A stretch of DNA of 64,000 nt from Dioscorea cayenensis subsp. rotundata (Eukaryota > Streptophyta > Magnoliopsida > Dioscoreales > Dioscoreaceae): NCBI RefSeq assembly GCF_009730915.1, contig NC_052495.1:682001-746000 (forward strand), in the 5' to 3' direction. Positions 1 through 64,000 of the stretch are shown in pieces (the stretch's first letter is position 1; every line of letters starts with the position of its first letter). The notes beneath the pieces are model-generated. The model was not told the origin of the DNA and ran no database searches. It saw nothing but the letters and a program-made list of their open reading frames with translations. A program made the translations under genes and the position numbers.

Positions 1-37
1 TCGACATCGGGAGATTATTCGAAGGACACCGTTTGCG

Positions 38-716
38 ATGTTCATCGAGTGGAAGCTATATACCAAGAGAGGGCCCTTCTTGATTCTCTTTTTGCAAAGG
101 TACGATGGCCGCACCAATAAATTCAGGATCGGGGAAAACCTGCTGAGTTTCAGGCCTCAGGATGTGGCTCTCGTTCTTGGTCTGCGTTGCGATGGCGGCG
201 CGATCGTGTTCGAAGAAGAAGACCCAGCTCGCGTTCGAAGGGCGGTATTTATCAAAAACCCTACAAGAGACACGAGACTCCATCAAGACCATTACAGTGC
301 AACTTGTTCGACGGAGGGAGAAGAAGATAATTTTGTCAAACTCCCGATGGTGTACCTCATGGGTGCGAGTCCCTCTTCCCAAATATATCATGCTCGGTTC
401 GAGTCGGATCGCTGATTACGTCGATGATCTACCGACCCATGAGGCGATACGCGTGGGCGCAGGGCGACGCACAAGTGGCTTATGGAGGATATTCCCCAGC
501 GTAGCCCGAGTGCAAGATAGATGCTGCCGGGAAGAAGACCAACAGTGGTACATTAAGGGGTTGCTCGGTCGCTTAACGTCCCGGTTTTACTGAGTGACCG
601 GAGCAGGGGAAGAAAGTCCGCTTTGGCAAGGTCCCAAGGATCTTTGTGCTACGGTGAAAGTACTACGGAAGCAAGCTGACTGAGAAACCGACTTGTCATC
701 GCTCGATGGGAAAGAG
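38..716 (+). pseudogene. Plant-mobile-domain / DUF1985-like exon of the ULP1 gene (degenerate)
   Basis: The first frame reads a segment with LLSFRPQDVALVLGLRCDG, the typical 'phase through, then valxlGL' signature of plant mobile domain and DUF1985-like regions that sit upstream of ULP1 peptidases in plant transposons. Further on, another frame encodes HKWLMEDIPQ (about 471-500), which fits the 'YAWA...L.EDI' part of the same domain, so at least one frameshift lies between. A plausible splice donor (GAG/GTAATA) occurs near 716, and the following intron is the phased repeat at 736-906. No initiation codon is assigned with confidence because the window may begin inside the gene. Confidence 0.55.
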
Positions 717-735
717 GTAATAAATCATGGACAAT

Positions 736-906
736 GTTTAACATAAGTCTTTAATGTTTAAACATATTATTTAGTGTTTAACTTTAGTATTTACCGTTTA
801 AAAACTTATTCATACTTGGTTTAAATATTTTTGTTCTCCGTTTAAATATATTCTATAACGTTTAAATATATAACCAACATGTTTAAATATAGTTTTTACA
901 TTTTAA
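736..906 (+). repeat. Phased GTTTAA array 1 (intron of ULP1-type gene)
   Basis: GTTTAA or GTTTAAA occurs at 736, 756, 776, 796, 819, 840, 860 and 881, with a decayed copy near 901. The spacing is 20-21 bp apart from one 23-bp step. Between anchors the sequence is AT-rich and poorly conserved. The array fills the interval between a donor near 716 and an acceptor near 950. Confidence 0.85.
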
Positions 907-949
907 AATGAATGATTTCGCTGACATTGTTTGGTTTCCATATGTTAGT

Positions 950-2230
950 TTCCCGAGATGGGTTCCGCTGAACGTCAAGAAGAAATATTTATTGGGGGCC
1001 AACCGACGGATGGATGCTATCGCTCCCGAACCACTTGCTCAAGGCGGGATGAGAGGCGACCTCATCGTGCGCTGCTCGACGCAGCTTCTCCTACTTCCGA
1101 CCCACCACGCCAGCGCAATCCTCGGCCGAGAAGCCTCCCCACCCCGGCAGATTGCAACAACCCCCTACCACGACAACGACAGTCCCCGATTGTGGCGCAC
1201 CGACCATGGCGGCCCTCCGACTGGCAAAGCGTCAACCCGGCGACATTAGGCGAAGATGTCACCGCAACTCTTATGCAGGGCGTGCGGATATTGATAACCG
1301 AAGTTTCCTCGACTTGTCGCTCGTGTTGAGGCACTGGAGGGACGTTCACAACCGACTGCGCCATCCCTCCAAAGAACTGAAGCACCCGGGACGAACGAGG
1401 CGTATGAATTTGACGACGATGACATCATCGGGAAGGTCATTCTAAGACGGCCACATTCGAAGAGACTTGCGAAAAAGAGGAGAACAATACTGCCTCTGTC
1501 TCCACCGCAGGGTCGACGATGAAACAATAGCAACACCATCGGGTCGGGTCGATGTCGTATCGAGACTGCTGCGTTGATGACATAGCCATGACGGTGGAGG
1601 ACATCGTCGATGATGTGGCTATCACGCGGTTGAGAAGGTCGTCAACTCTCTCTTTAATGAATCGATGGACCCGGTGGGAACCGGCTGTCTGAGATCATGG
1701 CATCAAAGATGGACACAATCCTTGCGGATCAAGAACAAGCTAAGGGTGTGTCTCCCAATGATCGTCAGTCGTCGCGACACGGTTGAGAAGATCGTTGAAT
1801 CTGCTGTCGTGGCCGTGGCCGTGCCGACAAGATCACGCAACGAGCAGACACAATCCCACCACAAATACAACCATGTAAGGATGTGTTCGCGGTTGATGTT
1901 GTCGCCGTTGTCCCCGCGATCGAGCCGTGCACAATCCCACAACAAGAACAACCATGTAAGGATGTGTCTGCATTGATGCTTTCGTCGCTGATCGTCCTCA
2001 CATCGAAGGAAGATGCTGGCTGGTCTCGAACACCGCTGACGGTGCAACTGCAGAGTGCCCCATGAAGACCCCGACCGAAAGCAACGAGAGAGATGATCAA
2101 GGCCAATCAACAATGGGACCGGATACTTTCGAAAAGCTTTTATTCCCAAAAATGGGTCTGGCTCTGTCTCGTCTTTAACAAATATGAGCGGGGAGTTGAT
2201 GAGGATCTTCCTCAATCGCTCATGGATCGG
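950..2230 (+). pseudogene. Middle region of the ULP1-type transposon gene, no clear domain
   Basis: This GC-rich block lies between an acceptor-like site near 950 and a strong donor GTAAGT at 2231. All frames are interrupted and no domain was recognised. Low-complexity acidic/basic linkers of this kind are usual between the mobile domain and the ULP1 peptidase in such elements. A short internal repeat is visible: a segment near 1857-1882 recurs near 1930-1956 (shared words CACAATCCCAC, ACAACCATGTAAGGATGTG). It is read as part of the element because it lies between two better-defined pieces and has the same composition. Confidence 0.4.
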
Positions 2231-2257
2231 GTAAGTCTTAAGTTTTTTTATGATAGT

Positions 2258-2386
2258 GTTTAACGATTTTATAATGGTGTTTAATGTCTTTATGTTATCA
2301 TTTAATTTTTCTACTTAACGTTTAATTATATATAATATCATTTAAACATTTACAATATGGTCTTATTATATCCATTATCGCTTTAA
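2258..2386 (+). repeat. Phased GTTTAA array 2 (intron of ULP1-type gene)
   Basis: Anchors GTTTAA, or one-base variants such as ATTTAA and GCTTTAA, lie at 2258, 2279, 2300, 2320, 2340, 2360 and 2380, again every 20-21 bp. A strong GTAAGT donor at 2231 precedes the array, so it fills an intron. Confidence 0.8.
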
Positions 2387-2390
2387 CCTC

Positions 2391-3150
2391 GAAGACCGTC
2401 GTGTGGAAGAATGACGTTGTCGAGACCACACGGGACAAATTAGTACATGCCGCTTGAGGGGAAGAAGATGGTCACGAGATGATGTGATGGGACGCTTTCG
2501 ATGCATTATACAAAAGTCACTGAGCAAATGACCATATCCTTACAAGAAGCGCCTCCCATCACCGGATCAGCTTGCGCTTTTTATGTCAAAGCGAGACGCA
2601 CACATGAAACAATTATGGCTATGGTCGGGGATGTCATGCGCAACACGCATCGTAAGTTCAAATTGACATCCTCCCGATAATCATGAATGGCCACTTCCAT
2701 GTCGTCGTCCTCGACAATGATAAACAAGAATACATTATTCTTCATGTCCGGGGTACGATAAAGACGCGTTGCACATGGTAAGATCTTCAATTATGTCTGA
2801 TTAATAGTGTTTGGTATTTAATCGGTATTCTAATCTCAACTTGCATATCTCGACAACGGAATCTATTCGACAACTGTGTCAATATGCAGTTCGGTGAGTC
2901 GGCGACGGCAAAGTACCCACTCATGCACGACACGGAAACCCCACGCCAGAAACAAGGAAGCGTCGATTGCGCCGTCTACGTCATGCGGTTTATCAAGCAG
3001 TTACTTTGGGGTGAGACGTTACGGCTACCGCAGACAGACGTTCCTTACCTCAGATTAAGATATGTTACCGCGATACTTTCAGGAGGCGGGCATGGCGTCA
3101 CGACAAAGGGGGTCGTCACAAGCGGGTTAAGATTTGTGATCGAAGAACAT
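2391..3150 (+). pseudogene. ULP1-like (peptidase family C48) domain, degenerate
   Basis: Two exon-like pieces carry the catalytic landmarks of a ULP1/SENP cysteine peptidase, the class that cleaves SUMO. The first (about 2680-2779) reads GHFHVVVLDND, where the central histidine region corresponds to the HW(H/x)L motif of the family. The second (about 2866-3110) reads QGSVDCAVYVMRFI, matching the Q-x-x-x-D-C-G active-site loop; the usual glycine after cysteine is alanine. A GTAAG donor near 2780 separates the pieces. The Asp expected after the histidine strand is not obvious (LHV appears instead of a YDS-type motif), so activity is doubtful. It converges with the transposase on the other strand. 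Confidence 0.65.
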
Positions 3151-3310
3151 GTCTTGTATATCTCAATGTCAATTTTGTTTTCGAATGTAAACTCGGACAT
3201 TCAATTCATTGTTTTCGTTTCTGAATAACATGACTTGTATATCTCAATGTAAATTTTGTTTGTTTTTCAATTGTAAAGGCGGGTTAAATTCCATTCGGTC
3301 TCATTTCATT

Positions 3311-3480
3311 GTTTAATTTACGTTGTAATTGTGTACATTTCCGTTTAATTGTTTAAATATATCATATATCGTTTAAACATCAGTTGAAATATTTGAAATT
3401 ACAGATCAGTATCCATTTTAAAAATAACAATGTCTACGTTTAAATACATTCAATTCAGTTGTAAAGAGTAAGAGTTTAAA
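3311..3480 (+). repeat. Phased GTTTAA array 3 (between ULP1 gene and transposase)
   Basis: Anchors at 3311, 3331 (GTGTACAT), 3351, 3371 and 3391 (ATTTGAAAT) are 20 bp apart, with looser copies at 3438 and 3474. The array lies in the spacer between the converging ULP1-type gene and transposase, in 3' flanks rather than in an obvious intron. Confidence 0.7.
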
Positions 3481-4095
3481 TATGGAAAGTTGCCCATCAA
3501 TACACAATGTTTCCCTATCATCGTCGGCTTATTTACAATGCCTAGTCGGCTGACAGCTTCATGCGAAGATCGTCGATCGTGATCGAATCCATGGCGGCAC
3601 GTGCAATGTAACTTCGCGGACATCAAACGCTGCAACTCGATCCTCTTTTCGCCTAGGCCGCCCAGTCGCCTTCGCCATCAAAGCGGTCGCAAACGAAGCT
3701 CACGATTTCCGTCGAAGGCTCGTCATCATCGGGTATGGGAATATAGCTTCCTTATCGCCAGCTTTGTAATTGTCGACGGTGAAGTACCCGCTAATAAATC
3801 GATGTACGTTGGTGTCTATCTCGCATTATTGCGAGCAAGCGTGTTCTGCAAGGGATACCATAAACTTGCCACCTTCGACATGAACAAGTTCCGATGGCGA
3901 GATCTGACGAGTTGTCTGACCGGTCGATCACTTCGTAACGATCATCGACACAATGACCAACACGAAGATTTCGGTTGTCCTCAACAATGATCTCTACCTT
4001 CGAATGTACGTCTGGGCATAAGTAGGTCTCCCATTTGTTCGCTTGCTCACGCCGGTTACATAACATGCGCATCAACTTGAACCTTGCAAATAAGG

Positions 4096-4223
4096 TTAAA
4101 CAAAGACAGTGATGGTTAAATAATTCGTAAACATGTTTAAACATTATTGTAAATATTTAAACGAAAGTATTAATATTTAAAGACAGACAAGTGTAATTAA
4201 ACAAATATTGAGAATGTTTAAAG
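4096..4223 (-). repeat. Phased GTTTAA array 4 (intron of MULE transposase)
   Basis: Here the anchor is TTAAAC or TTAAAG on the plus strand, so GTTTAA reads on the minus strand, as the transposase does. Motif ends fall at 4101, 4121, 4142, 4162, 4182, 4202 and 4223. The array is nearly the whole of a 158-bp intron (about 4089-4246) with minus-strand donor GTTTAC and acceptor TTTGCAAG. Confidence 0.85.
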
Positions 4224-5462
4224 GGTAACACTAAATGTTAAGTGTAAACCAACAGATAATTCGACCAATGTGCCATATCCGATTTATTAATCAACCAGTG
4301 ATGAGCTTCGGGTGATGTGGCCTGCAGTTCATTCACGGTATCATCGAAATCTTTAGCCGTGGATGCCCACGCAATGCGGAAGCATATAGACCAGCACTCC
4401 TCCCTCAATGCCTTCCCAAGTCTGACATTGGCTTTCATAAAATTGGCCTCCAAATGTCGAAGACAGTATGCATGTGGCGAAGAAGGGAAGACTCTCGCAA
4501 TTGCGCTCACAAGGCCCTTGGACCTGTCCTACACGAAAGTAATTATCTCATAATAATCTCCATCCTCGTATAAAGCATCGCCTAAGTTAGATATGAACCA
4601 AGTCCAATTGGCATCGGTCTCGTTGTCGACTATACCGAAGGCGACGTGAAAAAAACCATTGTTTCCATCTTTCCCTGTGGCACCCGATGAGTGTACCTCG
4701 ATATTTTCCGAGGAGGTGGGTACCATCGAGAAAGCAATGACTCCCGTAAGCCCTCTTGAATCCCACGATACACGCTACGAAAGAAAAGAATGCACGCTTT
4801 AAAACGATCACCGCTCTCTTTCCACGATCGCATACGCTGCCGGGATTTGTCTCGACCCACCTTATCCACATACCAAAGCAAACAATCGTGAGTGGAGATG
4901 TCACTGCCAGTCGAGGACCACTGGCATGCTCTTTTTCCCAACCAAGCTCGCTTGTATGGTATGTGGACACCATGTTCCCCGCAACATGTCCTTCCGAATG
5001 TCGATGGCCTTGATCGAGGGACGGTCCCCTGAGCTTCGAATCACTCGTCGCTAACCCATTTTTTGGACGCTTTCGGATGCGACGTCGAACCTATGCCACC
5101 ACCGCAAGTGTGTGAAGGGTTGATTGTCTTGATTCTAAAAGTATTTTTGTTATACTCTTTTGATGCATGAAGGCGCGAATGACAACCATCGGGCAGCATT
5201 CCACGATCGCCCGATGTTTTTCGTTCTTTATGAATTTGAAGTCAAAAATTCCTTTTGATTGCATGATTTCAAGTACATCCTCGAAAATGTTCGACACCGT
5301 CAAAAGCGTTGTCCAATATCCAACGACAAAGACTTTCGGGAATGATCCGACGAGGAAGGAAGACATCCCACACCGTCGAGGGTCGCCCATGGGGATGAAC
5401 TGGAGCACTCACGGAATCCGAATTCCACGCCAACACTTGATCAAATGAAAAAGATCAATATG

Positions 5463-5593
5463 TTAAAGCGGAGAATATAATGTTTAAGTGATAATCACAA
5501 TATTTAAACGTCAAATTAAAAAAACTTAAGCGGTTAACTAATAACGTAAAGCGACTAGTACAAGATGTTAACTAGTGACGGACATATTTAAAC
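5463..5593 (-). repeat. Phased GTTTAA array 5 (intron of MULE transposase)
   Basis: Minus-strand GTTTAA-type motifs end at 5468, 5488, 5509, 5530, 5551, 5572 and 5593, a 20-21 bp period with almost no drift. The array lies in an intron bounded on the minus strand by the donor GTAAGT near 5643 and an acceptor near 5445. Confidence 0.85.
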
Positions 5594-6015
5594 ACTAATG
5601 ACCCCAGACAACTGGAATAATTAAAAGAGAAGGAACTTACAACGAGTAAAAACTCGTTTTCATTAGAGATTCGACAATGGCACATTTTCGTCCTCGACGA
5701 CAAGATCAACTACAAAGACATTTGAAGATGGAGTGCACGTGACATATCCAGCTGGAAGTCAACATCGTTTTCTATTGGGCAAACCGTTTTATATCCATCC
5801 GGTGTGATGAACTTAACCTCGACAAGAGAAACTTCGAGACCCCATCAGCTCACATATCTCAGCTAACACCAACTCCCAAGAAGTCTGAGCCGTGAACATT
5901 AGCACTCTTCCCTCCCCGTTGAATCTAGCAATACCACAAAAAAACTCTCCATACTATATCGGGCCGAAAACCAAATCGTACTAAACAAAAATGAAATGAA
6001 GAACAAAAATAAGCC

Positions 6016-6053
6016 GAAGAAGAAGAAGAAGAAGAAGAAGAAGAAGAAGAAGA
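6016..6053. repeat. (GAA)n microsatellite
   Basis: About twelve GAA units in the spacer upstream (minus-strand sense) of the transposase. Simple-sequence repeat only. Confidence 0.9.
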
Positions 6054-6263
6054 TGTAAACAACAAACAGCAGTCATATAGGCAAACAAAAAAAGTGCATA
6101 TATATATATCACTGTCGCGATGAAGACCAAAAAGTGCATAGAGGTTAGACTAGGCGTGATGTGATTGGGCGTGTTTTTTTCCCTCCATCGGAAGGGCGAA
6201 AAAGGAAAAAAATATGCCATCGTCGCGATGAAGGCGTATTATCATCGCTCGACATGAGTATAT

Positions 6264-6620
6264 GTTTAAAGCGTCGAGCTTTTTATGTTTAAAGCAGGAT
6301 ACATATAGTGTTTAACATAACGATTACAGGTTTAAATAAAGTCCATATCGTGTAAATAATACGTAAAACGTTTAAATATAGTGACTTAACTGCTTTTAAA
6401 AATATATGTTATTGTTTAAATTGAATGCTTTTCACTGACATCAGCGTTGAAGATGGGTACTTCACGGGTCATCTGTTTAAACATCTTTACGTATTTTTCT
6501 TAAACACCGTTGTCATTGATTAAAAGAGTAACTTGAGTATTGTTTAACTTTTTTTCTATTGTTTACTAATGACTTTCTTTTGTTTCCCACATTGTTTTTT
6601 TACTAGGTCTCGTTTAAATT
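6264..6620 (+). repeat. Phased GTTTAA array 6
   Basis: GTTTAA-type motifs at 6264, 6287, 6310, 6330, 6350, 6370, 6392 and 6414 continue more loosely at 6475, 6542, 6561 and 6612. Spacing is 20-23 bp. The motif reads on the plus strand. It is not clear which gene this array belongs to; it adjoins the second transposase fragment. Confidence 0.65.
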
Positions 6621-6634
6621 TCAGAAGTTCACAT

Positions 6635-6830
6635 TCAAATAAAACATTCGTTTACAACATTTACAAAACATTTACAACATTTACAACATTTACAACGTCC
6701 TCTCGGACTTTGGACACTCACGACTCGACCCTCGTATAACGAAACAAGTGTTTGTACATTCGAATGCTCACAGTGGTTGCATAACATGCGCATCAACTTG
6801 AACCCTGCATGACGTACTAACATTAAAAAA
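6635..6830 (-). pseudogene. Second MULE transposase C-terminal fragment
   Basis: The minus strand encodes FKLMRMLCNHCEHSNVQT, which closely matches FKLMRMLCNRREQANKW of the transposase at 4050-4110. The nucleotide sequence around 6775-6812 is likewise nearly the same as 4060-4097 (shared run: CATAACATGCGCATCAACTT). It is therefore a second copy or partial duplicate of the same element, followed by GTTTAA-rich sequence. The remainder probably lies in the N gap at 7138. Just upstream there is a short repeat of the words TTTACAACA (6655-6697). Confidence 0.6.
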
Positions 6831-7137
6831 AGGTTAAACAAACACATTCGTGAAAAGCGACTATTAATCAATGTGTCATGGTCGGGACTTAAGCGAAGAT
6901 CTCGATAGTTAAACACGAGACGTAATAGTTGTACACTAACGTAATGTTTTTTTAAAGCGGTAACAAAAAGTCTCAGTGATAAATATCAACCCCAGTCTTA
7001 AAGGATGTTTCCCGACCTCCTCCTCTAGAGAATCCTCCATGATCACGCTGATACGTGAAAACTTTCTTTTCTTACCCAAGTCTAAAAGCTCGCTTAATTG
7101 CTTGCCCGTCATCCACATCGGAGAATCCTCCGCATTC

Positions 7138-8137
7138 NNNNNNNNNNNNNNNNNNNNNNNNNNNNNNNNNNNNNNNNNNNNNNNNNNNNNNNNNNNNNNN
7201 NNNNNNNNNNNNNNNNNNNNNNNNNNNNNNNNNNNNNNNNNNNNNNNNNNNNNNNNNNNNNNNNNNNNNNNNNNNNNNNNNNNNNNNNNNNNNNNNNNNN
7301 NNNNNNNNNNNNNNNNNNNNNNNNNNNNNNNNNNNNNNNNNNNNNNNNNNNNNNNNNNNNNNNNNNNNNNNNNNNNNNNNNNNNNNNNNNNNNNNNNNNN
7401 NNNNNNNNNNNNNNNNNNNNNNNNNNNNNNNNNNNNNNNNNNNNNNNNNNNNNNNNNNNNNNNNNNNNNNNNNNNNNNNNNNNNNNNNNNNNNNNNNNNN
7501 NNNNNNNNNNNNNNNNNNNNNNNNNNNNNNNNNNNNNNNNNNNNNNNNNNNNNNNNNNNNNNNNNNNNNNNNNNNNNNNNNNNNNNNNNNNNNNNNNNNN
7601 NNNNNNNNNNNNNNNNNNNNNNNNNNNNNNNNNNNNNNNNNNNNNNNNNNNNNNNNNNNNNNNNNNNNNNNNNNNNNNNNNNNNNNNNNNNNNNNNNNNN
7701 NNNNNNNNNNNNNNNNNNNNNNNNNNNNNNNNNNNNNNNNNNNNNNNNNNNNNNNNNNNNNNNNNNNNNNNNNNNNNNNNNNNNNNNNNNNNNNNNNNNN
7801 NNNNNNNNNNNNNNNNNNNNNNNNNNNNNNNNNNNNNNNNNNNNNNNNNNNNNNNNNNNNNNNNNNNNNNNNNNNNNNNNNNNNNNNNNNNNNNNNNNNN
7901 NNNNNNNNNNNNNNNNNNNNNNNNNNNNNNNNNNNNNNNNNNNNNNNNNNNNNNNNNNNNNNNNNNNNNNNNNNNNNNNNNNNNNNNNNNNNNNNNNNNN
8001 NNNNNNNNNNNNNNNNNNNNNNNNNNNNNNNNNNNNNNNNNNNNNNNNNNNNNNNNNNNNNNNNNNNNNNNNNNNNNNNNNNNNNNNNNNNNNNNNNNNN
8101 NNNNNNNNNNNNNNNNNNNNNNNNNNNNNNNNNNNNN
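7138..8137. other. Assembly gap (1000 N)
   Basis: Exactly 1000 N, a conventional placeholder length, so the true size is unknown. It follows the MULE cluster directly, and collapse of repeats is the likely reason. Open frames that cross it are meaningless. Confidence 0.99.
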
Positions 8138-8370
8138 AACCAGTTATATAGATTAATGAGGCATAACAGCATGCAATTGCCCGTGATACCGAAAAGTAGG
8201 GAAAATAAAAAACTTGACTTGTGTGTATATATATAAGTCCATACTTTGCATATCTGTGATCTGTCTTCCAAATAATAATAAAATTAAATAAATCGTCAAA
8301 ATTTTTAAAAAATTTTTTGAAATATTTATTAACATTTCTTTATCCTATTTTACACAAAATTACGCCCCTT

Positions 8371-8409
<39 letters not shown>

Positions 8410-8786
8410 GAAAATCTTCCTTTCATGTTTTTAGAGACGATTTGGCTCAATCCAAACACATAACAAACTTACAAAAGAAAAGCATCATGAATTTCATTAT
8501 TCTCAATTATTGTAGTTATGTTAAAATGGATTAAGATATAAAGAGCTCACCCACTGCAATAACAATGGAGGTTTTAAAATGTGTGGAACAAGGTCTGTCT
8601 GTATCCATTGAAGACTATTACATCTTAAGCAATTATTGAAGTCGGGTTCTGATAAGTAACAATTCAGAGATGCCTGAAGATGATGTATAAACTATACCGC
8701 AAGAGAATGTCTGTCCGCTTTCGTCTTCATCAAATTCATATATAGCTACAAGAAAGAGAGAGAGTGAGAGAGAGTATCATCATTTT
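8138..8786. other. Intergenic, 3' flank of the OTU gene
   Basis: AT-rich sequence with an (AT)n microsatellite at about 8376-8407 and a short GA-rich run near 8752-8775. No coding signal seen; the part nearest 8786 is presumably 3' untranslated sequence of the minus-strand OTU gene. Confidence 0.7.
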
Positions 8787-11700
8787 TCACTCCGCGGCCT
8801 TCCCTTTGCGCTGACTGCTGCCGCTCGGAGCCCTGCTGCTCTCCATCTCCAACAGATAGCAGATCATGGAGTCAACGTCCTCACCAAAGATGGTATATGC
8901 TTCAATGACCTGCAGATAACCAAATCCCATGGCCAACAATGTCTGCATGCTACCGCTCAGCACGGTGTCAGAAGGTAATGCTCTCTCCTGCACTCGATGG
9001 CTACCAGATGGCCCTGTCCCTGTTCATAAATTGACAACTATTACTTCTCTGATCAAGAGGAGCATTCTATTGATTTACTGTTGAAATCCAGACTATGAAG
9101 TACAGATTAAGAGGGATTCTTCAGCCTACTGTCATGGTAGACCGAGGGAAAGAAAAAAATAGAAAAAGGAACTCACTTGCCCCAGAAGATGATGGTTCAG
9201 CGCCAGAAGTAGAAGTCTCACTGCTGAGAAGCTGCTGTCTCAGTCTGTCTTCAGCTAGATATTCAGCCCGTGAAGCTTCCATCACCATCCGCTCAATTTC
9301 CTTCTCTGTTAACTCCACATCTGAGTAAATCCTTGCCTCAGCCAGGAGAGCCTGTCAAACATTACGTAATAACATTGAAACGATGGTGTTCTGGCACTTT
9401 TCTTTAGAATCTCTTAGACATGAAAAACTCCAGTAAAAGTAATAGACTTTGAATTGTAAACCAGTCTTTCAATATATGCGCAAGCAATATTGTTACACAA
9501 ACAATTACATTTTCCAGATGATTTCAAATTTCACTTGCGGTCGTGAATGACAATGAATGAGTAATGGACACATTGCATCACAGCTCACAACTTGGAAGAG
9601 AAAGATAGGAATCTTCTTCCAAAAAAAATTATTATTTCACAAACACTCTACCTTGAATGAAAGAAGTCATCATAAATTGGATCCACCAAAATACTTGAGA
9701 AAAAAAGGTAAAACTAAGGGCATAAGTCAATGCCACTCCTATTTTCCTTGCTCACAAAAAACATCATAATTCCCGTAACAAAATATTCATATTCAAACAA
9801 AGAACAAATATATCCAAAAATGGCGCTCTCTCTAAGTTAATAAAAATAAATAAATAAATAGATACATTGTGAACATACAAAAAATAAAACATGTAAGAAA
9901 AGGTCTAAAAGTTTTACAGAAACATTGACCATAAGACACCAAAAGCCATGCACGAAGTGAGGAAAAAAATAGGGTTAATAAGAAACCACTGAAAAATGTT
10001 TGCTGTAAAGCCATCAAAGACTGATTGTAAAAATGAACTTACAACCCTTTTGCATTATGAACAAAATGAGGTGATCAAAGTTAGTATCAGCTTACGTTGT
10101 CAATCTGTTGGTCTTGATGAGCTTTTATAGCAGCCTTCACCTGATCTTTATCAATGTTTCCCTTCACCAAACAAAGATTAAAATCAAATAAGAGTCACAA
10201 CTACAGATACAAACACAAAAAAATAATTTACAAATATGATCATCAGAGGTTGGATTAAAGCAAAAGGGATGCAAATCATCAGTGAAGTTGGAATGGGGAA
10301 ATAAATACCCCTTCCTGTATAATGTGACAACTTCAAAATAGACAGTACTAAAAAAACAACAATTAATGTCACCACTAAAAGAAATAAGTCTCTCGATGCG
10401 GAGGGAAAGTCTAGAGAAACAAGCAGGATAAAAATTTTAAATTTTGACTGACCCCACGAAGAGTGTTAAATCCAAGACCAGCTCCAATTGTCTCTCGGCG
10501 TGGATCAAAAAGAGAATTGTAGTGATTGCCTTGATGAAAACTTAGTCTTATAGGAGGTGTGTCTGTAGTGTAGTTACCATGAAAGATATTGATGGGTTCT
10601 GCACGAACAACAATCCCCAGATTAAATTAACAGCAGCATGTCAACAGTAACATATTACATATTCAGTCAGCATAACAATACCTGTGCTGTAAGAATAAAT
10701 ATGGATTGGACGATTGTACATCTCAGAAAAGGCTTGGATTTCTGCATTGTTCCCATACGCCTGTTGTAGCCAAATAAAAGTTTTTAAACTTGGAAGAGGA
10801 ATTCATGGTCAAGACTTATCTCAAACACCTATTGAGAATTACAGAACCACTCCCAATAAAATACATTTCAAAAATAAATAAATATATATATAAAGAAGTA
10901 ACAAGTGATAGATCAGCAAATTGATCATCTCTTGCTAACAGATACCTTGTATTGCAACCATTCTCATCTAATCATATGAATTACTCCTTATTCACCAGAA
11001 TTCTCACAAAAGTAGCAGACAAAAAACTAATATTTCACGTAAAATTCATTAAATAAATTAAAGACATCACAAATTACCTTGTCTCGCCTTTTTCTCTTGC
11101 AATAAGATGTGAAGCCTTCAGTGATAAATTGTGAAAAATGATCCCTCTCCCTTTCCTAAGAAAATAAAACATTTGTTATTAGTAATGTCAAAAAAAAACT
11201 GACTAAGAAAACTAGAAGCTTCGACATTATACAATCTAACACAAGCCAAATCATATAGATCAATAATAACTTTCCCACACCTGAGCTCATCAGTATAGCA
11301 ATTCAACCAGGAAAAGTGTGTAGTGAACAGATTGGATTAATATCAAAATTTGATCAAATCACTCAGTCCTACCAGTTTACAGACTGATGACAGAATTTCT
11401 GGAAGTGGGATATCTAATTTCATGAAGAGCACAAGGAGTAGATGTGAGACCAAACACTATTCCCAAATATCAAGTGACAGATTGACTAATCAAAGGATTG
11501 TGATACCTTGGTGCACGAAGACTTCAATAACCTCCAACCATACATCACAGCACTAATTCTAACAAATGCAGTACTAAGAAGTGTGATATCCTTTAATTTC
11601 CATAGAAAGCACAAGGAGTGAATGCGACACAAAAGATTTTCCCAAACATCAAGTGACAGCTTGACTAATCAAGGAATCATAAAGACACCCTGCATTGAGA

Positions 11701-14066
11701 CTGCAATATATTGTAATCATGCCACTTTATCTTGTTACTGTACTAGATCTAGGATACGTACAGTAGCGTTTGGTAGCACAAGAAATAGAGAATAGAAGCT
11801 GGTGAAAAAAAAACAAGGGAGTGGAATTGGATACAAGAATAGAATAATTTGGGCATAAACAATTATGATTCTTTGCCAGTTTTTGGCAAGAGAGAAATAA
11901 TCTTGAGAATAGGCTATTCCATTCTAGGGGCAAATTAGTAATTCTTGAGAATAAGGCCTCTTATTCCAAAAGTGAGGGAAGAGAATAGTTTATTCTATTC
12001 TCCCAAATTCTTTAGTTGTTTGGCTGTTATTCCTCAGAATAACAGCTTAAACTTCCTTTGTTCCTACTCCCAAACACTACAATAGTGGCAAGAAGTAATG
12101 TGAACATCCACGCGCGCATCAAAAAAACACAGCAGTCATAGGCGCAAAGCTATCTAAAGCAGCTCATGAAATCATTGGACCTGGAGCTTCAATTATTAAA
12201 ACCTATTTTACAGTCTTATTTTCATTAGACTAATTAATATTCTCATAGCAGTTAATTTAGTAAATTTGAATTTAAAAACATATACATCCAGGTCCTCCAT
12301 CACAACAGCTAAAATATTTATGTTGACTTAAGTCCAGATAATGTACTTTGCTTGCATCTTGAGAGTTCGAGTACTGAGTCTAATACACATGGTGGCAAGA
12401 AAAATTTACACAAAGATACACCATTGCACTATTCATGAAACAAAATTCGAGGTCATCAAAGTCCAAAATAAAACAACCTAAAGGAAGTTAAAAATTAAAT
12501 AACAAAAAAACAAATTGCAGGACTAAAAACACTCTCATCATTCTTCCATGCAAAATTATTCAAAACACCTCAAATTTTCCAACAATGGCTGCACATTAGA
12601 AACAACTTGATCCCTTCCCCAATAACAACCAAACTTAATGCCAAAATCAGATATTGTACCATTAAAAGTTCAAACTAAGAACCCTCATCCCTTCAACATA
12701 ATTACTTTCTTGGAAGCACGAAGCAGCTCCCACAAGCTCATCAGATTAACATTTTTGGTGTCTTACAAGGAATTGGTTTAATCAACAGATTTTGGAAAAA
12801 CTATAAAGTAATTAACAAAAATATATAGAAAGCTTTCCTTATACTAACCCATAAGTCAGTCATACCATATAATCGACGCACATTTGTCTGGCTGTATCAT
12901 ATTCTTCAGGATCACCATAAACTTGATCTGCAACAGCACGGAACAAGCAATTCCCATCCCCAATCATCCTTTTGACTTCCAACCCTTTTACTCTTCTAAT
13001 TTCAAGTTCAAACAGTCGTTCTCTTTCCTGAACCAAAGCAACATAAAATCTAATTATTTACATGAAGTAATACAAAGTTGATCACTATCATAAAATCTAA
13101 TTAAAACATAACCTAAGACAAAGAAATAACACCTCAAAAAAGTTGATCATTACCATCATCATCATAATAATAATAATAACAAAAGAGGAATGAGCAGGTG
13201 CATGAAGATAGATCTAATTAATCACGTGAACTAATTCATAAATGGTAGCAATAAATTAAAGAACTTGAAGAAGATCACATAGGACAGATTATATCAAAAT
13301 TAATCATATTCAACAGCCAGCTGCAACACAAACAGTCTATGCACAAAATTTGGCCACAAAAGAGAGAGAGAGAGAGAGACAGAGAGACAGAGAGAGACAA
13401 GGAACTTCCTACCATATCATCATACGAGAATACAAAACAAGTGTTATGTTCATCTGAGCTGTTATAACCATCACCGTCACCATAAGCCCTTGGAGAAGAT
13501 GGCCTAGAACCTGTGGGTGAGGACCGGGCAGGTACCAAAGGCCAAGTTGAAGGCCTCCTAGAAGCAGTAGCACCAATCCTGCCAGCATTTGAACTTTCTG
13601 TCACCACTCTCCTTGATGAAGAAACTGCAGATGGTTTGGGAGGTGGAACAGGAGGAGGAGGTGGGTATGAACCACCGGTGACAATAGGTGAAGAGCCAAT
13701 ACCCGATCCAACAGGATCATTAATAACTTCAGAGCAATCTCCGTTTTGGCATCCAGTCAGTTCTGTTGTTAAAATGGCGTTTTCATTACCTTCATCATCG
13801 CAGGATCCCCCCTTCTCTGCATCCTCAGAACCGGATTGCACAGCAGTTGCTTGTGATTGTGAGCCTTCAATAAGAATCTCTTCAGCACCTGCAGGGTGTT
13901 GGACTAGGGTATCAAGGCCACTAGAGTCTGGAAGAAATTCTCTTTCTTGTTCCTCCTCCTTCGAAGGAGCAGGCGGTTGCTGCTGGGAACCCGGGGGCTG
14001 CCGATTGGGATTTGATGATGACGCCGCAGCACCCGAGCCACCTCGTTGGACCAATATCCTTGTCAT
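8787..14066 (-). CDS. OTLD1: OTU-domain deubiquitinase, OTLD1 type, 8 coding exons
   Basis: Coding exons on the minus strand: 14066-13413, 13027-12866, 11155-11078, 10760-10682, 10598-10453, 10161-10096, 9351-9177, 9019-8787. All junctions are GT-AG and phases agree, giving about 530 residues (Arabidopsis OTLD1 is about 505). The protein starts MTRILVQRG, as OTLD1 does, followed by a long Pro/Ser-rich disordered region. The OTU core begins in exon 2: MIGDGNCLFRAVADQVYG supplies Asp about 242 and Cys about 245, and QGNHYNSL supplies His about 350. A helix (ELTEKEIERMVMEASRAEYL) and a C-terminal UBA-like segment (TLLAMGFGYLQVIEAY) complete the family layout. OTU enzymes cleave ubiquitin chains; Arabidopsis OTLD1 deubiquitinates histone H2B with the demethylase KDM1C. 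A leader intron (14542-14073) precedes the start codon. Confidence 0.93.
11407..11685. repeat. Diverged direct repeat in an OTU gene intron
   Basis: The segment 11407-11506 recurs at 11584-11685 with substitutions and small indels. Shared words include AGCACAAGGAGT, ATCAAGTGACAG and TTGACTAATCAA. The offset is about 177 bp. No coding potential. Confidence 0.75.
11763..12080. mobile_element. Putative MITE inside an OTU gene intron
   Basis: The ends form a terminal inverted repeat: GTAGCGTTTGGTAG at 11763-11776 and, reversed, GTAGTGTTTGGGAG at 12067-12080 (12 of 14 match). The interior is rich in GAATA and TATTC words that pair with each other. About 318 bp, without coding sequence. The GTTTGG-type ends resemble common plant MITEs of the hAT or PIF/Harbinger groups, but a target duplication could not be fixed, so the superfamily is open. 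Confidence 0.5.
13356..13400. repeat. (GA)n microsatellite in OTU gene intron 1
   Basis: GA/GACAGA repeat just downstream (in gene sense) of the exon 1 donor. Confidence 0.85.
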
Positions 14067-15768
14067 CTTGTCCTAAAGAACCCTCAAACCCCTCCAATCC
14101 CTTTATTCCGCCACCCTTTCCCCAACTCAAAGGCTTGAATAACCCCAAAAGATCAGTTTGTCCCGAGTTCTGACCTTCGGACAACTGACACCGATCCCTT
14201 GGCTGAATGACTCCTTCCAGCACAGCACCACCTGCTGCTCCTTCGACACCAACAGTTTCTGCATTCCCCTAACAATTCTCATGAGATCAGAACCCTCGAT
14301 TTCCACTCAAACAACCAACAAGAAACCCTCGTTTGAACCCAAATCACAAGATTACAGCCCAAGAACCCTAGAACTTTCACAAATCGCCCTGCCAAAACCC
14401 TACACCCATAAATCTCGACGAACGATCCCATATAACAAAAAATAACCGATCTTTTCGCAGATTAATCAAGAAAAACAAACAAAGCAAAGCGAATCACCGG
14501 AAGTGAACGAAAAGTAGCGGATCGAATGGAAGAGATGCTTACCGTGATCTATAAACAGAAGGCTCCGGATCTTCTGGAAAAAGATCGATCGATTCCTGGA
14601 TGATTTCTAGGGTTCACAGCGCGACGACAAGCAAACCAGCGAAGAGAGAAAGAGAAATCGAGATCGATGAAGAAAACCAGAAGAAGGGGTTTGCTTGGCC
14701 ATTTTAATGGTGGAGGGAGCGATAAAAAGACCACTTGGCGATATCTTAATCCTCAGGACCTCAATAACTGGCAACGTAGACGCAAGCCTATTGGTTGATC
14801 GAAGGATACGAATTCTAGTAACATTTTGACACGTCGAAGGATTAGTTTAATCATAGATTTCGCGGGAGCAAACTACCAGATCGCCGGGGATTTTGGCTCA
14901 CGACGGCTAGCAAGGGGAGAATGGCCACGTGTCGGTTTCTAGTGGATTCACGGTCCAAGCGAACAATATCACACTTGCGAGTCACGCGTGTGAAGGTGGT
15001 TCACCGTTTACCCGGGTAGAGACCTCGAGATTAGATCTCATACAAAGATTTACGATCCCGAGGACCACGTGCGATGCTAAATCAATCAAAGAATATTGGT
15101 GGCGTGGCCACCGTGAGAGGGTATTCCTAAACCGGGCCTGCCTCATGAACTACGGGTCGTTGATGAAAAGGGTACAATGGGTATTTCATAGATTTTTCTT
15201 TTCGGAAACGACGAGTGGAAGTATGATAAGGAGTGACGGTGAGCTGAGTCACGGTCGGCACCCGCTGCCCAAAAAAGATTCACATGTGCACGTTTCATCT
15301 GTTCATTCGTTCAAAACGCTGTATGCTGTTTGATGCCATACAGCATTTTCACCAAGATGTAGAACAGGAAGTACGAGCATTTGATCCAACGGTTCATGTC
15401 TCATTTGACGTAGTTGGTCAAGATATATATGACAATTGGGCTCTGGAGTCTGAACTAGTTAGACAAATTCCACTGAGAAATCATCGACACTTGGATGAAT
15501 ATATAATTTGGAAAGGCACGTCACTAGCTAGTCTAGCTTTATAAAAAGTTCTTGAGGTGGAAAAGAACGAGGCACATGCATTGCTCCACTAGCTAGTCAA
15601 TGGGTCAACAACACAGAGGTTCAATTAAAAAACATATCAGTACTTATCTCTGAAATTTGCCAATATATTCTAAAAATACAAGACTAATAAAGTAAACAAT
15701 AGGAAAATGACAAATGGATTTTTAGGAAAGAAATTAAAAATAACACTTGAAAATAATAAATATAGAAG
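14067..15768. other. OTU gene leader and promoter; spacer to the cyclase gene
   Basis: Minus-strand leader exon from about 14700 to 14543 ends at a GTAAGC donor; the matching acceptor is at 14073, six bases before the ATG. A G-box-like GCCACGTGTC lies at 14924-14933. The remainder (14960-15768) has several open frames without recognisable domains and an inverted repeat with 13-bp arms (15313-15325 and 15337-15349, one mismatch). Part of it is 3' flank of the cyclase gene. Confidence 0.6.
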
Positions 15769-17262
15769 CTAGATGGCCTGATTAGCAAGATTAGCAACCA
15801 AGCGAGCCAAAGGCAAAGGACACTTGGTAACAATATCCATCCTGGAAGGAAGAGAACCATGGGCAAACAAAGACAAGCACAACAGAGCAAGCTCCTCAAG
15901 AGACAAACTAGAAGAAAGAAATCCATGCCAGTAATAAGGATCCAAATCAAAGAAAGCATCAAAGAAATTCCTGGTTCCCTTCAATCCAAGCTGCAACAAT
16001 GTCTCCATTCCAAAACAATAGATTTCCCTTTCCCTCATTCTCTCCCCACTCCAAACACTAGTCCACACTTTCCTCTGCAAAGCCTTCCCTCTAACCATCC
16101 TAACCGAGCCCAAACACTCGACCATGGCCTCGGCCATGAGCTCAGCCACACCGAGCGCTCTAGCCATCATGTACCCAGTGGATGGGTGCACCAACCCAGC
16201 CGCACCGCCAACCCCAACCACGCTCTGTGGCAACCTCGGCAACGGCCCGCCCATTGGAATCAAGCACTTCTCATCCTCAACAACACTCTTCACTTTGATG
16301 CCCAGATGCCGGAGTCTGGCCACCATCCTCTGCTTCACCTCTCGGTAACTCATCACCGGCCGGCTCACCAGTGAGGTCTCTTCAAGAAAGATCAAGTCAG
16401 AGCTCAAAGGCATGGCATAGAGGAACGTTGGAGTTGTCTCGTTGCGTGCTCTTAAATAAGGCTCGTTGCCGAGATGTTCGTCTCTCCAGTCCATGAGCAC
16501 CATCTTATCGAGCTCGAACGGGTGGTGCTCGACCTCAGCCAAGATGCCGTGAGCGAGCTGGTAACCATGGTTTCGTTTCAGAGTGTTTTCATACTCCATG
16601 AACGAGGTTGTGAAGCCACTGGCGTCGATGACCAAGCTCGCATTCAGTTCTTTGCCGTCACTGCAAAGCACTGTGGATTTGAACTCCTGGTGCTCCACCT
16701 TCCAAGCTTTGGCTACATGGAACTTGACACCATTAGAGACACAAGCTTGAATGAGCTTTGACTTTAAGTAGTTCCGGTTGACTCTGCCATAGGAACGGTG
16801 AAGATGCTTTGACTTTTGATCGTTGATGATGACGGTGGCCGACGGCCAGACTTTGTCGAGAGTGTCGGTGAGGTTCATGGCTTCAAATTCGTCAACCCAA
16901 ACGCCGTAGTTGTTAGGCCAGAGGAGGAGAGGGGATGGGTCAACGCAGCAGATGTGGAGTCCATGCTTGGAAGCCAGAGAGGCGAGGCGGAGACCGGATG
17001 GGCCACAGCCGATGATGACTGCGTCGTAGTCCGGTGAGCCGCCGGTGAAGTCATGTGTTTCAAGGTCGATGTTGAGGGACTGTAGTGGTTTGTATTCAGG
17101 GGTCAAGTCTAAGAAGCTCTTTAGACTGAAGCTTCTAGTGATGGATCTTCTTGTGGGAGTGAGAGTCTTCATTAATGGTGATTGAGAAATAGATGGGGAG
17201 ATGAAGGAGGAGAAGGTGGCAAGATGGAGAGATGGTAATTGAATCATGTTAAGAGCTCCCAT
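15769..17262 (-). CDS. LCYB2: Lycopene beta-cyclase, chromoplast type (CYC-B / CCS-like)
   Basis: An intronless 497-residue protein from the ATG at 17262, the same size as tomato CYC-B and pepper capsanthin-capsorubin synthase (both about 498). A start ten codons upstream (17292) is in frame, but MGALN is a better match for these proteins. Order of parts: a Ser/Thr-rich plastid transit region (about residues 1-65); the dinucleotide-binding motif DAVIIGCGPSGLRLAS; NNYGVWVDEFE; the cyclase motif with LMDWRDEHLGN; the catalytic FLEETSLVSRP; and the second cyclase motif CLIPMGGPLPR with GGAAGLVHPSTGYM. The family closes the beta-rings of lycopene to give beta-carotene. The VSRPVMSYREVKQRM context resembles CYC-B/CCS rather than ordinary leaf LCYB, as recalled. 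Ketolase activity cannot be excluded from sequence. A Copia fossil begins 326 bp upstream. Confidence 0.92.
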   Translation of the reverse strand: MGALNMIQLPSLHLATFSSFISPSISQSPLMKTLTPTRRSITRSFSLKSFLDLTPEYKPLQSLNIDLETHDFTGGSPDYDAVIIGCGPSGLRLASLASKHGLHICCVDPSPLLLWPNNYGVWVDEFEAMNLTDTLDKVWPSATVIINDQKSKHLHRSYGRVNRNYLKSKLIQACVSNGVKFHVAKAWKVEHQEFKSTVLCSDGKELNASLVIDASGFTTSFMEYENTLKRNHGYQLAHGILAEVEHHPFELDKMVLMDWRDEHLGNEPYLRARNETTPTFLYAMPLSSDLIFLEETSLVSRPVMSYREVKQRMVARLRHLGIKVKSVVEDEKCLIPMGGPLPRLPQSVVGVGGAAGLVHPSTGYMMARALGVAELMAEAMVECLGSVRMVRGKALQRKVWTSVWSGERMREREIYCFGMETLLQLGLKGTRNFFDAFFDLDPYYWHGFLSSSLSLEELALLCLSLFAHGSLPSRMDIVTKCPLPLARLVANLANQAI

Positions 17263-17497
17263 TTTTGTTAAAGAGAAGAAGAACAAGAACAAGTTTGGCC
17301 TTGTTAGAGAATGGTTTGTTGCAATATATTATGGAGAGAGCTAGACAAAATGGGAATCAAGAGGAATCATGAATGGTGGGATGCCCATAATAGTTGGTCA
17401 AAATTAGATAAAGAAGTGACAAGCACTGCTAGTGCTTTTATTCCATTGGATTTTTTTTTTTTATTAATAAAAACGATAAGTGTTATATAACGGGATG
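17263..17497 (-). promoter_or_regulatory. Proximal promoter of the lycopene cyclase gene
   Basis: Minus-strand sequence upstream of the start contains a TATA-like run around 17325-17336 (CCATAATATATT on the minus strand), some 60-75 bp before the ATG, and a poly-A/T tract at 17452-17465. No other element was recognised. The upstream side is cut by the Copia insertion at 17588. Confidence 0.4.
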
Positions 17498-17587
17498 AAA
17501 ATCAATCATCTAACATATACATTCTTAACTGGGATGAGAGATTTGGACTGTGATGTGCGGAATGGAAATCAATTGTCTAACATATAC
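17498..17587. repeat. Short tandem repeat interrupted by the Copia element (left part)
   Basis: A unit containing ATCTAACATATACATTC and GATGAGAGATTTGGACTGTG (17505-17553) is followed by a second unit that starts at about 17566 (ATCAATTGTCTAACATATAC). The second unit is cut by the Copia insertion and continues on the far side at 23677-23720 with GAAATGAGAGATTTGGACTG. The repeat therefore predates the insertion. Confidence 0.8.
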
Positions 17588-20500
17588 TGTTGTAAGAGAT
17601 AGGAGGTCCTGTTATTTCTGATGTGCCGCTATTGCCTGCTGTTTCGTATGCCAAACCATTTCCTGACATTTCCAAGATTGAAATTTTTAATGGAGACAAC
17701 TTCAAGAGGTGGCAAGAACGAGTGTTCTCGGTTCTAGATATGCATGGGGTTGCATATGCTCTCATTAATTCTAAGCCACTGGAGTCATCCCCCAAGCAAT
17801 TGGAATTATGGGTTCATGCCAATAAGGTTTGTAGACACACAATTATTAGCACTCTTTCTAACGAATTGTTTGAGATATATTGTGCTAATAACGAAGCAAA
17901 GGAGATATGGGACTCCATGATTACAAAATATACTGCTGAAGATGCTAGAAAACAAAAATTTGTCATTGGAAAATACTATAGATGGGAGATGACAGAAGAT
18001 AAAGACATCAAAGTGCAAATTAATGAGTACCACAAGCTGCTGGAAGATCTCAAGTCAGAGAACATTATTTTGCAAGAAGAATTTGTGGCTGGCCTGCTCA
18101 TTGAGAAGCTGCCTCATTCATGGAATGACTACAAACAACAACTTAAGCATAAGCACAAGCAACTCTCATTTGCGGACTTGATTACACATATCATAATTGA
18201 AGACACCAATAGGAAGGAGTGCAAAGCTGCCAAAGGAAAGGAGATTACTACCAATGCCAACTTGCTGCAAGACAAGCCACACAAGCCAAATAAAAGGTAC
18301 GAAAAGAAACATGATTTCAAGCCTAAACCTAACAACCCCACTTTCAAGAAGAAAGGCAATTGTTTTGTGTGTGGCAAACCAGGCCACCATGCGCCTCAAT
18401 GCAGAAAGAGGATGGGGAGAAATGGCAATCCTGCTAAACCAAATGTAAATTTGGTGGAGGCAGATGATATAATTATTGCGGTCATTTCTCAAGTAAACCT
18501 TGTGGCCAATATGAAAGAATGGGTGATAGACTCTGGGGCTACTAGGCATATTTGTGCAAACAAAGATGCTTTTGTGTCCTATACCCAAGTTCAAGAAGGG
18601 GAAGAAACAGTCTATCTTGGTGATTCACGAACTGCTTCTGTTCTTGGCAAAGGCAAAATCCTTCTCAAGCTAACTTCTGGCAAGACATTGGCATTGAATG
18701 ACGTACTTCATATTCCTAACATTCGAAGCAACCTAGTTTCTGTGGGATTGTTAGGAAAAGTGGGGGTGAAAGTGTCATTTGAATCTGATAAGGTTGTAAT
18801 GACCAAAAATAATAATTTTGTGGGAAAGGGCTATTGTAATCATGGTCTCTTTGTTCTCAATGTTGCTGAAATTATCAATGAAAATGCTAGTTCTTCTGCT
18901 TACTTGATTGATTCTTTTGATTTATGGCATGCTAGACTAGGACATGTTAGTAATGCTTATATTAAAAAAATGCAACAACTTGGTTTGATTTCTAGCAGTA
19001 ATACATGCATGAGTAAATGTGAAATTTGTGCTGAATCTAAACAAACCAAGAAAACATGTTCACCTGTTTCTAGAGAATCAGACTTATTGAGTTTAATTCA
19101 CACAGATGTAGGAGATTTAAAGCAAACTATGACTAGAGGTGGTAAGAATTATTATGTAACTTTTATTGATGATTTCTCTAGATACTCTAAAGTATATCTA
19201 CTTAGAAATAAAAATGAAGCTTTTGATATGTTTCTGATATATAAAGCTGAAGTAGAAAATCAATTAAATAAGAAAATCAAAAGGGTTAGGTCAGATAGAG
19301 GTGGTCAGTATGTTTTACTTAATGATTATTGTGAAAAGGAAGGTATTATACATGAGACAAGTCCTCCTTATTCACCTGAATCTAATGGTGTGGCTGAAAG
19401 GAAAAATAGGACCTTAAAAGGATATGATGAATTGCATGCTAGTTAGTTCTAATGCAAAAGATAACCTTTGGGGTGAAGCTATACTTTCAGCATGCCACTT
19501 GCAAAATAGAATTCCTTATAAGAAGACTAGTAAGACACCTTATGAGTTATGGAAAGGATATCCTCCTAATCTAATATATTTGAAAGTGTGGGGGTGTCTT
19601 GCCAAAGTTATGCTACCTGATCCTAAGAAAAGGAAGATAGGTTCAAAGACATCTGATTGTTTATTTATTGGTTATGCTGAACATAGTGCTGCATATAGAT
19701 TTCTAGTACTTAAAAGTGATGTTATAGATTGCAACACTATAATTGAGACCAAGAATGCTGAAGTTTTTGAACATATTTTTCCTTAGAAATGTGATACTAT
19801 TTCTCATGCATCTTTTAGTAGAAATGACACTGAAATTGAGGATTTGAGAAGGAGTAAAATACCAAGAAAAGTAAATAATTTTGGAAATGATTTTTATACC
19901 TATCTTGTTGATAATGAACCTCAAACTTATCTTGATGCCATATCTTCTAAAGAAGCTCTCTTTTGGAAAGATGCTATTAAAACTGAAATTGATTCTATTG
20001 CTCAAAATAAAACTTGGATTTTAGTTGATTTACCTCATGGAGCTAAACCTATTGGTTGCAAATGGATTTTCAAGAAAAAGTTTAAACTCGATGGTTCTAT
20101 TGAAAAATATAAAGCTCGATTGTTTGCAAAAAGTTTTTCTCAAAAACAAAATGTTGATTTTTTTTATACCTTTGCTCCAGTGGCTAGAATTTCTTCTATC
20201 CGAGTTTTAATTGCCTTAGCTTCAATTCATAAGCTTTTTATTCACCAAATGGATGTTAAAACAGCGTTTTTAAATGGTGATTTAGAAGAAAAAATTTATA
20301 TGGAACAACCTGAGGGATGTGTGGTTCTTGGTCTTGAAAATAAAGTGTGCAAACTTCTCAAATCATTATATGGCTTAAAACAAGCACCAAAACAGTGGCA
20401 TGAGAAATTTGATCAAGTTTTATTAAATGATGGTTACACTTCTCTTGAAGGGGATACATGTGTCTATACAAAACTTGATGGTAGTGATTGTGTGATTATA

Positions 20501-22005
20501 TGCTTATATGTAGATGACATGCTTATCTTTAGTACTAGTCTTGAGCTAGTACATAAAGCAAAAGGTTTTCTAGCTTCTAAATTTGATATGAAGGATATGG
20601 GTGAAGCTAATGTGATTTTAGGTGTTAAAATCATAAGGAAAGGTGATTGGATAATGCTATCAGAAGAATATTATGTTGAGAAACTTCTTAAGAAGTTTGG
20701 ACATTATGATGTCACACCAGTGAGTACTCCTTATGATGCTAACACTCAACTAAAGAAAAGTTAAGGTGATCCTATCACTCGTATGCTAAGATCATAGGGA
20801 GTCTGATGCATTTGATGAATTTTTCTAGACCTGACATAGCTTATGCTGTGTGTAGATTGAGCAGATACACGCATAACCCTAATCATGAACACTGGACTAG
20901 CTTAGCTGGACTAATGAGATATTTGAGAGGTACCATGAGCTATGGTATTCTATATAGTGGATTTCCTGCTGTATTAGAAGGATACAGTGATGCTAGCTAG
21001 ATTTCAGATACAGATGAGACTAAATCCACTAGTGGTTATGTGTTCACTCTTGGTGGAGGAGCAATTTCTTAGAAATCTACAAAACAAACAATAATTGTTA
21101 AATCAACAATGGAATCTGAATTCATTTCTTTAGAGTTGGCTGGTAATGAAGCTGAGTGGTTGAAAAACATCTTAGAAAATATTCCTTTGGGTATAAGACC
21201 TACACCTCCTGTGTCTATGCATTGTGATTGCTAAGAAGCAATAGCCATTGCAAAAAAATAAGACATTCAATGGGAAAAACAGACATATTTGGTTGAGACA
21301 TGATATTGTGAAGCAATTGCTAAGAGATGGAATATTTCCATTAATTATGTGAAGTCGGAAATGAATTTGACCGATCCTCTGACTAAACCTTAGGGAAGGA
21401 AACTAATACATGAAACATTGAGGGGAATGGGACTAAAGAAAATTTGAGATATCAACAATGATGGTAACCCAATCTATGTGATTGGAGATCCCATGAATTA
21501 GGTTCATATGGGTAATAACAAGTCATTAGTTGATTTGTTGGGCACTATACACATGCATGTCCCTCCTATGGTGTAAATGTGCTAACTGCAATGAAAGTGA
21601 GGCTTAGTTAACCTCTTAATCAAATTCCATATCTTTTATAAGTGGTGTATTAAACTGCAGTATACACTTGATAGAATGACCTATATGAGTGTGGAGTGGA
21701 GCTGCTCCTATGAGATTATGCAAAATTCTCTAGAGCACTCATGAATATCCAGGCACGCGCATGGCCTATTAGCACACATCACCGTGGAACAACAGTGTTG
21801 TGAACGTATAATGTGATTGATGAGAAATTTAGTTTACAAAAGAGTTCTTGGTTCATAGAAGCTTCACGCTTCACCACTTATTCTGTAAATTAAATCTCAT
21901 TTCTTTCTAGTTCTGGTCATAGTCTAAAGACACCAGAATCGATGCATTATACAAAATAAAAAAGATCCAACAATGACTTTTGTCGTCCTTTTGAAATGTG
22001 GGGAT

Positions 22006-22412
22006 TGTTGTAAGAGATAAGAATATTTCAAAAGGATTTAGTTAAATATTGACTTAGTTCCTCATTATTTATGTAATCCTATTATCTCTCTAACAGATTT
22101 GAGAATGTGGGTTTTAAGATTTCAAAACTACCCGTTAGGGAGAGATTTTTATATAAGAGATCTCAAAAATAAGAGATAAGATAAGATAAGAAAAGCTCTC
22201 TCTCCTTTTTTTACCTTTTCACCCTTTCTTCTTACGCTGGGTTAATCTTCTCTCTTTATCTGTTGTTCCTGATCCTATTTTTTATATAGAAGAGCTTGTT
22301 GAATCCTGGAGGATACGTCGTATTAATTTTTGGTTGGTGTCGGCGAATTATCCTTGAGGACAGTGCTATCACGCCTCAAGCTATATTAGTTTTCACCTAT
22401 TTCACGCATCAA
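22006..22412 (+). repeat. Copia LTR copy, left of the gap
   Basis: Begins TGTTGTAAGAG after the purine tract and runs to the N gap. It contains a TATA-like TTTTATATAAGAG (22147-22159) and a CT-rich leader typical of an LTR promoter. Most of it from about 22090 is repeated after the gap. Confidence 0.85.
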
Positions 22413-23412
22413 NNNNNNNNNNNNNNNNNNNNNNNNNNNNNNNNNNNNNNNNNNNNNNNNNNNNNNNNNNNNNNNNNNNNNNNNNNNNNNNNNNNNNNNN
22501 NNNNNNNNNNNNNNNNNNNNNNNNNNNNNNNNNNNNNNNNNNNNNNNNNNNNNNNNNNNNNNNNNNNNNNNNNNNNNNNNNNNNNNNNNNNNNNNNNNNN
22601 NNNNNNNNNNNNNNNNNNNNNNNNNNNNNNNNNNNNNNNNNNNNNNNNNNNNNNNNNNNNNNNNNNNNNNNNNNNNNNNNNNNNNNNNNNNNNNNNNNNN
22701 NNNNNNNNNNNNNNNNNNNNNNNNNNNNNNNNNNNNNNNNNNNNNNNNNNNNNNNNNNNNNNNNNNNNNNNNNNNNNNNNNNNNNNNNNNNNNNNNNNNN
22801 NNNNNNNNNNNNNNNNNNNNNNNNNNNNNNNNNNNNNNNNNNNNNNNNNNNNNNNNNNNNNNNNNNNNNNNNNNNNNNNNNNNNNNNNNNNNNNNNNNNN
22901 NNNNNNNNNNNNNNNNNNNNNNNNNNNNNNNNNNNNNNNNNNNNNNNNNNNNNNNNNNNNNNNNNNNNNNNNNNNNNNNNNNNNNNNNNNNNNNNNNNNN
23001 NNNNNNNNNNNNNNNNNNNNNNNNNNNNNNNNNNNNNNNNNNNNNNNNNNNNNNNNNNNNNNNNNNNNNNNNNNNNNNNNNNNNNNNNNNNNNNNNNNNN
23101 NNNNNNNNNNNNNNNNNNNNNNNNNNNNNNNNNNNNNNNNNNNNNNNNNNNNNNNNNNNNNNNNNNNNNNNNNNNNNNNNNNNNNNNNNNNNNNNNNNNN
23201 NNNNNNNNNNNNNNNNNNNNNNNNNNNNNNNNNNNNNNNNNNNNNNNNNNNNNNNNNNNNNNNNNNNNNNNNNNNNNNNNNNNNNNNNNNNNNNNNNNNN
23301 NNNNNNNNNNNNNNNNNNNNNNNNNNNNNNNNNNNNNNNNNNNNNNNNNNNNNNNNNNNNNNNNNNNNNNNNNNNNNNNNNNNNNNNNNNNNNNNNNNNN
23401 NNNNNNNNNNNN
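22413..23412. other. Assembly gap (1000 N) within the Copia LTR
   Basis: Exactly 1000 N between two copies of the same LTR sequence; true length unknown. The gap probably reflects a repeat that the assembler could not resolve. Confidence 0.99.
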
Positions 23413-23671
23413 TGATTTGAGAATGTGGGTTTTAAGATAAGAAAAGCTCTCTCTCCTTTTTTACCTTTTCACCCTTTCTTCTTACAGCTAGGTTAATCTT
23501 CTCTCTTTATCTGTTGTTCCTGATCCTATTTTATATAGAAGAGCTTGTTGAATCCTGGAGGATACGTCGTATTAATTTTTGTTGGTGTCGGCGAATTATC
23601 CTTGAGGACAGTGCTGTCACGGCTCAAGCTATATTAGTTTTCACCTATTTCACACATCAATATTTCTAACA
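23413..23671 (+). repeat. Copia LTR copy, right of the gap
   Basis: Closely matches 22096-22412 and extends to the LTR end TTTCTAACA at 23671, directly followed by the TATAC target duplication. This fixes the right boundary of the element. Confidence 0.88.
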
Positions 23672-23923
23672 TATACATCCTCAATTGAAATGAGAGATTT
23701 GGACTGTGAGATAGCAGGAAAAATAAGATCATTTTAGGAAAAAAAAAATTTAACTACTTAAATATATATATATTTGTGAAAGATATTCTAAAATTTTGAA
23801 AAAAAATTGTAATTATTTCAAAATTGCAATCCCAAGATTACATTTTTAGAACTCATTAATAAATATAATTAATTATTTAACTTGATTAGTTTATATATAA
23901 TTCTATTTTCTTAACCTTGGTTA

Positions 23924-24317
23924 CACGTGGAAGGCGATGGAGGTGTTATACTTTTTGGGACCCGGGTTGGCTTCCACATGTCCCAACACGTGGCAAAACC
24001 ATCCTGGCATACTTACCTTCATGGCCATTTTTTCCACATGTCAACAAGTCCGAAGTCCTGAGGGTTGCATGCATGTCACCTACGAGAGAAAGCCACGTGG
24101 CAATCTCTTGTTTGTGCAAGAGGGTTGTTGGCCAATGGGATGCTTCCACGTTGCGAATTGAAGAAATAGCACGTAAGTGCTGAAATAAGTAAAACGCCAA
24201 GTGTCAATTAGCTCAGGGTCAGTGAGCCTTGGCACCGCCCAAAAAGTGCCACGTGGTGATGAAACTCAGTGACATGGAAGCCTACGTGGACAAAATGAAA
24301 GATGTGCAGTATTTAAA
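23924..24317 (+). promoter_or_regulatory. bZIP gene promoter: G-box cluster and TATA box
   Basis: ACGT-core elements occur at 23924-23930 (CACGTGG), 23987-23994 (CACGTGGC), 24092-24101 (the palindrome GCCACGTGGC), 24146-24151 (CCACGT), 24171-24174, 24249-24256 (CCACGTGG) and 24283-24289 (TACGTGG). A TATA box TATTTAAA is at 24310-24317, 58 bp before the ATG. Such elements are bound by bZIP and bHLH factors and serve as ABRE/G-box sites in ABA, light and stress responses. Because the gene itself encodes a bZIP protein, self-regulation is possible but unproven. Confidence 0.75.
24132..24150 (+). promoter_or_regulatory. ER-stress response element (ERSE-I, exact match)
   Basis: CCAAT at 24132-24136, nine bases, then CCACG at 24146-24150, the exact CCAAT-N9-CCACG consensus. 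In plants this element is bound by bZIP28 together with NF-Y at genes induced by unfolded proteins. It lies about 225 bp upstream of the bZIP start codon. Function is inferred from the motif only. Confidence 0.6.
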
Positions 24318-24374
24318 GGGTTGCATATTTGAATTCCAACTTAAGCAATATCAGTACTAGCTTGACTATCAAAT

Positions 24375-26033
24375 ATGTCAAATAACAGTACTACAAAGGG
24401 TGATCTCACTGAATGGAGTGAGTTCGAAGCAGCTCGAGCTTTAGCTTCAATTGCTGGGATACAAACCAAGATTTTGAAGAATGAAAATGATGATGAAACT
24501 CCGAATGATAACAATGACTTGAAGACTAGAAATGGGTTTGATCTAGTACTGGCAATGTCTAAAGAGGAGGTAAGTGATGCTTCTTTAATAGTGTTAATAT
24601 AGAGGTATATATGTTAATATTCTTTCGCAATTTCATTAAAGGTACAAGTTTTAATAAAATTAGACCTGAATTTACATAACAAGTACTTTCATTTGTAAAA
24701 ATTAAACTGTATTTCATTAAACAAATATATTTCTAAGAGAAGTGGCTCTTTCTACCTGCAGCCAATATTTTGAGAACACGTGGCACAATAAGATCATGAC
24801 ATGTAAGACATTAGCTATATTAAGTTCCTTTTTTGTAGGTTGCTTGTCAGGAAGGTGGTATTATTAACAAAGATGGTGAGAATGGGCTGACAGAGGAACC
24901 CAAGTCCAGTGAAAATATTGACTGCTTAGACAACTACGACGTCACAGTGAAAACAACCAAAGGAAAGCACAACTTAACAGAGGTAATGAATTATATACAT
25001 ATGAGAATTTTGTTTTTGAATTAATTAATTAATTAATTATAATTACCTTCTTGATTATGAAAGGCTGAGAAAGAACAGAAAAGAATGCGGAGAGTTTTAG
25101 CTAATAGGGAGTCAGCTAGAGAAACTATTCGAAGAAGACAGGTAATGTAATTAACCAATTCTAAAATATCTATTTTCCAATTTCTTTGTTTTTTTTTTAA
25201 AATTTTTCCTTCCAATCAGGCATTTCGTGAAGAATTGATAAAAAAAGTTGCTGATTTGTCTTTGGATAACCGAGATATTAAAATGGTACATTGTTTTATT
25301 ATTGATAGACATGTTGTTCAGTTATTTTTGTTTCTTTATATATATATATATATATATTTGTTATAATTGATTGTTTGTCATGAAATCAGCAAAGAGAACG
25401 GTTGATGAATGAGTATAATACTCTGAAAGACAATAACAAACAACTGAAAGAACGGGTAGAAACACTCTTGTAAATCCCTTGATATGAATATGAATACATG
25501 CATGCATGTGATCATCTCAAGGATTTTATGGCTGGCAGATTGCAAAGGCGAAACATTGCCCGGAAAAAAGCTCAACGACGGCGATTCCAGTGACTGGTTA
25601 TTCTTTTGCTCCTTATCCATGGACTTCATGGTCTCCATTTTCATATGATCTTGGAAATTCTCTAGGATCTTGTGGAGTTTATGTGCCTCATCATCATGCT
25701 TGGTTTCATCCTCACCAAGCTTCGGGACCTTTGCCAATGTATGTCGGCACAAACATACACGGCTCGGTTCCATACTGTCATCATCAAACTAATGCTTCAT
25801 CTTCAACAATTGTTTCTGCAATGCAAGATGGAAGTGATGAACATGAACATCCTATGCATTTGGTTCTGAACTCAAATGCGAACTCTTCGTTTCCTTCTTC
25901 CGATGATCAAGGGAAGTCACACGTCCAACCGACATCATCGGTGTCGGCTTCAGCTGCTGAAGCTAGAAAGAAAAGAAAGGAACTCACCAAATTGAAGCAT
26001 CTTCAAGGAAAGCAGGTGAGCAAACACAACTGA
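24375..26033 (+). CDS. bZIP transcription factor, atypical basic region (bZIP62-like)
   Basis: Exons 24375-24569, 24839-24982, 25064-25141, 25220-25285, 25390-25455 and 25539-26033, all GT-AG and in phase, give about 347 residues. The basic region (exon 3) reads RMRRVLANRESARETIRRRQ, and the zipper runs through exons 4-5 (AFREELIKKVADLSLDNRDI, then MNEYNTLKDNNKQL). In ordinary bZIPs an Arg or Lys follows Asn after seven residues; here Ile stands there. A small plant bZIP group with this Ile, including Arabidopsis bZIP62 as recalled, shares the NRESAR-x-TIRRRQ core and a Lys-rich C-terminal tail (here ARKKRKELTKLKHLQGKQ). The N-terminus has an EAARALASIAG helix. An alternative 3' end is possible: a GTGAG donor follows 26015 and an in-phase exon could start at 26300. 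Confidence 0.85.
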
Positions 26034-26299
26034 TATCCATCCAAATCTTGGTTTATGACCAGAAAAGTATTAATCTGTGGAAGATCATGAGAACATCTCT
26101 TTGGAGCAAAATTTATAAGTTTGCTTGTTGTGTGTCTTTCCTTTCAAGATGAGTTAATTCTAATTCCAGTGTCTGTTTTTTTGGTGGTTAATTATCTTCT
26201 TATCTTATGAGAAATGGAAATTTTTTTCCAAATAAAAACAAGAAAAACCTCCGCGCATTTATGATGAACAGTTGTTAATTTTATGTTCTTTATATTAAG

Positions 26300-26398
26300 G
26301 TTCATAGGACCAATGTGAAGGTGTATGAAAGGAAGATATATGGGTTGCAGAGACCTCCCACATTGTTGCATGAAATCATGAAGATCATTAGTAATTAG
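26300..26398 (+). other. Possible alternative last exon of the bZIP gene
   Basis: After an AG at 26298-26299, an open stretch in the correct phase encodes VHRTNVKVYERKIYGL and continues to a stop at about 26396. Joining 26015 to 26300 would replace the last few residues of the bZIP protein. The acceptor is T-rich upstream. Transcript evidence is needed to choose. Confidence 0.3.
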
Positions 26399-27268
26399 TT
26401 GTTTAATTTTATTTAATTAAAAACAATGGATCGAGTTCTCTTACTTTTTGAATTCTGGAAAATTAAACAAGCAGTAGGACAAGTCCAATTATAGATGAGT
26501 TATAATTCTAATTGAGATTAATTAACTCAATTCAGAAAAGAATATATAATTTTCAAAATTAATTGGGAAATTTATTTATGATTAATTAAAACAAAGCAAT
26601 TCATTGCAGAAAGGTTTTATTAATTTTTAATTACAATTTACTGCTAAGTGATAGCAAAGTGAAGGATTCCGATCGGACGGTCCAGATTATGCCACGCATG
26701 AGGACTTGATTATTTATAGTGTTCCGACGGAACATCAATTCTTACATTAGTTCAGCTTATGATAAACTCTATTCTTTCTCTTTCTCTTTCTCTCTCTTCC
26801 CAAGTTCACAGCCATGGCGATGACCGTCGAAGGTATTCTTCTTCTTCTTTTCTAGATAATGACCTAAATCTCAGGTTAGAATCACGAGAATTTGCATCTT
26901 TGGCTGTGTTTCAACTTTATGTTTCATCGATTGCCCTAGATTTCCGAGTTTGATTTAGTCCATTAATTTCTAGGGTTCCAAAATTTCATCGAAAGATTTA
27001 AATTTTAAATTTTTTTTTATTTTTCTTTATTTAGATATGTATCTTTGATTTATTACGTGATCTTAGAATTTTGGTTGGTTGAAATTGTGAAAAGTGGCTG
27101 ATTGGTGTGCTTTTTCTGGTGATTTTGTATGCATTACTGGATTTGGTGCAATTGGCGGTAACGATGAACATCTGACTTCTGATGACAGTGTGAGTTTCAA
27201 TTTTTGATTTTTCTTGTGTTGTAGTTAACAAGCTTCTGTCTTGACTTTGGATTCTTTCTGATTGGCAG
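26399..27268. other. Spacer and 5' region of the VPS55 gene
   Basis: AT-rich intergenic DNA to about 26740. An ATG at 26814 followed by a GTATTC donor at 26833 may belong to the leader of the next gene, but its phase does not fit the first certain VPS55 exon. The true first coding exon of VPS55 was not identified. Confidence 0.4.
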
Positions 27269-29498
27269 GCTTGCTGGACTTGCGTTTATGTTCTCTGCCA
27301 GCATCTTGTTACAAATACTGGTATGACTTCCTTATTCAAATTTTTGCCTTAAATTAAGTTATTCTTCTTTGGTAGTGATTGATAGGATAGACACAACTTC
27401 CATGTTTCTAGAGTTAGTTGATCTTTGAGAATAGTATGATGTTGAAAATATGATTCAGAGGAGCTGAACTGTTGTTACTTTCTCTAAGTTCCACTGTGCA
27501 TTTTTCTTTGCTGAATCTTATTTATTTATCAACCCTTACATTCAACAAAGGCACCTTGTGATGGAGAGCTGAATTAAAGTGTCCTGGCATTCAACTCTTC
27601 TCACTATTCCTAAGTGACACTAAAATTAAAGATATGATTGCCGGCCATCATGTACTGTACATTGTGTACTATCCTTAAGTGGTTTCCTTTCCAGCCTCAT
27701 CTCGGCATTGCCAGGCATTGCTGTGACATTGTGTCTCTCTTGATGTATTGTTTTGAAAATCCTTACTCCAAACATTTTGTGATAATAAGATTTTAATATT
27801 TTTTGTGAGATAATGTTGTAATATGAGTTTTCTATTTTTACCGGGGTTTTGGATTTCATTTCATTAAAATTTTGGATATGAATTTTGCAACCAATGTTGC
27901 TTCTGACATCTTTTAGTATACCAAATTGTCCCATGGGTACATTCTTGTACTTTTCTTTACCCTCTGAGCTAAAGCAAGTAGAAGTTTGATTGGGTGAGAT
28001 GTGGTGTGACGTGCCTACAAACGATATGTCATTTTGTTTTTATTCCACTTTGATCCTGAGCCTTTGCTTGCTTTATAAGTGGAAATAGAATATCTGCATG
28101 ATTCATCCTTTTCCGTTTCAGAATGAATAGCTTGGAACTTCCATGCATAAGCAATTGGAAGTTGGGACTACAAAGCTTTGTTCATAGGAATAATTTAACA
28201 CAACAATGCATGATATATCCATGTATTTCTGCATGTGTATAGTGCTTATGCATGTGTGTGTGTGTGTGTGTGTGTGTGTCGGAGGCACTATTCCTCAGCA
28301 TCGTGATACATTCTTCAGAATCTCTGATTAATCAGGTGTACAATTCATTTTCTTACTTTGCCATGTATAATTTATGAGATATAAGTATGCACTGTGGAAT
28401 ATTTTTGAAAGTTTCTCCTTGACAAGGCCATGTAATAATTCCATGAATTTGTTAATTTTCTATTTTTGTCAAAAATATAATATGGTTTGAATTAACTCCT
28501 AAATCATTTCACAATGAAGACCTTCTTTTCAAGTTTTAGCCAAAATAATAATTAATAACAAAAAAAAGCTTTTTTTTCTTTTCAGGTTTCTTTTTTTCTC
28601 AGAAGGACTAAATAAGCAAGCATTCATGCATTTCCTAATATATTGTTAATATTAAGAAAGGACTTTCGTTTATGCAAAAACTTTTTATTTTCGCAGGCAT
28701 GTGCTCTTTACAATAATTGGTGGCCTTTGTTATCAGGTGACTGGTTACATAATACTTAAGTTATCATAAAACTGCTGATAAAACTTAGAAGAAAAGGCTG
28801 ACATGATTTGTTTTGCTTCTTTTTCCCAGCTCTAATGTATATTCTGGTTCCTATGCCATGCTTGTTCTTTGGAGATGGGTCCACACGTTTCCTAACTAGC
28901 CGGGATGGTGGAGGGTGAGTTAATGTCAATGACCTCTATCCTGAGCATTTAGTTACTGGATTACTCTTTTTTCATTAATGAGCTTCAATCTGGAACTAGT
29001 AGTTTATATTAAGCATATATACACTGTTTTAAATCCTGAACCAGAAACATTTTCAGTATCATATAGCAGTGAAATCCAAGGTCCTTGCCTTGATCGATTT
29101 TACTGTTTCAAAATTTGTATCCAATTGGCATTATATGGCTTAGAGCCTGAACCAAATGCTCGATTTTACACATTAACTTTATGTTTGGTGCTATTTAATT
29201 ATTGTTCAATGCTTTTCAATATGCAAGTGCTTGCATGACCTATACATTGACAGAAAATTAAACAGCCGTTCTTAACTTGGAAACTGATTATTGATCATCT
29301 CTTTCTTAATGCAGCTGGATAAACGCGGCAAAATTCTTGACTGGTGCATCAGCTGTGGGGAGTATTGCCATTCCTGCTATTCTGAGGCATGCTCACCTAA
29401 TAGAGACCGGAGCCATGCTCATAGAATTCACATCCTTTTTCATTCTAGTCTGTACCGTCTTGTGTTTCCACAGAGTCAGCCTCGACGAAGATTGGTAG
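27269..29498 (+). CDS. VPS55: VPS55 / LEPROT-family endosomal membrane protein (first exon unresolved)
   Basis: Four clear exons: 27269-27320, 28697-28736, 28830-28914 and 29315-29498, GT-AG with matching phases, coding for about 119 residues; family members have about 135-140. The sequence includes LLQILACALYNNWWPLL, YILVPMPCLFFGDG and WINAAKFLTGASAVGSIAIP, hallmarks of plant VPS55, followed by two hydrophobic segments and an acidic end (SLDEDW). VPS55 is a four-helix membrane protein that works with VPS68 in late endosome to vacuole sorting. The first exon must end in a partial codon of two bases and encode roughly 16 residues; the ATG at 26814 gives the wrong phase. The C-terminal third is more divergent than in Arabidopsis homologues. 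Confidence 0.85.
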
Positions 29499-29678
29499 TC
29501 AGTGTCCATTTGCAACTAAAACTAGAGGAATCAGAGAATAACAAAAGTCCATGTACCATGTGCAGCAGTGGATGGAGCAATTCCATGTTGTTGACCAAAC
29601 TAGATATTAATCACTTCCAACAGATACCTTCAATGAAATTTCTGTTGATCTATCATACAATTTCTTTTGCTTGATGAA

Positions 29679-29719
<41 letters not shown>

Positions 29720-30566
29720 TTTAAATGAAGAATCTAGTGAAAAGAAGTACAAGAAGCCAGCTGGTTCACTGTGAGAGCCTAGAATCAATTAATCATGGCA
29801 GGTGATCAAGCAGCAGCACCACCACCACCTTGTATTTTGTGGTGAAAAAACATGCTTTCAGGGGTCCCATAAAACTTGGACGTTCAATTCAATTACGTGT
29901 TTTAGTATTTTGCCCATTTTGTCAATACACATGCTTTCACAGTACCTCATAAAATTATCATGCAAATTATTTAACCGGATATGCTTAAAAAGACATTGTA
30001 TGATAACAACTTCTTATGCTTGTCAAATTGTTTTAATTTGCATTCACACTCTTACAAATTAAAACAGCTGTTCAGCCAATGACATTCGTACCTTATTGAT
30101 ACCAAGTCTTTTATTTGTGGGAACAACAGGGTTAGATCTTCACTAAAGATACTCATACTTAATTTATTGATAGTGAGTTTCCTGTTTGTGAAGAAGAAGA
30201 AGAAGAAGAAGAGATGCTTCATAGAAAGGATTACATCTCAGCTATCACATGGTGTGAGTGTATGGTATATTTAGAATGGCTAGTCCTCTATTTGTGAAGA
30301 AAGACGGGTTGTGTCTCCTCAACCTCTGATTATATATTATATTGTTAAAATCTTAATTGTTTTTTTCTACTGTGTTATATAAAAATTAATCAAGTTGCAA
30401 GAAACCCAAAACAAAACCTTGTTAAGAGGTTCATTACTATAAGTGTTTGATCATAAATAAACAAATTAATCATGGTATCTTTTACTCAACTCAACATCCC
30501 AAACAATAACAAATCAACACATAATTAATCAATGAAAAACAAATTTAAAATTTGATGGCAATGGTT
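29499..30566. other. Intergenic between VPS55 and NAC genes (tail to tail)
   Basis: 3' flanks of two converging genes. Contains (AT)n at 29683-29711 and (GAA)n at about 30191-30214. No gene recognised. Confidence 0.75.
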
Positions 30567-31236
30567 TCAAAGCCAATCCAACAACTCTAAGTCTGCCTCT
30601 TCAATCATCTGCACATTAGTACTTGTGCTTGCTGCTCCAGCGCCGGACTGTTCATTATTCCGGTGCTCACCGGACGACGAGCTATCTTGTGAGCTTGCTC
30701 TTTCAGCCACCATTGGCACCATCATCGACGACGAAGCCTCAGTCATTCTCCGGCTATCAATCTCTATACCAACAGGTCTCCGATCAAAAGACCTCAAACT
30801 TCCCGAAGTTACATACACCCGACACAAACTAAACTCATTCCGCAGCTGAAAATTTAATAGTTCCACATCGGTTAATTTAGTAAAAACAACAATAATGTAT
30901 GATAATGAATAAATACAAACACACCATTGGAGTTGCACTTGGCCTAATTCCGGTATCAGCTTCGACAACTTTGTATTCATTCATTTTCCATTTGGTTTTA
31001 CTGCCGAGCGGAGCTCGGCCTTGATAGAACACCATCGTCTTCTTAACACCGATCATTCGATTATTATGATAAACTCCGCTCGGTGAGCCGGTAGCCTTCC
31101 AGTAACCGGACGGAGTTGTTCGTCCCGGTCTTCCACCGTGTGCTTCCCTTTCTTGCATGGGGCAAAAAAAGAACCATTGCTCTGAATCTGTGATACTTGA
31201 TTCTCCAGACATCTCTGCATAAAACATCATCACCCA

Positions 31237-31288
<52 letters not shown>

Positions 31289-31555
31289 TGATAAAGAGTG
31301 GATAAACCACTGATTTATTAAAAATACTTATATATTCAAATCTATATTTTTCTCAAATAATAATAATAATAATAATAATAATGAATACTTACGGGGGAGA
31401 TGCCAGGGATCAACAGCATAAACATCAATGGGAGGAATAACTCTTTCAATGTCTTGAAGTCTGGTGTTTTCCAACTTGTTGTGCAAATAAAAGTTCACCA
31501 ATTCTTGCTCAGTGGGATAGAAACGGAAGCCTGGTGGAATATTAGTACTGTTCAT
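30567..31555 (-). CDS. NAC transcription factor, NAC090/NAC061-like
   Basis: Exons 31555-31393, 31214-30925 and 30845-30567 (minus strand), GT-AG and in phase, encode 243 residues; Arabidopsis NAC090 is about 235. The NAC domain fills the first 160 or so: [18 protein letters not shown] (subdomain A), [11 protein letters not shown] (B), [19 protein letters not shown] with [10 protein letters not shown] (C), [20 protein letters not shown] and WKMNEY (D), then [20 protein letters not shown] in exon 3. FF(F)CPxQ with GGRPxR is distinctive of the NAC090/061/036 group, which in Arabidopsis is tied to salicylic-acid-linked defence and leaf senescence. The C-terminus is Ser-rich and ends in an acidic [11 protein letters not shown] patch, a probable activation motif. 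Intron 1 holds long (AT)n and (AAT)n repeats. Confidence 0.92.
31236..31382. repeat. (AT)n and (AAT)n microsatellites in NAC intron 1
   Basis: (TA)n at about 31236-31285 and (AAT)n at about 31360-31382. Between them (31286-31320) is GATAAAGAGTGGATAAACCAC, a GTGG-loop-CCAC hairpin next to a T-rich run that recurs in similar form at about 35622 and 56785. Confidence 0.85.
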
Positions 31556-34111
31556 TTTCTTTTTCTCTCTTTTTGTTTTCCACTTTTCCTTGAGTTGATG
31601 AAAGATATCAGATATGCTAAACAAACAACAAACTCTATGATCAAACCTTCTTCTTTCTATCAATCTATCTATGCATGCTCATCCATCTCTTTTTCCACTA
31701 AATTTTTCTTTCTCTTTTCTCTTCTTTTCTTTTGGAGCTGATGCACTATGAAGTTCATGTGTACATATATGTATATATATATATATATACACATGTATGT
31801 ACTTGTGCGTGACGTGTGCATGTGCGTATTTAGGGAGAGAGAAAAACGTAATGAGAGAAAAAGAGAGAGAGAGATTGATAGATGTTATGGTGTTAGTTTT
31901 TTCAAAGGGCGTGTGTGTGGAAAAAGGGAATGAAAGAAAGAATGGGTCAATCACTCTATTCACAGAAATGATAAAATATTTTGAAGGAATTAAGTTGATG
32001 GTTGTAATTCATAAATGATACATTTATATATTTTTGTCAAATGCATCTTTTTCTTCTCTTAAAGAATTTATTTTTTTTATATTGTAATATATGTCTTTTG
32101 GTAGTTAAATATGTATTTCTCTTTTGACAAGAAGGATTAAGTGTTTGACATTTTATTTTATAATAACTTTATAGTCCAATTTGATATTAAGTATTTATAA
32201 TGCTTTAGTTGAATGGTGTTTTTAATTTTTTTATTTTTTATTTTTGGTGTATATCACTATCTAATAATTAACTTCATTGAAAAAAATGGTTAACTCCTTT
32301 CCTAAATAAGAGGTTGAAAAATTAACTATTTTCACAATAATTTGGCAAAACTATATTACATGAGATTATCACATTTTATCTTTTTTATCTTTTTTTTTTA
32401 TGTTTTTTTTTACTATGTAATATTGTCTTTTTATTTATCCTCTGCAACTTTTTATAATCCTATGAATTTTTTTAAAAAGATTTTATGCATTTTACTTCAA
32501 TAAATTTTTAGCTTATTTGCTTTTGATGTATATATATAAACTGATGCACTAATTACAGATAAAATCAATAATTAAAATAAATATTTATTATTTTTTATTA
32601 AATTTATTTTACATGATTTGTAGATAAAATAATTTGCATCATGTGACTATTTCTTGGAAATTTTCAAAAACTTATACTTCATTTATATTATACTTCATCA
32701 TTCTTTTGGTTATCTTAAAAAAAAAACATCAACTAATGTCTAGATAGATATACATGTGCATTTACATTCATACATACATAAATATATACTAATATACAGA
32801 CACACATTTATTGATTCATATATCATTTATCATTCAAGTCAAATTCATAAGAAGTCATGATATTCTTTTAAAATTAAGGGCCAGGGATAAAATCCAATTT
32901 CGCAAGTAACTCAAAGATTCCCTTATACATTTAGGGCCCTCCATGGTTGGATAAAGTGCTCAAAGAAAAAGACTTTGAACTCCATAAAATATTTTTTTTG
33001 TTTTTTTATTTTTTGTTTTATGTTTTTTTAAAAAGAAGAAAAAGGAAGTCAAGAAGAAGTCAATGAATAAAACAAACGCGTTTAGGTCTTTGAGCTTTTT
33101 GAAGCTCAATCTTTGATCAATTCAAAAGATTAAAATAAAACGGTGGAAAAACAAGTCTAGAAAGATAAAAGATGTATAAATAAATAGACTTTCTGAGAAT
33201 CAAACACTAGTTTCTTTTTTAAATTTAATATTGTTGGATTAAAGGAAGTGCATTAATTTCATGTGTCTCCAAACAAATTTATTGCATTTTTATTTTATTT
33301 CCAATGTCTTTGTACTTTTAATCACTTCATAGTCACAACGTACAACTAAGTAATAAAAAACTTGAATCAGATATAAGAGATTAAGTGGGAGATAGATTGG
33401 CTTGCCCACATTGTCCTGGAAAAAAAAACTTTTAATCATATATACATATAGAATTTTTTTTTAAATATTAAATTTTATTTAGAAGTCACGTCATTTTGAA
33501 TTAGATAAAATATTTTGATAAAAATAACTTAGCCCACATTTACTGCACCTTAGCTCAATTATTTTTCATATTAATTTGTAAGAAGCTTTTTTAGTTTTAA
33601 AAAATACCAATTTCGACTTATTAGTTTATTAAAAAAATATCATTCCTCTGAAATGAATCTAAATACATCATTAAGGATGTAGGAATCCTTCATTTTATAT
33701 ATTAAATATTAAAAAATCTAAATTTACATAGGATCAATATGCTTCGTCTATTCTCTCTATCAAAAGAAAAAAAATAATAATAATAAAATAAATAATAATA
33801 ATAATAATAATAGTGAGATAGGACTCCACTGACAACAATTGTTATCTATAAGTATCACACGATTGCCAGTGACACTAGTGACAATATCTCATATTGACCT
33901 AATAAGATAAATAAATAAATAAATAAATAAATAAAACGCACAAAAATACATTTTAAGTCGAACCAATATACGTAAATCATCTACGTCAATATTTCATACA
34001 GTTCTCCCTCGATCGTGCCCAAGGACCAAATCTAATCCCTGCTATTATATATATATATATATATATCAAAATGAATAAATTACAAAATTATTAGAAAACT
34101 AAAAAGAGTGA

Positions 34112-34208
34112 CAATTTGAATAAAAAGCGTAGTTTATCTATTTTCATATTAAAAAAAACGAATATTTGAATAAAAAGCGTAGTTTATCTATTTTCATATT
34201 AAAAAAAA

Positions 34209-34211
<3 letters not shown>
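34112..34211. repeat. Perfect 50-bp tandem duplication
   Basis: Two near-identical 50-bp units (34112-34161 and 34162-34211), each ending in an A run plus CGA, immediately followed by a long (AT)n tract. Confidence 0.92.
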
Positions 34212-34271
<60 letters not shown>

Positions 34272-35841
34272 CCTATTAAAACATTTGTATATGCTTACAC
34301 CGTAAATATTTAATATTTGTATGTTATTGTATCAATAATCATTAATAAAAAAAACCATTTTATCTCTTTTTCGATACCTTTCCTTCACTGATGAATCTTC
34401 ATTAGCTATCTAAATATAATAAACAACTATAGTTTTGGTTTTTAATTTTTTTTTTTTTTTACGAAAACATATAAATAAATAATAATATTGTATAAAAACT
34501 AAATGAACAATTGCTACTAATTATGACAATCTGCACGTTCTGGAAGAGTGAAGTTAGAGTGAGAGAAACACAGGGGGGAAATAAGGAGAGAAATTAAGAA
34601 CAGTGAAGGGAGAGAACTAATTAAGCAAAAGCTGGGAGAATAATCCTATCTCTTCCACTATCATCTTTCATTCATTAACATCATAACAAACTCCAGCCAG
34701 AGATGACACACATGTCATCTGGTTATAAGTCACTTACTAACACCATTACAATAATAACTCTCATATTCCTTTCAGGTGCTCACACTCAAAATATCCCATC
34801 CATATCCAATGTATTGATTCCATCCATGCACTAATATGAACTCTCAAATATCTTCCTTCCATGCACGACCACGACCGCCCTCCACAATTTATTCTATAAT
34901 AAAGTTAATAAATCGGGTTAATTTGATTGATTGTCTCACGCGTCTTATTTGACTCCGAAGTCTATCTGCAACACAATCATTCCTCAATCGTTAATTCAAA
35001 TGTTATTTCTTATCATAATATATCTCGTGTTATTGACATAAATATTATTTGATCATTTTGACAAGCATAATAGTTCTTCTATCATGTATGGTTGTATTTT
35101 TCGTTCACTACCTATCAATTATTTTGGGTTTTTTTTCTCAATTTTTTTAAAATATGTTATATTTAAATATTTTTTAAATCAATTTTTGATCCTTTTTATA
35201 AATCTATAAATCTATATATATAGTTAATAGTCCAACTGTAAAGCCGGAGAAGAGATTGGGAGATTAAATTCTTCTTTATCGATATTAATGATAAATAATA
35301 TAAGTCATGTCAATTTTATCAAATATATATATAAATAATAATAAAGATGATGAATAATGTCCACAATGACTTCTCTACTGAGAGGGATGGGAAACTTGCT
35401 AAGAGGGTTATGTCCAAGTTCCAACAAGCATGTCATGAGACCCCCACCTTGGTTTGGTCAACTGAAACTTGTCGGTTTGTAATATGAGACGGTGTTGACT
35501 TTTAAAGCTATTTATGCACGGGGAGGTGAACCAATCAATCATTTTAAAATTTATTAAGTTTTGGGGTCTGGTCTCTTTTTTTTTTAATTAATTTATTTAT
35601 TTAATTTTTTTTTTTTTTTTTGATAAAGGGATGGGTCTGGTCTTGACCGCGTCTGCATTCATTGTCTTCATGACCATCATTTTCCCTGAGTCTTTTCTCT
35701 AATTGACATGTTAATATGTTATAGGCTTATAGCCCTACACCCCTTCAATTTTAGTTATGTGAAACATTCCTGCTTAATTGTAAATGTTTATCAAATTCAT
35801 TATGATTGTGTTTCTTTGAAAGGACAATATGTTCTATAATC

Positions 35842-35970
35842 ACAGTACTGTTTATATACTGTTCATCCGGAATTTAAATACTATATATATATTATACATC
35901 TGAATTTTAGTACTGTTTGGTACTGTTTATATTCATATAAAAAAAGTGCTTGTCGTTTATTATTCAAAAT
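35842..35970 (+). repeat. SINE-like body fragment (copy 1)
   Basis: Shares the order ACAGTACTGTTTATATA, TGTTCATCCGG, GTACTGT(T/C)TGGTAC, TTTATATTCATATAAAAA and TTGTCG...TATTATTCAAA with 59231-59375. The tRNA-like head seen at 59161 is absent here, so this copy is 5'-truncated. Confidence 0.65.
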
Positions 35971-36182
35971 ATATATATATATGTTCTATAATTAAGTTTT
36001 ATAAAATTTAAAGCGCATGATCCCTCCTGCTCATGATTTTTCTATTCAAGGAATGCTTAGAATAGATGATTCACCTAAGGTATTCATTTCTTGAGGATTT
36101 ATAGTTATTTTGGTTTAATATTGTTACGTTCACTTTCATCATTGGTGGATTATATGATATAGTCTTAATTTCAACACCGACG

Positions 36183-36232
<50 letters not shown>

Positions 36233-36628
36233 CACTTGTTATTGTTTTGTAAACCTTAATTTATTTTTTAATAAAATCATGGTAAGTTGATACTGGACAA
36301 TAGTTGTTGGTCGTTGCTCAAAATTCATGACATTTAAAGTATTTTTTATCTATCTATTTATTTATTTATTTATAAAAGATAAGATAGCACATTATTTTCA
36401 TCATGTTATTAACATGCAATAATCAGTTGAATTTATGTTAAATAACCATTAATCTCTTGGCCTATCAATATTGGTTCCTTATGTGATAATTATATTCTTA
36501 CTGAAAAAATAGATTTAAACCTCAGCTCATATAAGATGAAAATATAAGTGATTTGAGATATTAACTCTTTATCTGTGCAGTCTCCCGTGATTTGTCCACA
36601 TTAAAAAAAAAACTTATGTTGAATGGAG

Positions 36629-36672
<44 letters not shown>

Positions 36673-37000
36673 CCAAAGCACTTTGAACGTATGATTTTCT
36701 TTCATCTAATTGCTATATTCTTTACTTTTTATGATTCATTAACAATAATAAAAAAAAAATTAAAGGAAGAAAATAAAAAGGCAAGCTGACATTATTATTA
36801 TAAAGATAATAACTTAGGCCTTATCAAGTGGAGATTGAGAGATCATTGAGGTAAACCAGTGAAAATTGAACCTTTTAATTTATTAAATTATGTACTTGAA
36901 CCATTATAATCAATGCACGAGTGCACATATATATATATATATATATATAATTTTCCAGAAACACATTTGCGACATTTATATGAAATCATCTCAAAATATT

Positions 37001-40000
37001 AATTGAACAAGCACTATATTATAATCTTCTGTGTGACTAAAAAGACACTTTGCTAAAAACACTTTGCTGGACAAGACCTCCGAGGAGCTTGGCAAAGCAT
37101 TTGGCAGATGAAGTGGTTGAAGGGATTTCAGCTTCAAACTGTCCCTTCTTGTTTGTCAGTGTTGTTTGTCGATAAGGACTTCGTATTACTGCTGTTAATT
37201 GTTACTTTTACTCCTGCATCCATGCAAACATAGCCTGGTAAGCATAATTTACAAAAGTAAAAATGAGTGAGATATTGAGAGAGTGAGAATAGGAAAGCTC
37301 ATAATGAGGAGAGCAGTCAAGGCAGGTAACTCATCCCCCTTCAACACATTGCAAGTTCAGAGCTGAGCATTAGTGATGAACAATAGGAAGAGGAGAACAC
37401 TAACTGCTAGATAAAGAAAGCCATAACAAGTGCTTGAGTGTGAGAGTTCATTGTGTGGCACAATTCAAATATAAACAAGGAGCTCGCTAGTCAATCAATG
37501 AAAGTTCAATAGAGAATGAAGATTACCAGTAGTAAGTATTTTTCTGAGGCCCTGGATTGCATGATCTACCTTTCCCCAGCTTCCTCAAGTCTGAAATCCT
37601 TGCAAATGAGTCAAAGATTTTTTCCGGTGAGGTAGTACATTTGTAAAAAATATGGCCCCTGACACTTAAAGGGAAGTAACATTATTACACTGCAACTACC
37701 ACATCCTTGTGGTCATGTGATTTTATGATCCAAGTGTGGTGAAAGCAATGTGCTATGAATGTACTATGTGAGTTTCACTTCTGATATTAAAGTACAGTTC
37801 AACAAAATTTTTACGAGAGTTAGTTAGTATTTAGAAGAATTAGAAAGGACAGGGTACCTTGCATCCTTCCTGCTTTAAGGCTTAATGGCCATATGCAACG
37901 GATATTGTTATAAAATGCTCACCATGCCTTTCCACTCTTCTGCTTAAATTTGGACATGAAGAGAGCTCCGCCATAAGAATTTATACTCTTTTTTGCTATT
38001 GATTGTAGTATACATCCTGACAATCGCTGGGATGATGTTCATTCCTGAAAAGTGGAACAAAATAAGGGCAATTTCTTAATCCACCAAGCAAACAAAAAAA
38101 TTCACTGTCCTGGTAACCAGAAAGCAAAATTTGCAGCAACTTCACAATCAGGTCTACAGAATAGTTATTTCAACTGACAGATAAATACAGATGGTTGAAT
38201 CCTCCTGTTGCAGTTTGTATGATAAATAGAGGTTTAATTATTATGACACAACATTGCTGCAGGTTACAGGAGGGACAACTGACTTCATTTACATAAATTT
38301 AAGAAAGTGCAAACCTCCAATTGATGAACTCATCGTCATTCAACCCCAAAACAGATCATTTCCTTTGGCCTCACCTCAACCAGAAGTCACCAAAGATGAA
38401 ATGGTGGGCACCTAATAGAACCAATAAATTTGTCAAGATGATACTCAAAAAAACTTGCAGACTTGTACAGAAAGACATTTGTTCCCTCATCTTATTCCTT
38501 CCTGGGCATGCCCCAGGAAACACCAAAAATGATTTTAATCAAACAGAGAACTTTGAAAACAAAGCCGATCGTCAAAACAATCTAACTATATGGTGAACAC
38601 AGAAAATGGATTGCAAACTGAAATTCACCAACAGTTCTTCAAAATTAATACAAGGATTATCCAAAGGAGAAAACTTGAGGTACCTGAAAAAGACTCATCA
38701 GTAACCATATCAAATATCGCTTTCTTCAGGTTCCATTAACTGCAGTCCAAGCAGTGCAATGGACGAAAAAATTGGCTCAGGGAGAAAAATCATCTAAGCA
38801 ATGCTCCAAATCATTAAGGATTTGATCCAAATACATCAAAGTTTCGATCTCTAAGTGAAATGTATGGGATAAAAAAGGAAAAAAAATAATAAGAACAAGA
38901 CACCAATTTGAACGCCTCATATAAACAAGACAAGAATTTGGACAGCCAAAGACCCACAATAGACACCATGTTAATTCCTAGTAGACTTATATTTAAAAGA
39001 GATAAGACATTTGCAAGCATGCTGTGCAGTCACCCACCGCCTCCATTTAGCACGGTTAACTTGGGTTTTAAAGGTAAACATGCAAGATCATATTGCCTTC
39101 TCTCATTTTCCAAACTGTTTCCAACTGACTAAGAAGAATATAATTTTCAGGCCATTCACACAAAAATATGAACCTGTCACATAAACAAGAGACATCTTCT
39201 ATCACCCATCATATCTATTTCACATGTGCATTAGAGTTGTACTAGCATTTTAAAACAGGGCACTGCATCAAAATGTTAGAACAATTAGGGATAGAGACGT
39301 AGCTAAACAGGTTATAAAACAACTAAAGTGTGTGCAAACATGACTTATGTGGCTGCAAAGCTAAGAAGGAAAGGGACATAGATGCTAGCTATAGTCAACT
39401 TCATCGACATTATTTCTAAGAATGAATTCCAACCCTAAATTGGCATGAGGTCAGCATTTGTATAATTGATCCAACCTACTCGAAAAAGCGTATAGGGGCA
39501 TATAACAGTATTTTACAAATATCAGATCCATTTTCATCAATTGCACATAAATTCAAATTAATAAATGATGCGGACAAACAATGTGACACATGAGGATCGA
39601 GGCATGACGTAAGCATTAAATTAAATTTGAAAATTTTAAATGATTATAGGAAACCAACCAATGAATGCTCCTTTCCGGAAAAGCAATGAAGCGCATTCTT
39701 CCCTAAAAGTTATTTAAGTCATAAACAATTCACTATATACTGAAACGAAAGGTTCCTGGATTGTCTTTTACGAGCTGGTCATAACGATTGCGTTACAAGG
39801 ATAGTGATAGGATGCCACATCAACAAAATCAAAACATTTTTGGTGCTTGACAAAAAGAACTTACAGATGCCAGATTGTCTTTTACGAGCTGGTCATAACG
39901 ATCGCATTACAAGGATAGTGATAGGATGCCACATCAACAAAATCAAAACATTTTTGGTGCTTGACAAAAAGAACTTAAAGGATGCCACATCAACAAAATC

Positions 40001-40397
40001 AAAACAATTTTGGTGCTTGACAAAAATCATAGCAGTAGGAACTTCCAGTAACCAGTTCGCTAGCTGGACAAATGAACATGAAGAAAGACTCTTGATAACA
40101 TATAAAGGATAGATCAAACATAAAAATTTGAATCAATCCCAAAATTCACTGAAAGTAATCTATAAAATCTGATACATTAGTAAAGCAATATTCTATAGAT
40201 ATTATATCAAAACAATATCAAATATTAAGAACCTGTTTACTAGGGAAAATATGTACTAATTTATTGAATTTGGCAATGCTTGGAGGAGAAACAGTTCTGG
40301 TGAATGTCTCTATCTGTGATGCCTTAAATCCATGTCTCACCAATAAAACAAAGAGACTAATTTCAAGAAAAAGGAAGCGACTTTGCCCCGGAGGACA
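37001..40397. other. Higher-complexity noncoding region downstream of the S40-like gene
   Basis: Less AT-rich than its left neighbour, but without a credible open frame. It may hold untranslated or noncoding transcripts; isolated splice-like signals exist but no consistent gene could be built. A 114-bp tandem repeat lies at 39759-40027. Confidence 0.5.
39759..40027. repeat. 114-bp tandem repeat, about 2.4 copies
   Basis: Units at 39759-39872 and 39873-39986 are nearly identical (start GATTGTCTTTTACGAGCTGG). A third, partial copy begins at 39981 with GATGCCACATCAACAAAATC. Few differences between copies imply recent duplication. Confidence 0.92.
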
Positions 40398-41099
40398 TCA
40401 GTCAAGAAAACCTGTCTTGCGGAAGACAGCATTCCTCACTTGGCGCAGGTCCCTCCCTTTGAGCGTCCGCCCAACGCCCTCCAGCACCGAGAACGACGTC
40501 ATTGGAGTCCCCAGTCCAGACCTCCTCGCGATGATCTCGTGCGGCGGCAGCATTTCGTCATCATCACCATCCGCCTCATCAACCTCCCCCGCTCCACCAC
40601 TGGCCTCGTACCTATGCCTAGCAAACCTCGGTGGAATCGGGATGTTGACTGGGGCCGACTGATGGAAAGGCTTCCCGCCACCGTAATCCGTCTTGGGCTT
40701 GGGGATCGCCGGGATCATTCGAGCCGAAGACGGCGAAGTGGAAGCTGATGAAGCAGCGGTCGATGGCTTGCGCTGGAGAAGCTGCGCGGCAGCAACATCG
40801 GCACCCTTTTTGTCGTCCTCCACGAGGGCAGCAAGAATGCCGGAGCTCTTCTCTGGGATTCGGCGGAAAGGGGAGGATCTCCGGTTAGGGTTTTCGGTGG
40901 CGAGCGTGGCAGCAGATGAAGGTTTCTGTGAGATTATCGGCTCGGGAGAGTCAGAGCCAGACCAGAATAACTCATCCTCATGCAACTCGACGCCGACGCC
41001 GGAGTTCCCGGCGATCGAGTCACCACCGGGGCGGGAGAGGAGTCCAATGAGGCGAGACTGGGCGGAGGTTCCCGATCGATGGTTGCGATAGAAATCCAT
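40398..41099 (-). CDS. S40-like senescence regulator (DUF584), intronless
   Basis: A 233-residue protein in a single exon. The C-terminus carries the family signature: MLPPHEIIARR, then TSFSVLEGVGRTLKGRDL and RQVRNAVFRKTGFLD up to the stop. The middle is rich in Ser, Pro and Ala; LFWSGSDSPEP and an FRRIPEKSSGIL segment (about residues 45-90) are also typical. S40 proteins (barley HvS40, Arabidopsis S40-3) are plant-specific, nuclear or cytosolic, and linked to senescence, pathogen and ABA responses; the biochemical role is unknown. The promoter has a TATA box and ACGT-core elements. GC-rich coding sequence contrasts with its AT-rich surroundings. The open frames on the opposite strand are shadows. 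Confidence 0.9.
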   Translation of the reverse strand: MDFYRNHRSGTSAQSRLIGLLSRPGGDSIAGNSGVGVELHEDELFWSGSDSPEPIISQKPSSAATLATENPNRRSSPFRRIPEKSSGILAALVEDDKKGADVAAAQLLQRKPSTAASSASTSPSSARMIPAIPKPKTDYGGGKPFHQSAPVNIPIPPRFARHRYEASGGAGEVDEADGDDDEMLPPHEIIARRSGLGTPMTSFSVLEGVGRTLKGRDLRQVRNAVFRKTGFLD

Positions 41100-41230
41100 T
41101 CAGCACGTATGGTTCCGGAAAGGTTAGCGGCGAGCCAAGGATCTCGATGGCGGCGGCGGCAGCTCCGGCGATCTCCGCCGTCAAAGAGAAGAGGGGGAGA
41201 GAGATTGGATGAGAGTGCGAAGGGGCAAGG

Positions 41231-41343
41231 GTTTTATAAGTAGGAGGTGGTGATGACGTGGCACTGGATTAAGGTCAAATGACATATGGGGGCCCCACCC
41301 GTCGATAGAAAAAGACTTCGAAAAGGCCCACGTTACACGTGGC
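41231..41343 (-). promoter_or_regulatory. S40-like gene promoter: TATA and ACGT elements
   Basis: On the minus strand, TATAAAAC spans 41238-41231, about 130 bp before the ATG. Beyond it are TGACGTGG (41254-41261, plus-strand coordinates; the core of a plant UPR element as well as a bZIP site), CCCACGTT (41327-41334) and CACGTGGC (41336-41343). Confidence 0.6.
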
Positions 41344-41828
41344 ACGAACTACGCTGTCTTGGGATCTGGTTTCAAGTTCAATCACGAGGCTTTTGTGCGC
41401 TTCAGATTGATGCTAGATTATCACTATTAACTTTCGGTTCTGATTGTGCTCACTTTGGTGAGATTAAGTGAGGTCTGACCGGGTATTTTAGTTTGTCAAG
41501 TTAAAGCGAGATTAAAGTAATAAAGCATCTGATGGCACTGATTAACTTTGTGTTATCAATCTTTTTCTTTTTTCTATAGCATCGAACAATGATAAAATAA
41601 AGAAATTTTTTTAAATTAAAAGTAAAATAATAATAATAATAAAAAAAAGAAAACTCAAAATAGGACATTGTGAGGTGGGTGGGATCGACAGGAGATACGA
41701 AGAACAATTTATTTGGTAGAACATGGTTTGCAGGTAGAGTTGTTGGTGATAGCGGAGCTTAACCAATTTATTTATTTATTTATTTAAATAGTTTTTATGG
41801 CGTTACTTGATAAGATTGGGACATGTCA

Positions 41829-41868
41829 TGGTTCGGTAGTCAAATGGATAAGCACTCTGGTTCCCTAT
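41829..41868 (+). other. tRNA-like or SINE head cut by the gap
   Basis: The 40 bases before the N run contain TAGTCAAATGG, which fits an RNA polymerase III A box, followed by ATAAGCACTCTGG as in the D-arm and anticodon-arm start of a tRNA (GCACTCTGG occurs in plant tRNA-Gln). The rest is missing in the gap, so a tRNA gene, a tRNA pseudogene and a SINE head cannot be told apart. Confidence 0.3.
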
Positions 41869-42868
41869 NNNNNNNNNNNNNNNNNNNNNNNNNNNNNNNN
41901 NNNNNNNNNNNNNNNNNNNNNNNNNNNNNNNNNNNNNNNNNNNNNNNNNNNNNNNNNNNNNNNNNNNNNNNNNNNNNNNNNNNNNNNNNNNNNNNNNNNN
42001 NNNNNNNNNNNNNNNNNNNNNNNNNNNNNNNNNNNNNNNNNNNNNNNNNNNNNNNNNNNNNNNNNNNNNNNNNNNNNNNNNNNNNNNNNNNNNNNNNNNN
42101 NNNNNNNNNNNNNNNNNNNNNNNNNNNNNNNNNNNNNNNNNNNNNNNNNNNNNNNNNNNNNNNNNNNNNNNNNNNNNNNNNNNNNNNNNNNNNNNNNNNN
42201 NNNNNNNNNNNNNNNNNNNNNNNNNNNNNNNNNNNNNNNNNNNNNNNNNNNNNNNNNNNNNNNNNNNNNNNNNNNNNNNNNNNNNNNNNNNNNNNNNNNN
42301 NNNNNNNNNNNNNNNNNNNNNNNNNNNNNNNNNNNNNNNNNNNNNNNNNNNNNNNNNNNNNNNNNNNNNNNNNNNNNNNNNNNNNNNNNNNNNNNNNNNN
42401 NNNNNNNNNNNNNNNNNNNNNNNNNNNNNNNNNNNNNNNNNNNNNNNNNNNNNNNNNNNNNNNNNNNNNNNNNNNNNNNNNNNNNNNNNNNNNNNNNNNN
42501 NNNNNNNNNNNNNNNNNNNNNNNNNNNNNNNNNNNNNNNNNNNNNNNNNNNNNNNNNNNNNNNNNNNNNNNNNNNNNNNNNNNNNNNNNNNNNNNNNNNN
42601 NNNNNNNNNNNNNNNNNNNNNNNNNNNNNNNNNNNNNNNNNNNNNNNNNNNNNNNNNNNNNNNNNNNNNNNNNNNNNNNNNNNNNNNNNNNNNNNNNNNN
42701 NNNNNNNNNNNNNNNNNNNNNNNNNNNNNNNNNNNNNNNNNNNNNNNNNNNNNNNNNNNNNNNNNNNNNNNNNNNNNNNNNNNNNNNNNNNNNNNNNNNN
42801 NNNNNNNNNNNNNNNNNNNNNNNNNNNNNNNNNNNNNNNNNNNNNNNNNNNNNNNNNNNNNNNNNNNN
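41869..42868. other. Assembly gap (1000 N)
   Basis: Exactly 1000 N; true size unknown. Open frames crossing it are artefacts. Confidence 0.99.
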
Positions 42869-43114
42869 TTGTGGTGATAATTTGATTTGTTGAAAGCTGT
42901 CATGTTGCATTTGTAATATTTCCTGCTTCGATTCTGTTCAACAATGGAAAGGCTAGTCTCTTAATTGACAAATTTAAAAGCACAAAGTACATAGATGTTC
43001 ATAACAAACTACAGAGAATTATCTTTCATTGCAGTATACACAGGGCATCATCCATTGCAAAATAGAGATTCAAAGCAAATACAACAATATAACAAGAATC
43101 ATTTATAATGCCTA

Positions 43115-44914
43115 TCAACACTTGAAACCTTTGCAGGCCATCAACCACATGATAAGTAAAACCAGAATGGCAGCCCCGGTCACCATCAGTTTAAATTGCA
43201 GGTTTTGAAGCCACATTTTCCGACGAAGTTGCCTCCCTTGCCTCTGGAAGCTGTCTGCCTGAGCAAGCATGTTCAAGTATGAACATCAGGTTCAACATAG
43301 TGCCAGCTACTTTAAAAGTGGAAAATAGATCACCCAGGAAAATACCTGAAACTGCAGGTTTTCAGTCTTGTCAACCAGAAGTTCAATCTTCTCACCTCGA
43401 TCAAGAGCCTAGCACAAATGCAAACCGTGGTCAAATTCAGGCCCCAGCCTTGCCAAACAGATGTGCAAGAAATTTTCTCCTGTCTTAACTCCCAAAGGTT
43501 TTATAAAAGAAAAGGAAAGGCAATAAGAATTTATTATGATCATTCTGAGATACCCTATTGCACTCAGCTCACATGTCCAAGGTTGTAGTCTGAAAAGCCA
43601 GCCGGGGAGTGATAAATGTGCTCAAAATTTATATCAGGAAACATCAGAAAGACTAATTTGACATTGTTCAAAAAAAAACATAAGTGCTCAATGCCACTGT
43701 ACACTCTCCTAAAGGATAAGGTCATAGTATTTGTCGTTTCCACTTTCCGTTAATTCGTAAAAGTTATAAATATTAAATTTACAAGGTGACAGCTCATGCT
43801 AACTAGGATGTAGCTCTCAAATCTTTTTGTCAACAGGTAATTTTGTCGTTTTCCATAACTTACACTACCATAATGGATCAAATCAATAACAAACTCATGC
43901 ATAATAGAAATTTATTTTCCGTATTAGTCAGAATTGCAGTGCATACAAGCTCTCATCAGTTCTAAAATGGCGAGTGAGGCACCACCATTTTATATTTCAG
44001 AAAACCATAAAACAGCTCATATCAATGCTGATAACTAATATGCGAAGAAATGTCACTCAGCAATAAAGAATTTAAGAAATTATAAAGAAGATGGACTTCT
44101 CATTTATAAAAGATGGAACTAGTTTACGAATCTTGTTAGCTGGATATCCTCAGATTGCTAATAACACTCACACATAAAATAAACTAAAATCAAACAACAA
44201 ATATGTGTACCTTCTCAATGTTGTCCATCATTATTCCCTTGACCTCTGTAATTTGAGCCTTCAACTTAGACAGCTTACTCATTTCTTCAGGATGACTAAC
44301 ACAGTACTGCATGTGTTCTTTGAGCCTTGGCCTGTCTCCACCATCAAATAGAGCAGACAACAAAGATTAATAAAAGAGCTAATAGCCGCAAATTTACAAT
44401 CTAAAAAAGCCACATACTCCAGCATAGAGCTCCATTTCATACCCGAATTCTCTATCAAGCTGGTAAGCAATGCCAAATCTATCATCAAACAAATCATCAT
44501 CGTCATCATCATCAAGTGGGTGAGATCCTGCAGCATCAATGCTTGCTCCATACCGCTGCATGAAATCATCTCGCACTCGCTCTAGGAACACAAACGGGAC
44601 ACTCCTCCCACTTACCTCATCAGCCACAACAAGGAACACTGCACAGATGTGCCACTTACTACAAAAGAACTCAACTCAACTCGAAGAATTCAAACAATAA
44701 ATCCAAGCAAAGAGTCCATACCGAATCCCTTATCCACAAGATAATTGAAAGTGTGGCCATCACATGAAAAAGTAAACTTTTTACTATTTGCTGGTAGCTT
44801 CTGCAAGGTTTGGATTGCAATGGTACTGAAATTTCCAGAGTAGGGCGTGTGCTCAGCAAGCACCACACTGCCCTTTGCCACGAAGCTGTAAATCAATGGC
44901 TGCTTATCACCCAT
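43115..44914 (-). CDS. VAMP727: R-SNARE VAMP727 (longin type with acidic insert)
   Basis: Exons 44914-44722, 44638-44443, 44331-44211, 43408-43346 and 43258-43115 (minus strand) join in phase to 238 residues; Arabidopsis VAMP727 is about 240. Order of parts: longin domain starting [15 protein letters not shown]; an acidic insertion [11 protein letters not shown] at about residues 107-117, the feature that separates VAMP727 from other VAMP72 proteins; SNARE motif with [20 protein letters not shown], where Arg about 174 is the zero-layer residue; and one membrane anchor ([17 protein letters not shown], about 215-232) with a short lumenal tail. In Arabidopsis it pairs with SYP22, VTI11 and SYP51 for fusion of multivesicular endosomes with the storage vacuole. 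It can be read alongside VPS55 in the same window as a second late-endosome component, though 14 kb apart. Confidence 0.95.
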
Positions 44915-45288
44915 GGCCGCACTCCGAATCCTCCAGTGAATGGATCAAGCTAAACACCTTAAAACCCTAGGAACCCAGTTCAAACATACGGAAACAAATC
45001 AAAAGCACTCATTTTTCACAAAAGGAAAGATTATTCAAGAAAATTTTCAGCAAGAATGCAGCAAATTATCAAAAAGAATCCCTAGATGAGAGAATTAAGC
45101 CAGGAAATACAGCAATTTGAATTGAGATCCAAACGCCACAAGTGATCCTTCTATTCTAGATCAAATTCACAACACTAAGCGTTTCAATTGAAAGATCGAG
45201 ATACAAAAATGAGAGATAGAGGATCAAACCCACGAAGAAATCCAAACCCTAGCTCCTCTTGCTTCCTCTCCAGGCTTTCCTCGCGCCT

Positions 45289-45295
<7 letters not shown>

Positions 45296-45322
<27 letters not shown>
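45296..45322. repeat. (CT)n microsatellite in the VAMP727 upstream region
   Basis: CT run in plus orientation (GA on the VAMP727 strand), in the leader/promoter between the divergent VAMP727 and 45549 genes; such GA/CT runs are frequent in plant 5' leaders. Confidence 0.85.
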
Positions 45323-45324
<2 letters not shown>

Positions 45325-45548
45325 GTTTTGTTTACCCAAGTGTCCTGTTTTCTTATAAAATGACAACTATACCCTTTAACTACGAACGGTTCAGATTAAA
45401 TCTCGAGGCATTGTAGTGAATCCCCACTGCTGATTCTGGCATAGAGCGTGATGGATCAAGACCCGAAGCTTCTTGCAGAGAAAGCCAGTGATGGCCAAAA
45501 GCCCCAGCGGCGAAGCGAGCTTGAGCTTTGAAGACGTCGACGACGACG

Positions 45549-46365
45549 ATGGAGTCTAGGTACTTGGGCGATGGCAAGGGTCGAATGCTTAGGGAGGAGG
45601 GGCTCGCCGCGGAGAACGTCTATATCCAGGTGGAATTCTATTCTTGATCTCATTTTTTTTTTTTTTAGTCTCTGTGATTTCTTTTGAAATGTTTGATGGT
45701 TATTGATTGTATAGAAAATGGAGAGGGAGAGGATGGAGAAGATGAAGCAGAAAGCGGAGAAGGAGAGAGCTGCGGGTGAGAAGGCTACAGCATCGGAGAA
45801 GGTCAGAGCTTCGGATATCTTGGGTTTTAGTTCTTGTTTTTCTTTTATTCTAATGAAAGTGTTGTTGAGCTATTGTTCTTTATCAAATCATAACTTTGCA
45901 GATTATAAGTTCAAAATTTATGGCATTCTAAAAAAAAAAAAAAATTTTGCATGCAAAATTATGTAGAAAAGTATTGCAAAGTCTAAATTTTGACTCTTTG
46001 GTATTGTAAATCAATGTAATACTGAATCAAAAAACTTGTTGTGGTTTAACGATGAGGTTTTAAAAAAAAAACACCAACTTGGAGAAGCAGATAAAACTCA
46101 AGTTCAATAGCTTTTATTGTTAATAGCTTTGAAAGAAAGTCAATACTGCATGAGTTTTGAAATTAGAAGTTCATAATGAATATAATTTAATTGTACAAAA
46201 TAGATTGTAACCTGGTCTAAATTTTCTTTTTCCTGTTTTGGAGTGGAGATAGGGGAGAAGTTTTTTTCCAACAATTCAATTTACTTTTTTATTTAAGAAT
46301 TTATTTCAATGCTTCATGACAATCTTCTTTATTTGCAGAAACCTGAGGGATTGCAGAAAGGCTGA
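45549..46365 (+). CDS. Small protein resembling plant F1F0-ATPase-inhibitor-like proteins, 64 residues
   Basis: Exons 45549-45629, 45715-45801 and 46339-46365, GT-AG and phase zero, give 64 residues. An in-frame stop lies upstream of the ATG, so the start is the first available. The core GRMLREEGLAAENVYIQ plus KMERERMEKMKQKAEKER resembles the plant proteins related to mitochondrial ATPase inhibitor IF1 (Arabidopsis At5g04750 and At2g27730: 'GRVL.EEE.AAENV(Y/F)I.KME.E...K'). The second half is a charged helix likely to form a coiled coil. Unlike those mitochondrial proteins, no targeting peptide precedes the core, so either the location differs or an upstream exon was missed. Divergent from VAMP727 with about 630 bp between the starts. 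Confidence 0.65.
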
Positions 46366-47193
46366 TGGCAGCTGCTCTGCTTTGGCTATCCAGAGAAGTT
46401 TTCAGTTTTGTACATATAAATACTGTTAAAAAAAATAAATAGTGAATAAATGTCATTATCTCTTGATGTAAATGATTTGGCTACCGCTTGATAAAAGGTT
46501 TGTGAATGTATCACTCTGCTTGACTACTTCACTAGAGTCTGAACCATCGGGCCTTATTTTCACTGTTTTCTTATACAGATATTTGTCTTACATTTTGATT
46601 TTTTGAGCACTTGATGATGAATGCTTTATGTTTAATATAAGAAATTCTTTTTTATTTGCAATTGTGCTTACCACTGTGTTGAGGTGAATAAATTTTTTCG
46701 GATCATGTTTCGAAGAGCAGAAGCGCAAGAAACTAAGACAGACTGCATAGTTAATGGTAATTCTTGTTCCTTTGATGGATTGTATACTAATTTAAAATCA
46801 TGTTCCTATGATATAAAGTTTGTAAATTTTTCTTCCTGTCAGGGTTGCAATGATGATCTCCAGGCATAATGCTGGGCTGGGTGAAGGCAATGGTTCAATG
46901 ATTCTATCATTCTGCTCTGCCTATTGATCTCCAAGTATTTCTCTCTGCTGTCTTTGCTATATTTTTTTTTTCCATAAAAATTCAAGGTTTTTATTTTTCT
47001 TTTAGCTAAATTGGGCATGAGTGTTTTGCGGCAGGCTATGGTTGGTTGGGGACTCTTCTATTTGTTGAACCGTTCCCTGTTTTTCTCCCTTCTATTTTTA
47101 ACCGTATTATACTTTATTTGAGAGAGAGAAAAAAAGAAAAACTAATTCTTTACAGGCTTGGGAATTGCACTGAAACAAAAAGAAGAAACAAGG
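46366..47193. other. Spacer between two small plus-strand genes
   Basis: 3' flank of the 64-residue gene, then AT-rich sequence. A short open stretch at 46684-46869 has no recognised similarity. A leader exon for the next gene could lie here. Confidence 0.4.
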
Positions 47194-47565
47194 ATGGCAT
47201 CAACAATTGGGGAAACTGATGAAGCATTTCCAGAAGTTAATGTAACCAGACAATTGAACCTTGGTGTGCCAGAAGAGTTCCCTGTGGATCCTGTTTCATC
47301 TAAAGTGGCCATCTCCAAAGCTCATAAGGTATTTATTATTAAAGTTTTGATCTTTGTAAAACAATGTTTGATTTTTCCGGTTTTAAATTTTTGTTGGTGA
47401 ATATAATTGATGAAGGAGCAAGCGGAAGCAGAGGCGGAGGCAGAGGCGGCAAAGGCGAAGGAGAACTGCAGCTGTGCGCTGACCTCAACTCTTGTTGTTT
47501 CGGGTGTGGTGGTGATTGCCATTGGAGTGGCTTTCATAGTCGCCAAGAAGTACAGGGCATTATGA
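47194..47565 (+). CDS. Small tail-anchored protein of unknown function, 94 residues
   Basis: Exons 47194-47328 and 47416-47565 (GT-AG, phase zero) encode 94 residues. The first exon is acidic and neutral (MASTIGETDEAFPEVNVTRQ...). The second starts with an EQAEAEAEAEAAKAKE run of alternating Glu and Ala, a probable helix, then ENCSC. A single hydrophobic segment TLVVSGVVVIAIGVAFIV follows, ending in KKYRAL. This is the layout of a tail-anchored membrane protein with a four-to-six-residue tail. The clean splice junction and full-length hydrophobic helix support a real gene; I do not recognise the family. Another start further upstream is possible. Confidence 0.6.
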
Positions 47566-48698
47566 ACACTACTTAACTAATATTGCTATGTTTTTGTGTT
47601 TTCCAATATTACTATTCTTTGATTCTCTGTGCATGGGGGATTGACTCTTTGTTTTTGTTTTGTTTTGTTTTTTCTTAGAGGTTATTGTTTATCTGTAATT
47701 TTCCTGCGAAATATTATCTTGATTTGTTTTATTTGGCTTCTCAACATGTTTCCTGTTTTTTGTGAAAGTTGAGTTTAATTTAAAAAAAAAAAAAATGAAT
47801 TATTGCCGTATTAGTGTACTTTAGGAATGATTAAATACTTATCAGGGAAGCGTTGGCATCTGATTTGGTACAAGCCTCTATTTTGCACTAACGAGTTGTT
47901 CCAATACCAGAAAAATCATGGTCGGTTTGTCTGTTTAATTTTTCATTTTGTTTTCATTGAAAATGAATTTTAGAAGGAACAAAATGCACTTTCTTGGTGG
48001 GGATTTTAATATAATTTTTGAAATATAGATTAATATTTATTTGGTTAAATTAAATAAATTTTAACATAATCAAGATTATACAACTAAAAATGTACTCTTC
48101 TACTAAACTAATCTTATCCTTTAATAATCTGAGACTTTTCTCTCCTTTGTATGAGATATTTTCCAAATATAGTTTGCCCACGTATGCAGATAAGCAAACC
48201 TTATCTACTGGTATGGTAATTAAAATTATTTGTTACATGAAAATCAAATTAATTTAAACATTCAACAGTAAATACTCATAATTAAATTATTTTAATAATG
48301 ATCTTTGAAAAAAAAAAAAAGAAGAAAAGACTAGTTGGTAATAGCTTATAACAAACCAACCATTTACTACCAAAGCGGGTTGATCCAAGTGATAAAAGCT
48401 TGATCATTTAAAAAAGCATTTAAAGCATCTGTTCTGAGAAATCTGTTGCGGCTTGTAGAATGGGTGGGTCAAAAACTATATTCTTAAAACAAAAAAACAA
48501 AAGTTTTGAAAATATTTTCATAACAAACAGGCCCTTGCTGAACATTAGGGCCTTTTTAAGACTCCATTGAAGTGTATGCCTACAAGACCTTCACTTTCAA
48601 CAAACAAATGGACTAAATGTAATATTTCCCTCTGAAACTGAACAAATGTCATCAAGATAAACAGAATACTTAGAAGCAAACATGGGACACAATTGTTC
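47566..48698. other. Intergenic between converging genes
   Basis: 3' flanks of the tail-anchored gene and the SmD2 gene. AT-rich, with short poly-A runs; nothing else seen. Confidence 0.75.
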
Positions 48699-49735
48699 TC
48701 ACTTGGGATTCCTGAGAACAATGATAACTGAATCTCCTCGGAGGAACATTTTGCTGATGAATCTATCCTTGTTCACTGGGAGTGCTTTCTTCTTGCCCTT
48801 GCCTGTTTTAGGAACCTGCATTTCATATAACTCAGCTTCTTAGAGCCAAACAAATCAAAAATTGAATAGCATAAAGAGAAATCATCAAGACAGAATTACC
48901 TCAGTCCACATCTCCCTGACATTTTCCAGAACCATGTTACAATGACGATCGAAGGCTCTAACACGTCCCAAAAGCTTCTTGTTGTTTCGGCAGTTGATCA
49001 GCACCTGAAGGAAAAGAACACACCGATATAGATACATGTCTTGAGATTAATTGGCACCAATTGGTTTTTCTTCTTTCCCTTTGTAACAATGTAACATGTG
49101 ACTATTACTATGAGAAACATAAATTAAAATTTATCATATTAGTGATGAACCAATGCAACATTCAGGTCAAATGCATGCAACACTCCATGATTTAAATGTG
49201 ATACCTGAGTATTGTTTTTAACACTCATCATCAGAACAGAGAGTGGACCTGTGTTGAACTCTTCTTCCTCTTTCTTTCCATCCTGACACACAACGAGGAC
49301 GTTAAAGTTAACATTAGTTTACAAGAATTTTCACACAACTAATTTAACAAAAATGCACATTATTTCCTTCTAAACCACTTCTTATATCAATGATCATTTT
49401 ATGCCAGTATAGACATGAATAGTTCCTCTTATTTATAATGCAGTTTTCACTAAACAAGAAATGAATATTCGTAAAATGGTACATACTTTTAACAAGAAAG
49501 AAGAAAAGTTTGTTCTTGATTAAATGATATCTGATTCATGAAGTAAAATTGATACAGAAGCATTAAGCTACCATTGATTAATCTAAAGAGGATGCAGCAT
49601 GCCCATCCTCAGTGTTGATGTCAAAGTTTAGAATAATCTCATTCCATTCCAATGAATGAAATCTTTAGGTGAGTTTAAAGGAAAATAAAAGACCAGCTAA
49701 GTGTAACTTACATTAGCATCTTCTTCCATCGACAT
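48699..49735 (-). CDS. SMD2: Small nuclear ribonucleoprotein SmD2
   Basis: Coding exons 49735-49712, 49282-49205, 49004-48900 and 48815-48699 (minus strand) join in phase to 107 residues, about the family length. The order is [20 protein letters not shown], then Sm1 motif [20 protein letters not shown] with [13 protein letters not shown], a Lys-rich loop ([17 protein letters not shown]) and Sm2 motif [17 protein letters not shown] at the C-terminus. SmD2 is one of seven Sm proteins forming the ring on U1, U2, U4 and U5 snRNAs; its partner is SmD1. The first coding exon is only 24 nt, and a leader intron (50374-49737) precedes it, with the untranslated exon near 50375-50465. Plant SmD2 is nearly invariant, and this copy keeps all the landmark residues. 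Confidence 0.96.
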
Positions 49736-52700
49736 GCTGCGAAAAATAAATGAAGAAAACACAACATCAGTACAATGACCAACAAACAATGCAGTAGAAT
49801 CTCAAATGCTTAATTGCAAGATTTATCATCAAGGCTTAAAATCATTAGCAATGCTGCAAAACAGCACTTGTAATAGAACAGTATGATGGAATTAGGGCAC
49901 ACTGCACCATTCTTTTTTTTTTCATCCGAATTTTGGCACAAGATTACAACTTTTTTCACTGTAAAGTAGCAAGCAAATTAATAACTCCAATGTCTGATCA
50001 ATAACAAGAAAAAAAAAATAGAAACCAGAGAAGATTTATAAAAGCATCACGCTATGGTTTTTTTTTCCTTGAATTTTGGAACAAAAACTCTAACTTTTTC
50101 AGAATGAATAACTCTAAAGTCTGATCACTAACTCGACAACAAAGTGATATACTAAAATAGAATGAGAAAAAAAACACTTCATCTGCAATGAAATAGAAGG
50201 CAAAATCAAGAAAATCCATGACTGACCAATACCTAGATTTTTTGGTAAAAGAAAAGATTAATAGAATCCGGGAAGCTAGACACACAAATTGAAGCAAAAA
50301 ATGGAGATCCTTGGTGAAATAAATCAAAGAAAAAACACCAAAATTAAATAATTCAATCAACTTGGATTAATTACCTGAAAATAAAAAGCTAAATCGATAG
50401 CACTCGCAGCCCGCCAAGGATTCAAAGCTTGAGGGGAGTGAGAGGGTTAGCTAGGGTTTCTCCAATTGGAAGAAGGTGGGTATTTATCTATGCTGGAACC
50501 ATTTTAAGTAAGTTGTACTGCGGTACATTGATCCATTCAATTTAATAGAAATATATTATATATGTAATATATATATATATACATAGACATTAATAAGTGA
50601 AACAAAACGAGAAAAAAAAAATGAAAATTTATGCAAAAAATAATAAAAAAATATTTCAATAAATCATTTTTTATTTCGGTTTATTAAACTATGAATTTGA
50701 AGATCCAATTTTTTTCCAATCAAATAAATTTAATTTATTGTTATGCATCCCAGTCCTTAAGAAAAGACCATAAATTTCAACTTTAAGGAAAAATATCAAC
50801 AATGATTTTTTCAGCGATAAAATAACTATGCCCCTCGGAGGATCCGAATATATATATATATATATATATAACTTTTATTTATAAATCTTTGAAATTTCAA
50901 AACCAATAGAAAATTTCTTCTTTATATGGAAATTTTACTATTTAGAATATTTTTAAATTATAAAATAAATATATTTTTTAACCCACTTTGCTTCTTCTAA
51001 GATCAAAAATTAATAGAGCAACTATGGATGAATGATCTCGGGAATCTTTGTGATGGCCTTATTTGTATCTTCATCTTGCTCCTTGCTTTTCTATGAGATT
51101 GTCTATTTACTTTTTGTGACTGGTGCCCACTATATTTTTAATCATTGTTTGTATTTTTTTTTTAAATGAATTCATGTATTTACCTACTTTTATATATATA
51201 TATATATATGTAAAATTAATAACTAATTTATCCTCCAATTAATTGCACCAATTAAATCAAAAAATGATTGAACCAATTGACTAATGGACATCAACTTCAT
51301 GCACCAAACATGATCAAACTAAGTTGTTGGAGACAAACATTTGATTTGATTTATATAATTAATCATTTATTCCATGAAGAAGAAGAAGACACACTTTCAC
51401 AACTACCTAAATAAACAAGCATTATACTTCCCATAATTGTGTACCAATCCAACCCATCTTGTGATTTTGTGAAGTTGATAATTTCTTTCATGAAAACACA
51501 CACACTCTCATAGCTACTTATAATAATAATAATAATTAAAAAAAAAAAATCCAAGTTCATCATAATACTAATAATTGTGTAGCCATCTAACCCATTTTGA
51601 TTGATTGGGATGCAAGTGAATTAATTGGATCATCATGTTATGTATCATCAACACATGTTGCAGTTGTTTGATGGATGCATCACACCAACTCAGTGGCGTG
51701 TATTGGACTCATTATTTGTGGTCAAGAGTGTAACATTTTGCCTTTTGGAAAAAGAGAAAGATAAAGACTCTTAAACACTATGATTAAGCAATTAATCAAC
51801 TATTATTGCACATGTTTAGGCGTTGATTAAACTTTGATCATTTATTTCTAGAATGTTGATTCCATTGTGAAATTTTAAAGAAACTCAGGTTATCTCATCT
51901 TAGCGTGTGTTTGTGTGTTTTATTTAAATATTTTTCAACTTTTTCTCTTAGTCATTTAATACGGAGAGTAAGAAAAACATTTAATAGATCATAATTGATA
52001 AAATAGCAAAGAATATTAAAAAGTAAGAGAAGGTACTACTATATAGATTTTATTTATTTATTATTTTTTACATAATATACAAACCACTGTCAGTAGCATT
52101 TATGAATTTATTTTAAATATACCACTTGCTCTCACTCTGTATATAAAAGACCACACACTATGTATGCAAAAAAAAAAAATCATATTTATTATAAATCGGG
52201 TATAATTTGAATGCGCGATTCTCCATATATGAACAAAATACTTTAATAATTTGGTTAGCTTAATGTTAATAATTTAATTAAAATTTTCAATTGTCATTTT
52301 GATTTCATAAGATATATATTTATTTTGGATTTTATAAACATAAATAAGTTTTCCATCTTGTTTGAATGATTTCATTTATTTTTTTTTTTTTAAGTAAATC
52401 TAACCATAGACAATATTTAAATTAAAATAAGTACATAGAGAGGAAATTAATATGGAAAGGCAAGCCGTAAAGTTAGCTATATTTTTTATTTATGATCCAA
52501 AAAGTCGAAAAAAACAAGTAACATGATCAACTAATCCAACTACTTTATTAGAAAACAAGACCTTATCAAAGAAAGGAAGGCAAGGAAACAACTTTCTTTA
52601 TATAAGTTATAAATAAATTATTAATATCTTAAAATTGATAATAAAGTACCTAGATCAAAACAAAAACAAAGTCTTGATAAATAATCACAAGAGTTATAAG

Positions 52701-53258
52701 AATTATTTAAAATTAGAGATTATGAGATAAATTAATTATTAAATGAAATGCTCATATAATATATAGAATATATGATCTAATATAACAAAACAATATTATA
52801 TTAATATACATAACAAATTACTCTTTCTTTATACATACAGTTTAAAAAAAAAATCACTCCAAACAGTAAACTACCTACTCCTCGCTATTAATTTTCCATG
52901 GAATGAGTCAATTGGTTATCTTTTTTTAATCAAACAAATAAACACATGATTAACATTCAAAGGTTAAAAGCAAATACCACATAATAAACTAGAGAAGAAA
53001 CACAACAAGGAGAAAGAAATCAAACACTCCACACTGCTTTGTAAGTAATATTCATGGTTTGACTGATCAAGCAAATCAAACTTGTCTTCTATCTTTCTCC
53101 ATATATGTTCCACAAAGCTTAATTCTTACTTTATATGAATCAAAATGAGGACTTTAATACCTTTTTTTTTTTTCTTTCTTAGACAATGAGTTGAAGGTGT
53201 ATGTAATTGGTCAATAATGGCGTCTCAAACGAATCCATGGCTTTTTGCTTTGAGCCTC

Positions 53259-53297
53259 AAGATGAAGATGAAGATGAAGATGAAGATGAAGATGAAG
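53259..53297. repeat. (GATGAA)n hexamer repeat
   Basis: About six tandem GATGAA units in intergenic DNA. Confidence 0.9.
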
Positions 53298-53825
53298 TCT
53301 TTTTAGTTGGAAGGTGGAGAGGGATTGGTATCTAAACTATTACACTTGATATGCATTAATGGCAAAGTTGTCAACCATGTGTTCATTGTTGATAAGATTT
53401 TGACTACCTCTTTGACATGAATATATGGTATGATATATGCCCAACCACTATTATTGATTTTGCTGTATATTATCACACAATCATGAATAATTTTATATAT
53501 ATACATGATATTTTCTATCAAGTGATTGTTTTCAACCTACTCACACACGTCAGTTGACTGGCAAGTTCTCAAGCTTTCGATCATCAACCACTTCATTGAC
53601 TCTTGTAATTATACATGCCAACCTTCATTGTTTTCAGGTAATTATCATATCAAACAAAGATTTTTTTTCAAAGGTGATGAAATCTTTAGTTGATCAAAGA
53701 GCTAAGTTTCAATGGAACATACTGCTTGTTAATAGTTTTATATGGCAAATGTTTTATTATTATGGATGCAGCATAATATATATACATATATATATATATT
53801 AAAAAAAAAAACTAAGACAACTTAG

Positions 53826-53945
53826 AAATAGTTCAGTGGTATTCATCTTGCATTGGATTGTAGAGGCTAGGTCTTGAATTTGAATTTCTCAACTTGTAAT
53901 GCACTGAGTCTCTTTAAATTTGTGTGATAAACATTTTCCTTCTTA
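53826..53945 (+). mobile_element. Decayed tRNA-derived SINE (tentative)
   Basis: TAGTTCAGTGG at 53829-53839 matches the RNA polymerase III A box exactly. A weak B-box-like segment (TTGAATTTGAATTTC) follows about 45 bases on. The spacing fits a tRNA-derived SINE head, but the copy is too decayed to assign to a family. Confidence 0.4.
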
Positions 53946-54209
53946 TTCCAGATTATATGACAGTAGACCATTGTAATTAGTATAGTCAGTAGTGCATCTC
54001 TATATCAGCTAGTCTCTTTATTAATAGAAAGAAAAATAATTAAGTGTCTATAACTTTGATAATATTCAAATTATTTTTAACCGGTAACAATAAATATATT
54101 ATTTTCTCTGGTTTCTAGCTTAAATTTTAGAAAAAAAAAAAAAACTGTAAAAGATGGTAAAAATGTAAGAAAATATATTATTAATCCATCTGAACTGAAA
54201 AACTCTCTT

Positions 54210-54705
54210 CACGTGGCAGCCACGTGCTATTTTCTCAACGGGCCCCACATCCACAGTTTAAAAAACTCACGGTCCCGATCGAAATGACTTTGCATCCAAC
54301 GGTGGCCCCCGCTCCGCAGTAGACTTCCAAAACCCATGCTGACCAACAGACTCACTGACGTCACCCATCCTTTGTATATTTATCGTACTTATCAATTACA
54401 CCCCTTCAATTATTTCATATCATGGAAGACGCAAAGCATATATTATATAATATTTCCTGGATTTATTATTATTATTATAAGACATAATAAGTGTAAAATA
54501 ATTCACATCAGACTTTGTCACCTCGATTACTGGTAGTTTTTAATTTTTTTAAAAAAAGTACAATTAATAATAGCCTTAAATAATGATATTGGATTTTTTA
54601 GATTATTAAGGAAATATTGGAATTAAAAAGAAGAAGGGTTTATTTGCAAAAGTGGCATTGAAAAACATCTTTCCCAAAATGCCCTCCACCACCGCCCTAT
54701 AAAAG
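54210..54705 (+). promoter_or_regulatory. Promoter of the 54784 gene: G-box palindrome and TATA box
   Basis: CACGTGGCAGCCACGTG at 54210-54226 is a perfect inverted pair of G-boxes with a 3-base spacer. TATAAAA lies at 54699-54705, about 80 bp before the ATG. A GC-rich stretch (54237-54330) separates them from AT-rich sequence. Confidence 0.65.
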
Positions 54706-54783
54706 TACCCCTTCGTCTCCCTCGCTCCGCGTTTTATCCATCTCTTTCTCTTTCTAGAGCTCGCGCTAGTTCTCTCTCATCAA

Positions 54784-55602
54784 ATGCCACAAGTGGACCT
54801 CGAAACCCTAGTGTGCGGCGGTGACGGCCGTGTCGCCTGCGAGACGGTGGTCGCCGCCGAGCCGCCTGATCCGGTGCCGGACGACCCGGATCTCCCGGCG
54901 GAGTCCTTTGAGGTGCGGATCGGGGACGAGATCGATTGGGTCGATCTCAACGCAGTCTACGATCGCGATGATTCCACCAAAGGGAACACCAACCCTAAGT
55001 CCCAGCATTCTAGCTCGGCGCCCACCTGTGATCGCCGGCGATCTAACTCGCAGCGCTTCTCCGGTAATCTTAAGCCCAAGGCTCCCATCATTGGCCTCCC
55101 CAACAAGCTACAGTACTCCGGTTATCTCGGCCGCAGCACCCGCCGCGCTCCCAATAGCCGGATCTTCCCCAAAAAGGGCAGGAAGGGCTCTATGCCGGAG
55201 CACGAGCCGGGATCTCCGAAGGTCTCGTGCATCGGCAAGGTGTTGTCGGAGAGAGAGAAGGAACGGCGCCGGATCAGGCGGCGGGAGTCTCGTGAAGAGC
55301 GGCCTGGTGGTGGGAAGGGGTTCTGGGCTTCGCTTCTCTGCTGCTTCTCGGCAGATCGGGGTACGGCCGTGGAGTGCATCGAGGAGGAATCTCCGGTGCC
55401 GTCAGGGAATATCCCGGAGCCGGCGAGAAGATCCTCGGCTGCGAATGCGGCGGATGCGCCGAGCTTAGGAGCGATGAAACGGTTCTCATCAGGGCGAAGA
55501 GCGGCGTCATGGGGTGGTGACGAAGAAGAACACGTGGCTCTATCTGGGCCGTTCAGTGGCCGGCGATCGGTGGGATCCCTGGAAGACGCTAGTGCACGAT
55601 AA
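54784..55602 (+). CDS. Uncharacterised plant protein with SPKVSCIGKV motif (SIP 14-1-1-like)
   Basis: One open exon encoding 272 residues, GC-rich and clearly coding, with an initiating ATG 79 bp after a TATA box. The N-terminus is acidic (FEVRIGDEIDWVDLNAVYDR). The middle has GLPNKLQYSGYLGR and RIFPKKGR (about 104-132), then SPKVSCIGKV (144-153), a very basic run EREKERRRIRRRESREER and GFWASLLCCF (179-188). This combination occurs in a plant-only family often labelled 'syringolide-induced protein 14-1-1', whose biochemical role is unknown. The Phe/Trp-rich hydrophobic patch after a basic run could bind membranes; this is inference. The stop is at 55602. Opposite-strand open frames are shadows of its high GC content. 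Confidence 0.75.
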   Translation: MPQVDLETLVCGGDGRVACETVVAAEPPDPVPDDPDLPAESFEVRIGDEIDWVDLNAVYDRDDSTKGNTNPKSQHSSSAPTCDRRRSNSQRFSGNLKPKAPIIGLPNKLQYSGYLGRSTRRAPNSRIFPKKGRKGSMPEHEPGSPKVSCIGKVLSEREKERRRIRRRESREERPGGGKGFWASLLCCFSADRGTAVECIEEESPVPSGNIPEPARRSSAANAADAPSLGAMKRFSSGRRAASWGGDEEEHVALSGPFSGRRSVGSLEDASAR

Positions 55603-56779
55603 CGGTACGTAGAATGCTTATGATGGTCTAGCGGTGTATTGTATTGCTCTTAGTCTTGCTCTTGCTCTCAGTGAGATATTTTTCTCTTTCTTATGGCTTT
55701 ATTTGTCCTTTTCTTATGCGCTGATTTTTCTCTCTTGACGCTTAGTATTTGGGAAAGAGATTGTAGATAAGAGAAGATTGGATTTTGCTTCTCGCTTTGG
55801 TTTTGTTTTTCGTTTTAGGTTTGGTTCGCTTGTTTGTTGTTGTGTTGCTGTGATTCAAAGTTGTTTGTATATATAAAATTTGCATTTTTATTTTATTTTT
55901 TCTAGGTTTTTGCAATGGTTTATAGGTTTTCACCAACAAAGAAATTGATAATTTCTTTATATATATACTTTTTATGCAAATTATCTTGTTCACAAATTAT
56001 GGTAAAAGAATCATGATTTGTTAAATGAGGATTTAAAGATAATTTCAAGTGGTGAGGCTGATAAAATAAATAAAATAAAATAATTTACATTTATTAAATT
56101 ATTTGTTTCATGGTAGTCAATGTGTTAGTGGTTTGTCTTAGTAGGTTGTTTAATAACTTTAATTAAGGAGAAACTGAGATCAAATTTTGTTTGATAGTAG
56201 TCAATGGACTAATTTTAGGTTATATATATGCATAGCTATTTATTTAGGGAGACCTAGTAAAATTATACAAAATGTGGGTATATGTGTTTGTTTGTTGGGT
56301 TTATAATTTTATTTTATGTTTGTATATGTTTTTAATTTTCATTAAATGGAGTTGCTGGTTGTTTATTTGTTAAAAAGGAAAAAAAAAATCAATAATAATA
56401 CTCAATTTGGAAATAAAAAATAAAAATAAAAAGATGTACACTCCTAGGTCGAATTGTATATATATTAATTTGCTTTAATCTTTAATATAATATAATTGAG
56501 TTTAGTTTTTGCTTAATTATTATACTATGATTGGATGCGTTTGTTAGCTCATTTAATAAATGAATTAGGTGTTCCCTTCCATCTCAAATCTCAAACATGA
56601 TCTCAAGTCTTGCAAATACTCATTACCTCATTTATTATACTTATTTAAAGTAAACAAACAAAGAAAAATTAAGGATGGTATTAAAAAGTGGATTCTTATT
56701 GGTTAAAAAAAAAAAAAACTACTTAAAATCCATTTATTTATGTATGTTTCTCTCTAGTTGTTTTTTTTTAATTTTATTT

Positions 56780-57010
56780 TTTTTTGGAAGAAGAGTGGGG
56801 TGAACCCACTAGAGACTCCAGGGACATGCACAAGCCTCGTTGAAACAAATGGAGACGATGCCGCGTTTGCGTGGGCGCTAGAACCACTCGTACACAACTA
56901 CTATTTATAACTTTCAGAAATGTGCCTTTATCCGATAATCAAATTTTCACCATTCGGTAAAAGCTCTATCGGTGACCCATGTACTAATAGATCTGTTGGT
57001 CGTTAGCGTT
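56780..57010 (-). mobile_element. Possible retroposon fragment
   Basis: A moderately GC-rich island in AT-rich DNA, bounded on the left by a T run (poly-A on the minus strand). Next to the tail is GTGGGGTGAACCCAC, a small hairpin. Similar hairpins beside T runs occur at 31286-31310 and, weaker, near 35622-35640. A 3' hairpin followed by poly-A is usual in plant LINEs and SINEs, but no coding sequence was recognised. Confidence 0.35.
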
Positions 57011-57037
57011 TCTCTCTAGTTGTTGGTCTCCACATTG

Positions 57038-57041
<4 letters not shown>

Positions 57042-57104
<63 letters not shown>
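57042..57104. repeat. Compound (AT)n(AG)n microsatellite
   Basis: (AT)n at about 57042-57061 runs directly into (AG)n at about 57062-57104. Confidence 0.95.
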
Positions 57105-57108
<4 letters not shown>

Positions 57109-57799
57109 GAACATGGTTTGGTTCATGGTTGGGAGGAAATAATAGCGTGGGAGGATTGCATTAGGTGTGGTTGGTTTGGATGTTTCATTAGAGCCAAATT
57201 AAGTGGCAATACGGTATATACCAATCATTTAATTGATGAGTTATTTAACTAGCAATAAATAATAGTACAAGTACCAATATATGGTCTATGGCTATGAATT
57301 ATGGAGTTGGAAGTCACTGTGGCCACCTTGCTTGCAGTGCATGTCTCTTCCTCACATGCCATATACAAACACAAATGTGCATTATATTTGGTTAGAAAAA
57401 TTATCACAACAATAAAACAAAATGGTACTACTTGATATGGAAAATGTAAAAGGATTATTAATCCACCATTAATTTTTTTGGACCGTAATTAATGTGTGGT
57501 TGACCCACCATTGGGGTTGTTTGTACTTTATCCTTTGAGAATTTTAGTGCAAAATTAATAACTCTTTTTTCTTTCTTTTTTTCTTTCTTTTTCAAACTAA
57601 TTTGTAAATGTGAAGAAGTGCAGTCTATCAACTTCACGAAAGATCATTAAAAACAAAGGAAAAGACTTTGTGAAGACTGAACAAACTAAATTAAAAAATT
57701 AAAATAAAATTTTATGTGGATGAGAAACTTCATATGTAGATTTTTTAACCCAAAATTTTTTTATTAACTGTCAAAAAATATATTAAGTACAAATACAAT

Positions 57800-58137
57800 G
57801 ATGTTCATCATATCTAAAATATATTAAGTGCAAATACAATAATGGTGAGTAAGCAAAATAGAAAAAAAAAAAACATAATTAGTAAAAATGATATTTGACT
57901 CAACGAATTAGGTATTATCGACAAATAAATTAATTAAAAGGAGAGAATAAATAGAAAGGTAAATTTACAAAGATGTTGATCATATCTAAAATATATTAAG
58001 TACAAATACAATGATGGTGAGTAAGCAAAATAGAAACAAAACATAACTAGTAAAAATGGCATGTGACTCAACGATTAAAGTATTATCAACAAATAAATTA
58101 ATCAAAAGGAGAGAATAAGTGGAAAGATAAATTTTGT
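57800..58137. repeat. 172-bp tandem duplication
   Basis: Unit 1 starts at 57800 (GATGTTCATCATATCTAAAA) and unit 2 at 57972 (GATGTTGATCATATCTAAAA). They match over nearly their whole length apart from poly-A slippage and scattered substitutions. A further partial copy (TATTAAGTACAAATACAAT) lies just before, at 57781-57799. Confidence 0.9.
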
Positions 58138-59160
58138 TTCTAAGAGATGACAACCATGTAGGATCATTTTTTCATAATCATTTTATTGGACTGCTTCAAA
58201 AAAATATCAAACAACTCTGCAATCACATAAGAGCGCTTTATAAGATTGAAAGAAGTAAATAAATTACGGATGCATGATCATCACCAAGTTCCCTGATTTA
58301 TTTGTTCGGATTGTGAGTTGCATATAATCAATCAAAGGATAAACATGTGAGTTGCATATGATCAAAGGATAAATATATGATCAATTTTAATTATAACAAA
58401 ATTAGTGAAAAAAAAAAATGCAATGACTGAAGATAGCTGGGATTATCCATTTACAAACAAAAATTCTAGAAAATAGCTCAAATAAGTGTGCTGCAAGCCT
58501 GCAAGGATAGGTGATCTGTGGTTTTCATAGTCACATAGTAAAATACACACGTGGCCGTTGATAAACCATTACAATCACATTTTACCATATTGTCAAGTGT
58601 CATGATTTTCTTATCCCATAAATCATATGTGCATTTTTAATGCACTTTACAAGGGTTTATGATCCCTATCTTTGATGGACTTTCCAAGACTACGTTAAAT
58701 GGAACAGTAATTTTGAAACACAATCAGGTACTCTCCCAAGCCCATTAAACAGTAATTTTTAGTTATATATTGATTTAAGTTGATAAGTTTTTATAGTGGA
58801 ATATATTCAACTTATTCTTTGATAATAATGAAAGGGAGCCGTTATGGTTTACACGAGAATCAAGCAATTAATTGAGGATGAAAAGTATATATTTCACTAT
58901 AAATTTTATCTCATATAATTTTTTTTTTAAAACAAAATATATAGACAAATTATGCGAAAGACATGCAAAGTGGTGGAGTTATCACAACACACATATTTTT
59001 AATATTATAATTTTATTGACAATAATTTTTTTTTTATATTATAATTTTGTCTCATCTGATATTCTTACTCATGCTTATACACAATTATTATTTTTTAAAT
59101 ATAAGAGCTTTCCTATTTTGAAAAATTAAGACTTGATTAGTAAAAAAAATTGAGGAGTCA

Positions 59161-59375
59161 ACCATTGAATAACCCAATGGTATGACATCAAAGTATAAAG
59201 GGGAGGTCATGGGTTCAAATCCCTCCCTTGACAGTACTGTTCACTGTACTGTTTATATAATGTTCATCCGGGATTCTTATATTATACATATTACTGTACA
59301 TCAGGGTTCCAGTACTGTCTGGTACCGTTTATATTCATATAAAAAGGACGCTTGTCGCCTATTATTCAAAAAAAA
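59161..59375 (+). mobile_element. tRNA-derived SINE, nearly full length
   Basis: A-box-like TAACCCAATGG at 59170-59180 and an exact B box GGTTCAAATCC at 59212-59222, 32 bases apart, form a tRNA-like head. The body (59231-59370) is repeated at 35842-35970, and the element ends in a short A run at 59368-59375. The two body copies define a repeat family of the local genome. No coding capacity is expected. Confidence 0.7.
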
Positions 59376-60050
59376 CTGAGGAAAAAAGGAAGTCTTATTA
59401 GATACTAAATACCAACTCTTGCTACAAACATTATTTATTTATTAATTGTTATATGCTGACATATTTTCAAATTTAATGAATATGGTTCACTGACTTTTTA
59501 TCAAAAAGAAAAATTATATTCATCATTGCACAAAAATATTTTTTTTTATTTAATGCATTAATTATATTTTAATTATTTAAAAAATGCAAAAGATTTAGTC
59601 TCAACAAACATGAGATACTTAGAATCAATTTAACGAATCAATTAAATAAATATTATTTTAATTAAAATAACATCAAAATTTAAAATTCAAAAGAAAGATG
59701 AACTCTTGCAGTCTTGCTCAATATATAAAGGTAAAATAATAAAAAAATATGTGTGGCTATTAAAAAAAAAATCCAAACATTGATGAATGTTGTTTTACTA
59801 TTTCAAGTCTTCATGCTGACTTACAAGTCACTTAATAAATAAATATCCAAAATTAGCTCACGCATGCTTAAATCCAAAGCTTTTAAACTTTTTTCTCCAC
59901 AAATGAACCGCATGCCGGTAATGGCAACTTAAGTCAAACAAATTAATTAAAAAAATAAAAAAATAATAATAATAAAAAAATAACAACTCCATCTAGTGAT
60001 CTACTAGTGGTCCAGTGTAGCACTTTCAGGCGGTGCCGACCCACTTTTAA
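59376..60050. other. AT-rich intergenic region
   Basis: No gene or RNA recognised; poly-A runs and (AAT)-like words only. Confidence 0.7.
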
Positions 60051-60069
60051 CCAATAAGATCACACCACG
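60051..60069 (+). promoter_or_regulatory. ER-stress response element (ERSE-I, exact match)
   Basis: CCAAT at 60051-60055, nine bases, CCACG at 60065-60069; the CCACG is part of a CCACGTGG G-box. It lies 835 bp upstream of the small gene at 60904. Whether it acts on that gene is unknown. Confidence 0.45.
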
Positions 60070-60813
60070 TGGACAAAAGGTGGCCCCACGAGCCCACTTC
60101 CTTCCATGGTGGACATCTCCACTTTAATTAAATTTCCTTCAATTGGTGAAAAAACAAGTAGGGAAAACCATAAAAAGTAAATGGTAAAAAGATGCTATTG
60201 GGTTTACTACTTTATATTTGCTTTCACATTGAATACATTGTATCTAACTTAAAACTTAAAAGTTAAAACCTCTTTATTGAAATTAACCTCAATTAATTGC
60301 AAATAAACATTAAAAATATTTATTTTAATAAATAGCTCAACCTCACTATTCATGCATGAAAAACATTCTTCTTTTAATCATTGTAGCTGTTTGCTTTTGG
60401 TTTGTTGAGCCAAATGTTTCAAAGAAATGGATAAAAAGAGAGAGAGAGAGAGAGAAAAAAAAAGATAGTTTTCTTATGTTCCTATTGAAAAAAGGCTCAT
60501 ATTTAGCATGCGTGTTGAATCTATTGACAATGTAATTCCACAAACCCACTCAACTTCTTCATATCATATGGACCACTAAATTAATGCATCTCATTCTTCT
60601 CTCATTTAATTTGGACCATATATTATAATTACAAGCAATCAGGGTAATTGAATATCAACCTCTTAATTAAACAAGTTTAATGACTCTAATCACTGGTTTA
60701 AAACTAAACTCTCTAATAAATAACACACTATTTAGTGGGGTCAACTGTCAACTGTCAATGGCAGTTTTGTAATTTTTCAAAAAAAAAGAGGGTTCTTTCC
60801 CAACATTGTTTCC

Positions 60814-60821
60814 TTATAAAC
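60814..60821 (+). promoter_or_regulatory. TATA box of the 60904 gene
   Basis: TTATAAAC, 83 bp upstream of the ATG at 60904. Confidence 0.5.
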
Positions 60822-60903
60822 GAACTCAATCTCATGTCTTCATCCCCTCCACCATGCAAAAACACACTTTTCTCTTTCTCTCTGAAAACAAAAGACCAAA
60901 AAA

Positions 60904-61212
60904 ATGGGGAACTGCTTCATTAGTGAAGAGAAGAAGGAAGAGATAAAAAAGACTACTATAAACCATCCATCAAGCTTGAAACTACATGAAGTTGTATCCA
61001 TCTGCAAAGCAATCCATGAAGCTGGTTGTGAAACTGGTGTCCTTAGGATTAAAATGGTTGTAAGCAAGCAGGAGTTGAAGGACATGTTAATGAAGAAGAG
61101 TGGTGTCATCTCAGTTTGTGGTGATGCACTTGATGATGAAAAGAGATCATGCATGGATTGGAAACCATCTCTTCAAAGTATCCCTGAAGCATATGATGAT
61201 CATCACTTTTAA
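60904..61212 (+). CDS. Small MGNC-start plant protein, 102 residues, function unknown
   Basis: A single exon of 102 residues. It begins MGNCFIS, a likely N-myristoylation site (Gly2) with a palmitoylatable Cys4, so plasma-membrane attachment is probable. The segment GVLRIKMVVSKQELKDMLMK and the end WKPSLQSIPEA match the layout of a large plant family of short MGNC proteins ('(V/L)R(I/V)K.V(V/L)(S/T)K.EL..(L/M)' then 'W.P.L.SI.E'), related to DUF4228-type proteins, which have no established biochemical role. A TATA box precedes it by 83 bp. The clean ends and conserved blocks support a real gene. Confidence 0.75.
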   Translation: MGNCFISEEKKEEIKKTTINHPSSLKLHEVVSICKAIHEAGCETGVLRIKMVVSKQELKDMLMKKSGVISVCGDALDDEKRSCMDWKPSLQSIPEAYDDHHF

Positions 61213-61283
61213 GCAACAAAACTGTTCAAGGTTCTCTTCCTCTTTTCTTCTCATCCATCAGTGTAAAGAAAAGGAAAAGATAG

Positions 61284-61317
<34 letters not shown>

Positions 61318-61546
61318 GTGTAAACTTTGCGGTCGCGGTCGTCGAATATGTTACAGTATACATGAAATGATACAAAGATTGATAGTGAAGACAGCATTAA
61401 CTTTATTTCTCAGTAAAATCATGTGTGAGTCAATTTACAACATTCATGTTGATGATACACTTTGCTTGGCCATCACAAGACCCGAATGATTTTATTCGGT
61501 AATATATACAGAGATATACAAGCAGATACATGCTCTGTAGAAGTAT
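61213..61546. other. Spacer between converging genes
   Basis: 3' flanks of the MGNC gene and the SOUL gene, with (AT)n at about 61288-61314. Confidence 0.75.
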
Positions 61547-63722
61547 CTATTTGATTTTCCTCTCAACTTCGAGTGCGATTTCATTCCGGCGAGTAAATGG
61601 AAGGGTAAAGGGTGGATTGAACTGTAAAATCAGAAGAGTTAATTAATCAACAAAAGTAATTCCTTATGTTTGTGAGCACCAAGTACATCAAGGTTATACC
61701 TGTGCAATTTCTACTAGCGCACCTTCTTTCAGTTGAAATTGCGTGTCGTTCTTGATAGCTTCATGTAATTTGGCTTCTCTGATCTTTACATCATGATCTG
61801 TAACTAAACCTGACTCAGATGGAACAAGGAAAACAGTGGAGCAATATTTTAAATGATGTTGACACTGAAAAATAATTGATAAATCATAAGAAAGAGTCAA
61901 GAGTAAGTGTGGAGTAACAATAACATGAAACTGAAAAGTATTAATAGTTAGCTTATAAATATCGTAGAAAAACAGCAAGCTCGAGGAAAGCAGAGTATAT
62001 CTTTTCATGTACAGAGGCACACAACCTCCTTTATAAGGTCTCTTGAAGTAGTTCTTAAAACATAACTATTTCAAAGGTGTTCAAGAGTTAAAATTGAAAG
62101 ATAAATAGTAGTTACAACTTAAGAGCCAGATGCTAAATTCTAGATTGGTACAAATACAAAAACAGGAAAACATACATATGCCTTACATCAAATAGAGGGA
62201 AAATATAATTTAGTGGCCACTGACCTAAAATGGTTGCTTAGAAGTACACTTGTAACAAGGAAAGCATTCGAACGATAGGTGGTGTATATTCTTTTTGTTT
62301 ATTAACTTTGTAAAACAAGGCCCTATGTCCCTTATCCTTGTTCTATCACATGGTTTATCCACTTTTATCGATAGAGAGTACACTTGAGGGATATACCTGA
62401 GAAGGCTGTTACTGCAACAATTTTTCGAGGCACTTCCTTGATTCTTACGGAGGAGTCTTTTGGTAATGGCAGATTAGCACCATATTTGGAAGGCATGACA
62501 AATGACATTTGCCAGCTACCTTGATCATCAGACTTAACAGAAGAAGAAACAATCAGTAATACTTAAGGCCATTGACTACATGGTTTCTCATTTTTTTTTC
62601 AAATGAAAACTCACTTGTTTTGTTATCACAGGTGTTGTCATTTCCATTTTCTCTCCATCAGACTGAACCTTTCGAGTAACCACAGGTGTTGTCATTTCCA
62701 TTTTTTCACTACCAGTATTCTAAGACAGTAAGATCACTTGATTCAGCTACACAAAGATTGAATTATTGTAAATCAAAGTATCAATATCAATATCATTGTT
62801 CCTAATATACCTTACCAAATAGGTAAGCAGCCAAAACATTGAATGACTGAGATGCACCATTGAAATCAAATCCACTCTTTCCAGGCATTGTTGTCTCAGC
62901 TACAAAGTAAGGCTAAACAACAAAACAAAAGACAAAAAAAAAAATTCAAATTTCTTTGAAAACAAAAAGGTTTTTATCTGTTTAACAACAATATGAACAG
63001 CTATTGGAAAATGGGAACTCCAAATGAACACATATAAAACTCACACTTCAACTCATATATATAAAATATAGAACCAAAAACTGTTTCCAGATAACCATTA
63101 ATCTTAATTCCAAAGTGGAAATCTTTGAAGTCTTGTGTTCTAAACTAAAAATTCCTCATTGAAGCAATGTGTGTTAATCCTGAGAGAAAATTATACCTCG
63201 GTTTCTCTGATCTCGTATTGCTCGGTTCGCTTCAAAACGCGAAATTTGATTGTTTCCAGATCGGGAACTGCAAGAAAAAAAAGGAGAAATTTTTCTAAAA
63301 TAATCATTCAAATTTGGGGATCTATGAAGTAAAAAATCACCAGCCATGAACGCCTCCTCCAGATTTCGAGCTTCAAATCTCTTCGGAAATGCATATTTCG
63401 CAGTCTCTGCTGCCAATTCACTCAACACTACACCAAATTCGAAACGAATTCCATCAGAGATTATCAAGTAACTCATGAATTGAATGAGGGATTCAAATAT
63501 TCAATTCGTTCTATACCCACATCGCCGAGAGAGCGAAGAGGTCTGAGAAACCAGTGCCATAACAAGGGAGATGCGAGTCTCCAATCCTGATTGATTCCTC
63601 CGGGAAGCAACGCCACCTCTCTCCGCCGCTGACGCGAAGACCGCCGTTGGATTCCGGTGCCCTTTGGATTCAAAAATCGAAGGTTTCGCGAAGAAGCAAC
63701 TCGAGTTCAAGAGTAGTGCCAT
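61547..63722 (-). CDS. SOUL heme-binding family protein, plastid type, 8 exons
   Basis: Exons (minus strand) 63722-63521, 63427-63341, 63267-63197, 62912-62811, 62719-62615, 62532-62397, 61809-61700 and 61621-61547 join in phase to 295 residues. The first donor is placed at 63520 because only that phase keeps exon 2 open. The N-terminus is Ser/Arg-rich and uncharged-acid-poor, as in a plastid transit peptide. The SOUL domain begins [20 protein letters not shown], continues [28 protein letters not shown](V/I)T twice, [34 protein letters not shown] and ends [20 protein letters not shown]. It closely resembles Arabidopsis At3g10130 as recalled. SOUL proteins bind heme or other tetrapyrroles; plastid members occur in plastoglobules or thylakoids. 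No heme-ligating histidine can be assigned. Confidence 0.92.
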
Positions 63723-64000
63723 TTTTCCTTCTTTTTTTTTTTTGCTATTAAGTTTTATAATTTATTTGATTAGCTAAAAAGAACATTTGTGGAAGGCTTG
63801 GAACATTGAACACCATGAACATTAATTTTTTTTTAAAAAAAAACATAAAAATGTTGGTTTTTAAGTGTATGGCCGCGGGAGCTATAAGATATTACGATTT
63901 TTTTTAAAAAAAAAATAAAAATGGAAAAACTGCTATTGCACATAATTTTCAGTGGAAATTGCCAAAAACACCTTGTAAGTTTGCAATATTGCCAAAAACA
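63723..64000. other. Upstream region of the SOUL gene
   Basis: AT-rich sequence with poly-A/T runs; no clear TATA box or other element recognised. Confidence 0.6.

Follow-up and report, generated by a model that had tools for sequence, protein, structure and literature searches.

The window analysed here, 64,000 nucleotides of Dioscorea cayenensis subsp. rotundata (contig NC_052495.1, positions 682,001 to 746,000), begins with a decayed MULE at positions 1–7137, in which a minus-strand MULE/SWIM transposase gene is convergent with an Ulp1/C48 gene (Table 1). A gap of Ns starts at 7138, and on its left side the element runs beyond the window. Introns were inferred by eye from GT..AG borders and reading frames; the frames contain frameshifts and stops in both genes of this copy, which counts against the explanation that we favour below.

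Table 1. Genes and motif arrays of the yam element, in window positions
Feature	Position	Strand	Basis
Second gene, N-terminal exon, broken, DUF1985-like/PMD-like	2..716	+	domain matches below cut-off, reading frames
Array 1, inferred intron, 8 GTTTAA units, steps 20, 20, 20, 23, 21, 20, 21	717..892	+	
Direct repeat of about 81 bp, two copies, middle of second gene, repeated peptide	1849..1990	+	self-blastn, reading frame
Array 2, inferred intron, 5 units, steps 21, 21, 20, 20	2231..2391	+	
Ulp1/C48 peptidase-like exons, broken	2483..3130	+	C48 profile match on read-through
Array 3, spacer separating the two convergent genes, 6 unevenly spaced sites	3300..3490	+	
Transposase C-terminal exon, SWIM zinc finger	3490..4088	-	SWIM match in 3794–4156
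Array 4, inferred transposase intron, 7 units, steps 20, 21, 20, 20, 20, 21, motif mostly on minus strand	4089..4243	-	
Transposase central exons, MULE domain, broken	4244..5440	-	MULE match on read-through
Array 5, inferred transposase intron, 7 sites, steps 20, 20, 21, 21, 21, 21, 4 degenerate	5441..5639	-	
Transposase N-terminal coding fragments	5640..5940	-	reading frames alone
Array 6, 12 sites, first eight 20–24 bp apart	6250..6620	+	absent from the sequence-only reading
51-bp copy of a transposase exon end (vs 4038–4088, 86%), then decayed array 7, 4 sites	6759..6965	-	

An earlier reading of the letters alone (the sequence-only reading) had named the element a MULE with an Ulp1 gene, and profile searches with read-through translations bear this out. 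MULE matched the transposase read-through at 62.1 bits (E 7.3e-17, cut-off 27.6) and C48 matched that of the second gene at 24.1 bits (E 3.6e-5, cut-off 20.7); on single unjoined stretches, MULE stayed below its cut-off, as did C48 on one stretch alone (18.3 bits). SWIM exceeded its cut-off both within the stretch 3794–4156 (26.4 bits, E 5e-6) and on the transposase read-through (24.7 bits, cut-off 19.6), while the Ulp1-like exons aligned weakly with sentrin-specific protease 1 (E 0.09). At the N-terminus of the second gene, the read-through query, which extends into the exon that follows array 1, gave weak matches to DUF1985 (E 0.0022, 18.4 bits, cut-off 35.1) and PMD (E 0.015, 14.9 bits, cut-off 34.9), both below cut-off; the unjoined stretch 2–412 alone matched no family at E up to 1, and DUF287 appeared neither in the six read-through queries nor in ten unjoined stretches. 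The two copies of the direct repeat in the middle of this gene are 82% identical over 62 bp.

The inferred introns and spacers carry a recurring motif, approximately YGTTTAAAYAT, about every 20–21 bp. The GTTTAA positions listed in the sequence-only reading agree with the sequence, and the periodicity stands out against several backgrounds. In the five arrays named there, together with 6250–6960, 18 pairs of TTTAA lie 19–22 bp apart, whereas 500 within-region dinucleotide shuffles average 0.38 such pairs and none reached 18; the same comparison gave an excess at 39–43 and 60–64 bp. When all 6-mers at 1–7137 were ranked by pairs 19–22 bp apart, with no motif preset, GTTTAA was the top non-simple one, with its best lags near 20, 40 and 60. 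Its 19 pairs compare with three to eight for the best 6-mer in each of nine other 7.1-kb chunks, which overlap slightly and were taken from the rest of the window. With array 1 left out, phase coherence peaked at a period of 20.75 (3.28; 3.25 at 20.5) and did not exceed 2.86 in 1000 random placings, although these were scanned on a coarser period grid than the real data. Among the 42 neighbouring steps in all, 34 measure 16–26 bp, and 28 of these are 20–21 bp. The near-constant spacing claimed earlier thus holds for four of the five named arrays but not for array 3 (3311–3480), where the steps are 32, 8, 20, 67 and 36. In array 5, an exact sense-strand GTTTAA stands at two of the seven proposed anchors and a third anchor overlaps a copy on the opposite strand, whereas the other four are degenerate and were partly chosen by their spacing. 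A further array, beyond these five, lies at about 6264–6617. Since at least 120 stretches in the viral_contigs collection hold three GTTTAA spaced 19–22 bp apart, such short runs are not rare in a large collection, and the weight lies on the longer arrays at several places of one element.

The motif is also crowded into non-coding DNA. All 42 occurrences of GTTTAA on both strands of 1–7137 fall within the 1996 bp called non-coding, whose borders were set after the arrays had been seen, and none in the other 5141 bp. Shuffles predict 4.6 for the non-coding part, and none of 300 reached 42. For the coding part they predict 1.9, but 38 of 300 exon shuffles likewise contained none, so that the absence from exons is by itself without significance. 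A matrix trained on array 1 only found 22 more sites scoring at least 10 at 1–7137, every one of them non-coding, at a density of 12.1 per kb of non-coding stretch; over the 53.9 kb past the gap the density is 0.33 per kb. In orientation, 21 of these 22 follow their array, plus in arrays 2, 3 and 6 and minus in arrays 4, 5 and 7, the opposite one lying at 2814. Exact motifs occur on both strands in six of the seven arrays; one orientation prevails within an array, but not exclusively.

We read the motif, its periodicity, its crowding into non-coding DNA, its prevailing orientation within each array and the accompanying gene pair as the marks of binding-site arrays for a sequence-specific protein. 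This protein is probably the anti-silencing product of the element's own second gene, as VANC is in VANDAL MULEs, and the arrays are best read as anti-silencing targets with a motif unlike the two known from Arabidopsis. Against this reading weigh, besides the broken frames, the sub-cut-off DUF1985 match with PMD close behind it, the lack of arrays of either Arabidopsis motif, linkers at chance identity where VANDAL21 sites often belong to tandem repeats, and the exceptions to a single orientation. The sequence-only reading had pointed out that a protein could touch every copy on one face of the DNA; this idea is part of the reading favoured here, but the transposase, which it had offered as a candidate, is a less likely binder than an element-encoded anti-silencing protein of the VANC type. 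For transposase-binding sites of the subterminal type, spread into the interior, speaks that the element encodes a MULE transposase and that arrays flank this gene and lie within it. Known MULE transposase sites, however, lie in the termini, whereas the sites here fill internal introns of both genes and are not limited to the ends, the left one of which is outside the window. We consider this account improbable.

We also give little credence to the arrays being the functionless remains of an old minisatellite, whose units arose by slippage and in which the core alone is still visible. Tandem Repeats Finder does see a 20-bp unit repeated 8.4 times at 734–907, with 64% matches, and it reports local repeats at 2247–2293 (80%), 3304–3356 (77%) and 6905–6945 (81%); moreover, the units at 2258 and 2279 share 13 of 18 linker bases. 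Neutral decay should nevertheless affect core and linker equally, and identity between units is 0.85–0.88 in the core but 0.31 in the linkers, where composition predicts 0.309, a contrast that is partly by construction because the units were anchored on their cores. Pairs from different arrays set a 95% point of linker likeness, which 4 of the 42 adjacent pairs attain, and the core recurs at seven separate places. Nor do we favour the related suggestion that the introns originated as a tandem repeat, given that the same arrays occupy spacers outside introns, that the linkers are at chance and that no shared splice-site sequence is apparent by eye.

Two further explanations fare worse. Plant introns are AT-rich and carry U/A-rich elements on the sense strand, and exact motifs do lie mostly on this strand in the four inferred intron arrays (8/9, 3/4, 4/6 and 2/3); an effect of splicing or composition is nonetheless very unlikely, as the motif crowds into spacers too (arrays 3 and 6) and dinucleotide shuffles account for so few of its copies. 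A nucleosome-positioning or curved-DNA signal, suggested by a period near two helical turns, is hardly credible, because a TpA step sits at the centre of the core (TTTAAA), A-tracts interrupted by TpA give no strong phased bending, and a fixed 6-bp core starting with G is more specific than positioning signals require.

Returning to anti-silencing targets, a mechanism can be sketched. The second-gene protein, with its DUF1985/PMD-like N-terminus, repeated middle and Ulp1 domain, would bind YGTTTAAAYAT, and the spacing of two helical turns would place many copies of it on one face of the DNA, allowing dense or cooperative binding. Binding may then strip DNA methylation across the element and thereby permit transcription and movement. 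The sites would be housed in introns and spacers because coding sequence is too constrained to carry them. If this is true, the motif would add to the two targets given in the available part of Hosaka 2017, and Sasaki 2022 may hold more. The arrays would also be a case in which helical spacing was retained while the DNA between the sites turned over, and it would become testable whether spacing, beyond motif and density, directs element-encoded anti-silencing proteins. Finally, phased motif arrays in the introns of Ulp1-MULEs would offer a simple marker for such systems in plant genomes. A bolder version strikes us as rather unlikely: that a VANC-like system evolved in a lineage other than that of Arabidopsis, with a DNA-binding part of the PMD rather than the DUF1985 type, drawing its specificity from sites two helical turns apart and coating one face of the introns and spacers throughout the element.

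Further copies were sought in two ways. Joined queries in tblastn gave, apart from their source stretches, a sole match in the window (6758–6889, E 0.096). In two collections that cover prokaryotes and viruses, a pattern search with a 96-aa transposase stretch gave 117 matches (genome_contigs) and 8 matches (viral_contigs), none of which was confirmed. Array 7 was considered as proof of an array kept in a relative's intron and rejected, since a by-eye fit to the upstream exon yields a much shorter intron, with part of the array outside it. Among described elements, the Ulp1-bearing MULEs (Kaonashi/KIU of Arabidopsis, and those of melon, rice and grapevine) share the transposase and the Ulp1-domain gene, and KIU is described as recognizing motifs in non-coding parts, much as we propose here; in the portions of the source at hand, these MULEs are described without mention of GTTTAA arrays (PMC13317346). 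The same portions of this review state that Ulp1 occurs in some Vandal VANC genes, that these recognize motifs in the non-coding DNA of elements of their own kind, and that eudicots show strong conservation of the domain (PMC13317346). MULE-Solanaceae_1, with SWIM, an unknown ORF and an antisense PMD, shares the SWIM transposase and an antisense gene of PMD-like appearance; the accessible part of its description contains no motif arrays, and the PMD match of the yam element is below cut-off (PMC6446971). MULE-encoded PMD proteins show that a domain of similar look is borne by transposons, and their use in anti-silencing has been speculated upon (Ikeda 2017, PMC5418596). In the excerpted text, however, these are PMD-transposase fusions in grasses and Amborella, whereas the yam element has a separate gene, in which PMD is the weaker match, behind DUF1985.

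The closest parallels are VANDAL MULEs, which have a comparable gene pair and whose VANC proteins bind arrays of short motifs and remove silencing (Hosaka 2017, PMC5735166). As far as the available sections of that paper go, the ChIP signal of VANC21 covers introns, intergenic and terminal regions, VANDAL21 motifs occur at high density in the same orientation, often within recognizable tandem repeats, the variable regions of VANC proteins carry tandem peptide repeats, the VANC6 motif differs from that of VANC21, and the Arabidopsis second genes of this type encode DUF1985 and DUF287. Like VANDAL21/Hiun and VANDAL6, the yam element is thus a MULE with a second gene, dense short motifs of one prevailing orientation in its non-coding parts and peptide repeats in the second protein. 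Unlike them, its second gene has an Ulp1 domain and a weakly detected DUF1985, and its motif is YGTTTAAAYAT instead of YAGTATTAY or AGTTGTCC/AGTTGTAC. The VANC21 motif occurs twice in the window and not in the element; that of VANC6 occurs six times in the window, where 2.5 are expected (a count matched by 4 of 100 shuffles), and once in the element as AGTTGTAC at 6927–6934, and neither forms arrays there. Missing or degenerate terminal inverted repeats and a 9-bp target duplication are further VANDAL-type traits; here, with the left end outside the window and the N gap beyond, a search for inverted repeats at 5601–7137 gave none that settles a terminus. The step of the yam arrays is near-fixed at 20–21 bp, with linkers at chance identity, in contrast to the recognizable tandem repeats around many VANDAL21 sites. 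Our literature search on helical periodicity in transposon silencing brought up no VANC paper among the entries listed. The abstract of Sasaki 2022 reportedly places these systems in eudicots and has VANC specificity set by sequence, density and helical periodicity; if it indeed says so, phasing is what would be expected of the yam element.

The first part of the window (1-7137), which ends where 1 kb of N begins, holds a decayed Mutator-like element and perhaps also a fragment of a second one. Its transposase, on the minus strand, matches Pfam MULE (E 7.3e-17) and SWIM in a read-through of the frames, and the SWIM stretch stays above the cut-off even when searched alone. A second gene lies convergent with it on the plus strand; its read-through gives DUF1985 (18.4 bits) and PMD (14.9 bits) in the N-terminal part, both below cut-offs, and Ulp1 peptidase C48 in the C-terminal part (24.1 bits vs a cut-off of 20.7). 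Searched unjoined, an N-terminal stretch of this gene has no Pfam match at E up to 1, and a single Ulp1 stretch reaches 18.3 bits against the same C48 cut-off. The Ulp1 part aligns weakly with sentrin-specific protease 1 (E 0.09) over the segments GHFHVVVLD and QKQGSVDC, within which the C48 catalytic residues presumably lie. Both genes carry frameshifts and stops. A direct repeat of about 81 bp occupies the middle of the second gene (1849-1990), and a 39-bp direct repeat downstream of the Ulp1 exons (3142-3261), its copies 81 bp apart, has nearly the same step. At 6759-6809 lies a 51-bp copy (86%) of the transposase exon end 4038-4088, hinting at a second, truncated element that runs into the N gap.

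Arrays of GTTTAA-type motifs in and around the two genes
Array	Position	Exact motifs, plus/minus	Remark
1	717-892	8/1	inferred intron
2	2231-2391	3/1	inferred intron
3	3300-3490	6/1	spacer between the convergent genes; irregular
4	4089-4243	2/4	inferred intron
5	5441-5639	1/2	inferred intron
6	about 6250-6620	9/2	spacer; absent from the sequence-only reading
7	6810-6965	0/2	after the 51-bp exon copy; weak, poor

A recount returned the GTTTAA positions listed in the sequence-only reading, which had also described a near-constant spacing of 20-21 bp. The 49 units that we anchored by hand give 42 neighbouring steps, 34 of which measure 16-26 bp (mean 20.8), and 28 of those 34 are 20 or 21 bp. The spacing stands in general, but not in array 3; in array 5, exact sense-strand anchors number 2 of 7 and four degenerate ones were picked partly by spacing, so that the regularity measured there is overstated. 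Regularity in array 6 is confined to the first eight sites, at 20-24 bp. One orientation prevails in each array, judged by exact motifs per strand, and in all four inferred intron arrays it is that of the sense strand; since the core TTTAAA is palindromic, some minority-strand hits are majority-strand sites counted again on the opposite strand. Other tandem repeats in the window include the short TTTACAACA, adjoining array 6 at 6651-6696, and two-copy repeats of 114 bp (39759-39987, 96% match) and 168 bp (57794-58134, 87% match).

This periodicity exceeds chance. TTTAA pairs at 19-22 bp number 18, against a mean of 0.38 in within-region dinucleotide shuffles, 0 of 500 of which are as high. Because the shuffled regions had been chosen for containing the motif, an unguided 6-mer test was also run: among all non-simple 6-mers in 1-7137, GTTTAA ranks first with 16 pairs at 19-22 bp, followed by TTTAAA (9), which overlaps it. 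Its best lags lie near 20, 40 and 60 bp, where the sequence-only reading had expected peaks at 20-21 bp and its multiples. In nine other chunks of the window, no 6-mer exceeds 8 pairs at any lag tried.

The motif also keeps to particular places. A matrix built solely from array 1 (threshold, score 10 or more) finds 22 sites elsewhere in 1-7137, every one of them in a stretch called non-coding; beyond the gap it finds 18 in 53.9 kb. Orientation agrees in 21 of the 22 with plus in arrays 2, 3 and 6 and minus in arrays 4, 5 and 7, the exception (2814) lying within another intron inferred for the second gene. Exact GTTTAA on both strands falls 42 times out of 42 in the 1996 bp called non-coding, the borders of which were drawn from frames and GT..AG with the arrays already known, and 0 times in the remaining 5141 bp; dinucleotide shuffles predict 4.6 and 1.9. 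The non-coding excess is reached in 0 of 300 shuffles; the absence from exons is not significant alone, as 38 of 300 shuffles of that part also give 0.

The motif approximates YGTTTAAAYAT. Compared with one another, the units show an identity of 0.85-0.88 in the core, partly by construction as cores served as anchors, and 0.40-0.50 in the near flanks; in the linkers, free of that effect, it is 0.31, vs 0.309 expected from their composition. Linkers of adjacent units show no clear excess of similarity over those of different arrays (6.6 vs 6.3 of 18, P 0.13), and some single pairs are plain copies (e.g. 2258/2279). A few copied pairs aside, only the anchor is kept and the bases between vary, as had been claimed from the sequence; spacing and core have therefore been kept while most other sequence turned over.

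VANDAL elements of Arabidopsis encode VANC proteins. Hosaka 2017 (PMC5735166) places the VANC21 ChIP signal in introns, intergenic and terminal regions, and gives AGTTGTCC and AGTTGTAC as the motifs associated with VANC6. Sasaki 2023 (PMC10398659) has RdDM targeting the same non-coding parts of VANDAL elements, a 2026 review (PMC13317346) describes a Ulp1 domain, strongly conserved in eudicots, in some Vandal VANC genes, whose products recognise non-coding motifs of their own kind, and a MULE survey (PMC6446971) records groups of plant MULEs that combine a SWIM transposase with a PMD gene in antisense. The one decayed copy sampled here resembles the VANDAL/VANC system in anatomy, and can be placed in the broader class of MULEs that bear Ulp1; it likely belongs to the VANDAL/VANC systems, short of proof partly because its DUF1985 match is below cut-off. 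Given a gene pair of this kind and a matching array placement, the arrays are most likely target sites of the element's own VANC-like protein, which would bind them and thereby demethylate and mobilise the element.

Non-coding arrays of short motifs are already known in such elements. In the literature consulted, we met neither this motif nor so regular a step of two turns combined with linkers whose identity is at chance level, and no paper on GTTTAA arrays appears, by title or abstract start, among the matches listed for queries other than the motif itself. Helical periodicity is reportedly named by Sasaki in 2022 as part of VANC specificity. Compared with VANDAL/VANC, the element has the same kind of gene pair and the same array placement, but another motif; where the variable parts of VANC contain peptide repeats (PMC5735166), its second gene has the direct repeat of about 81 bp in its middle.
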